A DNA stretch of 64,000 nt. Origin: Terriglobia bacterium (GTDB lineage Bacteria; Acidobacteriota; Terriglobia; Acidiferrales; UBA7541). Location of the stretch: NCBI GenBank assembly GCA_020072785.1, contig JAIQGG010000002.1:992001-1056000 (forward strand), given 5' to 3'. Positions 1 through 64,000 of this stretch are shown piece after piece. Within the stretch, counting starts at the first letter, position 1; each line of letters begins with the position of its first letter. The notes under the pieces were generated by a model. It searched no databases. It saw only the letters and a list, made by a program, of their open reading frames with translations, and had not been told where the DNA came from. Made by a program: the position numbers and the translations under genes.

Positions 1-49
1 CGCGGGCTTCGGCGAGCGCTTGCTGCTGGAATGCGATGTCGGCGTCCAT
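1..49 (-). CDS. Possible 5' end of a gene running off the window
   Basis: Read on the minus strand, an ATG at 49 opens a frame that stays open to the window edge and begins MDADIAFQQQALAEAR. This resembles the first helix of cytidine/deoxycytidylate deaminase-fold proteins such as TadA or RibD, but 16 residues are far too few to identify a family. It would be divergent from nuoI. No Shine-Dalgarno sequence is obvious. It could be a chance open frame. Confidence 0.25.
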   Translation of the reverse strand, partial: MDADIAFQQQALAEAR

Positions 50-130
50 CTTCAGCCAGAGGATACCATGCGCAAATGGAGAAGGAAGAATCACAGCAGA
101 GAGCAGAGAGATCCCAGAAGATGAGGAGAA

Positions 131-162
131 GGGAAGTAAGGAGGTAAGGAAGCAGGGAAGTG
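131..162. repeat. Degenerate purine octamer tandem repeat
   Basis: Four consecutive 8-base units (GGGAAGTA, AGGAGGTA, AGGAAGCA, GGGAAGTG) lie inside a roughly 100-base stretch (about 80-180) that is almost entirely purine on the plus strand. It sits in the leader region just upstream of nuoI. No function can be read from it. Confidence 0.5.
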
Positions 163-223
163 AAGAAGAGAATGGTAACAAGGCTGCTTGACAATTGCGG
201 GGCCGCGAAACAAACTACCACGC

Positions 224-679
224 ATGCGAGAGCTTCTCGGCCGCATCTTCCAGTACGACTTTTTGAAGGGGCTGGCGGTCACCTTCCGGTACCAGCACCC
301 CAAGAACATTTACACCGAACAGTATCCCCTGGAGCGCCCCAGGATCGCGGAGCGCTACCGGGGCGCGCCGCGGCTGAACAAGAATCCGGAGACCGGCGAG
401 ACGCTGTGTATCGCCTGCAATCTGTGCGCGCTGGCGTGTCCGGAAAACCTGATTGTGGTTGGCTGGCAGCGCGATGACGCCACGCGCCGCAAGGTGCTCA
501 CGCACTTCACCTACGACACCTCCCGCTGCATGTTCTGCGGCCTGTGTGAAGACGCCTGCCCCACGGATTGCCTGGAGCTCACGCAGGATTTCGAACTGGC
601 ATATTACGGCCGCGAGGGCGCCATCTGGGACCGGCATCGGCTCGAAGAAGGCCCCACTCCGGCGCGCTATACTCGCTGA
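224..679 (+). CDS. nuoI: NADH-quinone oxidoreductase subunit I (NuoI)
   Basis: This is the 8Fe ferredoxin-like subunit of respiratory complex I, which passes electrons from the peripheral arm toward the quinone site at the cytoplasmic membrane face. The 151-residue product carries two 4Fe-4S motifs: C62, C65, C68, C72P and C102, C105, C108, C112P, with the family's usual EQYPLE..P.ER segment before them. The ATG at 224 was chosen; an in-frame TTG at 188 would add 12 residues and neither start has a strong ribosome site. No other nuo gene is visible on either side: the upstream 220 bases are non-coding and galT follows 9 bases later. The gene therefore appears separated from the rest of a nuo operon, or belongs to a scattered complex I set. 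Confidence 0.93.
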   Translation: MRELLGRIFQYDFLKGLAVTFRYQHPKNIYTEQYPLERPRIAERYRGAPRLNKNPETGETLCIACNLCALACPENLIVVGWQRDDATRRKVLTHFTYDTSRCMFCGLCEDACPTDCLELTQDFELAYYGREGAIWDRHRLEEGPTPARYTR

Positions 680-688
680 AGACCGGGC

Positions 689-1669
689 ATGGAAATCCGC
701 AGAGATCCCATCACGCAAAGCTGGGTGGTTCTGGGGCATCGCGAAGAGCCCCCGGAGAATGACAAGGTGTGCCCGCTGTGCCGCGGGGAGGCGGAAAAGC
801 AGCCGGCCTTGCTGACCTGGCCGGAGCAGGGCCCCTGGCAGATCCGCGTCCTGCCGCACATGGATCCGCTGTACCGCATCGAGGGGGAACTCGGCCGCCA
901 GGCCGAGGGCATCTACGACAAGATGCTGCCCATCGGGGCGCACGAAGTGATCGTGGAATCGCCGCAGCACGACATGCGCTTGGGGCGGCTCAGCGACGAA
1001 CAGATCGAGCGCGTGCTGTGGGCCTACGGTGCGCGCATCACGGACCTGAAGAAGGACCCGCGCTTCAAATACGTGGCGGTGTTCAAGAACCAGGGCGTGC
1101 TGGCCGGGGAAGAGTGGGCGCACCCGCATTCCCAGGTGACGGCCACGGCGTTCGTGCCGCGCCGCGTCAAGTACGAGCTGCACTCCTCGCGCGACTGGTT
1201 CAAAGAGAAGGAGCGCTGCGTCTTTTGCGACATCGTGCGCCAGGAGGAGAAGCAGGGCAAGCGCATCGTGGACGTCCAGGGCGAATACTACGCGCTGTGT
1301 CCGTATGCTTCGCGCGTGCCCTACGAAATCTGGCTGCTGCACCGCAAGCACAACCATGCCTTCGAACAACCCCGCGCGGGCGCCAATCGCAGGAATCTGG
1401 CCGCCCTGCTGGGCCGCACCCTGCGCCGTCTGGAAAAGTTCGCCCCGGCTTTTCACCTTGTGGTGCACACTTCGCCCAATACGCGCAGCAAGAAGGGCGA
1501 GCTCTCCGGCTACTGGAAGACCCTGGCCGACGATTTTCACTGGCACATCGAGATCCTGCCCATCGTGCAGACGCGCAGCAAGTCCTACAGCATCAAAGAG
1601 GTCTATTACAACGGGGTGCTGCCCGAACAGGCCGCCGAATATCTGCGCAATCTGGATCCCAATTCATGA
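689..1669 (+). CDS. galT: Galactose-1-phosphate uridylyltransferase (GalT family)
   Basis: A 326-residue HIT-superfamily nucleotidyltransferase, expected to exchange UMP between UDP-glucose and a sugar 1-phosphate (Leloir pathway or sugar-nucleotide supply). Visible features are the zinc-site pair C28-P-L-C31, the active-site H145-P-H147-SQ (family consensus HPHGQ, nucleophile the second His), a second CVFC at 177-180, and a C-terminal HWHIE segment resembling the HxHxE-type metal site. The ATG lies 9 bases after the nuoI stop, and the stop overlaps the next start (ATGA). Some relatives act on other sugar 1-phosphates (ADP-type or DUF4931), so galactose specificity is inferred only. Confidence 0.85.
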   Translation: MEIRRDPITQSWVVLGHREEPPENDKVCPLCRGEAEKQPALLTWPEQGPWQIRVLPHMDPLYRIEGELGRQAEGIYDKMLPIGAHEVIVESPQHDMRLGRLSDEQIERVLWAYGARITDLKKDPRFKYVAVFKNQGVLAGEEWAHPHSQVTATAFVPRRVKYELHSSRDWFKEKERCVFCDIVRQEEKQGKRIVDVQGEYYALCPYASRVPYEIWLLHRKHNHAFEQPRAGANRRNLAALLGRTLRRLEKFAPAFHLVVHTSPNTRSKKGELSGYWKTLADDFHWHIEILPIVQTRSKSYSIKEVYYNGVLPEQAAEYLRNLDPNS

Positions 1670-2358
1670 AGGACGAACGCGGCGGCATTATCCTGCTGCT
1701 GATCGTGGCGCTGTTTCTGGCGGCCGTCTGCGGCGTGGCCTATCTTCTGCGCCGGCCCCTGCTGCAATGGGCCGGGAACGCCTGGATCGTCGAGGATCCG
1801 CTGGAGCACGCCGATGCGCTGATTGTGCTCAGCGACGACAATATGGACGGGGAGCGCGCCGCGCGCGCCGCGCTGCTCTATCAGCAGGGCCTGGCGCCAG
1901 TGGTCGTGGGCAGCGGGCGGCGTCTGCGCCGCTATGCAGGGATCGCGGAGCTGATGGAGCATGATCTGGAAGCGCACGGCGTGCCCCAGGGCGCGATCGT
2001 GCGCTTCGCTCACGACGCGGAAAACACGCGCGAAGAAGCAGAACTGTTGGAAAAGCTGGTGCGCGAACGGAAGTGGCGGCGGGTCATCGTGGTGACTTCC
2101 AACTATCACGCGCGGCGTGCGCGCTATATTTTCCGCCGCGTTTTTCCGCCGCAAGTGGATGTGCGAGTGGCCGGCGCGCCGGACGAAAATTTCGATCCCG
2201 GGAAGTGGTGGGAAAAACGCAGCGGGGTCAAACGGATGTTTCAGGAAACGGTGGGCATGGTGGTGGCGATGTGGGAGCTGCGGGGGAAAAGCGGAACTGC
2301 GACGGAGCCGCAAGGCCTTGTAGGAGTAGTCGGGCTGATTCCACAATATATAGTGTAG
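1666..2358 (+). CDS. DUF218 (YdcF/SanA-like) membrane-anchored protein
   Basis: The 230-residue product starts with a charged tail and one hydrophobic helix (about residues 7-28), then a DUF218 domain. Family signatures are the early ALIVLSDDNMDGERAARA segment, GxxPVVVGSG near residue 85, ENTREEAELL, and VIVVTSNYHARRARYIF. SanA/YdcF proteins are membrane or periplasmic-facing proteins linked to envelope integrity and peptidoglycan or lipid-carrier metabolism, but their reactions are poorly defined. The start codon overlaps the galT stop by ATGA, so the two are translationally coupled. The last 25 residues are unlike the domain and look like a non-conserved tail. Confidence 0.8.
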   Translation: MKDERGGIILLLIVALFLAAVCGVAYLLRRPLLQWAGNAWIVEDPLEHADALIVLSDDNMDGERAARAALLYQQGLAPVVVGSGRRLRRYAGIAELMEHDLEAHGVPQGAIVRFAHDAENTREEAELLEKLVRERKWRRVIVVTSNYHARRARYIFRRVFPPQVDVRVAGAPDENFDPGKWWEKRSGVKRMFQETVGMVVAMWELRGKSGTATEPQGLVGVVGLIPQYIV

Positions 2359-2507
2359 AGCTTCAGGAAACACCCCAGATTTACGGTCTGCCATTCTTCT
2401 TTACACCCACTAAGTGCTGTACTATCTTCACTCTGCGACGTCGCAATTTCCAGCCCGCCCAGACAAATCTGCGACCTGGTCGTAAAAGTTCATCCCTGAG
2501 GTGTCGC

Positions 2508-3050
2508 GTGTGGCGGAAAGAAGACTTGAAGACACAAGCAGTTCCAGAGATTTCCACAAGGGCTGGGAATTCCACAAATACTCCACAAAGTCCCGCCACT
2601 CTTCTGCATGAAAAACCTCTGGCTCCTCTCGCCGCACGCGCCGCGGCCTGCATCAGCCAGGGCATTAAGATCCGCGGAGAAATCACCGGCAGCGAAGATC
2701 TTTTCGTGGACGGAGATGTGGAAGGCAGTCTGGCGCTGGAATCCGCCAGCGTTACCATCGGCCCCAACGGCAAGGTCAAGGCCGACGTGGTAGCGCGGGA
2801 AGTGATTGTGCGCGGCTGCGTGGAGGGTAAGGTGCACGCCCGCGAGCGGGTGCAGGTGTGGGCCACCGGGCAAGTGCACGGCGAGATCCAAACCCTGACA
2901 CTGGCGATCGAAGAAGGCGCGGTGCTACGCGGCAAAGTGGAAGCCGGCAAACCCGCGGAGAAGGCCGGCAATGCCCTTGCGGTGGCGCCCGCGAGCGTAG
3001 AAGAAACTTCGGGTTCGGCGGAAGTTGCGGCGACCCCAGCGGTGAATTAG
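2508..3050 (+). CDS. Bactofilin (polymer-forming cytoskeletal protein)
   Basis: A 180-residue bactofilin. The core (about residues 50-145) has the regular short beta repeats of the right-handed beta-helix: IKIRGEITGSEDLFVDGDVEG, then SVTIGPNGKVKADVVAREVIVRGCVEGKV, and a final GAVLRGKV. Bactofilins assemble without nucleotide into filaments attached to the inner face of the membrane and organise envelope growth. Flanking residues are low complexity and rich in Ala/Pro/Glu, as usual. I chose the GTG at 2508 because GAGG lies 7 bases upstream; the frame is open further upstream but overlaps the preceding gene. A methyltransferase follows after 3 bases. Confidence 0.88.
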   Translation: MWRKEDLKTQAVPEISTRAGNSTNTPQSPATLLHEKPLAPLAARAAACISQGIKIRGEITGSEDLFVDGDVEGSLALESASVTIGPNGKVKADVVAREVIVRGCVEGKVHARERVQVWATGQVHGEIQTLTLAIEEGAVLRGKVEAGKPAEKAGNALAVAPASVEETSGSAEVAATPAVN

Positions 3051-3053
3051 ACC

Positions 3054-3815
3054 ATGAGCTTCTTGCACAAACTTGGACTTGTTGGGGTAAGGCCATTCTC
3101 CCGCACGGCGCCGGTGAATCATCACTCGCTGCACGGCAACGGGCTGCACGCAACCGGGCCGGGATTTGCCCCGGTTAACTCCCAGCGGAGCACGGAGATG
3201 CAGGAAATCACGCGCACGTCCAAAGGGCTGAAAGAATTCCTCTGGAACCTCGACGGGCTGGGCCGGGGCTCACTGCTGGATCTGGGGCCGGTGTGGCAGA
3301 CCACGCTGAGTTTTTTTATCGAACGCGGATTCCGTGTCACGGCGGAAGACCTGCTCTGTGCCTTGAAAGACTTTTACCGCGAAGAGGAGAAGCACCTGCA
3401 GGTGGCCTCGGGCGGGGCACTGGATACCGCCGTGGACCGCACGCCGGAGGGCCGCGCGGCACGTTTCCTGGAGGGCAACCTGCGCTATCCTGCAGCGTCG
3501 TTTGATGCCGTGCTGATGTGGGACCTGCTCGATTATCTCGAGCCGCTTCTGGCGCGGCGTGTCGTTTCCGTGATCACCGAAGCGGTGCGCCCAGGCGGGG
3601 TAGTCTTTGCCATGTTCCATAGCCGGAAGCCCGCGAGTTTCCACCGCTATCGCGTAGCCGACTCCATGACCCTGCAGATGCTGCCCGCAGCAGAGATGAT
3701 TCCCGCACAGCGCGTTTACCAGAACCGCGAGATCCAGGACCTGTTCGGACAATACCGCTCCATGAAATCACTAGTCAGCCGGGACCAGTTCCGGGAAGTC
3801 CTGTTCATCAAGTAA
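3054..3815 (+). CDS. Class I SAM-dependent methyltransferase-like protein
   Basis: The 253-residue protein contains a recognisable Rossmann methyltransferase core: LLDLGP (motif I, weak, about 77-82), an acidic beta-2 end at VTAEDL, FDAVLMWDLLDYLEP (motif IV/post-IV), and AVRPGGVVFAMF (motif VI region). The first 45 residues are probably unstructured. Substrate unknown. It starts 3 bases after the bactofilin stop, so it probably shares its transcript. Similar bactofilin-neighbouring methyltransferases have no assigned role. Motif I lacks the usual GxGxG, so SAM binding is likely but not certain. Confidence 0.7.
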   Translation: MSFLHKLGLVGVRPFSRTAPVNHHSLHGNGLHATGPGFAPVNSQRSTEMQEITRTSKGLKEFLWNLDGLGRGSLLDLGPVWQTTLSFFIERGFRVTAEDLLCALKDFYREEEKHLQVASGGALDTAVDRTPEGRAARFLEGNLRYPAASFDAVLMWDLLDYLEPLLARRVVSVITEAVRPGGVVFAMFHSRKPASFHRYRVADSMTLQMLPAAEMIPAQRVYQNREIQDLFGQYRSMKSLVSRDQFREVLFIK

Positions 3816-4155
3816 CCCTGCGAAAATTAGAAATACGCAAACACAGGAGTTTCCCGGTCCGGCCCTCTGCCTGGGCCGTCTTTCCTATTGCATAATCGAA
3901 AGCACCGGAGTAGAACGGGGCCAGAGCTCAAAGAGCTCCGGAGAGGCACATGACTCCACCGGACTCAGAGCTGTACAGAAGCTGAAAACACACCGCTTTT
4001 GCGGTGCGCGTCGCTGCGAGAGGGTCGCACGGCCGGCGAAACTTCGCAGACGATACAGCAAATTCGCACTAGGGGGAGCCGCCAGGCTCCCCCTTCTGCA
4101 TTCAGAGCGGAAAGATTGCGCTTACCTGCGGATGGCGGTGGCTGGCTCTTGGCCG
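3816..4155. other. Intergenic stretch with possible structured RNA
   Basis: No credible reading frame. Several small hairpins can be seen on the plus strand: GAGCTC-AAA-GAGCTC near 3927-3941, ACCGC-TTTT-GCGGT near 3993-4006, and a strong hairpin at 4072-4093. A weak -10-like CATAAT lies at 3890-3895. The arrangement would fit a small RNA of about 200 bases ending at the hairpin, but it does not match 6S, SRP, tmRNA or RNase P signatures that I can recognise. Confidence 0.3.
4072..4095 (+). terminator. Candidate terminator hairpin
   Basis: Nine-base perfect arms GGGGGAGCC / GGCTCCCCC with a 4-base loop, followed by only two T's. It could end the methyltransferase transcript or a small RNA, or act for the minus-strand small gene that ends at 4156. 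The short T tract keeps confidence moderate. Confidence 0.5.
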
Positions 4156-4335
4156 TCAGCCTCCGAATTTGATCTGGTTCAGCCAGCGGATGACTTCACC
4201 CTGTTGGGCAATGACAGTGGACTGCCAGAGGATGGCACAGAGCATCAGGCTCATAGTGAGCAGAGAGAATGCCAGGACCACGGCCATCTGGGATTCGGAG
4301 GCCGGAAGGCGGAGCCGATGCGCGAGCCAAGACAT
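4156..4335 (-). CDS. Small single-pass membrane protein
   Basis: A 59-residue reading frame beginning MSWLAHRLRLPASESQ, then a clear hydrophobic helix (about residues 17-40, AVVLAFSLLTMSLMLCAILW), and a short polar tail ending WLNQIKFGG. A good Shine-Dalgarno AGGGGAG lies 8 bases before the ATG, and the amino-terminal arginines obey the positive-inside rule. I do not recognise the family. It stands alone between a terminator-like hairpin and an empty 330-base stretch. It could be a regulator or stabiliser of a membrane complex, but nothing here shows which. Confidence 0.6.
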   Translation of the reverse strand: MSWLAHRLRLPASESQMAVVLAFSLLTMSLMLCAILWQSTVIAQQGEVIRWLNQIKFGG

Positions 4336-4662
4336 GAGAGAAACTCCCCTTATTCAGCGCGTGCCGGGGCAGTGGCCGAGAGGGGGCAGCGCTGATAGCA
4401 CCTACTCTCAATCCTGAAGGGAGCAATTCGACTGCCGTTTTTGGAGCCTGCGTGAAATTCGCTAACGTTCTGTAAATGCAGGATTTGCCGGAGCGAATGG
4501 CCACCGATCACAGGCCGTTGCCGGCACTCCGTGGGTAAATCACTCCAGAGGAAGGACATTCTGTTTCTCGTCTTACCCGGGAGGGACAGCGTCTCCGGCA
4601 GTGGCGGTTTTATGCTGCCATTCGACGAGGTAAATTCGGCGTTACGCGAGCCCCCGGAGGAT
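4336..4662. other. Intergenic stretch, nothing recognised
   Basis: This should hold the promoter of the small membrane protein on the minus strand. I see no reading frame with a ribosome site and no strong promoter hexamers. Confidence 0.5.
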
Positions 4663-5487
4663 TCAACCGCGTTGCGTCAATAGGGGGACGATCTCGGACC
4701 AGTCGCCCCCAGCCGGCAGCGGAATGCTGCGGACCCGGCCGTCCCCGGTGGCTGGGGACCGCGCTGCGGTGGAGCGCCGGGTAAGCAGAAGGACGCGGTC
4801 GCATCCCTGCAAGCAATCCTCAAGTGCCTCCGGGGCGCCAATGCCCACCGTGGCCGCATGGCCATGCAGGGCGCGATCGTACAAGGCGCTGAGCTTCTTG
4901 ATCGCCGGCCGCGGATCCGCGCCCACGGAAAGCGACCAGAGCGGGGGAACTTTGCGGAGAACGACCTTACGCTGCTGCGCTTCGGTGCAAAAGCGGCGGA
5001 TAGCCTCCTCATCGGCGCCCACCAGGAAGAACATCTCTTCGAAATCGCGCTGGCGGACCAGTTCCGCGTCGCGGGGCGGCAAGCCGGTGTTCTGCGTCAG
5101 CTCTCGCGGGGAGAGCGAGCGCAGGGTGACCACCGGCACGCCGGTGGCTTCGCTCAGCGCTTCCAGGGCCTGCTCCGCGGCCGGCTGGGGTTGCGCGATG
5201 GGCAGGCAGACGAAGCGCCCGAGGCGCACCATGCGCTCCACGCGCAAATGAAAATAGTCTTCTGGCAGGTACACGCCGCTGCCGGATTCCGCGATGAAGG
5301 GATGGGCATGGCGCAGGCGGCGGATGGGCTCGTCCATCTGCAGGCGGCAGCGCGCCGTCATCAGGACCGCGGGGATGTCGTGCTCGCCCAGGGTCTCGAG
5401 AAATCCTGCCAAGCCGGGCTCCGCCTTACCGGTGACGGGCAAGAAAGCATCGATGGCCAAATAGACGACGACCGAAGTCTGTTTCAA
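4663..5487 (-). CDS. MPGP-like HAD protein lacking the catalytic aspartate
   Basis: The 274-residue protein resembles mannosyl-3-phosphoglycerate phosphatases of the HAD Cof-type family: a cap-domain segment SLSPRELTQNTGLPPRDAELVRQRDFEEMF matches the usual ...ELTGL..EEA.LA..REFDEPF pattern, and P-x-I-x-ESGSGVYLP follows the normal second motif region. However, the amino-terminal nucleophile motif DxDGT is replaced by AIDAF (residues 11-15), and the K/DD metal-site region is also weak (TVGIGAPEALEDCL). It may therefore be a binding or regulatory protein, or an enzyme with a changed mechanism. No glucosyl/mannosyl-3-phosphoglycerate synthase is nearby. Transcribed alone. Confidence 0.65.
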   Translation of the reverse strand: MKQTSVVVYLAIDAFLPVTGKAEPGLAGFLETLGEHDIPAVLMTARCRLQMDEPIRRLRHAHPFIAESGSGVYLPEDYFHLRVERMVRLGRFVCLPIAQPQPAAEQALEALSEATGVPVVTLRSLSPRELTQNTGLPPRDAELVRQRDFEEMFFLVGADEEAIRRFCTEAQQRKVVLRKVPPLWSLSVGADPRPAIKKLSALYDRALHGHAATVGIGAPEALEDCLQGCDRVLLLTRRSTAARSPATGDGRVRSIPLPAGGDWSEIVPLLTQRG

Positions 5488-5555
5488 AAGGCTCTCCGTG
5501 GAGCGCTCTTTGATTGTAGCGGAAAAGAGAGGGGAAGGCTTCGGGCTGTCGCCGC

Positions 5556-5595
5556 AGAAAGAAACAGGCGGGCAGCATCCGCTGCCCGCCTGTTT
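5556..5595 (-). terminator. Strong rho-independent terminator
   Basis: Fifteen-base perfect inverted repeat (AAACAGGCGGGCAGC and its complement, 5562-5576 and 5581-5595) with a 4-base loop. Read on the minus strand it is followed by TTTCTTTC. It lies 39 bases beyond the coiled-coil gene and insulates the next minus-strand gene. Confidence 0.85.
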
Positions 5596-5633
5596 CGCCT
5601 GGCCACCGCTGTGGCCCGGGAAAGTAAGCCGGT

Positions 5634-6491
5634 TTAGCTGCCGGAACTGGAGCTGGGCTGGGTCTGCGGCTGCACATTGGCCTTGGGAATGCTCACATAG
5701 CCGCTGATCTGGTCCTTGGCCACTTTGTTGATGACCAGTTCCTGGGGAATGCGCGCGCCCGAGGTATAGAAGAAAATCGGCTCATTCAGGATGTGATTCT
5801 TCTTTTCGAAGCGCTTATCTTCGACCGTCACAGCCACGCTGAACAAGTTTTTCTTGACGTTTGCGCCGCGGAGCTCCACGGTTACGTTGCCCACCTTCTG
5901 CGACTTGTTCTTGCCGGCGATGGTGAACTCGACGTACTCGCGCTCACCCAGACGGCGCAGCTGGTCAATCTCCTCGTGGTTGCGGGCGATCAACGTTCCC
6001 AGTTCGCTGCGGGCCATCTTCAAGTCTTCGCGGGTGGCATCGAGATCGGTGCGCACGCCGCCGACCTTGGTATCCACGGTCTTGAGGTCGTTGGTGGTGG
6101 CCTTCGTGGCCAGTTCGCTCTTCACCGAAGTGTCCAGAGCGGTGAGTTGCTGCGCCGTCTCTTCGTGCACCTTGGTGGTTTCTTGCCGGGCGGCCTTGAG
6201 CTGGCCCTCGGTGATCTTCAGTTTCTTGGTGATGGTCTTCAGGTCGCCCTGAAGCTCGGTGTTGGTTTTTTCCGACTGCGCCAGGCGGTCCTTCAGCCCG
6301 GTCACATCCTGATCCACCTTCTGCTTGACGGCGGTGACCTGCGCATCAACGGCCTTCTGGGTGCTGTCCAGTTTCGAAGAAGCATTCCATCCCATGACCA
6401 GCCCGCCAATGGCCAGCAAGGCGAGAATGACAATCGCCGGCAGCTGCCAGGATGGGCTGCTATTTGTATCCACAATCGTTTCGTCAGACAT
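5634..6491 (-). CDS. Membrane-anchored coiled-coil protein
   Basis: A 285-residue protein: a short acidic cytoplasmic head, one transmembrane helix (about 17-36, LPAIVILALLAIGGLVMGW), then a long heptad-rich coiled coil (about 45-170) with many Lys/Glu/Gln/Thr, and a globular beta-rich end (about 175-265; EYVEFTIAGKNKSQKVGNVTVELRGAN...) before a Ser/Gln/Pro tail. The start at 6491 has GGAGG 11 bases upstream. I know no named family; similar periplasmic coiled-coil proteins with this terminal domain occur in Acidobacteria-like genomes. A promoter-like pair lies about 130 bases upstream and a strong terminator follows, so it is probably monocistronic. A structural envelope role is a guess. Confidence 0.75.
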   Translation of the reverse strand: MSDETIVDTNSSPSWQLPAIVILALLAIGGLVMGWNASSKLDSTQKAVDAQVTAVKQKVDQDVTGLKDRLAQSEKTNTELQGDLKTITKKLKITEGQLKAARQETTKVHEETAQQLTALDTSVKSELATKATTNDLKTVDTKVGGVRTDLDATREDLKMARSELGTLIARNHEEIDQLRRLGEREYVEFTIAGKNKSQKVGNVTVELRGANVKKNLFSVAVTVEDKRFEKKNHILNEPIFFYTSGARIPQELVINKVAKDQISGYVSIPKANVQPQTQPSSSSGS

Positions 6492-6629
6492 GAATCTCTT
6501 CCCTCCAAGGAAAATATGTGGCGGTATCTTCCCATAAATGTGCATGTCTAGCACCAAAAAACAATGCGACAGGACGTTTTCTAAGTCTTTCAGGGTCAAT
6601 GGGATGTGATTCCGACAGGAATTGAGGAG

Positions 6630-6657
6630 TGTATAAAAGGGGTACTGGGTCCTGCAA
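6630..6657 (-). promoter_or_regulatory. Sigma-70-like promoter for the coiled-coil gene
   Basis: On the minus strand TTGCAG (6657-6652) and TATACA (6635-6630) are separated by 16 bases, about 130 bases before the ATG at 6491. Sequence match only. Confidence 0.4.
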
Positions 6658-6750
6658 ACTTTACAGGTTGTGCGTGTTTTAGCGCGCTCGCAGGATTTTT
6701 CGACCCACCGGAAAACCATTTTCCGGCTGCAAATGCCTTCGCGCGGCAGC

Positions 6751-7377
6751 TCAGGCGCCAGGGGTAAGAAGGCCGCGCACGGCCAGTTCCTGCTCGAGTT
6801 GCGTGGGGGATTCGAAGACGACTCCGGCCATGCCCAGGCGCTGCGCGGCTTCCACATACGCCGCGATATCGTCAATGTACAGCGCCTCCTCGGCGCGGAC
6901 GCCGCAGGCGCGCAAGGCCTCCTTATAAATCAGCGGCTCGGGCTTGCAGGCGCCCACGCCGCAGGAATAGATGCGCTGTGGAAAGTGGCGCAGAAGCGGG
7001 AACTGCGCCTCGAGATGCGCGACATGCAGCGGGTCGGTATTGGAGAGGACCGCAAGGCGAAAACGGCGGGCGAGCTGCGTGAGGAGCTCCTCGGGAATGA
7101 TCGGCTCCGAGGAAAGCGCGCGGTTCCACACTTCGCAGAACTGCTCGAAGGCGAGGCCTGTGCCGAGGCGCTGCCCCAAATGGCGGTGCCACTCGGGGGG
7201 AGCCAGGCGGCCTTCCTGCCAATCGCGCCAGCGCGGATGCCGCTCGATGGCCACCCAGACTTCCTGGGGAGTGAGGCGCGTGCGTTCCGCAAGTCCGGCC
7301 ATGGCCGCGGAGATGTCCACGCGTACCAGGACGCGCCCGATATCGAAGATGACGGCGCGTAGAGCCGGCACGGGCAT
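6751..7377 (-). CDS. HAD-superfamily hydrolase (YihX-like, subfamily IA)
   Basis: A 208-residue HAD phosphatase. Motif I is FDIGRVLV (residues 11-18), with the D-x-G form seen in YihX-type phosphatases where the second Asp is replaced; motif II is LSNTDP (about 111-116); motif III Lys is in CKPEPLIYKEAL; motif IV is YIDDIAAYVEAA. YihX relatives hydrolyse alpha-D-glucose 1-phosphate and related sugar phosphates. The substrate here is not known. The next gene (DedA) ends 15 bases upstream on the same strand, so they may be cotranscribed. Confidence 0.8.
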   Translation of the reverse strand: MPVPALRAVIFDIGRVLVRVDISAAMAGLAERTRLTPQEVWVAIERHPRWRDWQEGRLAPPEWHRHLGQRLGTGLAFEQFCEVWNRALSSEPIIPEELLTQLARRFRLAVLSNTDPLHVAHLEAQFPLLRHFPQRIYSCGVGACKPEPLIYKEALRACGVRAEEALYIDDIAAYVEAAQRLGMAGVVFESPTQLEQELAVRGLLTPGA

Positions 7378-7391
7378 CGTTCAATCCTCTC

Positions 7392-8060
7392 TCATTCGCC
7401 CTCGGCTGCAGGCATAGGAGTTTTGGACGATTTCGCGGCGGCCGAGCGGCGCGCGCGAAAGATTCCGATGATACCCGGCAGGATGGAGAGCAGGACGACG
7501 ACAACGATGACGTAATGGATGCGCTGGCCGATGTTCGGCACCGAACGCCCCAGCAGGTAGCCGCCCAGGATCATGCTGCTGGTCCAGAAAATCCCGCCGA
7601 AGAAGTCGTAGACCAGAAAGCGCGCATAAGGCATGCCCGCGGCGCCGGCCACGGGCGGGCAGAAGGTGCGGATGATGGGCATGAAGCGGGCCAGGATAAC
7701 CGTCTTGCCCCCGTATTTCTCGTAGAAATCGTGGGCCCGCAGCAAATGGCTGCGGCGGAAGAAGAAGGAGTCTTCGCGGCGGTAAAGAGCCTGGCCGGCG
7801 GTGCGCCCAATCCAGTAGCCGATCTGATCGCCGACGATGGCGCAGAGCATCACCGGCAAGAGGAGCCACCAGAGGTGCAGCTTGTCCGCGGCGGCAAAGA
7901 CTCCCGCGGTAACCAGCAGGGAATCGCCAGGCAGGAAGAACCCGACGAAGAAACCGGTTTCGATGAAAACGATGGTGCAGACAAGCAGGGTCCCGCCCCA
8001 GCGGATCAGTCCCTCGACGTCATAGAGAATGTGGAACAGGCTTTGTAAGATCTCGAGCAC
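7392..8060 (-). CDS. DedA-family inner-membrane protein
   Basis: Polytopic DedA/VTT-domain protein. Signatures include ETGFFVGFFLPGDSLLVTAG near residue 35, GDQIGYWIGRTAG, and the conserved R-F-x-P-x-x-R-T/x3-P-x2-AG block (ARFMPIIRTFCPPVAGAAGM). DedA proteins are linked to lipid (undecaprenyl phosphate or aminophospholipid) flipping and proton-motive-force maintenance. The start is uncertain: I chose a GTG at 8060 (222 residues, GAGG 11 bases upstream) because it gives a normal DedA beginning, but an ATG at 8171 would add 37 residues of unconserved sequence. Ends 15 bases before the HAD gene. Confidence 0.85.
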   Translation of the reverse strand: MLEILQSLFHILYDVEGLIRWGGTLLVCTIVFIETGFFVGFFLPGDSLLVTAGVFAAADKLHLWWLLLPVMLCAIVGDQIGYWIGRTAGQALYRREDSFFFRRSHLLRAHDFYEKYGGKTVILARFMPIIRTFCPPVAGAAGMPYARFLVYDFFGGIFWTSSMILGGYLLGRSVPNIGQRIHYVIVVVVLLSILPGIIGIFRARRSAAAKSSKTPMPAAEGE

Positions 8061-8549
8061 GGGGGCGGCATCCTCTGCACGGCCGCCACGGGGAGCCATC
8101 TGCCCGGGCCGACGCGCGAAAAAAGAGTCACTCCCATACGGTAGCAGAAAATCGCGAGATTCTCTCCGCATTCCCACCAGAGAACAAACAGGGCCGCCAT
8201 AGCCGCCAGCCAGGACCCGAGGCGCATCATCGGAGAGTCTCCGCGAGCCGCAGGCCGCACGGGGCGCGAACGACGTGGCGCAGCGCGCCTAGCGCCTCAT
8301 GCCAACGGCGGCGCCCGGAGAGAGGACCCCATTTCATGAGTCCACAGTGCCAATGAGGAACGCTTCGGAACAATGGCCTGGAGGACTCAGGCCAGCAGTA
8401 CGGCCGTACTTTGCGGGAAGCCCGAGGGCCGCCGTTCCTGCTAGTACTTTTCGCCCAGGCGATTACCCCCTGCGTGCTATTGGCAGGGGCCGCAGGCTGC
8501 CTCAAGCTATGGTTGCCGGCGAAGTGGATCAGTGAGGGGGATACACAAC
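8061..8549. other. Intergenic stretch upstream of the DedA gene
   Basis: It contains the possible amino-terminal extension of the DedA gene (to 8171) and a minus-strand frame with one hydrophobic run (about 8155-8230) that I do not accept as a gene. No promoter stands out. Confidence 0.4.
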
Positions 8550-8759
8550 ATGGCGGACAGTCGCTTCGAAGTGTGGGTCGGGAAAACCGTGGTCCTGCAG
8601 GTGACCCTCGGCGACATCAAGGTGCCGCTGCGCGGACGGCTTGTGGGCGACGGGGGCGATGCGGTGCGCCTGCGCGTCGGCGAAGGTTGGGATGTGGATA
8701 TTTACAAATCCATGATTATCGCTGTGGAAGAGGACACGCTGGCTTTTCAAGCCGCTTGA
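8550..8759 (+). CDS. Small Sm/Hfq-like barrel protein (conserved hypothetical)
   Basis: A 69-residue protein starting MADSRFEVWVGKTVVLQV. It is predicted to be almost all beta strand, and the pattern (hydrophobic strand, G-x-(K)VPLRGRLVG, VRLRVGEGWDVD-IYKS-MIIAVEED) looks like a small SH3/Sm barrel; IYKSMIIAV is reminiscent of the Hfq Sm2 motif (YKHAIS.V). This resemblance is by eye. A GAGGGGG ribosome site precedes the ATG at 8550. The gene is followed 60 bases later by a strong terminator, so it is a short single-gene transcript. Whether it binds RNA is unknown. Confidence 0.65.
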   Translation: MADSRFEVWVGKTVVLQVTLGDIKVPLRGRLVGDGGDAVRLRVGEGWDVDIYKSMIIAVEEDTLAFQAA

Positions 8760-8819
8760 AGCGGATCGGCCAGGCACAGCGAGCGAATTTCTCCGGCCCA
8801 GCATCGTCTCAATCCTCCG

Positions 8820-8862
8820 GCCCCGGGGCTTCACCCCTCAGAAGCCCCGGGGCTTTTTCTTT
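8820..8862 (+). terminator. Rho-independent terminator
   Basis: Thirteen-base perfect arms GCCCCGGGGCTTC (8820-8832) / GAAGCCCCGGGGC (8841-8853), 8-base loop, then TTTTTCTTT. It ends the small barrel-protein transcript and could also slow the converging GNAT transcript. Confidence 0.88.
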
Positions 8863-8893
8863 CAGGGCGAAGAGGACAATCGGAAGGCCTGTC

Positions 8894-9826
8894 CTACGCG
8901 GGCCAGACGCCGGCAGTGAAGGATTTGAGGGTGCGGAAGCCCAGCGTTTCATAGAGCTGCACCGCCGGGGCATTCACCGCGGTGACAGTGAGCGTCAGTT
9001 CGTGGAACTTCATGGCGCGCAGGGTGTCGATGGCGGTCTGCATGAGCAGACGCCCGAGACCGTGCCCCTGATGGCCGGGCAGGACGCAGATCTGGGTGGT
9101 GTGGCCGACGCCGGGAGCCACCTCCGACGTCAGCACGGCGGCCAGGAGTTCCTCGCTGCCCGGCTGGCGCAGCAGGAACGACGCGCCGGGGACGAACTGG
9201 CCGCAGCCGGGCAGGTGAATGATGTTCTTCAGAAAGCGCAGGGCCCCGTTGCGTGACCGGTATTGATCGTTGATCTCCCCGTCAATATGGTCGGCGTACG
9301 CCAGATGGATGAGCCGGGCGCAGGGTTCGAAGAAGCGGTCGCTCCAGTGCTCCAAGCGTAGCCCGGGGGAGAGCGGGACGGGCCGCTTCTTGGCGGCCTC
9401 GAGCCGCAAGAGCATGAACTGCCGCGTATACAGGCGGAAACCCTGCTCGCGCAAGGTCTGCTCGACCGGGCCGCCGAAGGGCATGAGCTGAGTTTCGATG
9501 CGCGAGAGGTGGGGCAAGGCGCGCAGGGAAAAGAGGACCTCTTCGAGCAGTTGCCGCCCGATGGCCTCCTGCGAATAGCGCGGCGAGACGAACAATCCTC
9601 CGACCAGCCCTTTCTGTTCCTCCAGGACGTAGAAGGAATATCCAGCGGGGTCGTCGCCTTCGAAGGCCACGTAGCCGGCCAGGGCGTGGGCGTCCAGAAA
9701 GCGCCGAATAAGCTCAACGGCGGTGCCGTAGTCCCAGTGCAGCTCTTCCCGCCAATGGCGCGCCTCTTCGCGAAGCAGGCTTTCGATTTGGAGGGCGGTA
9801 ACTTGCCGCAAGTCGGTGATTCGCAT
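8894..9826 (-). CDS. GNAT-family N-acetyltransferase (tandem)
   Basis: A 310-residue protein with two acetyltransferase-like halves. The carboxy half has the clear acetyl-CoA binding motif A (ICVLPGHQGHGLGRLLMQTAIDTL, about 240-262) and motif B (LTVTAVNAPAVQLYETLGF). The amino half has a degenerate copy (GGLFVSPRYSQEAIGRQLLEEVL). Substrate unknown; GNAT enzymes acetylate amines on proteins, amino acids or antibiotics. I chose the ATG at 9826; the frame is open further upstream but that segment is unconserved and overlaps the promoter region of the divergent hydrolase gene. No ribosome site is clear. Confidence 0.8.
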   Translation of the reverse strand: MRITDLRQVTALQIESLLREEARHWREELHWDYGTAVELIRRFLDAHALAGYVAFEGDDPAGYSFYVLEEQKGLVGGLFVSPRYSQEAIGRQLLEEVLFSLRALPHLSRIETQLMPFGGPVEQTLREQGFRLYTRQFMLLRLEAAKKRPVPLSPGLRLEHWSDRFFEPCARLIHLAYADHIDGEINDQYRSRNGALRFLKNIIHLPGCGQFVPGASFLLRQPGSEELLAAVLTSEVAPGVGHTTQICVLPGHQGHGLGRLLMQTAIDTLRAMKFHELTLTVTAVNAPAVQLYETLGFRTLKSFTAGVWPA

Positions 9827-10041
9827 GGCCAAGGTGCGGGGAACAGGGAAAGCGCCCGCCGGACCATCATAGCCGATTCGGGGGCCGTGCACAGGCGTGC
9901 ACGCGCGATTGTGTTGTCCGCGGAGGCGTGGAACAGTTGTGATACCATTTTGGCAGGACTCGGAAGAGCACTGCGTACTGCAAACCGCGCGGCCGTTGGA
10001 CGGACCAGATCCGGGGCCCGAACGGAGCGTTCCACCAGCGA

Positions 10042-10980
10042 ATGTCCATCCTTTTCGAGCTTCGCTACCCAACACGTTGGTACAGCAAACTTGTCGCTGT
10101 GGCTGTCGTTCTTGTCCTGTTCACCGTGCTGGCGACCGGAGCGGTCTCCGGCTTCCTGCTCTACCGCATGGTCAAGCCGGATCGCACCAGCTCCGAAATC
10201 AACATGCAGAGTTTTCCGGGGCGGCCGGAGGTCGTGCATTTTACGGTGGCGGGCCTCGGCGACCGCGAGGGCTGGTTTTTCCCTGGTTTGAGGGGCGCCC
10301 CGACGATTGTGCTGTGCCACGGCTATCAATCGAGCCGGGGAGAGCTGCTGACCCTGGTTTCCGCGTTACAGGACCACCAGTACAACGCCTTCGTTTTCGA
10401 TTTTGCCGGACACGGCAAGAGCGCCGGAGTCACCACCTTTGGCTACCGCGAAGCGGCGGAACTGCGTGCGGCCATTGACGCTCTGGCGCAACGCAGCGAC
10501 GTGGATTCGAACCGCTTTGGTGTGTGGGGCTACAATCTGGGCGCCTACGCTGCCCTGAGCGAGGCCCAGGGGGACAAGCGCGTCCGCGCCCTGGTGCTGG
10601 ACTCCGTCTACGACCGGCCCGGCCAGATGGTCAAGGTGGAGATCGAAAAAACCGGTCTAGCGGGCTTTCCGCTGATGGTGCGTTCCGCACAATTCAGCTT
10701 CCGCTGGATGAACGAGGAGTTCCGCGACACCCCTCCACTTTCCAAAAATCTGGCGAAGCTTGCGGGCGTGCCGAAACTCTTTGTCCAGGCGCTGGACAAT
10801 CCGGAACTAGCCGCGACCACCCAGCAGCTCTTCGCGCAGGCTCCCGAGCCGCGCGAGCAGGCTATCCTGCCGCGCGGCGACTTCGTCAGCATGGGGGATG
10901 ACGACCGCAAGGACTACGAGAACCGCATCGTCAGCTTCTTTCTATTGCGGCTGCCTCCGCTGGGTGCCGCCAGCCGCTGA
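10042..10980 (+). CDS. Membrane-anchored alpha/beta-hydrolase fold protein with degenerate active site
   Basis: A 312-residue protein with one amino-terminal transmembrane helix (about 16-40) and an alpha/beta-hydrolase fold. The oxyanion segment is present (VLCHGYQSSRGE near residue 93), as is FDFAGHGKS. The nucleophile elbow, normally G-x-S-x-G, reads GYNLG (about 169-173), so serine is replaced by asparagine; near the carboxy end the catalytic histidine position reads LPRGDFVSMG with no histidine. The acid is not obvious. It may therefore bind rather than hydrolyse a ligand. Monocistronic, divergent from the GNAT gene. Confidence 0.75.
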   Translation: MSILFELRYPTRWYSKLVAVAVVLVLFTVLATGAVSGFLLYRMVKPDRTSSEINMQSFPGRPEVVHFTVAGLGDREGWFFPGLRGAPTIVLCHGYQSSRGELLTLVSALQDHQYNAFVFDFAGHGKSAGVTTFGYREAAELRAAIDALAQRSDVDSNRFGVWGYNLGAYAALSEAQGDKRVRALVLDSVYDRPGQMVKVEIEKTGLAGFPLMVRSAQFSFRWMNEEFRDTPPLSKNLAKLAGVPKLFVQALDNPELAATTQQLFAQAPEPREQAILPRGDFVSMGDDDRKDYENRIVSFFLLRLPPLGAASR

Positions 10981-11047
10981 GCCGGCGATTTCTGTGCTTC
11001 CCGCTGAAATCGTGACCTGGCGCCGCCGCGCCTGTTAGACTTTTTCC

Positions 11048-11824
11048 ATGCGCGATGCCTGGAGCCCGGACACCTACAACCGTTTTAAAGAGGAGCGCAG
11101 CCAGCCTTTTTACGAGCTGTGCGCCATGGTCCAGGCGCGCTCGGGAATGCGCGTGCTGGACCTGGGTTGCGGCCCGGGCGACTTGACCAGATATCTCCAC
11201 GAACAACTGGCCGCGCGCGAGACGCTGGGCTTGGACGCCTCGGACAACATGCTGGCGCAGGCCCGGCCGCGGGAAGGAAACGGCCTACGCTTTGCGAAGG
11301 GGAAGATCGAGGAGCTGGACGTTCCCGGCGTGTTCGACCTGATTTTTTCCAATGCCGCGCTGCAGTGGGTGGAAAACCACGCGGCGCTGTTCGAAAAATT
11401 CGCCGCGCGCCTCGCGCCGGGCGGGCAACTCGCCGTGCAGGTGCCCTACAACGAAGAAAGCGAATTTCACCGCGCGGCGCGGGATGCGGCGGCGGAGTTT
11501 CGCGAGCCGCTCGGCGGCTACGTGCGGCATCTGGTGGCCCTGGCTCCGGAAGCCTATTCGCAGCTGCTGTACCGGCTGGGCTTCGCGGAGCAGAAAGTGA
11601 TCCTGCGCGTCTACCCGCACGAAATGCCGGCGCTGGACGCGGTGGTGGAGTGGTACCGCGGGTCGCTGCTCACCGCGTATGAAGCGCGCCTCGACGCCCT
11701 GACGTTCCAACGTTTCATCGCCCGCTACGGCGAAATCCTGCACCAGCGCTTCGCCGATGCCCAGCCGTTTTTCTTTCCGTTTCCACGCATTCTGCTGTGG
11801 GGCAGGAAAGGTTCGCGGGCGTAA
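11048..11824 (+). CDS. tam: Trans-aconitate 2-methyltransferase (Tam)
   Basis: A 258-residue SAM methyltransferase matching Tam: it begins with the WSPDTYNRFKEERSQPF segment, motif I is VLDLGCGPGDLT, motif II LGLDASDNML, and the Tam-typical IFSNAALQWVENH follows. Tam methylates trans-aconitate, a spontaneous isomer of cis-aconitate that inhibits the citrate cycle. The leader has a -10-like TTAGACT only about 8 bases before the ATG, so the message may be leaderless. The last ~95 bases are repeated at 14433-14532 beyond the neighbouring kinase gene. Confidence 0.88.
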   Translation: MRDAWSPDTYNRFKEERSQPFYELCAMVQARSGMRVLDLGCGPGDLTRYLHEQLAARETLGLDASDNMLAQARPREGNGLRFAKGKIEELDVPGVFDLIFSNAALQWVENHAALFEKFAARLAPGGQLAVQVPYNEESEFHRAARDAAAEFREPLGGYVRHLVALAPEAYSQLLYRLGFAEQKVILRVYPHEMPALDAVVEWYRGSLLTAYEARLDALTFQRFIARYGEILHQRFADAQPFFFPFPRILLWGRKGSRA

Positions 11825-11941
11825 CTCCGTAATTGGGCCGGAATTTGTTGCGAATCACCCGCGCTACAAGGGTAGCCCGCCTTTGTTCCTCGACTCTCCA
11901 GCCGGCAATTTGCAGGGGCGGTTCGCGAACGCCGCTTTTGC

Positions 11942-11959
11942 GTCCCGATTTATCGGGAC
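11942..11959. repeat. Palindromic element GTCCCGAT-TT-ATCGGGAC
   Basis: Perfect 8-base arms around TT in the gap between tam and the kinase gene, followed by a second imperfect GC palindrome (about 11961-11980). It resembles a REP-type intergenic palindrome and could also act as a transcription stop between the two convergent genes. Confidence 0.55.
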
Positions 11960-11997
11960 CGCCCGGCTCCAGAGGGCCGGGACACGTGCGCGCTGCC

Positions 11998-14328
11998 TCA
12001 GGTCGTCGGGAGGCCCAGGCGCCGCGCAAGGTTCTGAAACCGCGGATCGGAGTGCAGCGGCTGGAAGCGGGGATCCTGTCGGAAATGAATCAGAAGGCTG
12101 GAATGCTCCTCGTAGGCTCTTTCCAGCCAGGCGAGCGCCTCATCCTTGTTGCCCAGGCCCATCTGCACAACCGCAATCTCGTATGCGGAAACATATTCGC
12201 GTTTAGACCGCGTGATCATTTGGACCAACATTTTCCTGGCTTCCTGCGTTCTGCCGGAGACCGCGTACGCGTGGGCCAGGTCCGCCGTCGTGTCCGGGAG
12301 GGCTTTCTCTAACTCGGCGATGGCTTCTTGGTTCTTTCCTTGTTGTTCATGAGCCCAGCCCAAGACTGTGAGGGCAAAATGATTTCCCGGGTCCATCTGC
12401 AGAACTTTCCTGCAATGCTGCTCCGCCTCGCCGTAGTCGCCGGTGTAGATGCAATGCCACCCCACACACGCAGTCATATCCATGTCGAGGGGAGCGATTT
12501 CCGCGGCGCGTTGAGTCTCCTCCCGGGATTCTTCCCCGCGGCCCATGGCCAGCAGATAATGCCCGTAGAGATGACGGGTAACGGCCTGGTTGGGATTCAG
12601 CTCCAGAGCCCGCCGGAACTCTTTTTCGGCCTCCGTGAAGTTCCATTCGTATTCCAGCTTGACCGAAGCGAGATACGCGTGAGCATCCGCGAGGTCCGGG
12701 TCTAAACTGAGAGCTCGCAGCGCGAATTCCCTCACCTTTGGATAAGCTTCTTTGGGCGCTAAGCCCTCCCCGAATCCCCGCCAGTAGTACGTGGCCGCCA
12801 GGCCGACGTAGGCGGCGGCGTACGCGGGATCCAGTTGGATTGCCTTCCTGAAGTAGAGTTCGCTCTTGCTCGAACCTTCTGCATATTTTCCCCTCAGGTA
12901 CGCCTCCTGCGCCTGAGGATCCACGGCACGAACGTTGGAAAGGCGCCCCTCCTGATTGGGAGTCAGCGTTACACCAATTTCCTGAGTGACGCTACGCGCG
13001 ACCTCGCTTTGCAATGCCAAAATGTCACGCACCTCGCGGTCATAGGTTTGCGCCCACAAGTGCCGGTCGGTAGGGCCCCGGATCAACTGCGCGGTGATCC
13101 GCACCCGGTCGCCAGCCCGAAGGACACTTCCTTCCACGATGGCATCCACATTCAATTCCCGGGCAATCTCGGGAAGCGGCTTGCTGAGCTTCTTGTACGG
13201 CATCACGGATGTGTTCGACGTCACCCGCAGGGCGCTGATCTGCGCTAAGTCCGTGGTCAGCATGTCGGTCATGGCATCGGCGAAATACTCCTGTTCCTTG
13301 TCGCCAGAAAGGTTCTTGAAGGGCAGAATCGCCAGTGACTGAATGCGCTCCGCATGCGCACCGCTCAGCAGCCGTTCGCGCCAGCCGCCGGCATCAAATC
13401 CCACAAGAATGGCCAGCAGCCCAAGGGACGCTCCTGCCGCCAGGAGCGGCGCGCGCCGAGCCAGCGCGGGCTTGCGCGAAATCGCTGGAACGGTCGCAGG
13501 TGCGCCCAGCCGCCGCAGGTCCACGGACAACTCTCGGGCGGACTGGTAACGATCCTCCGGCTCCTTTTCCAAACATTTCAAAATGATTCGTTCCAATTCC
13601 GGTGAGACCTGGGCCTTTACGGCGCGCGGCGCTTCGGGCGCCTTGTGAAGGATGGCGTCGGTCAACTGCGCCGTGACGTACTCGGGGAAAGCGCGCCGGC
13701 CTGTCGCCATCTCGTACAACACGGCTCCCGCTGCCCAAATGTCGCTTCGAGAATCAATCTTCTCCGCGCACAACTGTTCGGGCGACATGTAGGGTAGCGT
13801 CCCCGCTGCGGCCCGGGTCTCACTCAAAGTGTCTGTGGTGGCAGCCTCACTGACCGGTTGCAACAGCTTTGCAATCCCGAAATCGAGGATCTTCACCCGG
13901 CCATCCTCTGTCACCAGGAGATTGCTGGGCTTCAGGTCGCGATGCACCACACCTTGCTGGCACGCAGCTGCTAGCCCATCGGCCACCTGCACACCCAGGC
14001 GCGAAATTTCCTTTTCCGTTAACGCGCCTTCGGCCAGCTTCTGGTCCAGGGTGACGCCGGGGATGAATTCCATCACCAGGAAGTCCACATTCCCCTGAGT
14101 GTCGAAGTCGTGCACCGTCTCGATGTTGGGATGGTTCAGCCGGGAGAGAGTGAGGGCCTCTTTGCGAAAGCGTTTGCGGGCGGACTCGTCAGCCAGGGTG
14201 CCGGGGGGCAGGATCTTGAGGGCCACGTCGCGGTCTAAGCGCTCGTCATGGGCACGGTAGACCACGCCCATGCCACCCGCACCAACCTGCTCCAGGACGC
14301 GGTAATGGGAAAGCGTCTGACCAATCAC
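11998..14328 (-). CDS. Ser/Thr protein kinase with TolB-like and TPR domains
   Basis: A 776-residue receptor-like kinase. Residues 1-275 form a complete PknB-type kinase: glycine loop GAGGMGVV (16-23), K38, HRDLKPSN (129-136), DFG (about 149-151), and APE-like SPE. A transmembrane helix follows (about 293-312), then a TolB/FlgO-like domain (AILPFKNLSGDKEQEYFADAMTDMLTTDL, about 330-470) and a TPR array to the end (about 490-745). This architecture is common in Acidobacteria and other soil bacteria; the sensing domain lies outside the cytoplasm. The start is a GTG with GAAGGAG 7 bases upstream, behind a good promoter. The gene interrupts the neighbourhood between tam and a duplicated tam tail. 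Confidence 0.93.
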   Translation of the reverse strand: MIGQTLSHYRVLEQVGAGGMGVVYRAHDERLDRDVALKILPPGTLADESARKRFRKEALTLSRLNHPNIETVHDFDTQGNVDFLVMEFIPGVTLDQKLAEGALTEKEISRLGVQVADGLAAACQQGVVHRDLKPSNLLVTEDGRVKILDFGIAKLLQPVSEAATTDTLSETRAAAGTLPYMSPEQLCAEKIDSRSDIWAAGAVLYEMATGRRAFPEYVTAQLTDAILHKAPEAPRAVKAQVSPELERIILKCLEKEPEDRYQSARELSVDLRRLGAPATVPAISRKPALARRAPLLAAGASLGLLAILVGFDAGGWRERLLSGAHAERIQSLAILPFKNLSGDKEQEYFADAMTDMLTTDLAQISALRVTSNTSVMPYKKLSKPLPEIARELNVDAIVEGSVLRAGDRVRITAQLIRGPTDRHLWAQTYDREVRDILALQSEVARSVTQEIGVTLTPNQEGRLSNVRAVDPQAQEAYLRGKYAEGSSKSELYFRKAIQLDPAYAAAYVGLAATYYWRGFGEGLAPKEAYPKVREFALRALSLDPDLADAHAYLASVKLEYEWNFTEAEKEFRRALELNPNQAVTRHLYGHYLLAMGRGEESREETQRAAEIAPLDMDMTACVGWHCIYTGDYGEAEQHCRKVLQMDPGNHFALTVLGWAHEQQGKNQEAIAELEKALPDTTADLAHAYAVSGRTQEARKMLVQMITRSKREYVSAYEIAVVQMGLGNKDEALAWLERAYEEHSSLLIHFRQDPRFQPLHSDPRFQNLARRLGLPTT

Positions 14329-14357
14329 CGGAGAACTCCTTCCCCAGTCTGATTCGC

Positions 14358-14386
14358 ATGTTAGGCTTCTGGTAAAGTAGTGTCAA
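14358..14386 (-). promoter_or_regulatory. Sigma-70 promoter of the kinase gene
   Basis: On the minus strand a consensus -35 TTGACA (14386-14381), 17-base spacer, and -10 TAACAT (14363-14358), placing the start of transcription about 20 bases before the GTG. Confidence 0.65.
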
Positions 14387-14394
14387 TCGAATGT

Positions 14395-14532
14395 CGATTC
14401 ATTGCCCTTGTGGGCGAACGCCTCGTCGCGCTCTACGGCGAAATCCTGCACCAGCGCTTCGCCGATGCCCAGCCGTTTTTCTTTCCGTTTCCGCGCATTC
14501 TGCTGTGGGGCAGAAAGCGTCTCCGCGCGTAA
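14395..14532 (+). pseudogene. Remnant of a tam 3' end
   Basis: The plus strand encodes ...RFIALVGERLVALYGEILHQ... and ends, like tam, in QPFFFPFPRILLWGRK plus a stop. From 14433 onward nearly every base matches 11725-11824 of tam, with a few differences near the stop; before that point it diverges. There is no upstream methyltransferase domain: the kinase promoter and gene begin immediately before it. It is either a broken second tam copy or a duplication made when the kinase gene arrived. Confidence 0.75.
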
Positions 14533-14536
14533 CCGG

Positions 14537-16246
14537 CTATTTCTTCCATTCCGGAGTCGCCAGCCCGCTCACTCCGCCTGCAGCAGCCGTCTTCACCAGG
14601 TTTCTTCGCGTGGTCACCGCGCCCAGGAACTCGTACCTGATCCCCTGTTCATCAAGGGCTTCCAGGCCGGCACTGGAAACAAAGACATAGCTGAGTGGCG
14701 GACTGCCGGGCGTCCATTCCGGCAGTTCCCGATGAAAATAGAAGTTCAACGCGTATTGCCAGTTGCGGTCCATCTGTGCCGTGAAGACGCTGTGGGGTGC
14801 TGGACCAAGGGCTAAGACCAGCCGTGCCGCTGTTCGCGGCGATTGACACGCATCCATCCACGGCAGCTCGTATCGCTCGATGGCATGGACGAGGAGGACA
14901 ACTGCCAGCACGCTGGAAATCAAGGCTCCCTTCCTGCTCCGTGCGCCAATCAAGACCGTGAGAGCCATCGTTTCCCCGATGATGAGGAGGAGTAGTGCGA
15001 TCTTGTACCCGCGTGGCGGCTGGGGCATGGAGTTAACGTGCGTGTAGAAACGGCCGAAAAGGAGTGCAATCGCAAGAAACACAGGCGTCAGCGCCACCCA
15101 CTCGAGGCCCCAGCGCGACCTCCTGCTTGTGCTGTGCAGCAATTCCCTGGCGCTGCGGGAGGCCAGCAAAACCATCGGGGGAACCGCGGGGAGAATGTAG
15201 CCGGGGAGCTTGGATTTGGAGAGCGAAAAAAACGCGATGGGGAAAAGCGACCAGCAGAGAAGCAGAATGCCCCTGGATCCGGGCCAACACCCGGTGCGGA
15301 AACCTTTCACGGCTTTGCTGAGCAGGGGGACGAGGAGCAGCGACCATGGAAATATAGCGAGCACCAGGATCGGGATATAAAACCAGAAGGGCTGGATGTG
15401 GCGAAATTCGGGCGTGAGATAGCGTTTGAAATTGTGCTCGATGATGAAGACGCGGAAGAAATCGGGGTTGCGGCGGGCGCAGAGGATATACCAGGGTAGC
15501 GCCGTGGCGAAGAAGGATGCGAGCGCGGCGGGGTGAAAAAGGCGGAAGGCGTCGCGCCAGCGCCTGGTGAAGACGGCCCAGAAGAAGACGGCGCCGCCGG
15601 AGAGAATGACGGCAGCAGGGCCCTTGGCCAGGACCGCCGCGCCGAGGAAGAAGCCGAAGGCGCCGAGCGCGAGCCAGGGCGTGGGCTGTGGCGATGTGTC
15701 GCTGCTGTGGCGCGGGAGACCGAGGACCACGGCGGCGGCGGCCATGGCGATGGTGAGCATGCCGCTGAAAGGCATGTCCGTGGCGGCGGCGTGGGAGAAG
15801 CCGAGCATGCCCACGCTGGTGGGCAATAGCAGAAGCAACCAGCGCGCGGTCTCCGCGCCGTACAGGCGCCAGGCCAGCCAGGCGAGCGCCAGCGTGGCCA
15901 GCAGCGCAGAGACGGCGGAAGGCAGCCGCGCGGCGGCTTCGCTGACGCCGAAAAGTTTGAAGCTGAGCGCCCCGCCCCAGTAGTAGAGCACCGGCTTCTC
16001 GAACCACGGCTGGCCGTAGAGCCGCGGCGTCACCCAGTCCCCGCTTTCGGCCATGTCCCGGGCGATCCAGGCGTAGCGCGGCTCATCCGGCCCGACGAAG
16101 CCGATGGCGCCAAGATGGCTGAAGTAGCAGACATAGAGCGTGGCGACGATGAGCACACCCCAGCCGAGCTTCGCCGCGCGGCGCATCGGTGTTTCCGGCG
16201 TGATGGGATCTGGTGCGTTCATGAGCGGGAGCGGCCAGTCTAGCAT
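14537..16246 (-). CDS. ArnT/PMT-type glycosyltransferase (GT39/GT83-like)
   Basis: A 569-residue polytopic membrane protein of the dolichyl-phosphate-mannose mannosyltransferase/ArnT clan. The diagnostic first-loop motif is GPDEPRYAWIARDM (about 52-65), followed by the second acidic-aromatic loop GQPWFEKPVLYYW (about 78-90), then some ten hydrophobic helices and a periplasmic carboxy domain. Such enzymes transfer a sugar from a polyprenyl phosphate to lipid A or protein at the periplasmic face. Donor and acceptor are unknown; the neighbouring lipid A genes make a lipid A decoration plausible. An internal ATG at 16222 is an alternative start. Ends 4 bases beyond the tam remnant, convergent with it. 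Confidence 0.85.
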   Translation of the reverse strand: MLDWPLPLMNAPDPITPETPMRRAAKLGWGVLIVATLYVCYFSHLGAIGFVGPDEPRYAWIARDMAESGDWVTPRLYGQPWFEKPVLYYWGGALSFKLFGVSEAAARLPSAVSALLATLALAWLAWRLYGAETARWLLLLLPTSVGMLGFSHAAATDMPFSGMLTIAMAAAAVVLGLPRHSSDTSPQPTPWLALGAFGFFLGAAVLAKGPAAVILSGGAVFFWAVFTRRWRDAFRLFHPAALASFFATALPWYILCARRNPDFFRVFIIEHNFKRYLTPEFRHIQPFWFYIPILVLAIFPWSLLLVPLLSKAVKGFRTGCWPGSRGILLLCWSLFPIAFFSLSKSKLPGYILPAVPPMVLLASRSARELLHSTSRRSRWGLEWVALTPVFLAIALLFGRFYTHVNSMPQPPRGYKIALLLLIIGETMALTVLIGARSRKGALISSVLAVVLLVHAIERYELPWMDACQSPRTAARLVLALGPAPHSVFTAQMDRNWQYALNFYFHRELPEWTPGSPPLSYVFVSSAGLEALDEQGIRYEFLGAVTTRRNLVKTAAAGGVSGLATPEWKK

Positions 16247-16380
16247 CGCCGCCGTTTCGCGTCAGCCTGCCCCTTCCGTTATTCTGCGGAAGGCCGCGGC
16301 GGCGTCCCGCCGGCGCTGCGGCACAGTTGGAACTGGCAAGCGGAAACGTGGAGAATGCATACTGACGGGAGCCGGCTGCG

Positions 16381-17313
16381 GTGCGGCCGCACAAGAGGCA
16401 AATGAGGGAAAGCCTGGAATACGGCGCGGTGTGGCTGCTGTTGCGGCTGGTGGGGGCGCTGCCGCGGCCGGTGGCGCGCGCGTTGGCCACGGGCGTGACC
16501 CGCTTGCTGCTGCTGTTTCTGCCGAAGCTGCACAAGACGGCGCTGTTCAATCTGCGGCTGGCGTTTCCGGAGTGGAGCGAAGCGCAGCGCCGCGCGGTGG
16601 TCGGCAAGATGGCGCGGCAGCTGGGCTGGATGGCCGTGGAGTTCGCGCGCTTTCCGCGCCTGACGCCGGAGAACATCGAGCAGGTCGTCCTGCTCGACGG
16701 GCAGGAGAACTATCTGGCGGGGCGCAGCCGCGGCAAGGGCGTGCTGGTTCTGACCGGGCACATCGGGGCCTGGGAGCTGTCGTCCTTCGCGCACGCCCTC
16801 TACGGCTTCCCGCTGCATTTCATGGCCCGCCCGCTGGACAATCCCCGCGTGGATGCGCTCATCAACCGCTTCCGCTGCCTCAGCGGCAACCGCCCCATCT
16901 TCAAGAACGAATCGGCGCGAGCCATGCTCAAGATCCTGCGCGAAGCGGGCACGATCGGCATCCTGGCGGACCAGAACACCATGCCGGAAGAGGGCGTCTT
17001 CGTGGATTTTTTCGGCACCCCGGCCTGCAGCACGGCGGGGATTGCGCGCGTGGCGCTGCATACGGACGCCGCGGTGGTGCCGGGCTATGTCTGCTGGGAC
17101 GCGAGTATCCGCAAGTACCGGCTGCGCTTCGAGCCCCCGCTGGAGTTGGTGCGCACGGGCGACGCGGAGCACGACATCCGGGAAACTACCGCGCGCTTCG
17201 CGAAAGTGCTCGAAGGAATCATCCGCAAGCATCCCGATCAGTGGGTGTGGGTGCATGCGCGGTGGAAAACGCGCCCGGCGGGCGAGCCGCCGCTGTATCC
17301 TTTTCTCAGGTGA
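16381..17313 (+). CDS. Lysophospholipid/lipid A acyltransferase (LpxL/HtrB family)
   Basis: A 310-residue late acyltransferase of lipid A synthesis, acting at the inner face of the cytoplasmic membrane. The catalytic H-x4-E motif is HIGAWE (about 129-134), followed by the family segments FMARPLDNPRVD, GILADQNTMPEEGVFVDFFG (substrate-binding block) and WVWVHARWKTR near the end. A hydrophobic amino-terminal helix is present. Start: GTG at 16381 with GGAG about 9 bases upstream; an ATG at 16402 preceded by AGAGG is an alternative. lpxD lies 175 bases downstream on the same strand, so both serve lipid A. Confidence 0.88.
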   Translation: MRPHKRQMRESLEYGAVWLLLRLVGALPRPVARALATGVTRLLLLFLPKLHKTALFNLRLAFPEWSEAQRRAVVGKMARQLGWMAVEFARFPRLTPENIEQVVLLDGQENYLAGRSRGKGVLVLTGHIGAWELSSFAHALYGFPLHFMARPLDNPRVDALINRFRCLSGNRPIFKNESARAMLKILREAGTIGILADQNTMPEEGVFVDFFGTPACSTAGIARVALHTDAAVVPGYVCWDASIRKYRLRFEPPLELVRTGDAEHDIRETTARFAKVLEGIIRKHPDQWVWVHARWKTRPAGEPPLYPFLR

Positions 17314-17488
17314 CCGCACCATGGTTGCCGGAAGAGTCTGGTGTACGGTCATCTCTGAAAGCGCGGTCTTCGCGCGAAGAATCCCGGCGTGAGGGGTGCA
17401 AAGACCGAAAGCGGAGATTCGCCGCTCCCGGCATGAAATCGCCGGGGCCTCGGGATGACATTGATGGGGTGTGAGGAAGGGGGCAGTC

Positions 17489-18508
17489 ATGGGCAAGACC
17501 GCACGCGAGCTGGCCGAGGCGCTCGGCCTGCAGCTGGAAGGCGACGGGAACGTGCTGTTGCGCGGCGTGGCCGCGCCGGAACGCGCGGGTCCGCATGAGC
17601 TGATCTATGTGGACGCGGAGAAGTATGCGGCGCGCGCACAAGCTTCGGAGGCGCTGTGCGCCATCGTTGCCGAAGAGATATCGCTGGCCGGGAAGACGCT
17701 GCTGCGCTGCACCAAGCCCAAGGCCTCGTTTGCCCGGGCCGCGGAGCTGCTGCTGGAGCGTCCGCTCATCGCTGCGGGCATTCACGCGACGGCGGTCATC
17801 GCCGCGTCCGCGCAGATCAGCCGGGGCGCCGCGGTGGGCCCTTATGCCGTGGTGGAAGAAGACACCTTCCTGGGCGAGGGCGCGCAGATCGGCGCGCACT
17901 GCGTGGTGGGGCGGGGAAGCTGGATCGGAAGCGGTTGCCGGCTGCATCCGCGCGTGACGCTCTATCCGGGCGTGCGCCTGGGCGCCCGCGTGGAAGTGCA
18001 TGCCGGCGCGGTGCTCGGCGCGGACGGTTTCGGCTATGCTTACAGCGACGGCCGCTACTGGAAATTTCCGCAGATCGGAATCGTGGAGATCGGCGACGAC
18101 GTGGAGATCGGCGCCAATACCACGATCGATCGGGGTTCCCTGGGCGACACGCGCATCGGCGACGGCGTGAAGCTCGATAACCTCGTGCATGTAGGCCACA
18201 ACGTGGAGATCGGGGCGCACACCGTGATCGCCGCGCAGACCGGGATTTCCGGCTCGTGCGTGCTGGGCCACCACGTGGTGCTTGGCGGGCAGGTGGGCCT
18301 GGGCGAGCACTGTACCCTGGAGGACGGAACGATTGCCGGCGGGCAGGCCGGCATTCTCAACGGCAAGACCATCCGCAGCGGGCAGACCGTGTGGGGCACG
18401 CCCGCGCGGCCGCTCGAGAAGTTCAAGGAGCAGCATGCGTGGCTCGGCCGGCTGCCGGATCTGGCGGAGCGCTTGCGCCGGCTCGAGCAGCGTATCCTGA
18501 AGCCATGA
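17489..18508 (+). CDS. lpxD: UDP-3-O-acylglucosamine N-acyltransferase (LpxD)
   Basis: LpxD adds the second hydroxyacyl chain to UDP-3-O-acyl-glucosamine, the third step of lipid A synthesis, in the cytoplasm. The 339-residue protein has the small uridine-binding amino domain (residues 1-100), then a left-handed beta-helix of hexapeptide repeats (about 105-300), including ADGFGYA, IGANTTIDRGSLGDT, and the catalytic histidine region LVHVGHNVEIG, and a final helix. Start ATG at 17489 has a strong AGGAAGG. Length is normal for the family. The other lpx genes (lpxA, lpxB, lpxC) are not in this window. Confidence 0.93.
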   Translation: MGKTARELAEALGLQLEGDGNVLLRGVAAPERAGPHELIYVDAEKYAARAQASEALCAIVAEEISLAGKTLLRCTKPKASFARAAELLLERPLIAAGIHATAVIAASAQISRGAAVGPYAVVEEDTFLGEGAQIGAHCVVGRGSWIGSGCRLHPRVTLYPGVRLGARVEVHAGAVLGADGFGYAYSDGRYWKFPQIGIVEIGDDVEIGANTTIDRGSLGDTRIGDGVKLDNLVHVGHNVEIGAHTVIAAQTGISGSCVLGHHVVLGGQVGLGEHCTLEDGTIAGGQAGILNGKTIRSGQTVWGTPARPLEKFKEQHAWLGRLPDLAERLRRLEQRILKP

Positions 18509-18533
18509 GGCCGCGCGGGCGAAGCGGAGCGCG

Positions 18534-18579
18534 TTGACCGCTTCACGGTCACACAAAAGGTTGACCGCTTCGCGGTCAC
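18534..18579. repeat. Two tandem REP-like palindromes (family B)
   Basis: TTGACCGCTTCACGGTCAC (18534-18552) and TTGACCGCTTCGCGGTCAC (18561-18579), a 7-base-arm hairpin TGACCGC-TTC-GCGGTCA repeated head to tail just after lpxD. The same element recurs at 30494-30512 and in three copies at 62000-62118. Confidence 0.8.
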
Positions 18580-18587
18580 GCAGAACA

Positions 18588-19277
18588 ATGACGAGCGAGG
18601 CAACAGAACGTGTCGTGGTGGTGGGCGGGCACACCCGCAACATCGGGAAGACGCAGCTGGTCTGCGATCTGATCGCCGCGTTCCCGGAGGCGCACTGGGT
18701 CGCGGGCAAGATCACCCAGTACGGCCACGGCGTGTGTGCGCAGAACGCCGAAAACTGCGGCTGCGCCCCCGAGCAGCACGCCGCAGCCCTGGACTGGGAG
18801 ACGCGCGCGGACACCGGCACGGACTCCGCGCGCTTTCTGGCCGCGGGGGCGCGGCGCGCCTTCTGGTTGCGCACCAAACAAGGCTACCTGGCCGAAGGTT
18901 TGCCGCTGCTGCGCGCGGCGCTGCGGGAAGCCGCCGCGGATAGCGGTCCCGGGCCGCGCAACGTCATCCTGGAAAGCAACTCCTTGCTCCAATTCCTCAA
19001 GCCGTCGCTCTATCTCGTGGTGCTCGCGCCGCGGATGGCGGACTTCAAGGACTCAGCGCGGCTGGTCTTGGACCGGGCAGATGCCGTGGTGCTGCGCGAC
19101 CCTTTGCCGGAGGCGGCCGGGGAAGCGACGGATGTGGAGCCCGCGTGGCGCGGCGTGCCGCTGCGGCTGCTGGAGGCCAAACGTTGCTTCCTGCAGCGGG
19201 AAGGGGAGGCGTTGCCGGAAGGTCTGCGCGGACTGGTACAGGGCTTGTTGCAGATCGGGACCGCGGCCGCGCTCTGA
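18588..19277 (+). CDS. P-loop (MobB-like) NTPase
   Basis: A 229-residue protein starting with VVVVGGHTRNIGKTQLV; the GHTRNIGKT sequence is a Walker A loop of the MobB/CobQ-like type. A later ILESNS and VVLAPRMADFKDSA resemble the switch and base-binding regions of small deaza-purine/GTP-binding proteins such as MobB. MobB assists molybdenum cofactor guanylation, but here no other molybdenum genes are visible, and a cluster of Cys at NAENCGC (about 50-56) is unusual. Function unknown; I can only say nucleotide-binding. It directly follows the tandem palindromes and precedes the hopanoid promoter. Confidence 0.7.
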   Translation: MTSEATERVVVVGGHTRNIGKTQLVCDLIAAFPEAHWVAGKITQYGHGVCAQNAENCGCAPEQHAAALDWETRADTGTDSARFLAAGARRAFWLRTKQGYLAEGLPLLRAALREAAADSGPGPRNVILESNSLLQFLKPSLYLVVLAPRMADFKDSARLVLDRADAVVLRDPLPEAAGEATDVEPAWRGVPLRLLEAKRCFLQREGEALPEGLRGLVQGLLQIGTAAAL

Positions 19278-19310
19278 TACTAACCTGGTACCTGCGCAAC
19301 ATCTTAGCCG

Positions 19311-19339
19311 TTGACCACCGGCGAAAACACGGCGATAAT
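19311..19339 (+). promoter_or_regulatory. Sigma-70 promoter of the hopanoid operon
   Basis: TTGACC (19311-19316), exactly 17 bases, then GATAAT (19334-19339). Transcription would begin near 19346, leaving a leader of about 137 bases before the shc start, and no other plus-strand promoter of this quality lies before the end of hpnE. Confidence 0.7.
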
Positions 19340-19482
19340 TTCTCTGGTCGTGTGGTCGGAGATTCCGCGCTGGTGTGTCCCTACGGGGAAATGATTCGCA
19401 GGATGGCAGTTAGATAACCTCCGCCACTGCCCCCTCCATCTAAAGTGGGGAAGGGCATGCACCCGCTCTGGGGGAATTTAGA

Positions 19483-21507
19483 TTGGCAGCAGGCACGAGA
19501 ATTGATCTGGAAGCACGGCTTCCTGCCGCTCCGCTGGGGGCTGCGGCGGGCTGGGGCGACCGTCTCGAACAGGCGATTGAGCGCGGTGTCAATCACCTGC
19601 TTTCGCTGCAGACGGAAGAGGGCTACTGGCACGGTGAGCTGGAAGCCGACACTACGCTGGAGTCGGATTACATTTACTACCTCCACGTTTTGGGAAAGGC
19701 CGATCCAGAGCGCATCGCCAAGCTGGCCAACTACGTGCGCCGGCGGCAACTCCCGGACGGCGGCTGGAATATTTATCCCGACGGGCCGGCGGAACTAAAC
19801 GCCACGGCCAAGGCTTACTTCGCGCTGAAGCTGGCGGGAGACATGCCGGATACGCCGCACATGGCGCGTGCGCGGGAGACGGTGCACCGTCTGGGCGGTC
19901 TGGAACACAGCAACTCGTACGTGCGCTTCTACCTGGCGCTGGTGGGTGCGGTGGGCTGGGATCTGGTGCCCGCGATTCCGCCGGAGCTGATGCTCGTGCC
20001 GAACTGGTTCTTCCTCAACATTTATGAGATGTCCTCGTGGACCCGCGGCATTGTCATTCCTATGGCCATCCTTTCCGCGCTGCGCCCGGAGTGGCGCCTG
20101 CCCGAGCAGGCCCGCGTGGACGAGCTGTTTCGCGACTCCGCGAAGAAGCGCGCGGCGTTTGACTGGAGCAAGCAGCTCCTTTCCTGGAAAAACTTTTTCC
20201 TGGCCCTGGACCGGGCCCTCAAGCTGTACGAGAAGCTGCCTTGGAAGCCGCTGCGCCAGCGCGCCTTGCGGGAAGCGAAGTCCTGGATGCTCGAGCATCT
20301 CGAGCGGAGCGACGGCCTCGCGGCCATCTATCCGGCGATGATGAACTCCATCTTCGCGCTGATGGCCCTGGGGCACGGCCCGGAAGATCCGCTGACCGCG
20401 CGGGAGATTCGCGAATTCGCACGATTTGAGATCGCCGAAGGCGACACCATCCGGCTGCAGCCGTGTGTTTCCCCAGTGTGGGACACCTGCATCGCCATGG
20501 TCGCGCTGGAAGAGGCCGGCTTGCCCGCCGATCATCCGGCGCTGGTGAAAGCCACGGACTGGATCTTGTCCAAGCAGGTGCTCGGCCCGGGCGACTGGCA
20601 GGTCAAGAACAAGGACGCCGAGCCGGGTGGCTGGGCTTTTGAGTTCCGCAACGACTGGTATCCGGACGTGGACGACACGGCCTTCGTCCTGATGGCCCTG
20701 CAGCGCGTGAAGTTTCCCGACCCCGCGCGCATGGAGAAGTCCGTGCGTCTCGGCATCCAGTGGCTGCTGAGCATGCAGAACAAGGACGGCGGCTGGGGCG
20801 CGTTCGACCGCGACAACAATCACAAGCTCCTGTGCAATATTCCCTTCGCCGACCACAACGCGATGATCGATCCTTCGACCGCGGACGTGACCGCGCGCGT
20901 GGTGGAGTGCCTGGGCCGCTTCGGCTGGCCGGTACAGCACCCCGCGGTGCGCCGCGCCGTACAGTTTCTGGTGCAGGACCAGTGCGAAGACGGCGCGTGG
21001 TTCGGGCGCTGGGGCGTGAACTATGTCTATGGCACAGGCGGCGTGCTGCGCGCGCTGGAGACCGTTTCGCTGACCGCCCAGGAGTATTGCCAGCGCGGGG
21101 TGCGCTGGCTGCGCGCCGTGCAGAACCCCGACGGCAGCTTCGGCGAGTCTTTGCGCTCCTATCACGAGCCGGCGACCAGGGGGCAGGGCAACTCCACGCC
21201 TTCGCAGACCGCTTGGGGTCTGATCGGCTTGCTGGCCGGGGCCGACGCGCAGGACCCGGCGATCCTCAAGGCGGTTACTTTTCTCCTGAGCCAGCAGAGC
21301 TCCGACGGCTCGTTTTCCGAGGGCGATTTTACGGGCACGGGTTTCCCGGGGGTGTTCTACCTGAAGTATCACCTGTACCGCAATACGTTCCCGCTGTATG
21401 CGCTGGCCAGATACCGCAACCAGGCGCACAATGCCGCGGAATTCCGGGCGCTGAGCTTCCGCCCCGAAGAGTTCCGCCTGCGCAGCGGATTCCAGGGGGC
21501 TAAATGA
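19483..21507 (+). CDS. shc: Squalene-hopene cyclase
   Basis: Cyclises squalene to hopene/hopanol at the cytoplasmic membrane, the committed step of hopanoid synthesis. The 674-residue protein has the catalytic DxDDT motif as D395-V-D-D-T399 and six visible QW repeats (for example QTEEGYW, QLPDGGW, QNKDGGW, QCEDGAW, QNPDGSF, QSSDGSF) that stabilise the double alpha-barrel. Length is typical for the family. The start is a TTG at 19483, about 10 bases after GGGGGA; no ATG is in frame before conserved sequence. Its stop overlaps the hpnH start (ATGA). Confidence 0.95.
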   Translation: MAAGTRIDLEARLPAAPLGAAAGWGDRLEQAIERGVNHLLSLQTEEGYWHGELEADTTLESDYIYYLHVLGKADPERIAKLANYVRRRQLPDGGWNIYPDGPAELNATAKAYFALKLAGDMPDTPHMARARETVHRLGGLEHSNSYVRFYLALVGAVGWDLVPAIPPELMLVPNWFFLNIYEMSSWTRGIVIPMAILSALRPEWRLPEQARVDELFRDSAKKRAAFDWSKQLLSWKNFFLALDRALKLYEKLPWKPLRQRALREAKSWMLEHLERSDGLAAIYPAMMNSIFALMALGHGPEDPLTAREIREFARFEIAEGDTIRLQPCVSPVWDTCIAMVALEEAGLPADHPALVKATDWILSKQVLGPGDWQVKNKDAEPGGWAFEFRNDWYPDVDDTAFVLMALQRVKFPDPARMEKSVRLGIQWLLSMQNKDGGWGAFDRDNNHKLLCNIPFADHNAMIDPSTADVTARVVECLGRFGWPVQHPAVRRAVQFLVQDQCEDGAWFGRWGVNYVYGTGGVLRALETVSLTAQEYCQRGVRWLRAVQNPDGSFGESLRSYHEPATRGQGNSTPSQTAWGLIGLLAGADAQDPAILKAVTFLLSQQSSDGSFSEGDFTGTGFPGVFYLKYHLYRNTFPLYALARYRNQAHNAAEFRALSFRPEEFRLRSGFQGAK

Positions 21508-22661
21508 GATTTCCTTTGAAGATGACCGCGAATCTGACGAAGTACATCGCGGCCAAGAAGATCGGCGGCGTGAAGAAGTTTCCGCTGGTGATGATGCTCG
21601 AGCCGCTGCACGCCTGCAACCTCACCTGCACCGGTTGCGGGCGCATCCGCGAATACAAGAGCACCATCAACGAGATTATGAGCGTGGAGCAGTGCGTGGC
21701 CGCGGCCGAAGAATGCGGCGCGCCGATCGTCTCCATCTGCGGCGGCGAGCCGTTGATCTATCCGGAAATCGGGCGGCTGACGAAGGAGCTGCTGGACCGC
21801 GGCCGGCACATCTACCTGTGCACCAACGGCATGTTCATCCGCAAGCGCATGCACGAGTTCAAGCCCACCTCCAGCTTCTTCTGGAACGTGCACCTGGACG
21901 GCATGGAGCGCACCCACGACCTGTGCGTGGAACGCGACGGCGTCTTCCGCGACGCCATTGAAGGCATCAAGGCCGCCAAGGCCGCGGGCTTCCTGGTCTG
22001 CTCCAACACCACCATCTACAAAGAGACCGACTTGAGCGAGGTCGCCGAGCTCTTCGAATATCTCTACGAGCTGGGCGTGGACGGCTACATGATCTCCCCG
22101 GCCTATTCTTATTCGGCCGTGGCCACCCAGGACATCTTTCTGACCCGCGACGATATCGTGAACAAGTTCCGCGACGCGCAGGCCGTCCTCGACAAGTACA
22201 ACGTCATGATGTCCCCCATCTACTACGAATTTCTGCGCGGCGAGCGCCAACTGGAGTGCGTCGCCTGGGGCACGCCGACGTATAACCCCAAGGGCTGGAA
22301 AGCGCCCTGCTATCCCATGACCGACGGGCACCACGCCACGTTCAAGGATTTCCTCGAGAAGACCAACTGGGACAGCTATGGCCCGGGCCGCGATCCCCGC
22401 TGCCAGGACTGCATGATGCACGTTGGCTTCGAGCCTTCCGCGGTGCTCGGCGGGAATTCCAAGCTGGGCGATACCTGGAAGCTGCTCTCTTGGCAGCTCT
22501 CCGGGAGCCTGGGCGGCGCGCGCGGCAAAGGCCAGCCCGCGAACGGCCATTCCAACGGCGCAGCGAACGCGAATGGACATTCCAACGGCCACGCGGCCGT
22601 GACGACGCCTCCGCTGACGGAAGAACTGGTCTCCTCCGACGGGCGCCTGCGGATTCTATGA
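21504..22661 (+). CDS. hpnH: Adenosyl-hopene transferase HpnH (radical SAM)
   Basis: HpnH joins the 5'-deoxyadenosyl group to hopene, forming adenosylhopane, the first C35 hopanoid. The radical-SAM cluster motif is C38-x3-C42-x2-C45 (CNLTCTGC), followed by the GGEP-type segment ICGGEPLIYPEI. The remaining sequence (YCWG-like ECVAWGTPTYNPKGWKAPCYPM and RCQDCMMHVG) is characteristic of HpnH. The protein is 385 residues, a little long: the last ~50 residues form a low-complexity tail with repeated GHSNG units that is not part of the core. Four-base ATGA overlaps link it to shc before and hpnA after. Confidence 0.95.
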   Translation: MRFPLKMTANLTKYIAAKKIGGVKKFPLVMMLEPLHACNLTCTGCGRIREYKSTINEIMSVEQCVAAAEECGAPIVSICGGEPLIYPEIGRLTKELLDRGRHIYLCTNGMFIRKRMHEFKPTSSFFWNVHLDGMERTHDLCVERDGVFRDAIEGIKAAKAAGFLVCSNTTIYKETDLSEVAELFEYLYELGVDGYMISPAYSYSAVATQDIFLTRDDIVNKFRDAQAVLDKYNVMMSPIYYEFLRGERQLECVAWGTPTYNPKGWKAPCYPMTDGHHATFKDFLEKTNWDSYGPGRDPRCQDCMMHVGFEPSAVLGGNSKLGDTWKLLSWQLSGSLGGARGKGQPANGHSNGAANANGHSNGHAAVTTPPLTEELVSSDGRLRIL

Positions 22662-23680
22662 CCACATTAGTGACCGGTGCCGCGGGCTTCCTGGGAAGCC
22701 ACGTGGCGCGGCAGTTGGCGGCGCGGGGCGACGCCGTTCGCGTGCTTTTGCGTCCGTCGAGCACCAACCGGGCCATTTCCGACCTTTCCCTGGAATACGT
22801 CACCGGCGACCTGCGCGATCCGGCTTCCTTGGATCGTGCGCTGCTCGGTGTGCGCCGCGTCTTTCACGTGGCCGCCGATTACCGCCTGTGGGCGCGGCGT
22901 TCCGGCGAGATCTACGAATCCAACGTCACTGGCACGCGCAATTTGCTGCAAGCTGCCAAGCGCGCAGGCGTGGAGCAATTGATTTACACCAGTACGGTGG
23001 CCACCATCGCCGTAGACCGCCCGGAACTCCCCAACGAAGCCACAAACGCCGCGCTCGATGAGATGGTTGGGCATTACAAGCGCTCCAAGTGGCAGGCGGA
23101 GCGGGAAGTCCTGCAGGCCGCGCAGGAGGGGCTGCCGGTGATCGTGGCCATGCCCACCACGCCGGTGGGCCCGGGCGACTGGAAGCCGACGCCGACCGGA
23201 AAAATCATCGTGGATTTTCTGAACGGGAGAATGCCCGGGTACGTCGAGACGGGGCTGAACTTTGTGGGCGTGGAGGATTGCGCCGCGGGGCATCTGCTGG
23301 TGGCGGAGAAGGGCAAAGTGGGCGAGCGCTACCTGCTGGGCGCGGAAAACCTGACCCTCAAGCAGGTGCTGGACACCCTGGCCCAGATCACCGGCCTGCC
23401 CGCGCCGAAGCGCAAGATTCCGCACGGCTTGGCGCTCTGCGCGGCCTACGCCAATACCGTTTTCGCGCGCCTGACCTTTCGCGAGCCGAGCATTCCCGTG
23501 GAAGGCGTAAAGATCGCGCAGCACAGGATGTTCGTGGATTGCGCGCGTACGCAGCGCGAGCTGGGCTTCCGGCCCGGGCCGGTGGCCGCGGCCCTGGAGC
23601 GCGCCGTGCGCTGGTACGAAGCCAACGGGTACGTCACCGGCCGGGCCGCGAAGCGCCTGGCGCGGGCGCAGGCGGCCTAG
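22658..23680 (+). CDS. hpnA: Hopanoid-associated sugar epimerase-like protein HpnA
   Basis: An extended-SDR protein of 340 residues: nucleotide-binding TGAAGFLG (residues 6-13), catalytic Tyr/Lys as H-Y-K-R-S-K near residue 138 preceded by YTSTVATI. It is the usual hpnA product, annotated as a hopanoid-associated sugar epimerase or reductase; its true substrate has not been settled. Its place directly behind hpnH fits a role on the C35 side chain. The start overlaps the hpnH stop by ATGA; the nucleosidase gene follows after 44 bases. Confidence 0.92.
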   Translation: MTTLVTGAAGFLGSHVARQLAARGDAVRVLLRPSSTNRAISDLSLEYVTGDLRDPASLDRALLGVRRVFHVAADYRLWARRSGEIYESNVTGTRNLLQAAKRAGVEQLIYTSTVATIAVDRPELPNEATNAALDEMVGHYKRSKWQAEREVLQAAQEGLPVIVAMPTTPVGPGDWKPTPTGKIIVDFLNGRMPGYVETGLNFVGVEDCAAGHLLVAEKGKVGERYLLGAENLTLKQVLDTLAQITGLPAPKRKIPHGLALCAAYANTVFARLTFREPSIPVEGVKIAQHRMFVDCARTQRELGFRPGPVAAALERAVRWYEANGYVTGRAAKRLARAQAA

Positions 23681-23724
23681 AGGTATCTCCGGCGGGGAGA
23701 CCGGCATCAGAGAGTAACAGGCGT

Positions 23725-24507
23725 ATGCGAGTCCTCGTCACCTTCGCCGTCGAAACCGAATTCGCCCCTTGGCGCGCTCGCCACGCGTTTCTTTGCCGGG
23801 AGCCGCAAGATTCGCATCGGCAAGCAAAGTGCGGCCTGTACACGGCGGCTATCGATGTGGCAGAGGTTATGGTTCTTCTCACCGGCATGGGCAGGGAAAG
23901 CGCGGTGCGCGCAATGAAGAGCGTGGCCCTGGACAGCTGCGATGTTTGTATCTCGACCGGGCTGGCCGGCGCATTGGATGCGGCCTTGCGCCCCGGGGAG
24001 ATCGCCGCGGGGCGCAGCGCCGGTGTTGCCGGCGGGGAGCGGCAGATGCCGAGCGATGGCGGCCTGCTCGATTGCGCCGTATCCTGCGGCGCGCGGCCGG
24101 TGGATCTTTTTTTGACTTCGGAGACGATTGCGGCCACGGGCAGAGAGAAACAAGCGCTAGGCGCCTTTGGGAACATCGTCGAAATGGAAAGTTTCCATGT
24201 GTTGGAGGCGGCCAGCGCGGCGCACGTGCCGGCCGTGACGCTGCGCGCGATCAGCGATACCCTGGCGGAGGACCTGCCCATCGATTTTCACCGCGTTTTG
24301 GATTCCCGCGGCCACGTCCGCATCGGCCGAATGATGGCGGAACTCGCGCGGCACCCGCAACATATCCCCGCTCTGATCCGTTTTGGAAGGCAAAGCCGCT
24401 CGGCGAGCGAATCGCTGGCGGATTTTCTCGACCGCTACGTCCCTGCGGTGGCAGGAGGCCGGCATCGGGTGAGCAAGGCAAGCGTGGAAGAGGTTTCCGC
24501 GACATGA
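23725..24507 (+). CDS. hpnG: Hopanoid-associated nucleosidase/phosphorylase (HpnG type)
   Basis: A 260-residue protein of the PNP/MTAN phosphorylase fold. Recognisable pieces are the amino-terminal FAVETEFAPWR, the phosphate/ribose loop VLLTGMGRESA, STGLAGALDAALRPGEI, and the ribose-binding VEMESFHVL followed by a catalytic-site SD (RAISDTL). HpnG removes adenine from adenosylhopane to give (phospho)ribosylhopane. The similarity to PNP proteins is clear, the assignment to HpnG comes mainly from position. Start ATG at 23725; its stop overlaps the next start. Confidence 0.85.
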   Translation: MRVLVTFAVETEFAPWRARHAFLCREPQDSHRQAKCGLYTAAIDVAEVMVLLTGMGRESAVRAMKSVALDSCDVCISTGLAGALDAALRPGEIAAGRSAGVAGGERQMPSDGGLLDCAVSCGARPVDLFLTSETIAATGREKQALGAFGNIVEMESFHVLEAASAAHVPAVTLRAISDTLAEDLPIDFHRVLDSRGHVRIGRMMAELARHPQHIPALIRFGRQSRSASESLADFLDRYVPAVAGGRHRVSKASVEEVSAT

Positions 24508-25610
24508 GCCGGACAGGGGCTACACTCGATCCGCGGGCGGCGCTTGGGCCGGTGCCCAGGACCATGCGCGCGGGCGTGTACCGCGGCAAGGGCATCGTAC
24601 GCGTCGAAGAGGTGCCGGTGCCCGAACTGGGCGACGGCGAAGTGCTGATCAAGGTGGCCTGCTGCGGGATCTGCGGCACGGATATTAAGAAGATTTTCCA
24701 CGCTTACGTCGAGCCGCCGCAGATTCTGGGCCACGAAGTTGCCGGGACGGTGGTGGCCGTGGGGCGCGGGGTCAACAAGTGGAAGCCCGGCGACCGGGTC
24801 ATGAGTTTCCACCATATTCCCTGCGGGACTTGCTTTTACTGCCAGAAACGCCTGTTTTCGCAGTGCCCGCGCTACAAGACCACGGGGCTGACCGCGGGCT
24901 TCACGCCGAACGGCGGGGGCTTCGCGGAGTACGTGAAAGCCATGCCGTGGGTGGCGGAGCGGGGAATCGTGGCCCTGCCCGCTGGGGTCAGCTTCGAGCA
25001 GGCCACCTTTATCGAGCCGGTGAACACCATCTTCAAAGCCATCCAGAAGGCCCGGGTGGCCGCCGGGGAAACGGTCCTGGTGATCGGCTGCGGTCCCGTG
25101 GGCCTCCTGTTGCTGATGGTTAGCCACTTGGAGGGCGCAAAGTTGTACACTAGCGATCCTATGGCCGAGCGCCGGGCCAAGAGCCTACAATTGGGGGCCA
25201 GCGCGTCGTTTGACCCGGGCAGTGGTAAGCTGGTGCAAGAGATCAAGGCCCGTACGGAAGGCCGCGGGGCGGATGCGGTTCTTGTCGCTGTACCGCATCC
25301 GGCTGTTGTGGTGGAAGCATTAGCAGCGGCGCGGCCCGGCGGGCGGGTTCTGCTGTTCGCGGCGAATGACCCGGTGACCAGGATCGAGTTTCCCGCGGGG
25401 GCCGTGGGCATCGACGAGAAAGAGATTCTGGGCAGCTACAGCGCGGCAGTGGATATTCAGGAGCCCGCGGCGGCATTGGTGCTATCTGGGAAATTGCCGG
25501 TAATGGAATTGGTTACGCACCGCTTTTCTCTGGATAGAATCCAGGAAGGGCTGGAGCTGGCGGCGCGGCCGACCGCCGAGTCGCTGAAGATTTTGATTAC
25601 ACACACGTGA
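24504..25610 (+). CDS. Zinc-dependent MDR dehydrogenase in the hopanoid operon (first)
   Basis: A 368-residue medium-chain dehydrogenase/reductase. Catalytic zinc ligands are intact: CGICGTD and GHE in the amino domain. The structural zinc site is C-G-T-C-F-Y-C-x7-C, and the NAD(P) site is VIGCGPVGLL. These enzymes interconvert alcohols or polyols and carbonyls. It overlaps hpnG by ATGA and the next dehydrogenase by GTGA, so it is surely part of the operon. No standard hpn gene has this family; the place just behind the nucleosidase makes a reductase acting on the ribosyl side chain (towards bacteriohopanetetrol) the best guess. Threonine- or sorbitol-dehydrogenase-like activity cannot be excluded. 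Confidence 0.88.
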   Translation: MSRTGATLDPRAALGPVPRTMRAGVYRGKGIVRVEEVPVPELGDGEVLIKVACCGICGTDIKKIFHAYVEPPQILGHEVAGTVVAVGRGVNKWKPGDRVMSFHHIPCGTCFYCQKRLFSQCPRYKTTGLTAGFTPNGGGFAEYVKAMPWVAERGIVALPAGVSFEQATFIEPVNTIFKAIQKARVAAGETVLVIGCGPVGLLLLMVSHLEGAKLYTSDPMAERRAKSLQLGASASFDPGSGKLVQEIKARTEGRGADAVLVAVPHPAVVVEALAAARPGGRVLLFAANDPVTRIEFPAGAVGIDEKEILGSYSAAVDIQEPAAALVLSGKLPVMELVTHRFSLDRIQEGLELAARPTAESLKILITHT

Positions 25611-26725
25611 GCACAACGGCACAGAAGAAGCTGGAGATCGTCAGCGGGCAGAAAGCGCCGCTGGCCGCGCCCCCCCACGTGCCCGCGCTGATGACCGCGG
25701 CGGTGCTCTACGGGAGCGAAGACCTGCGCGTCGAGCAGATCGCGGTGCCCAAGCTGGCCGCCGACGAAGTGCTGCTGCGCGTGTGCATCGCCCTGACCGA
25801 CGGCACCGACCTCAAGGTCTGGAAGCGCGGCTATCACGCGCGGATGATTCAGCCGCCGGCCGTTTTCGGCCACGAAGTGGTGGGCGAGATCGTGCGCAAG
25901 GGCCGCGATGTGGAGTCCCGCTGGGAGCTGGGTATGCGCGTGGTGGCCGCGAACTCCGCGCCCTGCCTGCGCTGCTTCCTCTGCCGCTGCGGCCAGGAAA
26001 ACCTTTGCGCAGACTTGCTCTTCAATAATGGCGCGTACGCCGAGTACATGCGCATTCCCGGGCGCATTGTGCGGGAAAACATGCTCGAGGTCCCGGAGAA
26101 AGTCACGGACCAGGACGCCGCGCAGGTCGAGCCCCTGGCCTGTGTGCTGCGCGGCATCCACGAGATGGATGCCCGCGTCGGCGACACCATCGTGGTCATC
26201 GGCTGCGGACCCATCGGCTTGAAATTTATCCGCATGCTCTCGCGGCGCGGCCTGCGCGTGATTGCCCTGGCCCGCCGTGCGGCTCCCCTGGAAGTGGCCC
26301 GGCGCATGGGTGCAGCCGTCACCGTCAACACTTCCGAAGTGGCCGACCCGATTGCCGCCGTCCGGGAATTGACCGAGGATCGGCGCGGGCCGGATGGGGT
26401 GGTGGAAGCCGCCGGCAATACCACTACCTGGCAATGGGCGCTGCAGATGGTGCGCCGCGGCGGGGTGGTCAACTTTTTCAGCGGCCTGCCGGGCGGCACC
26501 AAGGTGGAAATCGAGCCCGCGGCCATCCACTATTCGGAGATTCGCATGATCTCCCCGTTCCACCATACGCCGCGTTTCATCCGCGAAGCGCTCGAGGCCA
26601 TCCGCCGCGGCGACGTGCTGGCGCGGGATTTTGTGACCGAGGAGATCCGCCTCGTGGATCTGCCCCAGGCCTTCCAAAAAATGAAGTCGCGCAGCGGCGA
26701 GATCAAGCTCGCTGTCCGGCCCTGA
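25607..26725 (+). CDS. Zinc-type MDR dehydrogenase in the hopanoid operon (second)
   Basis: A 372-residue relative of the preceding enzyme but clearly distinct. The structural zinc site is complete (C-L-R-C-F-L-C-x7-C), and the cofactor site is VIGCGPIGLK. In the catalytic zinc site, the position of the first Cys (CGTD in the neighbour) reads DGTD, so that ligand is Asp instead of Cys; the GHE part is kept. This could alter zinc binding or leave it zinc-independent. The GTG start overlaps the previous stop. hpnCD follows 47 bases later. Substrate unknown; it may act in sequence with the first dehydrogenase, or on squalene/hopanoid-linked alcohols. Confidence 0.85.
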   Translation: MSTTAQKKLEIVSGQKAPLAAPPHVPALMTAAVLYGSEDLRVEQIAVPKLAADEVLLRVCIALTDGTDLKVWKRGYHARMIQPPAVFGHEVVGEIVRKGRDVESRWELGMRVVAANSAPCLRCFLCRCGQENLCADLLFNNGAYAEYMRIPGRIVRENMLEVPEKVTDQDAAQVEPLACVLRGIHEMDARVGDTIVVIGCGPIGLKFIRMLSRRGLRVIALARRAAPLEVARRMGAAVTVNTSEVADPIAAVRELTEDRRGPDGVVEAAGNTTTWQWALQMVRRGGVVNFFSGLPGGTKVEIEPAAIHYSEIRMISPFHHTPRFIREALEAIRRGDVLARDFVTEEIRLVDLPQAFQKMKSRSGEIKLAVRP

Positions 26726-26772
26726 GGGCCAGCTGCCCAATCGCAGAAAGCGGAAGCGGGAACGTTACGGGA

Positions 26773-28644
26773 ATGCTGCGTCCAGGTGAACTCGAAATCG
26801 CGCGCCACGCTCCGCCCGCAGGCTGCTCCCCGGCGGAGGCCCGGCGCTACACGCGCTGGCTCGCCACACACCACTACGAAAACTTCAACGTGGTTTCCTG
26901 GCTGCTCCCCCGCGAACTGCACCAGCATTTCTACAACGTCTACGCCTACTGCCGCTGGGCCGACGATCTGGGCGACGAGGTTCCCGAGACGCCGCGGGCG
27001 CTCGAATTACTGGACTGGTGGGAGCGCGAACTGGACGCCTGCTACGAGGAGCGGCCCGCGCATCCCGTCTTCGTGGCCCTGCGCGAGACGATTGTCGCGC
27101 GCGACATTCCCAAACAGCCCTTCGCCGACTTGCTGCGGGCCTTCCGCCAGGACCAGACGGTCAAGCGCTATGCCACGTGGGAGGATGTGCTCGGCTACTG
27201 CCGCTATTCCGCGAATCCCGTGGGACGCCTGGTGCTGTACCTCGGCGGCTACCGCGACGCGGAGCGGCAGCGGCTTTCCGACGCCACCTGCACGGCGCTG
27301 CAACTGGCCAATTTCTGGCAGGACGTCGCGCGCGACCTGGAGAAGGGCCGCATCTACATTCCCCTGGACGTGGCCGCGCGGCACGGCCTGAGCGAGGCGG
27401 AGATCGTCGCGCGGAACTTCGACGCGCGCTACGCGGGGCTGATGCAGGAGTTGGTGGCGCGCACTCGCGTGCTGTTCGAGGAAGGGCGGCCGCTGGCGCG
27501 CCTGGTGCCCGGGCGCCTGGGCGTGGACGTGGAGATGTTCAGCCGCGGCGGCATCGCCGTGCTCGACGCGATTGAGGCCCTGGGCTACGACACGCTGCAC
27601 CACCGCCCGGCCATCAGCCGCGGCAAGCAAGTGCAGTTGCTGGGCCGCACGCTGCTGGCGCGGCTCGTCGCGCCGGAGTCCAGGTCCGGCGCGGCGGCGG
27701 TCCCGGCAGCGGCCGGGTCCGTGGAAGAGTCCTACGCCGAATGCCACCGCGTGGCCCGCGCGGCGCGCAGCAATTTCTACTATGCCTTCTACCTGCTGCC
27801 GCGGCCCAAACGCGACGCCCTGGCGGCGCTCTATGCCTTCATGCGCCAGGTGGACGACGTGGCCGACGAGGGCCATGACGTGGCCGCCAAGCAGCGCGGC
27901 CTGGCGCGTTGGCGCACGCTGCTGGATGCCGCCCTGGTCGGCGATGGCCCCGTGGGCAACGCCGTGCTGCCCGCTCTGGCGGATACCATGCGTCGTTACA
28001 AGATTCCCGCGCGCTATCTGCATGACCTGATTTCCGGCGCGGAGATGGATCTGACGGTGCGGACCTATCCGACCTTCGACCGCCTGCGCGAGTATTGCTA
28101 CCGCGTAGCGGGCACGGTGGGTTTGACCTGCGTGCACGTCTTCGGCTTCCGCGAACCTCGCGCGGTGGACCTCGCGGAAAAGCTGGGCCTGGCCTTTCAG
28201 CTCACCAACATCATCCGCGACGTCCACGAGGACTTCGCTCTCGGCCGCGTCTATCTCCCGGACGAGGACCTGGCGCGTTACGGCGTGGCCCCGGAGGATT
28301 TCGGGCGTAGCGAGGCGACGCTGGGCGTGCGCGAGTTGCTGCGCTTCGAAGCCGGGCGGGCCTGGCAGTGTTACGAAGAGGGCTCCCAGCTGCTGGCCCT
28401 GGTGGATGCGGACAGCCGTGGCGCTCTCTGGCTGCTGATCCGCACCTACAGCGCCTTGCTGGCGCGCATCGAAGCCGGCGACTTTGCCGTCTTTGGAGAA
28501 CGCGTACGCCTGGCGAAGTCCGAGAAAATCTATTTTGCGGGTATGGCGAGATTTGGACGCCTGACGGAAGAGAATGTCCTCGAAAAGCGTGATCGTGATC
28601 GGCGGCGGGCTGGCGGGTCTGGCAGCCGGCGTCGCGCTGGCTGA
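26773..28644 (+). CDS. hpnCD: HpnC-HpnD fusion (squalene synthesis)
   Basis: A single 623-residue frame holds two trans-isoprenyl synthase domains. Residues about 15-295 match HpnC: DDLGDE near 63-68 and QDVARDLEKGR near 183. After a linker rich in Ala/Pro/Ser (about 297-318), residues about 320-600 match HpnD: DDVADE near 360 and RDVHEDFALGRVYLP near 482. Both aspartate-rich motifs are intact in both halves. In bacteria with separate genes, HpnD condenses two farnesyl diphosphates to presqualene diphosphate and HpnC converts that to hydroxysqualene; a fusion could pass the intermediate directly. ATG at 26773. Its last 71 bases overlap hpnE in another frame. Confidence 0.93.
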   Translation: MLRPGELEIARHAPPAGCSPAEARRYTRWLATHHYENFNVVSWLLPRELHQHFYNVYAYCRWADDLGDEVPETPRALELLDWWERELDACYEERPAHPVFVALRETIVARDIPKQPFADLLRAFRQDQTVKRYATWEDVLGYCRYSANPVGRLVLYLGGYRDAERQRLSDATCTALQLANFWQDVARDLEKGRIYIPLDVAARHGLSEAEIVARNFDARYAGLMQELVARTRVLFEEGRPLARLVPGRLGVDVEMFSRGGIAVLDAIEALGYDTLHHRPAISRGKQVQLLGRTLLARLVAPESRSGAAAVPAAAGSVEESYAECHRVARAARSNFYYAFYLLPRPKRDALAALYAFMRQVDDVADEGHDVAAKQRGLARWRTLLDAALVGDGPVGNAVLPALADTMRRYKIPARYLHDLISGAEMDLTVRTYPTFDRLREYCYRVAGTVGLTCVHVFGFREPRAVDLAEKLGLAFQLTNIIRDVHEDFALGRVYLPDEDLARYGVAPEDFGRSEATLGVRELLRFEAGRAWQCYEEGSQLLALVDADSRGALWLLIRTYSALLARIEAGDFAVFGERVRLAKSEKIYFAGMARFGRLTEENVLEKRDRDRRRAGGSGSRRRAG

Positions 28645-30022
28645 AACCGGCTGCCAGGTGCGGCTGTTCGAGAAGCGTCCTTTTCTCGGCGGACGCGCCA
28701 CGTCTTATGTGCTCCCGGACGGTGAGCACGTGGACAACTGCCAGCACGTGACCCTGGGCTGCTGCACCAACTTGGAGGATTTTTACCGCCGCGCGGGCTC
28801 CGCGGACAAAATTAAGTTTTTCGACCGCCTGGTTTTCGTGGACGCCCACGGGCGCCCGGGCGTGATGCAGGCCTCGCCGTTCTGCCCCGCGCCCTTCCAC
28901 CTCTCGCCCTCCTTCACCTTTTTTCCGTTGCTGACCCTGCGCGACAAGCTGGCCATCGCTCGCGCCATGCTGGATATCTCCCTCGGCCGCGGCCACACCC
29001 GCGATCTCGACGAGCCCGGCGGTATCTCCATGCTGGAATGGCTGCGGCGGCGGCGCCAGACGCCCGGGGCCATCGCTCGCTTCTGGCGCGTGGTGCTGGT
29101 CAGCGCCCTGGACGAAGAGTTGGAACGCACCGACGCCCGCTACGGCGTGCAAGTCTTCTGGAAGGCCTTTCTCGCCAGTCGCACGGGTTACCGCATGGGC
29201 GTCCCGGCGGTGCCCCTGGCGGAGCTCTACGACGGCTGCCGGGCGGCCATGGAGCGCAAGGGCGGGGAAGTGCTGCTGCGCGCCCCGGTGCGCGGCTTGC
29301 GTTTCGAAAACGGGCGCGCCGCCGGCGTGCAGCTGGACGACGGGCGCATGGAGACGGCTGACGCCTATGTGCTGGCGGTGCCCCATGCGGCTCTGCCCGA
29401 GCTTCTCCCCGCAGAGCTGTTGCGGAACGATCCTGGCTTGGCGCAGATCGGCAAGCTCACCGATGCGCCCATCACCGGCGTGCATTTCTGGTTCGACCGC
29501 GCGGTGATGTCCGAGCCGTTCTTGAGCGTGCTGGACTGCACCACGCAGTGGATCTTCAACAAGACCGCGCTTTACGGTGCGGCGGGGACCGCGAACGGCG
29601 GACAGTATCTGCAGATCGTTATCAGCGCCTCTTACGACCTGCTGCCGCGCTCCCGCCAGGAGATCATCGATCTCTGCCTCGGCGAAGTGCGGCAGATTCT
29701 TCCCGCGGCGCGCACGGCCGTGCTCCGCAAGGCCACCGTGATCAAGGAGACCGCGGCGACGTTTTCGCCCGCGCCGGGCTGCGACCGCTGGCGCCCCCGG
29801 CAGCAGACCGCAACCCCGGGACTCTTCCTGGCCGGGGACTGGACCGCTACCGGCTGGCCCGCGACCATGGAGGGCGCCGTGCGCAGCGGCTATCTGGCCG
29901 CGGAAGCGGTTTTGCGCGACGCCGCCTCCCCGCAATCGTTTCTGCAGCCCGACCGCCCAGACGACGGCCTCTTCAAGTTTTGGAAGCCGGCCGCTTTGCG
30001 GTCGCGCGTGCAAAAGCAGTGA
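28574..30022 (+). CDS. hpnE: Hydroxysqualene dehydroxylase HpnE
   Basis: FAD-dependent amine-oxidase/phytoene-desaturase-like flavoprotein that reduces hydroxysqualene to squalene. The 482-residue protein starts with VIVIGGGLAGLAAGVALAETG (FAD Rossmann motif, 6-26), continues FEKRPFLGGRATSY, and ends with the second FAD motif PGLFLAGDWTATGWPATMEGAVRSG. This is the usual HpnE length and completes the pathway from farnesyl diphosphate to squalene. It starts inside the end of hpnCD (71-base overlap), so translation is probably coupled. It is the last gene of the operon; a convergent gene follows 18 bases downstream. Confidence 0.94.
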   Translation: MSSKSVIVIGGGLAGLAAGVALAETGCQVRLFEKRPFLGGRATSYVLPDGEHVDNCQHVTLGCCTNLEDFYRRAGSADKIKFFDRLVFVDAHGRPGVMQASPFCPAPFHLSPSFTFFPLLTLRDKLAIARAMLDISLGRGHTRDLDEPGGISMLEWLRRRRQTPGAIARFWRVVLVSALDEELERTDARYGVQVFWKAFLASRTGYRMGVPAVPLAELYDGCRAAMERKGGEVLLRAPVRGLRFENGRAAGVQLDDGRMETADAYVLAVPHAALPELLPAELLRNDPGLAQIGKLTDAPITGVHFWFDRAVMSEPFLSVLDCTTQWIFNKTALYGAAGTANGGQYLQIVISASYDLLPRSRQEIIDLCLGEVRQILPAARTAVLRKATVIKETAATFSPAPGCDRWRPRQQTATPGLFLAGDWTATGWPATMEGAVRSGYLAAEAVLRDAASPQSFLQPDRPDDGLFKFWKPAALRSRVQKQ

Positions 30023-30040
30023 GCGCCGGTGACGGAAAGC

Positions 30041-30361
30041 TCAGTGCGTCGCGTCGTTGGCAGGTTCGCCTTCAAAGGAGCCCACGTGGCGTTCCTGCAG
30101 CGTGAGCTCCTCCCCGGCGGCATCGAGAGCGGCGTATTCGGCAACATGCTCGCGGCGAAACGCCTCATAGGCCTCGCGCGAGCTCCACAGGCCCAGGGTC
30201 ATAAAGAAACTCGCCTTTTGGGAGTCGCGCAGCAGGCGGGTTTCGCGGTATGCTGGGGACAGCGCGAACAGGCGCGCCCAGCCGCCCCGGGGGCCGTAGA
30301 CTTCCTCGAAACGCGTTTCCAGGCCCGGCTTGACTTCGAACTCCCAGAGTATTACAAACAT
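30041..30361 (-). CDS. Antibiotic biosynthesis monooxygenase (ABM) domain protein
   Basis: A 106-residue small alpha/beta ferredoxin-like dimeric-barrel protein: FVILWEFEVKPGLETRFEEVYG at the start, then WARLFALSPAYRETRLLRD, FMTLGLWSSREAYEAFR. ABM-domain proteins include cofactorless monooxygenases and heme-degrading enzymes, but many in this family only have a structural or unknown role. Its stop is 18 bases from the hpnE stop on the other strand. Nothing in the context links it to hopanoids. Confidence 0.75.
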   Translation of the reverse strand: MFVILWEFEVKPGLETRFEEVYGPRGGWARLFALSPAYRETRLLRDSQKASFFMTLGLWSSREAYEAFRREHVAEYAALDAAGEELTLQERHVGSFEGEPANDATH

Positions 30362-30493
30362 AGAGACCCATCTCCTGCTCTCGGACGTTCGTCATTCCGG
30401 TCGGAATCATTGGCAAAGAACATGCGCACGGGCCGAGTGTAGCAATCGGGCTGGACAGAAGTCATCTAAGGCAACGCCTCTGCGCGGATTGAG

Positions 30494-30512
30494 TTGACCG
30501 CTTCGCGGTCAC
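30494..30512. repeat. REP-like palindrome (family B)
   Basis: TTGACCGCTTCGCGGTCAC, identical to the copy at 18561-18579, lying in the 210-base gap upstream of both the ABM gene and the zinc-ribbon gene. Confidence 0.75.
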
Positions 30513-30572
30513 AGTTGATCTATTAAGGCAAAAGGGAAGGCCCGTCAAGGACGGGTGTAGATGGAGGTATGA

Positions 30573-31046
30573 GTGGATCGGAAATATAGTCACCGCGGTT
30601 ATCGGGACGCGGAAAAAGACGACAAGGCCAAGAAGTCCGAGCGCAAGCCGGAGCAGGCGCGCCCGCCGCGCCAGGAACAGTTCGGACCGCGCACCCCGCG
30701 CATGGTGGGCACGGTGACCCGGGGGCGCTGCGCGAATTGCGGCGCAGTGCTGCAGCCGGGCTTCGACCCCAACGGGCAGTGCCCGCGCTGCCAGTTCGAG
30801 CTGCACAGCTGCAAGCAGTGCCGCTTCTTCGACAGCGGGGCGCAGTTCGAATGCATGCAGCCGGTGCCGGAGCGCATCTCCCCGAAGGATGCCAAGAACA
30901 GCTGCACCTTCTATGAATTCCGCATGACCGTGGAGAAGGACACCGCGCCGACGGCCTATTCCCAGACGCCGGCCACCGTGACGACCCCTTCGCCCTCGCG
31001 GCCGCACGACGCGCGCAAAGCCTTCGAAGACCTCTTCAAGAAGTAG
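30573..31046 (+). CDS. Small zinc-ribbon protein, unknown function
   Basis: A 157-residue protein with a charged Lys/Glu/Arg amino tail (residues 1-45), a zinc-ribbon-like cluster (C50-x2-C53 then C67-x2-C70, and C77, C80 in SCKQCRFFD), further Cys at FECMQPVPERISPKDAKNSC, and a Thr/Pro/Ser tail ending DLFKK. The start is a GTG with GGAGG 5 bases upstream. I do not know the family by name; the FDSGAQFECMQPVPERISPKDAKNSC block looks like a conserved domain. It may be an RNA- or protein-binding factor. Monocistronic, convergent with the DUF72 gene (1 base apart). Confidence 0.75.
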   Translation: MDRKYSHRGYRDAEKDDKAKKSERKPEQARPPRQEQFGPRTPRMVGTVTRGRCANCGAVLQPGFDPNGQCPRCQFELHSCKQCRFFDSGAQFECMQPVPERISPKDAKNSCTFYEFRMTVEKDTAPTAYSQTPATVTTPSPSRPHDARKAFEDLFKK

Positions 31047-31047
31047 T

Positions 31048-32055
31048 TCACTCCGCTTTGCGGCTGGAAGGAACTCCCAGCGGAAACAGGGTGGGCTCGG
31101 CCGGCGCCTGGCCGGCGATGGCCTCGAGCTGCGGATAGTGCTGGCGCAGCGGCTCCGGCACGTTCACCTTTTCTCCCTTCAGCAGGCTGATCAACTGCAG
31201 CGCGTTCACCACCGCTTTGCCCTGGTAATGGTTGTTGGTGACCACGAAGACGTCGCGCGCGTGCTGCAGGACTTTGTGTGTGCGCTGCACCCAGGGAAGC
31301 AGCTCTTCCTCCGGATACAGGTAGTTGTAGCGTTCGAAAGGCGGCGTTGTGGGGTCGTCGCTGAACCAGGTGTCGTAGCGGTGGCCGTGCAGCCGGATGT
31401 AGCCCACCGGCGAGGTGGCCTCCGCGGAGGGCTGCAGCGAGCGGCCGATGATGGGCTGGTCGATGTTGCAGAAGCCGGCGTCGTGCTCGCGCAGCAGGTC
31501 GAACGTTTCCGGCGCCTGCCACGAGGCATGGCGCACCTCCACCACCAGCGGATAGTCCCGGAAGCGCTGCAGCACGGCGCGGAGATAGGCGCTGGTCTCC
31601 GCGGTGCGGTGGAAGGAGAAAGGGAATTGCAGCAGGACCGCGCCGAGCTTGCCGGCCTCGCGCAGCACGTCGAAGCCCGCGCGCACCGCGCGCTCGTCCT
31701 CGGCCAGGGTGCCTGACGTTGTGGAGCCCGGCGTTGTGGCGAACGTGTCGTGGGTGAATCTCTGCCAGAGCTTGGCGGTGTAGACAAAGCGCGGATTGGC
31801 GGCGACTTTCTCGATCCACAGGCGCGCGTGGTCCGGCCGGATGGGTTGGTAGAACGAAGTGTTGATCTCGATGACGTCGAAAAAGCCGGCCAGATACGCC
31901 GCTTCGTGGAAGCCTTTCGGCTTGCGCGCCGGATAGACGTAGCCCGCCCAGTCCGGATACGACCAGCCGGCCGGGCCGACGCGCACGCGCCGCGCTTCCG
32001 CGGGGGCCAGCGGTTTGGAGTGGTGAGGGGTAGCGGCCAAGATGGTTTCCCGCAA
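31048..32055 (-). CDS. DUF72 (YecE-like) protein
   Basis: A 335-residue DUF72 protein with a TIM-barrel-like fold. Signatures are VGPAGWSYPDWAGYVYP near residue 25, FDVIEINTSFYQPIRPDHARLW, LRHASWQ-like VEVRHASWQAPETF and YIRLHGHRYDTWF near the end. Biochemical function is unknown. The start is uncertain: a TTG at 32055 gives this length and a GTG at 31986 would begin at the conserved region. Ends one base from the zinc-ribbon gene on the opposite strand. Confidence 0.85.
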   Translation of the reverse strand: MRETILAATPHHSKPLAPAEARRVRVGPAGWSYPDWAGYVYPARKPKGFHEAAYLAGFFDVIEINTSFYQPIRPDHARLWIEKVAANPRFVYTAKLWQRFTHDTFATTPGSTTSGTLAEDERAVRAGFDVLREAGKLGAVLLQFPFSFHRTAETSAYLRAVLQRFRDYPLVVEVRHASWQAPETFDLLREHDAGFCNIDQPIIGRSLQPSAEATSPVGYIRLHGHRYDTWFSDDPTTPPFERYNYLYPEEELLPWVQRTHKVLQHARDVFVVTNNHYQGKAVVNALQLISLLKGEKVNVPEPLRQHYPQLEAIAGQAPAEPTLFPLGVPSSRKAE

Positions 32056-32140
32056 TGGCTGCTGGTCGCCAGCCTAAGAGCAGAGTAGGGAATTGCCGTG
32101 CGGGGTGTCAACCTCTAGGAACATCGGCCCCAGCGGGCGA

Positions 32141-32169
32141 TTGCCTCCGCGCCTGCGGCTTGCTATGCT
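32141..32169 (+). promoter_or_regulatory. Promoter of the hibernation factor gene
   Basis: TTGCCT (32141-32146), 17-base spacer, TATGCT (32164-32169); transcription would begin near 32176, giving a leader of about 67 bases. Confidence 0.5.
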
Positions 32170-32242
32170 CAAACTGCAATGCGGTATTACCACCCCAACC
32201 GCGTAGCGTTCTTTTCTTTTCATCCCGATAACAGGTGCGACC

Positions 32243-32590
32243 ATGAACATTTCGATCAGCTACAAGTACGTCAAGGCACACCAGCCTGTCGAAGAGGAGG
32301 TCGGCCGGTACACCGGCAAGCTGAGTAAGCTGCTGAAGGGTTACCCGTCCGATGCCGTGCACATCCACGGCGTGTTTGCCAGAAATCTCCACAACAACGA
32401 ACATTCCTTCTCGCTGAACCTGAAGCTGCCCACGGGCACCCTGCATGCCACCGGCACCGGCAGCGGCGTGCGCACCAGCTGCAAACAGGCGTTCCGCGAC
32501 CTCGAGGAGCAGGTGAAAAAGCATCAGGCGCGCCTGCGCAAAGATCACGAAGGGAAGCGCAGACGCCGCCTGGTGCACCAGTTCGCCTGA
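32243..32590 (+). CDS. hpf: Ribosome hibernation promoting factor, short form (HPF/RaiA family)
   Basis: A 115-residue S30AE-family protein that binds the decoding centre of idle ribosomes. The domain is seen from MNISISYKYVKAHQPVEEEVGRY through the central VHIHGVFARN and FSLNLKLPTG strands to the second helix (KQAFRDLEEQVKKHQARLRK). It lacks the carboxy-terminal dimerisation domain of long HPF, so it is the short form, with a basic RRRR tail of its own. The ATG at 32243 follows a recognisable promoter. A tRNA-Lys gene lies 76 bases downstream on the same strand. Confidence 0.85.
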   Translation: MNISISYKYVKAHQPVEEEVGRYTGKLSKLLKGYPSDAVHIHGVFARNLHNNEHSFSLNLKLPTGTLHATGTGSGVRTSCKQAFRDLEEQVKKHQARLRKDHEGKRRRRLVHQFA

Positions 32591-32620
32591 GCGGCCCGCG
32601 CCGTCCTCCCGGGCGTTCAG

Positions 32621-32649
32621 TTGCGGCCCCTGCCCGTACAGGCTACAAT
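32621..32649 (+). promoter_or_regulatory. Promoter of tRNA-Lys
   Basis: TTGCGG (32621-32626), 17-base spacer, TACAAT (32644-32649), placing the transcript start about 10 bases before the tRNA. Confidence 0.65.
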
Positions 32650-32666
32650 TGAAAAATTGTGTCCCC

Positions 32667-32741
32667 AGGGGCGTAGCTCAGTGGTAGAGCAGCGGCCTTT
32701 TAAGCCGAAGGTCGTGGGTTCGATCCCCACCGCCCCTACCA
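32667..32741 (+). tRNA. tRNA-Lys (anticodon TTT)
   Basis: Full cloverleaf: acceptor AGGGGCG / CGCCCCT, D arm GCTC-GAGC, anticodon loop CTTTTAA with TTT (one G-A mismatch at the top of the anticodon stem), T arm GTGGG-TTCGATC-CCCAC, discriminator A and encoded CCA. Length 75 bases. Confidence 0.96.
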
Positions 32742-32788
32742 TTTCAAACTGCTCAAAAGAAATCAATTAGGACGCTGCGGTCTCTACT

Positions 32789-34516
32789 TCAGTTGGGAGC
32801 GCGATAAACCGTCTTGCCCGCCACGATGGTCCACAGCACTTTGGCATCGCGCATCTCTTCCGGGCTGACCGTGAGCACGTCGCGGTCAATGAGAATCAGG
32901 TCGGCGCGCTTGCCCGGCGCGATGGTTCCGATGCTGTCGAGGAGGTTCATGGCGCGTGCGGAATTGCGCGTATAGGCGTAGAACATCGCTTCGCGCGGCA
33001 TGTCCTGAGAAGCATCCAGGACGCCTTCGGGGCCCTTGCGCGTTTCCGCTTGATAGATTCCCTGGAACACATTGGCGCTGGACACGGGCCAGTCACTGGC
33101 TCCGGAGATGATGCCGCCATTGTCCAGGATCGATCGCGCGGGATACTGCCACGTATACACTTCCGGCTCGAGGTACGGCTTCACGATTTCGATCGTGTCC
33201 GTTCCCGCACTGGCCCACAAAAGCTGCAGCGCGCTGATGACCCCGAGTTTGCGAAAACGCGGAAAATCCTCGGGAGCCACAAACTGTTCGTGCGTCAGCG
33301 TGTCCGGCAGCCCGGAATTCCCGTTGGCCTTTCGCGCCGCCGCAATTCCGTCGAGCGCCGCTTTCACCGCGCCATCGCCCAGCGCATGGACGTGGATAAT
33401 CAGCCCTTGCTTATCCGCCGCCACGCACAACTCCGCGAATTTCTTCGGATCAAAGAGCAGATCCCCGTTGCGGCCCGTGTTTTTATACGGTTTTGTGAGG
33501 TTGGCCGTCTGCGAAGGGTATTCGACGACTCCGTCGGCAAAAACCTTGATGCCGGTGACGTGGAGATTCGCCACGTTCTTGTAAGCTTCGCGGGTTTTCT
33601 GAACTCCGGCCAATTCGGCGGCTGGATCTTTCGCGAAAACCCGGGGAAACGCCGTAACCTCGGACAGAAGCTCTCCATGGTCGGCAAGCAGCTTGTACGC
33701 CTTCAGGACATCTTCGTCGGCGAGTGGATCGAGCCAGGAAGTAATGCCGAGGCTGTAATTGTACTGCAGGGCGGCGCGGCCCGAAGCAAGCAGCCGGTCG
33801 TCCGTGGGCTTCGGCAACAGAGGATTGATTTTCTCCATGCCGGCATCGACGACGAAACCGTTGGGCTCGAACTCCTTGCCGATGCCGTAGTAGCTCCGTT
33901 CCCCTTCGGATAGCGTTTTCAGATAGTCACGCGTGATCCCGGCGCGCTGCAGCAGCGCGCGATTTGCCCAGCCGGTGTGGCCATCCATGCCGCTCAGCAG
34001 CACCGGCTGATTTTCGTACTCTCCGGTGCTGAACTTGGCGTTGAGTTCATCGGTGTGCGACCAGAATGCGAGCGGAAGGCCCAGGATTTGCAAAATATCA
34101 CCGCGCATCCCACGACCGGACTTCTTGGCTTCTGCGGTAAAAGTAACCAGCTCGTCCATCGTTTGCACTTTTTCGCTGGCATCGGCGGAAATAAGACCCA
34201 TGCCCCCCATGAGCGAGTGGCTGTGCGAATCGATGAATCCGGGAAATAGAGATTTGCCCTGCAGGTCGACACGCTCCGCGTTTGCAGAGACGGATGTGGC
34301 AACTTCCGGGAGATTTCCAACCGCCACGATTTTATCGCCGCGAATCGCCACAGCTGCGGCATAAGGATTCTGCGGATCGCCTGTGAAGATCTTGACATCA
34401 AAAAAGATGCGCTCGCTGGCGCTGCCCTGCGCCGCAGCCGGGGAAGCAAGCAGACCAGACGAGAGGAGGGCAAGCAGAAGGGCAAACCGGGTGAAAACGC
34501 GCGTGAATTGTTTCAC
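32789..34516 (-). CDS. Exported amidohydrolase (YtcJ-like)
   Basis: A 575-residue metal-dependent hydrolase with an amino-terminal signal peptide (residues 1-29, RFALLLALLSSGLLASPAAAQG). The amidohydrolase-3 pattern is clear: early FDVKIFTGDPQNPYAAAVAIRGDKIVAVG, metal-binding FIDSHSHS (about 92-99), IIHVHALGDGAVKAALD, a terminal GASDWPVSS metal-site aspartate, and the final GKRADLILIDRDVL. Family members hydrolyse amide or imide bonds; substrate unknown. It is likely periplasmic or lipoprotein-like but has no lipobox. No partner gene; 270 bases of empty sequence separate it from the aminotransferase gene. Confidence 0.85.
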   Translation of the reverse strand: MKQFTRVFTRFALLLALLSSGLLASPAAAQGSASERIFFDVKIFTGDPQNPYAAAVAIRGDKIVAVGNLPEVATSVSANAERVDLQGKSLFPGFIDSHSHSLMGGMGLISADASEKVQTMDELVTFTAEAKKSGRGMRGDILQILGLPLAFWSHTDELNAKFSTGEYENQPVLLSGMDGHTGWANRALLQRAGITRDYLKTLSEGERSYYGIGKEFEPNGFVVDAGMEKINPLLPKPTDDRLLASGRAALQYNYSLGITSWLDPLADEDVLKAYKLLADHGELLSEVTAFPRVFAKDPAAELAGVQKTREAYKNVANLHVTGIKVFADGVVEYPSQTANLTKPYKNTGRNGDLLFDPKKFAELCVAADKQGLIIHVHALGDGAVKAALDGIAAARKANGNSGLPDTLTHEQFVAPEDFPRFRKLGVISALQLLWASAGTDTIEIVKPYLEPEVYTWQYPARSILDNGGIISGASDWPVSSANVFQGIYQAETRKGPEGVLDASQDMPREAMFYAYTRNSARAMNLLDSIGTIAPGKRADLILIDRDVLTVSPEEMRDAKVLWTIVAGKTVYRAPN

Positions 34517-34787
34517 GACGTGATCCTTTCAAGGGAAGAATGGACGCGAGAGAACATGTAGAGCCGTGACAGCATACAACGGATGAGGAAGCGCCATCGC
34601 TGATTTCTTACGGCAGAGAAGCCCCGGCGCATGCAACCCTTGGGATAGTGGTGCGATGGTGATGCCAATCTGACATCAGAACAACGCCAAAATTCGTCTG
34701 GTGCGATCACTCCATGATTCCTCGCCCAACTTTACGCGCAGACACAGGGGCCGCAGTACAGGCATGCTTGCCTGTTCCACGGAAGCC

Positions 34788-36125
34788 CTAGTCGGTCACC
34801 GCTTTGTCCGTGATCTCCAGGCCGCGATCGATAATGGCGAAGGCCTTGCGCAGCTCCTCTTCGGTGATGCACAGCGGCGGATTGGTGAAGAACGTGTTCC
34901 AGCGCACGAAGGTGTAGAGGCCTTCCTGCCGGAAGAAGCGCCCCAGCGCGGCCATCTCCTCGGACGCGCCGTTGAAGGGCGCCATGGGCTGCCGCGTGCG
35001 CCGGCTACGCACCAGCTCCACGATGCCGAAGAGTCCGATGGAGCGCACCGCGCCCACCGAAGGATGCTTGGCGGCAAGCTCGCCGTGCAGTTGCTTCATC
35101 ACCGCGCCCATCTTCTGCGCGTTTTCGATCAGCTTGTCCTCTTCGTACACCTGGATGGTCGCCAGCGCCGCGGCGCAGCCCATGGGATGGCTGTTGTAGG
35201 TCAGCCCGCCGTAGAAGACTTTGTCCTGAAAGTGCTGCGCGATGTGATGGCGCATGCCCACGGCGCCCAGCGGAATGTAGCTGCTGGTCAGCCCCTTGGC
35301 CATGCACAGCAGATCGGGCACCACGTTCCAGTGGTCCACCGCAAACCATTTGCCGGTGCGCCCGAAGCCGGCCATGACCTCGTCGGCAATCATCAGGATG
35401 CCGTATTTGGTGCACAGCTCGCGCACGCCCTGCAGATAGCCGTCCGGCGGGATGAGGATGCCGTTGGTGCCGGTGACCGTCTCCAGGATGAACCCGGCGA
35501 TGGTGTTGGGCCCTTCGAGCTGGATGGTCTCCTCGAGCATCGCCAGCGACTGTTCCGCCGTGTCCCAGCCGCGCTCGATGCCGTGATACGGATCGAGCAC
35601 ATGAACTACTCCGGGAATGCCCGGCTCGGCCGCCCAGCGCCGCGGGTCCCCGGTAAGCGTGATGCTGCCGGCCGTGGCCCCATGATAGGAGCGGTAACGC
35701 GCCAGAATCTTGTGCCGGCCGGTGAAGAAGCGCGCCAGCTTGACCGCGTTCTCGGTGGCTTCGGCCCCGCCGTTGGTGAAAAAGAAAGTATCGATGTCGC
35801 CGGGGGTGATCTGCGCCAGCTTGGCTCCCAGCCGCGCGCGCGGCTCCGTGGCCATGAAGGGATTGGCGTAGGCCAGCGTGGCCGCCTGCTCGCTGATGGC
35901 CTGGATCACCCGCGGATCGCCGTGCCCGATGTTCACGCTCATCAACTGGCTGTTGAAATCGATGTAGCGCTTGCCCTCCGGCGTCCAGAAATAGACGCCC
36001 TTGGCGCCGGCAACGGGAAGGGGATCCACCTTGGATTGCGCCGACCACTCATAAAGCGTGTGCTTCTTGGTCAGGGCGATCATCTCTTCGCCGCTCATCG
36101 GTTTCGCCGTTGCGCCAGTCGTCAT
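34788..36125 (-). CDS. Class III aminotransferase (omega-aminotransferase type)
   Basis: A 445-residue PLP-dependent aminotransferase, resembling taurine/beta-alanine:pyruvate or related omega-aminotransferases. Visible elements are [36 protein letters not shown] (phosphate-binding), [12 protein letters not shown], the [14 protein letters not shown] aspartate region, and the PLP lysine in [16 protein letters not shown]. The ATG at 36125 has GAGG 7-10 bases upstream; a longer upstream open frame was not used. The amino donor is unknown. The gene is divergent from hpt. Confidence 0.88.
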
Positions 36126-36317
36126 TTTCGGACCTCGGTATGGAGTTCGCCGCGCACGGCTCCGCAGGCGTGATTGCGGAACCTTGCGCAGCGTCAAACA
36201 CCGTACCACGGTCAGCGCGGGAAACAAAAGGCGCACGGGGTTGCGACCGTCTTGCCCTGGCCCCGCGCCCTGCGCTAGAGTGGCGGCCACTGCCAAACCG
36301 GATTGCGGAACAGGTCC

Positions 36318-36902
36318 ATGCCCAAAAAGAAGACGGCTTCAGCCACGACGCCGGGAGAAACAACGCGCATCCTCCTCACGCGCAGCCGCGTGCAGACGCG
36401 CATTGCCACGCTGGCGCGCGAAATCAACCGCGATTTCCGCGACGAGCCCGTGCACCTCGTCGGCGTGCTCAAAGGCGCCATCTTCTTTCTCGCCGATCTC
36501 GCCCGGCACATGTCCGGAGAGGTCTCTCTGGATTTCATCGCCGTTTCCAGTTACGGCAAGGAGACGCAGTCCTCGGGGCAGGTGAGACTGACCAAGGACC
36601 TGGACACCAGCATCGAGGGGCGCAACGTCCTCCTGGTCGAGGACATCCTGGATACCGGCCTGACTGTGAGCTATCTCTTGCGCGTCTTGGAGCAGCGCCG
36701 CCCCAAGCGCCTGCGCGTCGCCGTCCTGCTGGACAAGACCGAGCGGCGCAAGGTGCCGGTCAGCGCCGACTACGTCGGCTTTCGCATTCCCAACGAATTT
36801 GTGGTGGGCTACGGCCTGGACTACGCGGAGCGCTACCGCAACCTGGCCGACGTCTGCGTCCTCAGCCTGCACGGCAAAGTAAAGAAAGAAGGCGCGGAAT
36901 GA
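36318..36902 (+). CDS. hpt: Hypoxanthine phosphoribosyltransferase
   Basis: A 194-residue purine salvage enzyme that makes IMP or GMP from hypoxanthine or guanine and PRPP. The PRPP loop is VLLVEDILDTGLTVSYLL, with the flexible-loop region FIAVSSYGKETQSSG and the terminal base-binding stretch VVGYGLDYAERYRNLADVCVL. Length is near the family norm, with an added amino tail of about 20 residues. ATG at 36318. The stop overlaps the deoC start by ATGA, joining two nucleoside salvage functions. Confidence 0.92.
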   Translation: MPKKKTASATTPGETTRILLTRSRVQTRIATLAREINRDFRDEPVHLVGVLKGAIFFLADLARHMSGEVSLDFIAVSSYGKETQSSGQVRLTKDLDTSIEGRNVLLVEDILDTGLTVSYLLRVLEQRRPKRLRVAVLLDKTERRKVPVSADYVGFRIPNEFVVGYGLDYAERYRNLADVCVLSLHGKVKKEGAE

Positions 36903-37606
36903 CTCCCCCGCCGCTGGAGCCCGCCGCCGTCGCCCGCCTGATCGATCACACCCTGCTCCGCGCCGATGCGCTCCCCGCCGATATCGAAAAGCTCTGCCGC
37001 GAGGCCCGGCACTATTCCTTCGCCGCGGTGTGCGTGAATTCCGTGTATGTGCCGCTGGTGGCCCGGGATCTGCGCGGTTCCTCCCCGGCCGTGTGCAGTG
37101 TCGTCGGTTTTCCGCTGGGCGCCATGCTCGCCGAGGCCAAGCGCCGCGAAGCCGAGTTGGCCCTGGCCGCCGGCGCCCGCGAAATCGACATGGTCATCCA
37201 CGTCGGCGCGCTGAAGGCCGGGGAAGACGCCGCGGTTGTCGCGGACATCCGCGGCGTTGCCGGGGCCTGCCGCTCCGCCGGCGCGCTCTGCAAGGTCATC
37301 CTGGAGACGGCTTTGCTGACCGACGAAGAAAAGAGGCGCGGCTGTCTGCTGGCCCGCGATGCCGGCGCCGCCTTCCTGAAGACCTCCACGGGCTTCGGCC
37401 CTGGCGGCGCGACCCCCGCGGATGTCCGCCTGCTGCGGGAAACGGTGGGCCCGGCGATGGGGGTGAAAGCCTCCGGCGGCGTGCGCTCCTTCGACGACCT
37501 GTTGCAGATGGTCGAGGCGGGCGCCACGCGCATCGGCGCCAGCGCCGGCGTCCAGATTGTCGAAGAAGCCCGCGCCCGTTTTACCGCCGCGGGCGGCCCG
37601 CGCTAA
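36899..37606 (+). CDS. deoC: Deoxyribose-phosphate aldolase
   Basis: Cleaves 2-deoxyribose 5-phosphate to glyceraldehyde 3-phosphate and acetaldehyde. The 235-residue TIM barrel shows LIDHTLLRADA, VCVNSVYV, EIDMVIHVGALKAGE, the Schiff-base lysine motif FLKTSTGFGPGGAT, and the second lysine in MGVKASGGVRSF, then GATRIGASAG. Its ATG overlaps the hpt stop, so the two are cotranslated. Confidence 0.94.
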   Translation: MTPPPLEPAAVARLIDHTLLRADALPADIEKLCREARHYSFAAVCVNSVYVPLVARDLRGSSPAVCSVVGFPLGAMLAEAKRREAELALAAGAREIDMVIHVGALKAGEDAAVVADIRGVAGACRSAGALCKVILETALLTDEEKRRGCLLARDAGAAFLKTSTGFGPGGATPADVRLLRETVGPAMGVKASGGVRSFDDLLQMVEAGATRIGASAGVQIVEEARARFTAAGGPR

Positions 37607-37651
37607 ATCGTCGGCGCATTCACCGGAACTCCGCAGGCGGCCTCCGCCGCC

Positions 37652-37660
37652 TGCTATAAT
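37652..37660 (+). promoter_or_regulatory. Extended -10 promoter (TGCTATAAT)
   Basis: A perfect TGnTATAAT element only 11 bases before the ATG of the phosphatase gene. With a start of transcription about 6-8 bases later, the message would be leaderless or nearly so. No clear -35. Confidence 0.5.
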
Positions 37661-37671
37661 AGAGCGATTCC

Positions 37672-39471
37672 ATGAACCCCGCTGACGCACAGATGCAACC
37701 GTCCGCGACTACGCCGGAGATTCCCGTCTCCGCCGAGGTCCTGCAGACCCTTGTCGAAATCGGCGAGGAGGTCAACGCCTCGCTGGACCTCGACGAGGTT
37801 CTGGCGCGCACCGCCGCGCTGATCAAGCGCCTGATCGACTACGAAATTTTCGGTGTCCTGCTGCTGGAAGAGTCCGCCGGTTATCTCAAGCACCGCTTCA
37901 CCATCGGCTACCCGCGCGATCTGGCGGAGAATTTGCGCGTTCCCCTCGGAGAGGGAGTTACCGGGACAGCCGCCAGCACCGGACAGCCCGTCCGCGTAAA
38001 GGACACCACCACGGATGCGCGCTACATTAACGCCATCGACAGCGTGCGCTCGGAGCTGGCCGTGCCGCTGATGATCAGCGGCAAGTGCATCGGCGTGCTG
38101 GATATCCAGAGCAACCATCCCAACTATTTCACCCGCGACCAGCAGAACATCCTCACCCTGCTCGCCAGCCGCCTGGCGGTGGCCATCGAAAACGCGCGCC
38201 TCTTCGAGCGCGTCCGCGCGCAGGCCGGTACCCTCATGGTCCTGAGTGAAGTCAGCCGCGAAACCGGCTCCATCCTGGACGTCGAAGAACTGCTGCGCCA
38301 CGCCGCCGAGCAGACCAAGCGCGTCATCGACTACCAGATCCTCAGCCTCATGCTCTACGACGAGGACCAAAAGGTCTTCCGCCACCGCCTGGACGTGAAG
38401 CACGGCCACCGCGTGCAGGGCAAGCTGCGCGCCACCCCCACCGAGGGCATCGTCGGCGCGGCGGCCACGCTGCGTGAGCCGGTGCTCGTGCCCGACGTGA
38501 CCGCCGATCCGCGCTACATCATGATCAATCCGGAGACCCGCTCCGAGCTGGCCATTCCCATGCTCCACAAGGGCCGGGTCATCGGCGTGCTCGACCTGGA
38601 AAGTCCGCAGCTCAATTATTTCACCGCGGACCACGTCCAGACGCTCTCCATCCTCGCGGCGAATCTCGCCGTTTCCCTGGAAAATGCCCGCCTCTACGAG
38701 CAGGTGGCGCGCGACGAAGCCCGCCTCGAGCGCGACTTGCAGGCCGCCAAGCGCATTCAGGGCGCCCTGCTGCGCCCCGCTCCGGCCGGCGATTACGAGC
38801 TGGACATCGCCGCGCGCTATCTCTCCGCCCGCGAAGTGTGCGGCGACCTCTACGAATTCCTGCGCTACGGCCCGCAGCAGCTGGGCATCGCCCTGGGCGA
38901 CGTCAGCGGCAAAGGCACCGCGGCCGCGCTCTACGGCGCGGTGACCATCGGCATCATGCGCAGCCTCGCTCCGCAGAAGCTGCAGCCCGCGGAGATGCTC
39001 GCGCAGATGAACCAGCTCGTCGGCGAGCGCCGCATCGAAGGCCGCTTCATGACCATGTGCTTCGCCACCTGGCAGAAGGGCCGCCGCAAGCTGCGCATCG
39101 CCAGCGCCGGACAGTCCCAGCCCTTGCTCTTCAAGGACGGGCGCTGCGACAAGATCCCCCTCACCGGGTTCCCCCTGGGCATCTTCGAGGAAGTGAGCTA
39201 CGACGAGTGGGGCTGCATACTCGAGCCCGGCGACATCCTCGTCCTGCACTCCGACGGCATCGCGGAGACCGCCAACTCCGACGGCCAATTTTTCGGCACT
39301 GAGCGCTTGCGCAAGCTCATCGAAGAGCACGTGCATCTGGCCGCCGCGGAGCTGGCCGATCTGATCCTGCGCGAGGTGGACTGGTTCGCGCAGAGCGCTC
39401 CGTTGAGCGACGACCGCACCCTGGTGGTCATGAAGGTGCGCGGAGCCAATGATGACCAGCCCGCCGCCTAG
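37672..39471 (+). CDS. GAF-GAF-PP2C (SpoIIE/RsbU-type) phosphatase
   Basis: A 599-residue signalling protein: GAF domain 1 (about 30-175), GAF domain 2 (about 195-340), a short coiled coil (ARLYEQVARDEARLERDLQAAKRIQGALL), then a SpoIIE-like PP2C phosphatase (about 370-590). Key phosphatase pieces are SAREVCGDLYEFLRY (metal-binding D), ALGDVSGKGTAAALYGA, and LVLHSDGIAETANSDGQFFG. Such RsbU-like proteins dephosphorylate anti-anti-sigma factors or other partners in response to ligand sensed by the GAF domains. No anti-sigma/anti-anti-sigma pair is visible here. Its stop lies 23 bases inside the start of lysA. Confidence 0.92.
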   Translation: MNPADAQMQPSATTPEIPVSAEVLQTLVEIGEEVNASLDLDEVLARTAALIKRLIDYEIFGVLLLEESAGYLKHRFTIGYPRDLAENLRVPLGEGVTGTAASTGQPVRVKDTTTDARYINAIDSVRSELAVPLMISGKCIGVLDIQSNHPNYFTRDQQNILTLLASRLAVAIENARLFERVRAQAGTLMVLSEVSRETGSILDVEELLRHAAEQTKRVIDYQILSLMLYDEDQKVFRHRLDVKHGHRVQGKLRATPTEGIVGAAATLREPVLVPDVTADPRYIMINPETRSELAIPMLHKGRVIGVLDLESPQLNYFTADHVQTLSILAANLAVSLENARLYEQVARDEARLERDLQAAKRIQGALLRPAPAGDYELDIAARYLSAREVCGDLYEFLRYGPQQLGIALGDVSGKGTAAALYGAVTIGIMRSLAPQKLQPAEMLAQMNQLVGERRIEGRFMTMCFATWQKGRRKLRIASAGQSQPLLFKDGRCDKIPLTGFPLGIFEEVSYDEWGCILEPGDILVLHSDGIAETANSDGQFFGTERLRKLIEEHVHLAAAELADLILREVDWFAQSAPLSDDRTLVVMKVRGANDDQPAA

Positions 39472-40840
39472 CGCCTCCGCAAAAAAGCAGCGTTACGCCG
39501 ATCCCGCCGGTTTTACGCCGCAGTTTTCCTGGAAGGCGGCGCGCGGCGGGGAAGCCGTGCAGGCCGAAGGCGTGGCCCTGGGCCGCGTCGCCGCCGAGTG
39601 CGGCACCCCAACCTATCTTTACAGCAGCGCCGCCATCGCCGCCGCATACCGCGAGCTCGACCGCGGCCTCGCAGACCTGCCGCACACCCTGTGCTTCGCG
39701 GTGAAGGCCAACGGCAATCTCGCCCTGCTGCGCCTGCTGGCGCGCCTGGGCAGCGGCTTCGACGCCGTCTCCGGCGGCGAGATCGAGCTGCTGCGCCGCG
39801 CCGGAGTCCCCGGAGATCGCATCGTCTTTTCCGGCGTGGGCAAGACCCGCGAGGAGATGCGCGAAGCGCTGCGCTATCCTGCCGCGGGGCGCGCCGCGCG
39901 CCGCGGCATTCTGCTCTTCAACGTGGAATCCGAAGCGGAGCTGGACGTCCTGCTGGAAGAGGCCGCGCGCAGCGTGCGCGGCCGGAACGACGCCCCGGCC
40001 GTCTCCGTGCGCATCAATCCCGACGTGCAGGCCGGCGGCCATCCGCACATCTCCACCGGGCGCCACCAGCACAAGTTCGGCCTGGACTGGCCCGCCGCCC
40101 GCCGCCTCTACCTCGCGCACCGCGACTCGCGCGTCATCCGCTGGCAGGGCATCAGCGCGCATATCGGTTCCCAGGTGCTCTCCCTCGATCCCTTCCGCGA
40201 AGCCCTGCGCCGCCTCGCCGGCTATTTTCTGGAGTTGCGCCGCGCCGGCGTCGACTTGCAGTTTCTGGATTTCGGCGGCGGCCTCGGCGTGCGCTATACC
40301 GGCGAAAAGCCGCCCTCGCGCGCGGCCTATGCGCGCCTGGTGCGCGGGATCGTCCGCCCGCTCGGCTGCCACCTGCTGCTCGAGCCGGGCCGCTCGCTGG
40401 TGGCCCAGGCCGGCGTGCTGCTCACCCGCGTGGTCTACACCAAGGAAAACCGTGGCAAGCGCTTCGTTATCGTGGACGCGGCCATGAACGACCTGATGCG
40501 CCCGGTCCTCTATGGGGCGGTGCATCCGGTTACCCCGGTCACCCGCAAGAAGGGCAGCCGCTCCGGCCCCTGGCGGCGTGTGGATATCGTCGGCCCCGTC
40601 TGCGAAAGCGGCGACTGTTTCCTGCGCGATTGGCCGCTGCCCCCTGTCCAGCCGGGCGATGTCCTGGCCATCTGGTGCGCGGGAGCCTACGGCATGTCCC
40701 TGGCATCCAACTACAACGCCCGGCGCCGCCCCGCCGAAGTGCTCGTCGCCGGCCACCGCTACCGCCTCATCCGCCGCCGCGAAACCCTCGACGATCTGCT
40801 GCGCGCCGAAACCGCCGTCCTCGGCAAGCACCCGCGCTGA
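39449..40840 (+). CDS. lysA: Diaminopimelate decarboxylase
   Basis: PLP-dependent decarboxylation of meso-diaminopimelate to lysine. The 463-residue protein has the PLP lysine in FAVKANGN, GSGFDAVSGGEIELLRRAG, HISTGRHQHKFGLD, a glycine-rich phosphate-binding LDFGGGLGVRY, LEPGRSLVAQAG, and the active-site cysteine/acid in CESGDCF. A basic, Pro/Ser-rich amino tail of about 35 residues precedes the barrel. The start overlaps the end of the phosphatase gene by 23 bases, an unusual pairing of a signalling gene and an amino acid gene. Confidence 0.93.
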   Translation: MMTSPPPSASAKKQRYADPAGFTPQFSWKAARGGEAVQAEGVALGRVAAECGTPTYLYSSAAIAAAYRELDRGLADLPHTLCFAVKANGNLALLRLLARLGSGFDAVSGGEIELLRRAGVPGDRIVFSGVGKTREEMREALRYPAAGRAARRGILLFNVESEAELDVLLEEAARSVRGRNDAPAVSVRINPDVQAGGHPHISTGRHQHKFGLDWPAARRLYLAHRDSRVIRWQGISAHIGSQVLSLDPFREALRRLAGYFLELRRAGVDLQFLDFGGGLGVRYTGEKPPSRAAYARLVRGIVRPLGCHLLLEPGRSLVAQAGVLLTRVVYTKENRGKRFVIVDAAMNDLMRPVLYGAVHPVTPVTRKKGSRSGPWRRVDIVGPVCESGDCFLRDWPLPPVQPGDVLAIWCAGAYGMSLASNYNARRRPAEVLVAGHRYRLIRRRETLDDLLRAETAVLGKHPR

Positions 40841-40853
40841 CCGCCTTTTCCGC

Positions 40854-40879
40854 GTAGGGGCACGGCATGCCGTGCCCGT
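40854..40879. repeat. REP element, family A, copy 1
   Basis: GTAG followed by a perfect 20-base palindrome GGGCACGGCATGCCGTGCCC (40858-40877), then GT. It lies in the gap between lysA and the transposase gene. A truncated half copy (ATGCCGTGCCCGT) sits at 40925-40937. Confidence 0.85.
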
Positions 40880-41049
40880 CCTCTCTGCCTCCTCGCTGTT
40901 GTCCGGCAGTCTGAGCAGTGCTCCATGCCGTGCCCGTCTTCATTCTTCTTCCCAGGCATTCATCCTTCGATCACTGTAGTCCTCGCCTCTATCCCATTGC
41001 CAGTCTATTGTAGGTATCCATTCGCCAACATCCGTGGTACAACCGCACC

Positions 41050-41601
41050 GTGCCCGATCCCTCTCCACTCCCGAACCGTCGCTCGGTTCGTCTCCTCGGC
41101 TTCGACTATTCGCAGCCCGGTCAATATTTCGTGACCATTTGCGCATTCCAAAAACGCTGCCTTTTTGGCCGGGTGGATGGCTCTCGCGTGCACCTCAATC
41201 ATCTTGGGGAAATCGCTCATCGCTGCTGGATCGAAATCCCCTCGCACTTCCCGCAGGTCATTCTCGATGCCTTTGTCGTCATGCCGAATCACGTTCACGG
41301 GATTCTCGCCATCCAAACGCGGGCACGGCGTGCCGTGCCCCTACAGGAAATTCACCGCCCCGAGCTCTTCCGTAAACCAGTTCCCGGTTCTCTTGCCACC
41401 ATCGTTCGCTCCTACAAGTCCGCGGCGACGAAACAGGTCCGAACGATACTCAGGCAGCCTGGCTATGCGGTTTGGCAGAGGAGCTTTTACGAAAGTGTCC
41501 TGCGTTCCGGCAAAGACTACGCCAGCGCAGCCCGCTACATCCTCGAAAATCCCAAAATGTGGCGCCTCGACTCGGAAAATCCCCTCTCACCAACAAGATA
41601 A
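41050..41601 (+). CDS. REP-associated tyrosine transposase (RAYT, TnpA_REP)
   Basis: A 183-residue Y1-type (IS200-like) single-strand transposase. The HUH pair is H81-V-H83 in VVMPNHVHGIL, and the expected nucleophile is Y122 in VRSYKSAATK; the carboxy end has WQRSFYESVLRSGKDYASAARYILENP, typical of RAYTs. These proteins cut and join REP palindromes at GTAG-like tetramers. The start is a GTG at 41050 preceded by weak signals. Palindromes of family A flank the gene, and one (41321-41344) lies inside it, encoding TRARRAVPLQE. GC content drops just after. Confidence 0.92.
   Translation: MPDPSPLPNRRSVRLLGFDYSQPGQYFVTICAFQKRCLFGRVDGSRVHLNHLGEIAHRCWIEIPSHFPQVILDAFVVMPNHVHGILAIQTRARRAVPLQEIHRPELFRKPVPGSLATIVRSYKSAATKQVRTILRQPGYAVWQRSFYESVLRSGKDYASAARYILENPKMWRLDSENPLSPTR
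41321..41344. repeat. REP element, family A, copy 3, inside the RAYT gene
   Basis: Nine-base arms GGGCACGGC-GT-GCCGTGCCC followed by CTAC, i.e. the family A element in reverse orientation. It sits within the transposase reading frame between the HUH motif and the tyrosine and keeps the frame open. Confidence 0.85.
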
Positions 41602-41643
41602 TCTCTCTTCGCTCCACCCACCCTCCCGATTCGCCGCTTCCCC

Positions 41644-41712
41644 GTAGGGGCACGGCACGCCGTGCCCGTTCTTTCGTTTGTGCCTTATGTGGAAGCCGAG
41701 CAGCATCTATCC
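41644..41712. repeat. REP element, family A, copy 4, with extended direct repeat
   Basis: GTAG plus GGGCACGGCACGCCGTGCCC (41648-41667), followed by about 45 bases (TGCCTTATGTGGAAGCCGAGC core) that are repeated almost unchanged after copy 5 at 41947-42014. Confidence 0.8.
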
Positions 41713-41739
41713 CCCGCAACGCCTCCTGCCTTGGATTGG

Positions 41740-41769
41740 GTAGCGCCGGGCTTCAGCCCGGCCTCTTCC
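41740..41769. repeat. REP-like palindrome, family C
   Basis: GTAGC followed by GCCGGGCT-TC-AGCCCGGC (41745-41762). Related copies lie at 43780-43803 and, reversed, at 43825-43849. Confidence 0.7.
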
Positions 41770-41946
41770 ATCCGCATCTGCAAATCCAATTCTGCATTCT
41801 TACGTACCGCCCAGAGTTTCCCGACCGCTTCCGCTGCATTCAAGACAGCCGCGCTTCCTCGCAGGAACTGTTTTCATCGGCGCGTGGGCAAAAGTTCATA
41901 AGCCAGCAGCCTCCGGGTACCCGTCCGTCCTGTTCGCCGTTTCCGA

Positions 41947-42014
41947 GTAGGGGCACGGCACGCCGTGCCCGCTCTTTGCGTTGTGCCTTATGTGGAAGCC
42001 GAGCAGTATCCATC
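41947..42014. repeat. REP element, family A, copy 5, with extended direct repeat
   Basis: GTAG plus palindrome at 41951-41970, followed by the same extension as copy 4. The pair forms a direct repeat of about 65 bases 303 bases apart. Confidence 0.8.
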
Positions 42015-42232
42015 CCGACCCGCCCGGCAGCGCGCTTTTTCGCGGGGATTCTTCCGCCGGTACTTCGCAGATGAAAAAAGCTCACTAAAGTCCATGACAC
42101 CTGGTCTCAAAATCGTTGGCACGCGCCGCCACGACCTTCGGCTTAAAAGGAAGATTCTCGTCGGCTCAAGCATCTTTGCTATTAATGAGACGGGCGGGCG
42201 AGCGCGAGGAGCTTTAATAAAGGTCGTGGTAA

Positions 42233-42439
42233 TTGACATTCTCACGCGGTAGGTTTCGATCAGCAGGGACCAAGCGTCCAGACATTGAATACGCTGGCGA
42301 GCGGGCGAATAAAAAGCGAATTACCCTTGATTCTTTTCCTGTGCTCTGGAACACTGCGCTGGTAGAACGGACCCGAGAGGCTCCCTTGCCCGGAGCTTTC
42401 TCAGGTCCTGATCCTAAGCATGAAAGGAGGAAAGAGTGA
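42233..42439 (+). CDS. Possible small protein, upstream of a coupled mini-gene
   Basis: A 68-residue frame (TTG start directly after a stop) reading MTFSRGRFRSAGTKRPDIEY and later RVTLD-like KKRITLDSFPVLWNTALVERT, ending PKHERRKE. It is rich in charged residues and its stop overlaps the GTG of the next mini-gene (GTGA). Amino acid make-up is protein-like but the start codon is weak and I know no family. It lies in a lower-GC region next to the REP elements. Confidence 0.35.
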   Translation: MTFSRGRFRSAGTKRPDIEYAGERANKKRITLDSFPVLWNTALVERTREAPLPGAFSGPDPKHERRKE

Positions 42440-42570
42440 AACACGCACCCGTTACGATACTGCGTGATTCCAAGACCGGTCGAATCATTTCGCAAAACAC
42501 CGCGAACCGAAAAGACCCAGCGACTTGGGAACGTGAACGTGTGTATCGTCCATCACCAAAGAAAGGGTAA
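42436..42570 (+). CDS. Small protein with strong ribosome site
   Basis: A 44-residue frame with GTG start, beginning VKHAPVTILRDSKTGRIIS and ending ERVYRPSPKKG. The leader AAGGAGG lies 5 bases before the GTG, the best Shine-Dalgarno in this part of the window, and the start overlaps the preceding stop (GTGA). Basic, soluble, no recognised domain. The strong translation signal makes it likely to be expressed. Unknown function; antitoxin or regulator roles are only possibilities. Confidence 0.5.
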   Translation: MKHAPVTILRDSKTGRIISQNTANRKDPATWERERVYRPSPKKG

Positions 42571-42719
42571 GTAAACACTCGGACGCTGGGAGCAATCCTA
42601 GCGTCCGAGAAATTGCAGTCGCATCGTAGTCCCTAGAATGCATCCTGACAAGGTATTTTCTATGCTCTGATGTTCTATGGAAGCCTAAGTACTGAGATTT
42701 AGATGTCGCGAGGCGAAAA

Positions 42720-43106
42720 ATGGGCGTTGTAGAGAACATGAAGGAAATGGCCGACCTCATAAAAAAGCTCGGCGACATAGAACTCAACCGGAAGATCCTC
42801 ACTCTCGAAACAGAAGTCCTGGATTTAACTCGGGACAAACGACGAGTTGAGGAGAAAGTTGAGGAATTGGAGCGAACGCTCAAGCAGCGCCAGACGCTAT
42901 ACTTTTTTGAGCCATTTTACTGGTTAAAAGAAGATACGACTCCCTATTGCCCTTCCTGTTGGGAAACGAAGATGACGGCCGTTCACGTCCTTTTCGAGTA
43001 TGACACCGCGGTCCGTTCCAACTGGAGTTGTCCAAGCTGCAAACACAAATATGAACCAGAAAGGCTGCGGCAAGACCTGGTTTCGGCTGCTGCTCTAAAG
43101 CGCTGA
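42720..43106 (+). CDS. Coiled-coil protein with carboxy-terminal zinc ribbon
   Basis: A 128-residue protein: residues about 5-60 are a helical coiled coil (VENMKEMADLIKKLGDIELNRKI and onward with heptads of Leu/Ile/Val), followed by a zinc ribbon with CPSCWETK and CPSCKHKYE (about 78-118). The ATG has GAGG 7-10 bases upstream. The gene is clearly lower in GC than the neighbours and codon use differs, suggesting recent acquisition. No family recognised. It sits downstream of the two mini-genes and may belong to the same accessory block. Confidence 0.75.
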   Translation: MGVVENMKEMADLIKKLGDIELNRKILTLETEVLDLTRDKRRVEEKVEELERTLKQRQTLYFFEPFYWLKEDTTPYCPSCWETKMTAVHVLFEYDTAVRSNWSCPSCKHKYEPERLRQDLVSAAALKR

Positions 43107-43489
43107 GTACGTCACTTCCCTGAAATCCTTGGGCATCTATCAGACGCTCCCGAGCACGTTCTTCCGGTAGGACTCTCCGTTCGTGAGATAGAATCGGCGG
43201 GTGGCGCAAACTTAGTGACTTGGCAAGGTCCGGGTGCCCCATTCCTGCGAAGCGCGTTCGTTGCGTTCCGGATGCCTTTACGGAACGCGTTTTTGCGCCC
43301 CGGTTGGGTTTGCGGGGCACAGGTGGGGTTCTTCTCTTGGCTCTTCTCCCCATCCCCGCCTCCGCTCCCCCGCACCATTCGAATACCAGTAAAGTATATT
43401 GAACGTGTTTACCGAATGGGCTATACTCTCATTCGTTTCTAGCGCGGAGGAGATAGGCTGACATCCCTTGTCCGTGCCACCGCTCCCGC

Positions 43490-43735
43490 CGTCTCACACT
43501 CTTCCCGGTGACCACTTTCCAAACATTCGAGCACTAAAGCCTCTCCCGCAACCCCTGCAGAATCATCACTTACACACTCTTTCGCATCAACGGAAATCTA
43601 CACGACTTAAAATCCTTTCCTTTGATACTCTTGCGCACTCTTCAAACAAGAGTGACCTGCTAAGTCCTTCAAATTCAATTACAACCGCACTCTTTGCAAA
43701 AAACACGGGGGTGGGGGTAGGGGTGTCCGCCAGAA
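43490..43735. repeat. Possible intergenic repeat element
   Basis: Four CACTCTT copies, several CTTTCCTTTGAT/CCTTCAAATT variants, and a terminal run with the form (G)4-5TGGGGGTAGGGG. From memory, similar CCTACCCCCACCCC...AAAGGACTTA units occur between genes in Acidobacteria-like genomes; I cannot test this here. Confidence 0.35.
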
Positions 43736-43779
43736 TCCTGAACCATTACTTGAAGTTTTCTCCCGTTCCGACGAGCAAA

Positions 43780-43803
43780 GAGGCCGGACTGAAACCCGGC
43801 CTC
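43780..43803. repeat. REP-like palindrome, family C
   Basis: GAGGCCGG-ACTGAAAC-CCGGCCTC, 8-base arms. Together with the reversed copy at 43825-43849 it forms an inverted pair separated by about 21 bases, like a bacterial BIME. Confidence 0.7.
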
Positions 43804-43824
43804 TACAAAGGCGGAGTAGAAAGA

Positions 43825-43849
43825 TGCCGGCCTAAAGGCCCGGCGCTAC
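43825..43849. repeat. REP-like palindrome, family C, reversed
   Basis: TGCCGGCC-TAAA-GGCCCGGC followed by GCTAC; reading the other strand gives GTAGC + GCCGGGCC..., matching 41740-41762. Confidence 0.65.
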
Positions 43850-43881
43850 ATAGTCGGGGAAAAGAGGGATTCCCCGGGCGG

Positions 43882-44745
43882 CTACGTTTCGCCCCACTTC
43901 AGTTTGCTGCGGAGAATTTCGAAGTAGGTCTTGCGCGGGGGCTGGATGAGCTTCAGGCGCGGGAGGGCTTTGGTCACGCGGATGTGGTCGTTCGCGCGCA
44001 TCTCGATGCCCGTCTGGCCGTCCATGGTGAGGAAGACGGCTTCGCTGTTGCCCGGAAAGGAGATCTCGATGCGCGAAGAGTCTTGCACGACCAGCGGGCG
44101 GTCGCTCAGCGTGTGCGGGCAGATCGGGGTGATCACGAAGGCGCCGACGCCGGGATGCACGATCGGTCCGCCGGCGGAAAGGGAATAGGCGGTCGAGCCC
44201 GTGGGCGTGGCCACGATCAAACCGTCGGCGCGGTAGCGGCAGACGAAGTTGCCGTCGATTTCCAGCTCCAGCTCGATCATCCGCGCCAGCACGCCTTTGT
44301 TGATGACCGCGTCGTTCAGCGCCAGGTGCGATTCGGCCACCTGGCCGCCGCGCAGCAGCTCCGCCTGCAGCAGCACGCGCTCGCTCACGGCGTGGCGTCC
44401 GGCAAGCGTTTCCTCGAGCGCGGGGTAGAGCTCGTCGCGGGTGAAGCTGGTCAGAAAGCCGAGGCTGCCGAGGTTGACGGGCAGAATGGGCACCCCGCGC
44501 GGCGCGGCCAGGCGCGCCGCCGCCAGCAGCGTGCCGTCCCCGCCGAGAACCAGCAGGAGCTGCGCTTCCTCGGCGAGCTGCTGGCGGGTGCGCACGTTTC
44601 CCGGAGCGGCCAGGCAACTGGAAGTCTCCGCGTCGCACAGCACGCGGATGCCGCGCTGCTCCAGCCACTGCAGAAGCGCGGGCACCACCGCGATCAGGTC
44701 CTCGCGGCGCGGGCGGGAGAGAATGCCGATGGTCTGGAAGCTCAT
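43882..44745 (-). CDS. nadK: NAD kinase
   Basis: ATP- or polyphosphate-dependent phosphorylation of NAD to NADP, cytoplasmic. The 287-residue protein has VLGGDGTLLAAAR (GGDG motif), NLGSLGFLTSF, ALNDAVI-N-KG, the DGLIVATPTGSTAYSLSAGGPIVHP segment and ICPHTLSDRPLVV. Length fits. Minus-strand order is xseB, ispA, tlyA, nadK, a common grouping; tlyA ends 28 bases before its start. Confidence 0.95.
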   Translation of the reverse strand: MSFQTIGILSRPRREDLIAVVPALLQWLEQRGIRVLCDAETSSCLAAPGNVRTRQQLAEEAQLLLVLGGDGTLLAAARLAAPRGVPILPVNLGSLGFLTSFTRDELYPALEETLAGRHAVSERVLLQAELLRGGQVAESHLALNDAVINKGVLARMIELELEIDGNFVCRYRADGLIVATPTGSTAYSLSAGGPIVHPGVGAFVITPICPHTLSDRPLVVQDSSRIEISFPGNSEAVFLTMDGQTGIEMRANDHIRVTKALPRLKLIQPPRKTYFEILRSKLKWGET

Positions 44746-44772
44746 GAGCGTGGTTGCGCTGCGTGCCGCAGT

Positions 44773-45525
44773 CTACTTTACCGCAGGGCGGCGCAGATGC
44801 AGAAAAAATTCCTGATTGCCTTCCGCGCCGGGGAGGCGGCTGGGCGACATGCCCAGGACCTCCAAGCCGGCGGCGCGGGCGGCTTCCCGCACGCGCTGCA
44901 CCGCTTCCTCGTGCAGCTTCGCGTCGCGCACCACGCCTCCAGCGGGGATCTGCTCGCGGCGCAGCTCAAACTGCGGCTTGACCAGGACGAGCAAATCCGC
45001 GCCGGGCCGCGCCACGGCCGCCGCCGGAGCCAGGACCAGCGCGGCGGAGATGAAGGATACGTCCACCACCACCAGGTCCACCTCTTCCGGGATGTCCGCG
45101 CGAGTAAGCTCCCGCGCATTGCGCTCAATGCGCACCACGCGCGGGTCCTGTTGCAATTTCCACGCCAGCTGGTTGGTGGTCACATCCACGGCATACACAC
45201 GGCGCGCGCCGCGCTGCAGCAGGCAGTCGGTGAAACCGCCGGTGGAAGAGCCGATGTCGGCGCAGACGCAGCCGGACGGGTCCAGCGCAAAATCTTCCAG
45301 CGCGCCTTCCAGCTTCATTCCGCCGCGGCTGGCATATTTCTGCTGCCGGCTGCGCACTTCGATTCGCGCATCTGCCGCAACCAGTTGTCCGGCTTTTTCG
45401 CCGCGCGCTCCGTCCACCAGGACTTCCCCCGCCAGGATCATGGCCCGCGCCTTGGCCTGCGATTCGGCCAGCCCGCGCGCGACCAGCAGGAGATCGAGCC
45501 GCTTGCGTTCGGGCTTGGCGGTCAT
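44773..45525 (-). CDS. tlyA: TlyA-family rRNA 2'-O-methyltransferase/hemolysin
   Basis: A 250-residue protein: S4 RNA-binding domain (about 8-65, RLDLLLVARGLAESQAKARAMILAGEVLV) followed by an FtsJ-type SAM methyltransferase with YASRGGMKLEGAL, CADIGSSTGGFTDCLL and VVVDVSFISA. TlyA proteins 2'-O-methylate cytidines in 16S and 23S rRNA in some bacteria. It lies 15 bases behind ispA and before nadK, the standard order of this housekeeping cluster. Confidence 0.93.
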   Translation of the reverse strand: MTAKPERKRLDLLLVARGLAESQAKARAMILAGEVLVDGARGEKAGQLVAADARIEVRSRQQKYASRGGMKLEGALEDFALDPSGCVCADIGSSTGGFTDCLLQRGARRVYAVDVTTNQLAWKLQQDPRVVRIERNARELTRADIPEEVDLVVVDVSFISAALVLAPAAAVARPGADLLVLVKPQFELRREQIPAGGVVRDAKLHEEAVQRVREAARAAGLEVLGMSPSRLPGAEGNQEFFLHLRRPAVK

Positions 45526-45540
45526 GGGAGGAGCCGGGCC

Positions 45541-46422
45541 TCAGGCGCGGCGCAGGGCGAGGAATTCGGCGATCTCGCGCAGGCGCGCGGCGCGCTTGCC
45601 GTAGGCCGCGAGTTCGCTCATGGCCTTTTCGGTCAGCTCGCGCGCGATCTGGTGCGAGCGCTCCAGCCCGAAGACCGCGGGGTAGGTGGCCTTCTGCTGC
45701 GCCACGTCCTTGCCCGCCGTTTTGCCCAGCGCCGCGGAGGACTCTTCGACGTCCAGAATGTCGTCGGTCACCTGGAAGGCCCAGCCGATGGCGTCGCCGA
45801 AACGCCGCAGCCGCGCGACATCCTCTGGCGCGGCGCCCGCGCAGTGCGCCCCCGCCAGGATCGCCGCGCGAATCAGCGCCGCGGTCTTCGAGCGGTGAAT
45901 GTACTCGAGCATTTCCGGCCCGACCTTTTTGCCCTCGGCTTCCAGATCCGCCACCTGGCCGCCGACCATGCCGTTCACGGTGCCGGCGGCGGTGGAGACT
46001 TCCAGCAGAATGGCCACGCGCCGCTCCGCCGCCACGGGCGTTTCGCCGATGGCCTGAAAGGCTAGCGTGAGCAGAGCGTCGCCTGCCAGGATCGCCGCCG
46101 CTTCGCCGAATTTCTTGTGGCAGGTGGGCTTGCCGCGGCGCAGGTCGTCGTTGTCCAGCGCCGGCAAGTCGTCGTGGATCAGCGAATAGGTGTGGATGAA
46201 CTCCAGCGCGCACGCCGGATGCAGCGCGGGCGTCACGTCGGCGGTAAAGATGCGCGCCGACTCCAGGCACAGGACCGGCCGGACACGCTTTCCGCCGGCG
46301 AAGACGCTGTAGCGCATCGCCTGGTGGATCGAGGGCGGCGGCGTGGTCGCCGCGGGAAGCAAGCGCTCGAGCGCCGCTTCGACGGCCAGGCGGTCTTCTT
46401 CAAAGAAGGCAGGGAGTTTCAT
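45541..46422 (-). CDS. ispA: Polyprenyl synthetase (farnesyl diphosphate synthase, IspA type)
   Basis: Condenses isopentenyl diphosphate with allylic diphosphates to farnesyl (or geranylgeranyl) diphosphate, which here would feed HpnCD. The 293-residue protein has KRVRPVLCLE, the first aspartate-rich motif DDLPALDNDD, GDALLTLAFQ, and the second motif DDILD. The chain length is not certain from sequence alone. ATG at 46422 (normal start); an upstream open frame was rejected. The start overlaps nothing; xseB ends 40 bases upstream. dxs, often next in this cluster, is absent. Confidence 0.9.
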   Translation of the reverse strand: MKLPAFFEEDRLAVEAALERLLPAATTPPPSIHQAMRYSVFAGGKRVRPVLCLESARIFTADVTPALHPACALEFIHTYSLIHDDLPALDNDDLRRGKPTCHKKFGEAAAILAGDALLTLAFQAIGETPVAAERRVAILLEVSTAAGTVNGMVGGQVADLEAEGKKVGPEMLEYIHRSKTAALIRAAILAGAHCAGAAPEDVARLRRFGDAIGWAFQVTDDILDVEESSAALGKTAGKDVAQQKATYPAVFGLERSHQIARELTEKAMSELAAYGKRAARLREIAEFLALRRA

Positions 46423-46462
46423 TGCAGGGGATCCGGCCTCCGGAACGCTGCGCCGCGGGGCG

Positions 46463-46735
46463 TCACGACGCCTCTTCGCCTTCCGGCGCAAAAGGCTCGG
46501 CGGCGAGTTTGCCATCGGCCTTCTTCAGCAGAATCTCGACGCGGCCTTCGGCCTCTTCGAGTTGTTTGTGGCACTCCTGGGAGAGCGCCACGCCCTCTTC
46601 GAAGAGCTTCATCGCTTCATCGAGCGAGAGTTGCGGACTCTCCAGCCGCCGCACGACCTCTTCGAGGCGCGCCAGCGACTTTTCGAAGTCCGCCTTCTTC
46701 GGCGGCTCGGGCTTCTTCGGAGATGGTGAATTCAC
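46463..46735 (-). CDS. xseB: Exodeoxyribonuclease VII small subunit
   Basis: A 90-residue helical protein with FEKSLARLEEVVRRLESPQLSLDEAMKLFEEGVALSQECHKQLEEAEGRVEILL, the conserved XseB helical hairpin, and Lys/Pro-rich and acidic tails. It partners XseA to degrade single-stranded DNA; xseA is not in this window. First gene of the xseB-ispA-tlyA-nadK series. Confidence 0.93.
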   Translation of the reverse strand: MNSPSPKKPEPPKKADFEKSLARLEEVVRRLESPQLSLDEAMKLFEEGVALSQECHKQLEEAEGRVEILLKKADGKLAAEPFAPEGEEAS

Positions 46736-46926
46736 GCGATTCGCTCGTTACGCGGGCCGCACTTCGTCTGGCAGCGCGCGCGGAAAAAAACTCCGGCCGG
46801 CCGTCCCGGCGCATACGCCGGATCGCAAACCACGACTGCCGGACCAAGACAGCATTCTAAGTCACGGCGGAGAAGCGAAACAATCGCTTTGTGCGGCCTG
46901 CGCGTTTTTCCGGCCGCCCCGCGAGT

Positions 46927-49374
46927 TTACGGCGCCGGCTTCAGCGTCAGCGTGTGCCGCCGCGCCGCGTCTTCGGCGGCCTGGCTGAACGGCGCCGTGA
47001 TGGGCTTGCCCTCGAACCAGTAGGAGAACTGGTCCTTGTAGTGCGCGCTGCCCAGCTGCCCGGACTCTCCCGCCGGAATCTGCATCAGCGATGCGTCCCA
47101 GTCGCTCAGGTCGGCGGTGAAGCGCATCGAGGGGCCGTCCGTGGGGCTGGCCGCGCGGATCGAGTAGCGCGTGCCGTTCTGCGGCTGGCCGGTGATGCTC
47201 AGCAGCCAGCGCAGGATCCCCTTGCGTCCCAGGGGATGCAGCATCTGCAGGGAATTGAAGCGCTTCCAGGCCCAGCCCGAGACCCGCTTGCTCCCCGATT
47301 CGCGTTCCAGGCGCGCCACGGCGCGGTCCGCGGCGGCCGCCAGAAGTTCGTCGTAGCTGCCGTACTGCTTGGGCAGCCAGCGCTCGGGCCGCTCCGTCAG
47401 CACCTTCTGCACGAAGACGCTGCTGCGCCACTGGTAGAGCTTGGTCTCCTCGCCGAGATAGGGCTGCAGCAGCAGACGCAGCGTTTCCACCCGCACCGCT
47501 TCGAGAAACGAAACTTCCGGCTCGTCCGCGCCGGCCTCCCCGCTCCAGTCCTTCAGCCGCTCCAGCAGCTCGCGCGCCCGCGCATCGTGCGGCTGCGCCA
47601 CCTGGCCCGCGGCCACCAGTTGCCGCGCGAGGAACAGATGCGCATAGCTATAGACGTCCGTCTGCACCGTCAGCATGTCTTCGGCATGCAGCCCGCTTTT
47701 GTCGGCCAGCAGGTCGTAGATCCGCGCCGTGCGGTAGGGCAGTTCCCAGCGGTCGGTGAGATACGGTTTGTACTTCGGTCCCACCACCCGCGCATTCGCC
47801 GTCGCGATCAGCCCGTCATCCGGATTGAACACTTGCGGAAGCTGATCAAAGGGTATGTACCCGGTCCACTCATAGTCGTCGGTATCGCCCGGCACCGGCA
47901 CTTCGCCGCGGCCCTTCTTCCGCACCGGCACCCGCGCGGCCATGATGTAGCCGATGTTGCCGTCCACGTCGGCATACACCGCGTTCTGCGCGGGGCCCCA
48001 GACGCGCTTGAGCTCGTTGCGGAATTCTTCCCAGTTCCGCGCCCGGCCCAGCCACTGGTAGGAATAGGCCAGCCCGCCGGGTTCCAGCGCGGTCCAGCGC
48101 AGCGCGTAGGCTTTTCCGCCTTCGCGGCGCACCACCGGACCATGGCGCGTGAGCGCCACGGTGAATTTCTCGTCCGCCTGGCCCTTCACGCGGATGGTCT
48201 CCGGCACGAACTGCGCCGCCTGCCATTTGCCGTGCACCCGGTATTCCCCGGGATTGGCCGGGTTGAACGTCTCGACGTACAGGTCCTGCACGTCCGCGCC
48301 ATTGTTGGTGAAGCCCCAGGCGATGCGCGCGTTGTGCCCGATGATCACCAGCGGCGCTCCGGGCAGGGTGAAGCCTTGCACGTTCCAACCCGGCGCGGTC
48401 AGGTGAATCTCGTACCAGATCGACGGCACAGTCAATTGCAGGTGCGTGTCGTTGGCCAGTAGCGGCTTCCCGGAGGCTGTGTAGTCCCCGCTGACCACCC
48501 AGTTGTTGCTGCCCAGGCCGCGATGAATGTCCTCGGCGGCCGCGGCGAGCCAGGAGTGCACCGAGGGCCACAGCGCCGCCGCCACATCCGGCGTGTCCGG
48601 GGTGAAGCGCAGCGGCGGGGAAGGCGCCGCCGCTTTGAGCACATTGTCCGGCTGAATTTCGTCTTCGTCATCCTGGTCGCTGTCTCCGGGCTGCCCGTGA
48701 TCGCTCTTTCCCGCTTCGCCCACTACATACCGGTCCAGCTCCGATTCCTGGGAGAAGAGCTCCCGCGCGCGCTCCGCGCCCACACGCTCGGTCACTTTCG
48801 CGCGGTTGAGCTCGGCTTCCCAGGTGTGCGTGAGGTCCTGATACATGTAGCCCACGATGACCAGCGTGTCGGCGGGCTGCCAGGGACGCGGTTGGTAGCC
48901 CAGCAGGGAAAACTCCAGCGGCAGACGGTCGCGGTGCTGCTCGATAAAGCGATTCACGCCGCGCGCATAGGCTTCCAGCGCGGCGCGCGATTCCGGATCG
49001 AGCTGCCCGGCGTCGCGCTCGGCCGCGCGCGCCAGCCCCAGCGTGCGGTACTGGCGGTCCACGCCCAGCGCCAACGGGCCAAAGATTTCAGAGAGCTCTC
49101 CGCGCGCCACCCGGCGCATCAGATCCAGCTGCCACAACCGGTCCTGGGCCATGACGTAGCCCTGCGCCTCGGCCAGATCGTTGAGCGATCCCGCGCGAAT
49201 GTGCGGAATCCCCCAGGCGTCGCGATCCACCGTGACGCTCTGCGCCAGCCCGGGCAGCGGCGCGCTGCCATCGAGCTGTGGCAGCGGCCGGTAGACGTAG
49301 TGCCACGCCACCGCGCTCCCCGCGACGAGCACAAGGGCGGCGATCCAGAATAGAATGCGGAAGAATCGTTGCAC
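46927..49374 (-). CDS. Penicillin acylase-family hydrolase
   Basis: An 815-residue Ntn hydrolase of the penicillin/glutaryl-7-ACA/acyl-homoserine lactone acylase family. An amino-terminal membrane helix (about 6-26) anchors or exports it. After an alpha chain with RDAWGIPHIRAGSLNDLAEAQGYVMAQDR (about 50-78), the autocatalytic cleavage site is at GSNNWVVSG with the nucleophile S289; then HGPVV, and the final half with typical NAVYADVDGNIGYIMAARVP. The spacer before S289 is long and acidic (SDQDDEDEIQPDN). Such enzymes hydrolyse amides of acyl homoserine lactones or beta-lactam side chains. The GTG at 49374 with GAGAG upstream fits the membrane helix; a longer frame exists. Confidence 0.85.
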   Translation of the reverse strand: MQRFFRILFWIAALVLVAGSAVAWHYVYRPLPQLDGSAPLPGLAQSVTVDRDAWGIPHIRAGSLNDLAEAQGYVMAQDRLWQLDLMRRVARGELSEIFGPLALGVDRQYRTLGLARAAERDAGQLDPESRAALEAYARGVNRFIEQHRDRLPLEFSLLGYQPRPWQPADTLVIVGYMYQDLTHTWEAELNRAKVTERVGAERARELFSQESELDRYVVGEAGKSDHGQPGDSDQDDEDEIQPDNVLKAAAPSPPLRFTPDTPDVAAALWPSVHSWLAAAAEDIHRGLGSNNWVVSGDYTASGKPLLANDTHLQLTVPSIWYEIHLTAPGWNVQGFTLPGAPLVIIGHNARIAWGFTNNGADVQDLYVETFNPANPGEYRVHGKWQAAQFVPETIRVKGQADEKFTVALTRHGPVVRREGGKAYALRWTALEPGGLAYSYQWLGRARNWEEFRNELKRVWGPAQNAVYADVDGNIGYIMAARVPVRKKGRGEVPVPGDTDDYEWTGYIPFDQLPQVFNPDDGLIATANARVVGPKYKPYLTDRWELPYRTARIYDLLADKSGLHAEDMLTVQTDVYSYAHLFLARQLVAAGQVAQPHDARARELLERLKDWSGEAGADEPEVSFLEAVRVETLRLLLQPYLGEETKLYQWRSSVFVQKVLTERPERWLPKQYGSYDELLAAAADRAVARLERESGSKRVSGWAWKRFNSLQMLHPLGRKGILRWLLSITGQPQNGTRYSIRAASPTDGPSMRFTADLSDWDASLMQIPAGESGQLGSAHYKDQFSYWFEGKPITAPFSQAAEDAARRHTLTLKPAP

Positions 49375-49511
49375 GCGGACTCTCAGGCGAAATAAATGCA
49401 ATTCGAGTGTAGAAGAGCCTCCGCATGGACGCAACCCGCGGTTCTTCTCCGGTGACGTTTCGCCGCGGCCCGGGCTTTTCCCGGGGGAGGAGCGCGCAGG
49501 CCCGCCGCTGC

Positions 49512-49520
49512 TGCTACAAT
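49512..49520 (+). promoter_or_regulatory. Extended -10 promoter (TGCTACAAT)
   Basis: TG-C-TACAAT precedes the ATG of the CNNM/CorC gene by 25 bases, with AGGAG at 49526-49530. No clear -35. Divergent from the penicillin acylase gene. Confidence 0.4.
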
Positions 49521-49544
49521 GCATTAGGAGAACCCGGTACACCC

Positions 49545-50933
49545 ATGGTCGCCATACGACTTCTGGCGCTTCTGGCGCTGGTCGGGCTGAACGGCTTCTT
49601 CGCCGCGGCGGAGTTTTCGCTCGTCGCCGTGCGTCTGTCGCGCGTGCGCCAGCTCATGGCCAAGGGCGACGCCCGTGCCAGGGTCGTCCACGACCTGCTT
49701 GGCGACCTGCACCGCGTTGTCTCCGGGGTGCAGGTGGGCATCACCCTCTCCAGCCTGGCGCTGGGCGCTCTCGGCGAATCCACCCTGGCGCGCATCTTTC
49801 GGCAGATCTGGGAAGGCACCCCGGGCACGCGCACGGTGATCGTGGCCCACGGTCTGGCCTTGGCCCTCTCCTTCGCCCTGCTCAGCATGCTGCACGTCGT
49901 GCTTGGCGAGTTGGTCCCCAAGACGATCAGCCTGGCGCGCGCCGAGCGCGTGGCCCTGCTGATTGCCCGGCCCTTCAACGGCTTCCTGCACACCTTCCGC
50001 TGGGCCATCGACATCCTCGACGGCATGTCCAGCCGCGTCGTGAGGTCCCTGGGCGTCGTTTCCCCCCTAAGCCACACCGTGGCCCATTCCGCAGAAGAAT
50101 TGCAGATCCAGATCCAGCAGGCCCGCGAGCGCGGGCTGCTGGCCCCCGGCGAGGAGCGCTTTATCCTCAATGCCCTGGAACTTGGCCGGATTCAGGTGCG
50201 CGAAATCATGGTGCCGCGCCCGGATGTGCACATGGTCCCGGTCGAAGCCTCGCTGGACGAAGTCATGCGCGTCTTCGCCACCACCCAGCGTTCCCGCCTC
50301 CCCGTCTATCGCGGCACCGAAGACCATGTCCTCGGTTTCGTGCACATCAAGGACATGCTCTGGGTCGTCCTGGACCGCGATCGCCGCCGCGCCGAAAATC
50401 TTCCCCCGGCGGAGTTCGACCTCCGCCAGGTGCTTCGCGAGCTACTCATCGTCCCGGAAACCAAGCCGGTGAGCGAGCTGCTGCTGGAACTGCGCGCGCA
50501 CCGCGCAGCCCTGGCCATGGTGGTCGACGAATTCGGCAGCATCCTCGGCCTCGTCACCCTCGAAGATATCCTCGAACAGATGGTCGGAGAGATTCACGAC
50601 GAGTTCGACGTTGTCGAGCGCCCCCTGACCCTCGCTGACGGCGCCCTGATCTTCGACGGCGCGGCCAACGTCCGCGATCTCGACGCCCAGTACAACATCA
50701 CCCTGCCGGAAGATCCCGCCTACGCCACGGTCGGCGGATTCGTCCTGGCCCAGCTCGGCTTCATCCCCCGCGGCGGCGAAAGCTTCGAATACGGCGGCCG
50801 CCTCTTCACCGTGATGGAAATGGATGGCCGTCGCGTCGCCCGCGTCAAGATTCACCGCCTGCGCGCTCCCGAAAAAGAAGCGCCGCCCGCCGCCTCTGCC
50901 GCGCCCGAAAAGAAGCCGCAGCCGGGAGGATAG
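49545..50933 (+). CDS. CNNM/CorC-type (HlyC/CorC) membrane protein
   Basis: A 462-residue protein with a DUF21 membrane domain of about three to four helices (about 3-190, including GLNGFFAAAEFSLVAVR and VVLGELVPKTIS), two CBS domains (about 210-330: MVPRPDVHMVP, TTQRSRLPVYRG...VLGFVHIKD; MVVDEFGSILGLVTLEDILEQMVGEI), and a CorC/HlyC carboxy domain (about 340-430). This family extrudes or senses magnesium and cobalt; the old hemolysin label is historical. The last 25 residues are an Ala/Pro/Lys tail. ATG at 49545; the frame is open upstream but lacks family sequence. Confidence 0.88.
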   Translation: MVAIRLLALLALVGLNGFFAAAEFSLVAVRLSRVRQLMAKGDARARVVHDLLGDLHRVVSGVQVGITLSSLALGALGESTLARIFRQIWEGTPGTRTVIVAHGLALALSFALLSMLHVVLGELVPKTISLARAERVALLIARPFNGFLHTFRWAIDILDGMSSRVVRSLGVVSPLSHTVAHSAEELQIQIQQARERGLLAPGEERFILNALELGRIQVREIMVPRPDVHMVPVEASLDEVMRVFATTQRSRLPVYRGTEDHVLGFVHIKDMLWVVLDRDRRRAENLPPAEFDLRQVLRELLIVPETKPVSELLLELRAHRAALAMVVDEFGSILGLVTLEDILEQMVGEIHDEFDVVERPLTLADGALIFDGAANVRDLDAQYNITLPEDPAYATVGGFVLAQLGFIPRGGESFEYGGRLFTVMEMDGRRVARVKIHRLRAPEKEAPPAASAAPEKKPQPGG

Positions 50934-51120
50934 AAGCTGCTTGCTCCGTGCCAGCTGTCCCGCAAAATGCGGCCGGCGCACCGGACAGGGTTATCCCCAG
51001 CGCAACGCGTTCTTGACGCTCCGTATGGTTTTTCAGAGCGATTGCCGATTCCGACCCGGCCGGAAGGGGGAACTCTTCGATTTTGGCATTTGTGAGATTG
51101 CGTTATAGTGGCTGCGACCG

Positions 51121-52041
51121 ATGACGCGCCACCTCTTCCAGCGATTCCTCCTCGCACTCCCCGCGCTGTGGCTCGTCCTGACCATGGTCTTCCTCCTCAT
51201 CCACATCGTGCCCGGCGATCCCGTCGAGCAGATGCTGGGCGAGGGCGCGGCGCCCGGCGAACTCGCCCAGCTTCGCCACTCGCTCGGCTTGGACCAGCCG
51301 CTGCACGTGCAGTATGCCCGCTACCTGCGCCAGCTCGCGCACGGCGATCTGGGCCAATCCCTTAAATTTCAGGCTCCCGTGCGCCGCATCCTCTTTGAAC
51401 GTTATCCGGCCACTCTCGAGCTGGCCTTCCTGGCCCTGCTGATCTGCGCGGCCATCGCCATTCCCGCCGGCGTGCTGGCCGCGCACCGCCGCGGCCGCGC
51501 CGCGGACCGCGCCGTGGGGCTCTTCACGCTGCTGGGCCTGGCCGTGCCCAATTTCGCCCTGGGGCCCCTGCTCATCCTCCTCTTCTCCATCGCCCTGGGC
51601 CTGCTGCCCGTCTCCGGGCGCGGCGGCCCGCTCTCTTTCGTGCTCCCCGCCGCCACACTGGGCGCGGCCCTTGCCGCCATCCTCACGCGCATGGTGCGCG
51701 GCGCCATGATCGAAGAGCTTTCCAGCGACTATGTGCGCACCGCACGCGCCAAGGGGCTCCCGGCGCGCGCGGTCCTCTTCCGCCACGCCTTCCGCAACGC
51801 CCTGATCCCCATCGTCACCATCCTTGGGCTGCAGTTCGGCACCCTGCTCGCCGGCGCCATCGTCACCGAATCCATCTTTGCCTGGCCGGGCATCGGCCGC
51901 CTCACCGTCCAGGCCATCTCCTCGCGCGACTATCCGCTGCTGCAGGGTTGCATCCTGCTCATCGCCGTTTCCTACGTCTTCGTGAACCTGCTCACCGACT
52001 TGCTCTACGCTGTAGTGGATCCCCGGGTGCGCCTGCAATGA
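51121..52041 (+). CDS. Peptide ABC transporter permease (DppB family)
   Basis: A 306-residue inner-membrane permease with the DppB/OppB layout: an amino-terminal helix, IPGDP-like HIVPGDPVEQMLGEGA loop, and six transmembrane helices, including the EAA-type loop DYVRTARAKGLPARAVLFRHAFRNAL (about 200-225). It imports oligopeptides or nickel-like solutes with a periplasmic binding protein and ATPases that are not in this window. A TATAGT -10-like element ends 11 bases before the ATG, suggesting a leaderless start. Stop overlaps the next start by ATGA. Confidence 0.88.
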   Translation: MTRHLFQRFLLALPALWLVLTMVFLLIHIVPGDPVEQMLGEGAAPGELAQLRHSLGLDQPLHVQYARYLRQLAHGDLGQSLKFQAPVRRILFERYPATLELAFLALLICAAIAIPAGVLAAHRRGRAADRAVGLFTLLGLAVPNFALGPLLILLFSIALGLLPVSGRGGPLSFVLPAATLGAALAAILTRMVRGAMIEELSSDYVRTARAKGLPARAVLFRHAFRNALIPIVTILGLQFGTLLAGAIVTESIFAWPGIGRLTVQAISSRDYPLLQGCILLIAVSYVFVNLLTDLLYAVVDPRVRLQ

Positions 52042-52907
52042 GCGCCCCGGCCGCAGTGCGCAACTTTCTTCGCCACAGCCTGCTCGGCCGTCTGGGCTTC
52101 GCCGCCGCCGCCCTGCTGTTGGCCGCCGCGCTGCTCGCTCCGTGGATCGCTCCGGCGGATCCCGCGGCGCAGAATCTTGCGGCGCGCCTGGAATCTCCCG
52201 GGGCAGGGCACTGGATGGGCACGGACGAACTTGGCCGGGACATCACTGCCCGCGTTCTCTACGGCGCGCGCATCTCGCTCTTCGTCGCCGTCTGCGTCGT
52301 CTGCGGATGCGGGCTGACCGGCCTGGCCATCGGGATGCTATCCGGTTACGCCGGCGGCTGGTTCGACCGCATCGTCAACGTCGTCCTCCTCAACGCCTTT
52401 CTTTCCTTTCCCGGCGTGCTCCTGGCCATCGCCTTCGCGGCCTTTCTCGGCCCGGGCATCGGCAAGGTCATCCTCGCGCTGGTTATAACGGGCTGGGCGG
52501 GCTACGCCCGTTTGGCGCGCGCCCAGGTGCTGAAGGTCAAAGAACTCGAGTACGTCCTGGCCGCGCGCTCGCTGGGCGCTTCGCATGCGCGCCTGCTCCT
52601 GCGCCACCTCCTGCCCAATATCCTTCAGCCCATTCTCATTCAGGCCACCATCGGCATGGCCGGAGCCATCCTCGCCGAATCCACGCTGAGTTTCCTGGGC
52701 CTGGGCGTCCTCGCCCCCGTACCCAGCTGGGGCGCCATGCTCAACGACGCCCGCAGCCATCTCTTCGACGCCCCGCACATGGTGGTCTTTCCGGCGCTCG
52801 CGGTGATGACCGCGGTTCTGGCCTTCAATCTTCTCGGTGATGCCTGGCGGGACTGGCTCGACCCGCGCACCCGCGCCCACTTGCAATCCCTGGACCTCGC
52901 CCGGTAG
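52038..52907 (+). CDS. Peptide ABC transporter permease (DppC family)
   Basis: A 289-residue partner permease. The amino-terminal PWIAPADPAAQNLAARLESPGAGHWMGTDELGRDITARVLYGARISL block is diagnostic for DppC/OppC, as is the EAA loop EYVLAARSLGASHARLLLRHLLPNI (about 170-195). Its ATG overlaps the dppB-like stop. No ATPase or binding-protein gene follows within 200 bases; the next gene is on the other strand, so the complex must be completed elsewhere. Confidence 0.88.
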   Translation: MSAPAAVRNFLRHSLLGRLGFAAAALLLAAALLAPWIAPADPAAQNLAARLESPGAGHWMGTDELGRDITARVLYGARISLFVAVCVVCGCGLTGLAIGMLSGYAGGWFDRIVNVVLLNAFLSFPGVLLAIAFAAFLGPGIGKVILALVITGWAGYARLARAQVLKVKELEYVLAARSLGASHARLLLRHLLPNILQPILIQATIGMAGAILAESTLSFLGLGVLAPVPSWGAMLNDARSHLFDAPHMVVFPALAVMTAVLAFNLLGDAWRDWLDPRTRAHLQSLDLAR

Positions 52908-53108
52908 CCCAAGAGAAATGCGGACAAGAAGCCGTCTCCATTTGGGGAGACAACGCAGCAGGTACCGTCAGTTCGAGCGCAGGGCGTTCTCTGTGCTTCG
53001 GACGGGTTTGCGGAGTGAGAGCACTCGCTTCGATTCTTGTAATTGGGAGAGGACCTTCTGAAGCATCCGCGCTGGACCGTGCGGATACCTGCTCCTTTGA
53101 GGAGCGCC

Positions 53109-53903
53109 CTACGAAATAGCCAGCGTCACCGCGGCGCCGCGGCCCGCCGCCAGCACCCGCGCCGCGCTATTCTTGTTCACCGCGATTTCGATATATCCGC
53201 TCGACCCGATGATGGCCACCGGCTCGTTCGGTTCGCCCTGCGCGAAGTTGGCCACCAGGCGCTTGACGTCGCGCTCGTTCACCTTCATCTGCACCGCGGC
53301 GGACTTCAGTATTCCTTCGGGAAGGTCCGCGGTCGTGAGGTTGGTCATCAAGTTGCCGAAGTGATCCACTTTCAGGATCACGCCCTTCATCAGCCCGTTC
53401 TCCGTCTTGGGCTTGGGCAGGGAGAAGCGCTTGAAGTCCGTGATCTCGTCGCCCATGCTGGCCGGCAGCCAGGTCTTGGAGAGCCATCCGGCCACCGGCG
53501 CGAAGACGTCGCGTCCGTGAAACGTCTGACTGATGGGGTGGAGAAAGTAGTGCTCGGCGGTGAGCATGCGCACGACCACGTCGTCGTTTTGCTCGTAGAC
53601 GATGGAGAGCACGCCATTGTCCGGCGCGATGAAGTATTGCGAAGCAGCCCGCACCAGCAGCGGCCGGCGCTCCGTGCCCACCCCGGGGTCCACGATCACC
53701 ACGTGAATGGAGTGCGGAGGGAAGAAACGGTAAGCGGAGGCGATGGCCAGCGCCCCGTCCAGCACGTCGAAGGGCGCCACGGCGTGCGTGATGTCCACGA
53801 TCGTCGCGTCCGGATTCACGTTCAGAATCGCGCCCTTGATCGTGCCCACAAGATGTTCGCTGGTGCCGTAATCGGTGGTCAGCGTTATGATCGGATGCGC
53901 CAC
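53109..53903 (-). CDS. SAM hydroxide adenosyltransferase (DUF62)
   Basis: Hydrolyses S-adenosylmethionine to adenosine and methionine using hydroxide; relative of fluorinase. The 264-residue protein begins HPIITLTTDYGTSEHLVGTIKGAIL (catalytic D of DYG), has IVDITHAVAPFDVLDGALAI, VVDPGVG-type VIVDPGVGTERRPLLV, and the FHGRDVFAPVAGWL block, then GVILKVDHFGNLMTNL. GTG at 53903 has GGAG 6 bases upstream. Stands alone; upstream is the tRNA-Gly region. Confidence 0.9.
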   Translation of the reverse strand: MAHPIITLTTDYGTSEHLVGTIKGAILNVNPDATIVDITHAVAPFDVLDGALAIASAYRFFPPHSIHVVIVDPGVGTERRPLLVRAASQYFIAPDNGVLSIVYEQNDDVVVRMLTAEHYFLHPISQTFHGRDVFAPVAGWLSKTWLPASMGDEITDFKRFSLPKPKTENGLMKGVILKVDHFGNLMTNLTTADLPEGILKSAAVQMKVNERDVKRLVANFAQGEPNEPVAIIGSSGYIEIAVNKNSAARVLAAGRGAAVTLAIS

Positions 53904-54068
53904 GTCTGCTCCCGCTCCGGGGACCCGCTGAACTTTCCAGGCGGATGAGCTGTTTCCCGGCAATCGTTAACGCTAATGGAGCGCTCCAGCTCCGTCAAGA
54001 TACCGCTGGCGTCCTGCTGTGCAATCGCCAACAGCCCGCGAAACTCGCCCGCTTCCGGGGCGCGCTGC

Positions 54069-54093
54069 GCAACGAATTTCGCGTTGCTTTTTT
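54069..54093 (+). terminator. Candidate terminator hairpin
   Basis: GCAACG-AATTTCG-CGTTGC followed by six T's. No plus-strand gene ends near it, so its target is unclear; it may simply stop read-through ahead of the tRNA. Confidence 0.4.
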
Positions 54094-54127
54094 CGCCTTT
54101 CTTCCTCCGCCGGCGAGCAAACTCGGC

Positions 54128-54156
54128 TTGTCAGTCCGTCCCGGTTTTGCTACGGT
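54128..54156 (+). promoter_or_regulatory. Promoter of tRNA-Gly
   Basis: TTGTCA (54128-54133), 17-base spacer, TACGGT (54151-54156), about 10 bases before the tRNA. Confidence 0.55.
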
Positions 54157-54166
54157 AAGTACCAGA

Positions 54167-54240
54167 GCGGGCGTCGTACAATGGCAGTATAGAAGCTTCC
54201 CAAGCTTCGGACGTGGGTTCGATTCCCATCGCCCGCTCCA
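54167..54240 (+). tRNA. tRNA-Gly (anticodon CCC)
   Basis: Acceptor GCGGGCG / CGCCCGC, D arm GTAC, anticodon stem GAAGC / GCTTC with loop TTCCCAA (anticodon CCC), T arm GTGGG-TTCGATT-CCCAT, discriminator T, and encoded CCA. 74 bases. Confidence 0.94.
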
Positions 54241-54284
54241 GAAATCTCGATGATTCGATTGCTCTTGCCCTGACAGGAAGGGAA

Positions 54285-55574
54285 TTACGCTGCCGCTGCT
54301 TGCGCATCGCTCATCCGCGTGGCGGGCCGCGGCATGGTCGCGAAAGCCAGGGCGATGATCCCGGTCAGGCTGAGGAGGATATTGAGTTCGAACGCCAGTT
54401 TATAGCTCCCGAAGCGGTCGAATAGTTTTCCGCCAATTACTCCGGCGGGAGAACAGACCATGCCCGTCACGAGCAGCATCATTCCATTGACCTTGGGAAA
54501 AGCCGCAGGGCCGTAGAAGTGGCCCGTGATCGTGTTCGAGCAGACAAAGGTCCACCCGAAGCCCATTCCATAAAAGATCGCGGCCAGGAAGGCGATCTTG
54601 AGCGCGTAGGGGTTGACCCGCATGGCCAATACCGAGCCGGCCACATAGCAGCATAGACCAATCATAAACGCGTAGCGCGCGGCCATTATGTCCATCAGCC
54701 ACCCGCCGATCAACCGCCCGCCGATCCCAGCCAGGGTGAACAGCCCCATGGCCCAAGCCGCATCCGCCGCGGAAATGCCCGCGCCCTTCAAGTGCAGAAT
54801 CCAATGCGCGGTGAAAAAGAAAAACGGAAATTGGCAGGCGATCCCGCCGGTTAGAATCAACCAGTAGGTCGGCGTCTTATAAGCCTCCCACGGGGTCCAC
54901 GGATGCTTCGTGACCAATGTATTCTCCGGGGAACCGTGCGCGCCGAGGGCCTCTTCCGGCAGCCCATCCACGAGTTGTCCCAGATCTTCCGGTCTTTCTT
55001 TTACAAAAAGAAAGGCGATGATCGCGGACAGCACCGCGATCCCCGCCACAACCTGCCAGGCTTGCCGCCAGTTGCCTCCATTCGCCGCCAGCACCCGGTT
55101 GATCAACGGCGCGGCGACAAAGCCTGCTGCGCCGGAGGCCCCCAGGGTAATGGCCATGGCTCTTCCCCGGTAGCGCTTGAACCAGCGCGTCACGATCGTG
55201 GCCGCCGGTACGATGGTGCCGAAGCTGATGCCGGTGCCGATCAAAACCCCAAAACTCACCAGGTAGTGCCAGGGACGAGTCGCGAAGAACGCCAGCCAAA
55301 CCGCGCCCAGGAGAATGAGCGTGGACCCGATCCCGAACGTCACCTTGATGCCCCAGCGCAGGATGACGGCTGCCACCACAATCGAGGGCAGCCCGATGAA
55401 CAGGTTCAGCAGGGTGAAACCCAGGCCGAACGTGCTGCGGCTCATGGCAATCTCTTTCACCATGTAGGTGTGAATGACGGCGCCGCCGTACAGCGGGAAG
55501 CCCATATTCAGGAAATCCAGGGAATACAAAGCGGCAACCAGCTTCCAGCCGTAAAACCCCTTCTTGTTGACCAT
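54285..55574 (-). CDS. MFS transporter (OFA/MCT-like)
   Basis: A 429-residue transporter with twelve hydrophobic helices. The amino region FYGWKLVAALYSLDFLNMGFPLYGGAV and the helix 4 segment GIGTGISFGTIVPAATIVTRWFKRYRGRAMAITLGASGAAG match the oxalate:formate antiporter/monocarboxylate group. These import or exchange small carboxylates. It lies 56 bases beyond a benzoylformate-decarboxylase-like gene on the same strand, so it may carry the 2-oxo acid that gene uses. Confidence 0.85.
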   Translation of the reverse strand: MVNKKGFYGWKLVAALYSLDFLNMGFPLYGGAVIHTYMVKEIAMSRSTFGLGFTLLNLFIGLPSIVVAAVILRWGIKVTFGIGSTLILLGAVWLAFFATRPWHYLVSFGVLIGTGISFGTIVPAATIVTRWFKRYRGRAMAITLGASGAAGFVAAPLINRVLAANGGNWRQAWQVVAGIAVLSAIIAFLFVKERPEDLGQLVDGLPEEALGAHGSPENTLVTKHPWTPWEAYKTPTYWLILTGGIACQFPFFFFTAHWILHLKGAGISAADAAWAMGLFTLAGIGGRLIGGWLMDIMAARYAFMIGLCCYVAGSVLAMRVNPYALKIAFLAAIFYGMGFGWTFVCSNTITGHFYGPAAFPKVNGMMLLVTGMVCSPAGVIGGKLFDRFGSYKLAFELNILLSLTGIIALAFATMPRPATRMSDAQAAAA

Positions 55575-55630
55575 GGGTCCCCTTTAGGAAATCTTTGCGG
55601 AGCGCCTGCGCACGCCCTGCGTGCCGGCTT

Positions 55631-57247
55631 TCAGCGATAGTTTGGGGGATTCACCGACTGATCCATCCCCATGCAAGTAGGTCCCGCCTTCGCCACGTTG
55701 ACGCTGATCAGGCGCGGCCCCTGCGACGCGAACGCCTCTTTCAGGACGGCCTCGAGATCTTCCGGCCGGTCCACCTCCTGCGCCGTCATCCCATAACCCT
55801 GGGCCAGCTTGACCATGTCCATACCCGGCAGATCCATGCCGTGAACATTGCGGCCCACTTGCGTGAAATCACAAAAGGATTTCAATGCCGAATAGTCGGC
55901 GTTGCGCAGAACGATAAAGATTACCGGGGCATTGCACTGCACGGCGGTCCACAGCGCCTGGATCGAATACTGGATGGAACCGTCACCCACGGGGCAGACT
56001 ACTCTCCTGTCCGGATGCGCGAGTTGCAGACCGACGGCGGCGGGCAGGCCAAAGCCCAGGATGCCGGTGCGCACCGAGTAGAACGACCCAGGTTGATCCG
56101 TCTGCAGATAGCGGTCCAGGTCCCCCTTCGAGGACGGGCATTCTTCGCAAATCACCGTATCCCGCGGCATGATCCGGTTCAGAACGCTGAACAAATAACT
56201 GGGCGTCATGGGATAGCTGGGCTGAGGCGCGGGTGGTTCCTTCCGCGGCGAAGCAACGCTGCGTTCCCGCGCCTTGGTATGGGTACGAATGTATTGCGCT
56301 GCCGTGGCCAGATTTCCCACGACGCTGCTTCCCGCCAATGCCGCAGAAGCGTCGAGCGGCGAGTTGGTGATTTGGAAGAGCCGGGTTCCCGGCTTGATGG
56401 GATTGCCGGGCACGTAGGCGTAATACAGGAAAATGGGCGCGCCCAGGACCACCACCGTGTCATACGCGGCCAATTGCTCGGCCAGCGGCCGTTGCGCGGG
56501 CAAGAGGCCGCCTTGAAAGAGCGGGTGCGTCCGCGGGAATGTCCACCGCGACGCGATCGGCTCCTGGTACACATCTGCTTGCAGGTGCTCGGCAAGCGCA
56601 AGCACTTCCTGCCATCCGCCGTCTTCCTCAATCTGCGCGCCGGCGACGAGGACCGGATTCCGGCTGGCATTGAGCGCGTGAGCCACGGCGTCGAGCGCGG
56701 CGGGGTCGGCCAGGACGGTCTGGCTCATTTCCCGCACCGCCACTGCCGGGCATTCGTGATTCCAGTCGTCCATGGGGATGGAGATGAATACCGGTCCCAT
56801 GGGTGGTTGCATCGCCAGGTAGTAGCCCCGCGCAATGGCCGCCGGCACGTCCTCGGCCCGCACCGGCTCGCAGGCCCATTTCACGTAGGGTTTGACCACT
56901 TCCGCCGCCCGGCTCACGAGAAAAGGTTCCGCCAGGATTTGCCGGCGATCCTGCTGCCCAGTGGTCACGACCAACGGAGCGTGGCAGTAGAAGGCATCAA
57001 TCAGTGCGGAGAGCCCGTTGCCGGCGCTGGCGATCGAATGCAGGTTCACGAACGCCGCTTTTCCCCGGGCCATGGCGTATCCCAGCCCCATGCCGGCTGC
57101 GCAGCGCTCATGCAGCGCCAAGACGTAGCGGAAATCCGCGGGCATGTCCCGCAGAAACGGTATTTCGGTGGACCCGGGGTTGCCGAAGATCACTGTCATT
57201 CCCGAGTCGCGCAACACCTGATATGTGGCTTCCCTTACCGTGCTCAC
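55631..57247 (-). CDS. Thiamine diphosphate enzyme, benzoylformate-decarboxylase-like
   Basis: A 538-residue ThDP enzyme. The amino-terminal FGNPGSTEIPFLRDMPADFRYVLALHE is close to benzoylformate decarboxylase (MdlC), with the catalytic Glu in ALHE; the ThDP motif is GDGSIQYSIQALWTAVQCN (GDG...N). Benzoylformate decarboxylase turns phenylglyoxylate into benzaldehyde and CO2; related enzymes act on other 2-oxo acids or are acetolactate-synthase-like. The GTG at 57247 has GGAG 7 bases upstream; an ATG at 57271 would add 8 residues. Divergent from the panE-like gene. Confidence 0.85.
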   Translation of the reverse strand: MSTVREATYQVLRDSGMTVIFGNPGSTEIPFLRDMPADFRYVLALHERCAAGMGLGYAMARGKAAFVNLHSIASAGNGLSALIDAFYCHAPLVVTTGQQDRRQILAEPFLVSRAAEVVKPYVKWACEPVRAEDVPAAIARGYYLAMQPPMGPVFISIPMDDWNHECPAVAVREMSQTVLADPAALDAVAHALNASRNPVLVAGAQIEEDGGWQEVLALAEHLQADVYQEPIASRWTFPRTHPLFQGGLLPAQRPLAEQLAAYDTVVVLGAPIFLYYAYVPGNPIKPGTRLFQITNSPLDASAALAGSSVVGNLATAAQYIRTHTKARERSVASPRKEPPAPQPSYPMTPSYLFSVLNRIMPRDTVICEECPSSKGDLDRYLQTDQPGSFYSVRTGILGFGLPAAVGLQLAHPDRRVVCPVGDGSIQYSIQALWTAVQCNAPVIFIVLRNADYSALKSFCDFTQVGRNVHGMDLPGMDMVKLAQGYGMTAQEVDRPEDLEAVLKEAFASQGPRLISVNVAKAGPTCMGMDQSVNPPNYR

Positions 57248-57362
57248 CGTTAGGCTCCGGATTCGCTGCATCTCGCGTCGCGAGGTGCGGAAGTTATACC
57301 ATTTTTTCCCAAAGCCGGGGGAAACAGCCGCGGCAAAGCTGCGGCCTGGTTTTATCGCGTGG

Positions 57363-57390
57363 TTGAATCCCTATTCCGAGAGATGATATC
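57363..57390 (+). promoter_or_regulatory. Promoter-like site for the panE-like gene
   Basis: TTGAAT (57363-57368) and GATATC (57385-57390), spacer 16. It overlaps an 18-base palindrome, listed separately. Confidence 0.4.
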
Positions 57391-57396
57391 GTCTCT
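57379..57396. promoter_or_regulatory. Possible operator palindrome AGAGA-T-GATATC-G-TCTCT
   Basis: Near-perfect 18-base dyad (one mismatched pair) in the divergent region between the ThDP enzyme gene and the panE-like gene, lying over the likely -10. It has the size of a dimeric repressor site (for example GntR- or TetR-like), but no regulator gene is nearby. Confidence 0.45.
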
Positions 57397-57449
57397 GCCT
57401 CTCTACACCGTGTGGGCGATCCGCAGTTTAAGGATCTGACGGAACTGCT

Positions 57450-58379
57450 ATGGCTGTGAAGGTCTGCATTGTGGGCTGTGGCGCGATTGGCAGCGTCATC
57501 GGGGCGCACTTGGCGCGCCTCCCCGACGTGGCGGTCTATGCCTGCGACACCTCCGCGGAACATACCTGCGCGATGCGCGAGCGCGGATTGCGCATCAGCG
57601 GCGCGGCCGAATTCACCGCCAGGCTCCACGCCACATCTCAGCCCCGCGAGATTCCCCTTTGTGATTTTGGCATTCTGGCCACCAAGAGCTTGCATACCCG
57701 GGCGGCGATCGAGCAGACGGCGCATATCTTCGGGGTTTCCGGCGCCGTCTGTTCGGTGCAGAACGGTCTGGGCAATGAAGAGATTATCGCCGAGCACGTG
57801 AACCAGGTGATCCGCGGTGCGACGACCATGGCGGCGCACCTGCTCGGGCCCGGCCACGCGGAATTGGAATTCTATAGCGACCTGTGGATCGGCCCTTTCG
57901 AGTCCACGGGCACTCCCTATGCCCGCGTCGCGCAGCTCGCGGAGATCATGAATCGCTCCGGGCTGCGCGTGGTCCCCCTCCACGATGCGCGCGGCGCGCA
58001 ATGGACGAAGCTGATTTTCAATGCCGCCGTCAATCCTGTCGGTGCGCTCACTGGCCTTCACCATGGTGCGGCAACGCGTTTTCCGCCCACCGCCGCGCTG
58101 TATGAGGCCCTGCTCCGCGAAGGAGAGTCCGTGGCGCGGACGCTGGGCATCGCCTTGCATGGTGACGCCCGGGAAATGATCGCGGAAGGCGCGAGAGCGC
58201 CCGGAAAAAGAAAGGTAAGCATGTTATTGGATATCCTGGACCGGCGGCAGACCGAAGTAGACTTCGTGAATGGGGCCATCGCGGAGTGCGGTGAAAAACT
58301 GGGTGTCCCGGTGCCCCTGAATCGCGCGATCTGGCAGTTGGTGAAAGGGCTGGAGCACTCTTGGAAGGATCCCTCATGA
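57450..58379 (+). CDS. Ketopantoate reductase-like (PanE/ApbA) protein
   Basis: A 309-residue NADPH enzyme: Rossmann motif IVGCGAIGSVIGAHLA (residues 6-21), LATKSLHT, VCSVQNGLGNEE, conserved lysine in TKLIFNAAVNPVGALTG, and the carboxy dimer segment with S(M)L-LDILDRRQTEVDFVNGAI. PanE reduces 2-oxo-pantoate in pantothenate synthesis, but several relatives reduce other 2-oxo acids. In this cluster, a 2-oxo acid reductase fits the decarboxylase next door. Start ATG 60 bases after the palindrome; a 130-base gap separates it from the PaaK-like gene. Confidence 0.85.
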   Translation: MAVKVCIVGCGAIGSVIGAHLARLPDVAVYACDTSAEHTCAMRERGLRISGAAEFTARLHATSQPREIPLCDFGILATKSLHTRAAIEQTAHIFGVSGAVCSVQNGLGNEEIIAEHVNQVIRGATTMAAHLLGPGHAELEFYSDLWIGPFESTGTPYARVAQLAEIMNRSGLRVVPLHDARGAQWTKLIFNAAVNPVGALTGLHHGAATRFPPTAALYEALLREGESVARTLGIALHGDAREMIAEGARAPGKRKVSMLLDILDRRQTEVDFVNGAIAECGEKLGVPVPLNRAIWQLVKGLEHSWKDPS

Positions 58380-58509
58380 AGGAGGCCAGGAAGATGGCAC
58401 GCCGGACGCTCTTGCATTCCAAGGAGAGCTGCTTCCGAAGTGTTCCGGGAGCTTTCTGGCCACCGCGCGTCGCGCCGGGGACTTGGATGAACTTAAGACG
58501 GGCGGCCCG

Positions 58510-59814
58510 ATGACTCAGTTCCACTACTACGATCGCAGACTGGAAACTCTGGAGCGCAAGCGGCTCCGAGAGCTGCAGAATGAGCAGCTGCGTCTCCTCC
58601 TGCAGGAAATGGGAGGGAATGGATTCTACGCGGAAAAATTCCGCGCCGCAGGAATTCGGCGGGAAGATGTGCACGGTGTCGAAGATCTCCAGAGCCTGCC
58701 GTTTACCACCAAGAGCGATCTGGTGGCCGAACAGGCGGCGCATCCGCCCTTCGGGCGTCTCTTAAGCTATCCACTCTCCCACTACCGCTATCTCCACCAG
58801 ACTTCGGGTACTACCGGGCGTCCGCTGAAGTGGCTCGACACTCCCGAGAGCTGGGAGACCTGGCTGCGTTGCTGGGGCGCTGTCTATCGTGGCGCGGGCG
58901 CAACGGAAGACGATATCGTCTATTGCGCCTATTCCTTCGGGCCTTACGTCAGTCATTGGGCGGCCATCGAGGGCGCGAGGGGCATTGGGGCCCTGGCCAT
59001 CGCCGGCGGCGGCCTCAGTTCCGAACTGCGCCTGCGGTCCATCCTCGACAATAATTGCACGGTCCTGCTCTGCACACCGACGTATGCGCTGCACCTCCTC
59101 GAAGTCGCCCGGCGGAACTCGCTCGATCTGCGCTCTTCCGCGGTTCGCCTCACCATTCATGCCGGGGAGCCGGGCGCGAGCGTGCCCAACGTCAAACGCG
59201 CGATTGAGGAGGGGTGGGGCGCGGCCTGCTATGACCATGCGGGAGCAACCGAAGTCGGCGCCTGGGGTTTCGCCTGTGAGGCCCGGAACGGGGCCATTCA
59301 CCTGAACGAAACGGAGTTTTTCTTCGAGGTCATCGAACCGGCCACCGGCCGCCCCGCCCGGGAAGGCGAGCGCGGCGAGCTTGTGGTCACCACGCTGCGG
59401 CGCGCCGGAATGCCCGTCCTGCGCTATCGAACAGGCGATCTTGTGGAGCTGGGGACGGCACATTGTCCCTGCGGACGCACCCTGGCGCACATTCAGGGCG
59501 GAGTGATTGGCCGCGCGGACGACATGCTGATCGTGCGCGGGGTGAATCTCTATCCTAGCGCCATTGACAACCTGATCCGCAGCCTGCCCTATGTCCTCGA
59601 ATATGAAGTGGAAATCCGGCGCTTGGCCGGAATGGACGACTTGCATTTCAAGATCGAAGCCGCAGGTGAGTCGGCAGGAGATCCCGCGCAGGGCGTGGCC
59701 GACGCCTTTCGCGCCCAGTTCAATATCCGCATACACGTAGAAAGGGTCGCCGAAGGCAGCCTTCCCCGCTATGAGTCCAAGGCGCGCCGTTACAAGCGGG
59801 TCTCCGGCGCCTGA
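58510..59814 (+). CDS. Phenylacetate-CoA ligase-like (PaaK family) enzyme
   Basis: A 434-residue adenylate-forming ligase of the PaaK branch. The AMP signature is YLHQTSGTTGRPLKW (about 96-110), with DHAGATEVGAWGF (about 240-252), a YRTGDLVELG hinge, and the carboxy domain ending YESKARRYKRV. PaaK-type enzymes activate aromatic acids to CoA thioesters. Substrate is unknown: phenylacetate, benzoate or another aryl acid. ATG at 58510; a TTG at 58483 would add nine residues. It is the second gene of the plus-strand arm of the cluster and converges with the GMC gene. Confidence 0.85.
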   Translation: MTQFHYYDRRLETLERKRLRELQNEQLRLLLQEMGGNGFYAEKFRAAGIRREDVHGVEDLQSLPFTTKSDLVAEQAAHPPFGRLLSYPLSHYRYLHQTSGTTGRPLKWLDTPESWETWLRCWGAVYRGAGATEDDIVYCAYSFGPYVSHWAAIEGARGIGALAIAGGGLSSELRLRSILDNNCTVLLCTPTYALHLLEVARRNSLDLRSSAVRLTIHAGEPGASVPNVKRAIEEGWGAACYDHAGATEVGAWGFACEARNGAIHLNETEFFFEVIEPATGRPAREGERGELVVTTLRRAGMPVLRYRTGDLVELGTAHCPCGRTLAHIQGGVIGRADDMLIVRGVNLYPSAIDNLIRSLPYVLEYEVEIRRLAGMDDLHFKIEAAGESAGDPAQGVADAFRAQFNIRIHVERVAEGSLPRYESKARRYKRVSGA

Positions 59815-59818
59815 TCGC

Positions 59819-61387
59819 TCAGATCTTGCCCGCGGCCATTTGCCGGCTGATGTACTCCGCCTGCCGCAGGACCAAGGCCACGATGGTTAGCGTGGGATTC
59901 GCGGAACCTGGCGTGCTCATCATGCTGCCGTCGGAGATGAAGAGATTCGGGATATCGTGCGTCTGGCCCCAGCCGTTGGTTACTCCGTCCCGCGAATCGG
60001 CGCTCATGCGCGCCGTGCAGGTGTTATGCGTCGCCGGAAGACTCGGACCGGGGAAGATGCGTTTCGCACCGAGGGCCGCGTACATCCTGGACATTTGCCC
60101 CTGCGCATGTTTGCGCAAGGCCTGATCGTTGGGGTGCTCGTCTACGTGGACATTCGGCACCGGCAGACCGAAAGCGTCCTTAACCTTGGGATTCAGCGTG
60201 ATGCGGTTCTCCGCGCGCGGCATATCCTCGCCATTGATTAGCAGGCCGGCGATATTCCGGTACTCTTCCATGATGGACGCGAAGTCCCGGCCCCAGCCAT
60301 ACGGCAGGCCCACTTGCGGCATGGTTGGCAGATCCAGCGCGACCAGTTCGATGCGGTACCCGCCCACGAAGCCACGCCGCGGGTCATTAGGCACTTCGTC
60401 TTCCACGACCCCTGCCACCGTCGCTCCGCGCCAGGAATAGACGGGCTTGTCAAAGATCCCCCATACATAGCCGACGATCTGATGACAGTAGTTGCGCCCC
60501 ACCTGGTCCGAAGAATTCGCGAGACCCTGGGGGAACTTGGCGGATTCCGAGAGCAGCAGCAGACGCGGCGTCTCGATGCCATTGCCGGCCACGCACACCA
60601 GGCGCGCCTTCTGCCGCTGTTCCTGCCCCTGGCTATCCCGGTAGACGACCGCGTTGACACGGCTGTTGGCCCCGTGCTCAATGCGCATGGCCCGGCATTC
60701 AATCCGCAGATCCAGCTTTCCGGTCGCTTCGGCGCTGGGGATCTCCGTGTACAGCGTGCTCCACTTCGCTCCCATCTTGCAGCCCTGCACACAGAAGCCC
60801 TGCTGGATGCAGAAGCCGCGTCCGTCGTGGGAGCGCGAATTGATGGCCATGTGGCCGGTGTGCACACGCTTGTAGCCGAGCTTCTTCGCTCCCGCATACA
60901 TCACTTTGAAGTTGTTCGAGGCCGGCAAGCCGGGCATGCCGTTGCGCCGCGTCACCCCCAGCCGGCGCTCCGCGAACTGGTAATAGTTCTTCAGTTCCGG
61001 ATAGGAGATCGGCCAGTCGATCAGCGAGGCGCCGGGAACGTGGCCATAGGTGCTCTTGGCCCGCAGCTCCCAGGGTTCCAGCCGCGGCGTGGAGGCCGTC
61101 CAGTGCACCGTCGTCCCCCCGACGGTCTTGCAGTGCCAGGAGGGCAATCCTGGAAAGTCGCGGGCCACGCCCCAAGTGCCGCTTTGCGTCCTCGTATCCA
61201 GCCACGTCAATTGCTGGAAGGCTTCTCCAGGGACCTGCGAAAATGATGCCAGGGACTGCCGCTTGCCGGCCTCGAGCACCACTACCCGGATGCCCCGGCG
61301 CGTCAGTTCGTGCGCCAGCGTGCCGCCTCCGGCGCCCGAGCCGATGATTACGACCGCGCTACCGTCATTCAGATCTATGCGAGCCAT
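59819..61387 (-). CDS. GMC-family flavin oxidoreductase (gluconate 2-dehydrogenase-like large subunit)
   Basis: A 522-residue FAD enzyme. FAD motif VVIIGSGAGGGTLAHELTRRG (12-32), VLEAGKRQ, W-H-C-K-T-V-G-G-T-T-V-H-W segment, C-V-Q-G-C-K-M-G-A-K, the RLVCVAGNGIETPRLLL segment, and the carboxy-terminal HNTCTARM with active-site His, then SDGSMMSTPGSANPTLTIVALVLR. Its pattern is that of the gluconate/sorbitol dehydrogenase flavoprotein that works with a small Tat-exported subunit. That subunit is encoded 24 bases upstream. Likely oxidises an alcohol or sugar acid in the periplasm. It could act on an aryl alcohol in this cluster. Confidence 0.88.
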   Translation of the reverse strand: MARIDLNDGSAVVIIGSGAGGGTLAHELTRRGIRVVVLEAGKRQSLASFSQVPGEAFQQLTWLDTRTQSGTWGVARDFPGLPSWHCKTVGGTTVHWTASTPRLEPWELRAKSTYGHVPGASLIDWPISYPELKNYYQFAERRLGVTRRNGMPGLPASNNFKVMYAGAKKLGYKRVHTGHMAINSRSHDGRGFCIQQGFCVQGCKMGAKWSTLYTEIPSAEATGKLDLRIECRAMRIEHGANSRVNAVVYRDSQGQEQRQKARLVCVAGNGIETPRLLLLSESAKFPQGLANSSDQVGRNYCHQIVGYVWGIFDKPVYSWRGATVAGVVEDEVPNDPRRGFVGGYRIELVALDLPTMPQVGLPYGWGRDFASIMEEYRNIAGLLINGEDMPRAENRITLNPKVKDAFGLPVPNVHVDEHPNDQALRKHAQGQMSRMYAALGAKRIFPGPSLPATHNTCTARMSADSRDGVTNGWGQTHDIPNLFISDGSMMSTPGSANPTLTIVALVLRQAEYISRQMAAGKI

Positions 61388-61410
61388 CGCGAATCTCCAC
61401 TCCTTGCCTG

Positions 61411-61959
61411 CTACACCGGCAGCGGACCGCTGTCCGCCAGCGGCACTTCCGGCAACCAGCGCAGATCATTGAATCCGCGGAAGAGATAGCCGCCTTTGGA
61501 AAATGCTTCGCCCTCGTAGCCAAAGTAGGCATAGGCGATGGGGTTGGAGTAGAGAACCTGCAGCGTCTTCTGGCGCATGGTTTGAAAAAATGCGGAGGTT
61601 TCAATCTTCTTGAGAGCTTCGACGCGCTCGCTTTCGGCGCTGCTCGCGAAGTTTGCTCCCAGGCCGGCGATGCCTTCCTGGATCATCTGGCGCGTCTTCT
61701 CGTCCTTGCTCGCATCGCCGTCCACCGCCTGGATGACCAGCGCGTAGGCGGCGTCATCCAGCTTGTCGTGCGGGATGATGGTGCGGGCCACGACCATCAG
61801 CGTGGCCGCCTCCGCGCTGCTGAGGGCCGTCAGATCCACGGCCCACGCGCGTCCCGGCGCGAGCAGCGCCAGCGAACTTCCCGCGGCCACCAAACCCGTC
61901 AACAGCCCGGTCGTGGTCTTGAGGAACTCCCGGCGATGCAGCGTGATGGGTTGGTCCAT
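61411..61959 (-). CDS. Gluconate 2-dehydrogenase subunit 3-like protein (Tat-exported)
   Basis: A 182-residue partner subunit. The Tat signal is RREFLKTTTGLLTGLVAAGSSLALL (residues 9-33, twin Arg), processed near AWA. The mature part is helical: LTALSSAEAATLMVVARTIIPHD (the family's start), AYALVIQAVD, GLGANFASSAESERVEALKKIETSAFFQTMRQKTLQVLYSNPIAYAYFGYEGEAF. It would carry the large flavoprotein through the Tat system. Paired with the GMC gene on the same transcript. Confidence 0.88.
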   Translation of the reverse strand: MDQPITLHRREFLKTTTGLLTGLVAAGSSLALLAPGRAWAVDLTALSSAEAATLMVVARTIIPHDKLDDAAYALVIQAVDGDASKDEKTRQMIQEGIAGLGANFASSAESERVEALKKIETSAFFQTMRQKTLQVLYSNPIAYAYFGYEGEAFSKGGYLFRGFNDLRWLPEVPLADSGPLPV

Positions 61960-61999
61960 AGCTATTCCTCCTTCGGCGTCGGGCGGTGCATTGCCTTGC

Positions 62000-62118
62000 G
62001 TGACCGCTAAGCGGTCAACAGGGTACCGGACGTTTGCCGGAAATTAAAGTATTTTGAAATCCCTGTCCGCTGTGACCGCAGCGCGGTCAGCGTCTTGCGT
62101 GGCCGCAGAGCGGTCAAC
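62000..62118. repeat. Cluster of three REP-like palindromes (family B)
   Basis: GTGACCGCTAAGCGGTCAA (62000-62018), GTGACCGCAGCGCGGTCAG (62072-62090) and GTGGCCGCAGAGCGGTCAAC (62099-62118); 7-base arms. They lie in the gap upstream of the Tat-exported subunit gene and beyond the PilZ gene. Confidence 0.78.
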
Positions 62119-62211
62119 GCGCGAAGACAAAGCCCAAGCCTTGTAGGTTTTGTTTTGTGGTTCTGCGGGCGATAACCTCAGAGCGTGGCGCGGGCTGCGG
62201 TGGCGGATTTT

Positions 62212-62571
62212 TCAGCGGATGCGCAGTTCTTCCAGCCAATTTTCCAGGATAGTCTGGTCGTGGGCTTCGATCTCTGTGAAGACGATCCCCATGCGCGCAT
62301 TGGGCCGCACGTTCGCCACCCGTCCCAGCGCGGAGAAGATAGCGCTGTTGTGCGCGATGCGGATGCGCACCTTGGTTCCCGCCTTCAGGGGCTTCGGCGT
62401 GTTTACATGGCACCCGAAAAGGCTCAGGTTCCTGGTCTGCTCTATCCACTGGGCCTCCGTCAGCACATCGGTGATTTCGATGGCGGTGACGAAGGAATAG
62501 CGGCGCGCGCGCGGCCTCTTGGCTTGCACCTGGGGCGTCTCCTCGGGGACATGGTGCTGCTGACGAGTCAC
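62212..62571 (-). CDS. PilZ-domain protein
   Basis: A 119-residue single PilZ domain, expected to bind cyclic di-GMP: the RxxxR arm is KRPRARRYSF (about 18-27) and the second motif NLSLFGC (D/NxSxxG, about 48-54), followed by the beta-barrel VRIRIAHNSAIFSALGRVANV and a final helix. It begins at a GTG (62571), without a strong ribosome site; the open frame continues upstream through unconserved sequence. No GGDEF or EAL gene is near. Confidence 0.85.
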   Translation of the reverse strand: MTRQQHHVPEETPQVQAKRPRARRYSFVTAIEITDVLTEAQWIEQTRNLSLFGCHVNTPKPLKAGTKVRIRIAHNSAIFSALGRVANVRPNARMGIVFTEIEAHDQTILENWLEELRIR

Positions 62572-62711
62572 TGAACTTGCACTCAGTTTATAGGCCCCCG
62601 GGGAACCCTGCCAGCGATTTGCCGCGCCTCTGCCCTCTACTAGTAAGCCGCAGCTATCTGAAAACACGGGTGGATAGCCGGTGCCGCTGGTTTTCGCGCC
62701 GGGCCCTTCTT

Positions 62712-63479
62712 CTATTGCTTCATGGCTTGGTCGAGAGCCTGTTTTTCGTCGCCGCGCAGGGGGCGGAAGGCGCCCTTGGGCAGGTCGCCCAGAACCACCG
62801 GCCCGATGGCCACGCGGATCAGCCGCAGCACTTCGATTTCCAGCTGTTCGAAGATCCGCCGGATCTGCCGGTTCTTGCCTTCGTCGAGCAGAATCTCCAG
62901 CCAGGTGTTGCGCTCCCCGCCGCGCAGGACGCCGGCGCGCTTCACGCCAAGAAAATCGCCGTCGTCGGTGGCCACGCCGGTCTCCAGCGCCAGCAACAGC
63001 CGCGCATCCGCCACGCCTCGGATCTGCACGTGGTAGGTCTTGTCCAGATGGGTCTCCGGGGCCAGAACCCGCGCCGCCCACTCCGAATCATTGGTCAGCA
63101 GCAGAAGCCCCTCGCTGGCTTTGTCCAGACGCCCCACCGGAGACACCCACGGCAGATTCCCGCGCAGGCAGGCGTACACCGTGTCGCGGCCCTTCTCGTC
63201 GGAAGCCGTGGTCACGATGCCCCGCGGCTTGTTCAGCATCAGGTACAGCTTCTTCGCCGCGCTAACCGCCGCGCCATCCACTTCGATCCGGTCGCTTCCC
63301 AGCCGTACCGCCGTCTCCGGATCCTTGCGCAGCGCCCCATTCAGCCGCACCCGCCCCGCGCGGATCAGCTCCCCCGCCTGTGTCCGCGAGCAATATCCCA
63401 GCTTCGAAAGCGCGCGCGCCAGGCCGATTTTTCTGGAGCGGTCGCCGAACGTCGCGCGTTTATTGTGCGGAGGAGCCAC
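62712..63479 (-). CDS. rRNA pseudouridine synthase (RsuA/RluB/RluE family)
   Basis: A 255-residue enzyme: S4 domain (about 18-65, KIGLARALSKLGYCSRTQAGELIRAGRVRLNG) followed by the pseudouridine synthase core with the catalytic-Asp motif VGRLDKASEGLLLLTND, YHVQIRGV, and the terminal GKNRQIRRIFEQLEIEVLRLIRVAIGPV. Probably acts on 23S or 16S rRNA; RluB, RluE and RsuA cannot be told apart from sequence alone. Minus strand, after the SDR gene. Confidence 0.92.
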   Translation of the reverse strand: MAPPHNKRATFGDRSRKIGLARALSKLGYCSRTQAGELIRAGRVRLNGALRKDPETAVRLGSDRIEVDGAAVSAAKKLYLMLNKPRGIVTTASDEKGRDTVYACLRGNLPWVSPVGRLDKASEGLLLLTNDSEWAARVLAPETHLDKTYHVQIRGVADARLLLALETGVATDDGDFLGVKRAGVLRGGERNTWLEILLDEGKNRQIRRIFEQLEIEVLRLIRVAIGPVVLGDLPKGAFRPLRGDEKQALDQAMKQ

Positions 63480-63530
63480 GCCGGAATTATAAACACGCCC
63501 TATAGAGTGTGAGTTGTCTGGAGATTCCGT

Positions 63531-64000
63531 TCACATGGACCCGGCGTTGGCCCCGCCATCCACCAGGTGCGCAATCCCGGTCACGAAGGACGACGCGTCG
63601 CTCACCAGGTACAGCACCGCCTGCGCGATCTCCTCCGGCTTGCCGACTCTTCCGAGCGGCCGCCGCGACATTTCCGCCACAAACTCCTCGTCCGTCTGCC
63701 CCAGCTGCTGCGATTCCGCGCGCAGCATCGGCGTATCGATGTCCCCGGGACAGATGCAGTTCACGCGGATCCCTTCCGCCGCATGGTCGATGGCCATCGC
63801 CTTGGTCAGCAGCACCACTGCGCCCTTCGAAGCGCAATATCCCGCCGCCTTTCTCCCGCCGTTGAGCCCCCAGTCCGAGGCGATATGCACGATCGCGCCG
63901 CCGCCGCTCCGCGCCATCGCCGGCACCGCAAACTTGGAAAGCAGGAACGCCCCCTTGGCGTTGACCGCCATCATCGCGTCCCAGTCCTCTTCCGCCAGTT
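63531..64000 (-). CDS. Short-chain dehydrogenase/reductase, 5' end outside window
   Basis: The carboxy-terminal ~155 residues of a classical SDR; the frame runs on past 64000 (EEDWDAMMAVN precedes the visible part). The catalytic Tyr/Lys are in GYCASKGAVVLL, with HIASDWG upstream and the usual GIRVNCICPGDIDTPML and GRVGKPEEIAQAVLYLVSD...VTGIAHLVDGGA. NAD(P)-binding motif lies beyond the edge. 3-oxoacyl-ACP-reductase-like, but substrate unknown. Confidence 0.88.
   Translation of the reverse strand, partial: LAEEDWDAMMAVNAKGAFLLSKFAVPAMARSGGGAIVHIASDWGLNGGRKAAGYCASKGAVVLLTKAMAIDHAAEGIRVNCICPGDIDTPMLRAESQQLGQTDEEFVAEMSRRPLGRVGKPEEIAQAVLYLVSDASSFVTGIAHLVDGGANAGSM

Follow-up and report, generated by a model that had tools for sequence, protein, structure and literature searches.

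A conserved pair of MDR dehydrogenases in acidobacterial hopanoid operons as candidates for finishing the sugar-derived side chain

Hopanoids are sterol-like lipids of bacteria, and few bacterial biomarkers are used more in the study of rocks and soils; their central C35 form is bacteriohopanetetrol (BHT). Which enzyme reduces ribosylhopane to BHT is a gap in the pathway that the preliminary description of the locus had pointed out, and the literature agrees: a paper of November 2025 (PMC12583986) presents the reaction with no assigned enzyme and reports no nearby candidate for it in alphaproteobacterial clusters, and none of the papers found in our literature search names one. We analyzed a window of 64,000 nt from the Terriglobia bacterium GCA_020072785.1 (contig JAIQGG010000002.1, positions 992,001 to 1,056,000 of the forward strand; GTDB lineage Bacteria; Acidobacteriota; Terriglobia; Acidiferrales; UBA7541), in which two consecutive genes for zinc-type MDR dehydrogenases, MDR1 and MDR2, lie among hopanoid genes, and asked what they contribute there. 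We consider them good candidates for finishing the sugar-derived hopanoid tail. A known gap in hopanoid synthesis would gain two specific genes that are directly testable and, if the assignment is true, the step from ribosylhopane to BHT would have more than one evolutionary origin.

The operon and its two dehydrogenases

The genes follow each other on the + strand in the order shc-hpnH-hpnA-hpnG-like-MDR1-MDR2-hpnCD (fused)-hpnE (Table 1). SHC, HpnH, HpnA, HpnC, HpnD and HpnE exceed their NCBIfam cut-offs, and HpnG alone falls below, but the hpnG-like gene occupies the place of hpnG in relatives. Four-base overlaps join shc to hpnH, hpnH to hpnA, hpnG to MDR1 and MDR1 to MDR2, with gaps of 44 bases between hpnA and hpnG and of 47 bases between MDR2 and hpnCD, so that MDR2 does not overlap hpnC. 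The coordinates of the two MDR genes and their ATGA and GTGA overlaps are thus as first described. A promoter scan returned one sigma-70-like site upstream of shc, at chance level.

Table 1. Features of the hopanoid operon in the window
Feature	Coordinates	Strand	Evidence and remarks
shc (hpnF), squalene-hopene cyclase (SHC), read here as the start of the operon	19483..21507	+	TIGR01507 766 bits, cut-off 431
hpnH, adenosylhopane synthase (radical SAM)	21504..22661	+	TIGR03470 433 bits, cut-off 225; CxxxCxxC motif
hpnA, hopanoid-associated extended SDR ("sugar epimerase")	22658..23680	+	TIGR03466 439 bits, cut-off 368
hpnG-like nucleosidase/phosphorylase	23725..24507	+	TIGR03468 118 bits, under cut-off 187; PF01048; position as in relatives
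MDR1, predicted zinc MDR dehydrogenase, NAD(H)-type cofactor site (D218)	24504..25610	+	PF08240 and PF00107; 368 aa; ATG to TGA
ATGA stop/start overlap hpnG-MDR1	24504..24507	+	sequence
MDR2, predicted zinc MDR dehydrogenase, NADP(H)-type cofactor site (A222-R223-R224)	25607..26725	+	PF08240 and PF00107; 372 aa; GTG to TGA
GTGA stop/start overlap MDR1-MDR2	25607..25610	+	sequence
hpnC-hpnD fusion (hydroxysqualene and presqualene diphosphate synthases)	26773..28644	+	TIGR03464 532 bits, TIGR03465 435 bits; single 623-aa frame
hpnE, hydroxysqualene dehydroxylase	28574..30022	+	TIGR03467 448 bits, cut-off 283; 71-base overlap with hpnCD

Both MDR proteins are predicted to be intact zinc-dependent dehydrogenases, with the ADH_N (PF08240) and ADH_zinc_N (PF00107) domains scoring over the gathering score in each. 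In MDR1, the catalytic (C57, H77, E78, E171) and structural (C107, C110, C113, C121) zinc ligands are kept across 84 of 84 sequences, save one Cys in one sequence; in MDR2, H89, E90 and E175 together with C120, C123, C126 and C134 are present in 94 of 94. In the MDR2 of the window, the catalytic Cys is replaced by Asp65. Position 65 is either Cys or Asp among the 94 sequences, and the 18 with Asp belong to the genus of the window and its near kin; this substitution was therefore rejected as a hallmark of MDR2.

The kinship with polyol dehydrogenases that had been proposed for the pair was upheld by sequence matches in the PDB and by fold comparison. AlphaFold models of the two proteins (pLDDT 82) matched sorbitol, threonine and ketose reductase structures in Foldseek with TM scores of 0.77 to 0.84, as expected of a predicted polyol-dehydrogenase fold; alcohol dehydrogenases also match. 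The fold and zinc ligands are those of the NADP(H)-dependent ketose reductase/sorbitol dehydrogenase 1e3j and of human sorbitol dehydrogenase 1pl6. The former, at about 28% identity, is a close solved relative of MDR2, and the nearest one in both sequence and fold is a putative zinc-binding dehydrogenase of Sinorhizobium meliloti (4ej6/4ejm; 28-29% identity). For MDR1, L-threonine 3-dehydrogenase (2d8a, 2dfv) and scyllo-inosose 3-dehydrogenase IolM (NF041097) are the best NCBIfam and close PDB matches, but at 162-166 bits against cut-offs of 450-458 it is a member of neither family. More generally, both proteins missed the NCBIfam cut-offs of the known equivalogs L-threonine dehydrogenase, IolM, idonate dehydrogenase and galactitol-1-P dehydrogenase (best equivalog scores, 166 bits versus 450 for MDR1 and 130 versus 380 for MDR2).

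Because 60 synonymous and 11 non-synonymous codon differences separate codons 29-372 of MDR2 in the window from those of a near relative (G007), the gene is under purifying selection. Codons 1-28 are looser (4 synonymous and 6 non-synonymous differences), and the core that can be aligned with relatives begins at M29; for these reasons, translation of MDR2 may instead start at the ATG at 25691. The overlap between MDR1 and MDR2 recurs as GTGA in G007 and as ATGA in G009 (locus L038).

Conservation of the pair and its link to hopanoid synthesis

In the class of the window, the arrangement shc-hpnH-hpnA-hpnG-MDR1-MDR2-hpnC-hpnD-hpnE, or large parts of it, is kept down to families at 50% protein identity. 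Of the 9 other genomes of the class in which the surroundings of MDR2 were read, 8 have the order hpnG-MDR1-MDR2; MDR1 is missing between hpnG and MDR2 in G047, and the contig of G051 begins at MDR1. We collected further loci by a scan of genome contigs. The best 80 of 575 relatives all come from Acidobacteriota, and among them MDR1 lies immediately 5′ of MDR2 in 77 of 78 testable loci, a squalene synthase gene directly 3′ of MDR2 in 74 of 75 (two of them convergent), and hpnG 5′ of MDR1 in 62 of 67. This arrangement is far beyond chance. Plasmid records contained no match above 40% identity. The two genes can also part company: in one genus of family f11 they are unlinked, often hundreds of kb apart, MDR1 lying with shc-hpnH-hpnA-hpnG and MDR2 with hpnC-hpnD-hpnE, and every sampled member keeps both.

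Presence and absence were surveyed in 149 genomes of the phylum, 38 SHC-positive and 111 SHC-negative, with strong-match floors of at least 473 bits for MDR1 and at least 476 bits for MDR2. MDR1 was found in 21 of the 149 genomes, MDR2 in 22 and both in 21, and all 21 genomes with the pair have SHC above its cut-off, and not one of the 111 SHC-negative genomes of the survey has MDR1 (Fisher p 1.5e-15, counted by genome). At the level of families, 5 of the 12 that are SHC-positive contain the pair, against 0 of the 51 that are SHC-negative (p about 1e-4). The claim that MDR1 and MDR2 belong to the hopanoid operon is thus confirmed by conserved hpn linkage and by co-occurrence with SHC.

The pair is carried by nearly all SHC-positive members of the class of the window (exceptions, G050 and G053) but is absent from 17 of the 38 SHC-positive genomes, including f34, f36, f41, f50, f56, f57 and f65. 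Many genomes without it, other acidobacterial families included, have SHC and HpnH, and most of these also have an HpnG-like gene. We therefore rejected the pair as a universal ribosylhopane reductase; another enzyme must do the step where it is missing. The preliminary description had made the pair a strong candidate for the BHT step: its place in the operon speaks for this, but its absence from many genomes with SHC and HpnH limits the proposal to a lineage-specific solution at most.

Occurrence of the genes outside hpn loci had been named as evidence that would count against such a role, and it was seen in part, in two genomes. In G119, the pair lies outside the hpn cluster, with SHC still present elsewhere in the genome. 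In G179, an MDR2-like gene (48% identity) adjoins methionine-salvage-type genes, and SHC, HpnH and MDR1 are lacking. Distant tandem MDR relatives with 30-40% identity also occur outside hpn loci, in f41, f56, G130 and G179.

The positions of both genes were on record. Acidobacterial hopanoid clusters contain two unknown genes (Sinninghe Damste et al. 2017, PMC5462960), "ug1" after hpnA-hpnG and "ug2" before hpnC; the product of ug2, of about 350 aa, is a Zn-binding alcohol dehydrogenase, and the gene was tied to hpnC/D/E. From their place in loci L131-L133, they probably correspond to MDR1 and MDR2, respectively. That study assigned no function and associated ug2 with the synthesis of squalene; beyond these positions and the common fold, the coupling of the two genes, the split of their cofactors and their separation from the squalene branch have no precedent in the papers searched.

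Cofactor sites and the proposed reactions

The cofactor preference of MDR enzymes is set where the second Rossmann strand (beta-2) ends: an acidic residue there selects NAD, and a small one with Arg or Lys after it permits NADP. MDR1 carries Asp or Glu there in 84 of 84 sequences. In 93 of 94 MDR2 sequences the residue there is non-acidic and the next one, at 223, is Lys or Arg; the f38 lineage breaks the MDR2 rule, with Asp at the key cofactor site. A non-acidic, Arg-bearing cofactor site is also common to MDR2 and 1e3j. The pair is thus predicted to combine one NAD-type enzyme, MDR1, with one NADP-type enzyme, MDR2. The NADPH-type site expected of a ribosylhopane reductase is found in MDR2 and not in MDR1, and only MDR2 of the two therefore looks like a reductase. 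As a predicted NADPH-type polyol dehydrogenase MDR2 fits the chemistry of ribosylhopane reduction, and MDR1, judging by its NAD-type site, would fit oxidation better. The earlier proposal of the pair as the side-chain reductase is thus supported only in part.

The simplest reading is that MDR2 is the reductase and that MDR1 acts beside it. We propose, tentatively, that the pair acts on the ribose-derived side chain and that MDR2 is the NADPH reductase that converts ribosylhopane to BHT. MDR1 and MDR2 would work as a conserved pair of oxidoreductases in the hopanoid synthesis of acidobacteria, acting on the C35 side chain after HpnH has added the adenosyl group and HpnG has removed adenine. The zinc-dependent, NADPH-using MDR2 would most likely act on ribosylhopane in its open-chain form and reduce its carbonyl group, which yields the primary alcohol of BHT, and MDR1 would be a zinc-dependent, NAD-using polyol dehydrogenase of the same head group, for example oxidizing a hydroxyl. 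That the side chain is the substrate, that MDR2 works as a reductase and which carbon each enzyme attacks are all inferred. Unlike 1e3j and 1pl6, which act on soluble hexoses and polyols, the pair would be expected to act on a triterpenoid-linked pentose. The intermediate would be shared with the HpnO aminotransferase route, which also starts from ribosylhopane (PMC12583986); HpnO differs in belonging to another enzyme family and in carrying out an amination to aminobacteriohopanetriol rather than a reduction, and the models used here do not separate it from other class III aminotransferases, a difficulty also reported in PMC5462960. A further-reaching claim, that MDR2 is the acidobacterial ribosylhopane reductase, that the couple is unique among described hopanoid pathways and that unrelated enzymes make BHT in different phyla, is conceivable but rather doubtful.

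Two further observations sit badly with MDR2 as the reductase and MDR1 beside it: there are two enzymes for one missing reduction, and MDR2 stays with the squalene genes when split from MDR1. In a serious rival reading, HpnA or an unlinked enzyme would reduce ribosylhopane and the couple would tailor the product afterwards, MDR1 oxidizing a secondary hydroxyl with NAD and MDR2 re-reducing it with NADPH, so as to invert its configuration or to steer the chain to another BHP type. Such a redox inversion needs an NAD-type and an NADPH-type enzyme kept together, and the pair is an addition limited to some lineages. HpnA has been proposed for the reduction step (PMC5462960), and most of the acidobacterial clusters read, whether they carry the pair or not, have hpnA next to hpnG. 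Clusters read without the pair usually carry hpnA and no MDR gene, which keeps HpnA alive as the reductase. On the other hand, PMC5462960 cites evidence that Burkholderia cenocepacia does not need hpnA for BHT and that Rhodopseudomonas lacks the gene, and the literature searched gave no acidobacterial BHT stereoisomer that would require the couple. We regard this later tailoring as somewhat unlikely.

Alternatively, the two genes could be mere passengers in the operon that encode polyol or alcohol dehydrogenases of general function; their substrate would then be a soluble metabolite, and they might serve to recycle redox cofactors or ribose freed of adenine. The tandem relatives outside hpn loci and the MDR2-like gene of G179 are consistent with this, but the hpn-type pair is strictly tied to SHC and both genes are retained where they are unlinked from each other, which argues against it and makes it improbable.

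Separation from squalene synthesis

A role of MDR2 in the squalene branch, which its position ahead of hpnC had led the authors of the 2017 study to suspect, is very improbable, despite the squalene synthase gene that follows it among the best 80 of 575 relatives and its stay with hpnC-hpnD-hpnE when parted from MDR1: HpnC, HpnD and HpnE make squalene in E. coli without MDR2 (Pan et al. 2015, as reported in PMC5462960), PMC5462960 itself rates the gene as non-essential for that route, and the presence of the pair does not follow HpnC/D/E among the genomes examined. The pair is kept without HpnE above its cut-off in four genomes, two of f38 (G093 and G161) and G207 and G208, where an FdfT-type squalene synthase adjoins MDR1-MDR2 (loci L080 and L088; 182 bits for L088). 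Conversely, G053 has SHC, HpnH, HpnA, HpnE and two adjacent squalene-synthase-type genes of the HpnC/HpnD pattern, but no MDR pair in an assembly that is 95% complete, so that a missed pair locus is possible. An HpnG-like frame (62 bits) exists in G053, which speaks against MDR2 as the reductase, and a joint loss of HpnG and the pair was therefore rejected. The pair thus dissociates from the squalene genes in both directions, and a role in squalene synthesis was set aside as the main reading. The pair neither needs nor is needed by squalene synthesis through HpnC/D/E, which therefore leaves the side chain as the better reading of where MDR1 and MDR2 work.

Hopanoid genes and the MDR pair in other genomes

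SHC (squalene-hopene cyclase) and HpnH (radical-SAM adenosylhopane synthase) are encoded by adjacent genes in the acidobacterial genome G050 (locus L031). This genome is given as 100% complete, yet it lacks HpnG, the MDR pair and any squalene/phytoene synthase. The hopanoid genes are dispersed in family f6 (genomes G053 and G060; loci L033, L034, L039, L146 and L147), where hpnH adjoins hpnA, the squalene synthase pair lies elsewhere and SHC is separate or missing; the MDR pair is absent from both genomes.

Genome G179 carries an MDR2-like gene without SHC. It is oriented divergently from adjoining class II aldolase, acireductone dioxygenase and HAD hydrolase genes, which are of the methionine-salvage type and handle 5-substituted ribose.

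Coordinates of the features discussed
Feature	Location	Strand	Remark
Motif-less HpnH homologue	L035:9445-10077	(-)	radical-SAM CxxxCxxC lost
Motif-less HpnH homologue	L043:6143-6982		radical-SAM CxxxCxxC lost
hpnC-hpnD fusion	window 26773-28644		single 623-aa frame
MDR2 codon 65	window 25799-25801		Asp instead of catalytic zinc Cys
MDR2-like gene and neighbours	L121 (G179:C23) 7240-10412		48% identity to MDR2

MDR2 zinc site and hpnC-hpnD fusion

The Asp substitution at MDR2 position 65 occurs in 18 of the 94 sequences compared, those of the window's genus and its near kin. Downstream in the window, hpnE and the fused hpnC-hpnD frame overlap by 71 bases.

HpnH homologues in the window's genus

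In relatives belonging to the window's genus (loci L035, L043, L045, L047, L048 and L051), the shc-hpnA interval holds an HpnH homologue that has lost the CxxxCxxC motif and is still an open frame, of 253-372 aa. Such a pseudo-radical-SAM protein, if retained, would merit study. Many genomes with the motif-less homologue have a canonical HpnH (~550 bits) at a separate place; in the window's genome, the canonical gene lies in the operon itself.
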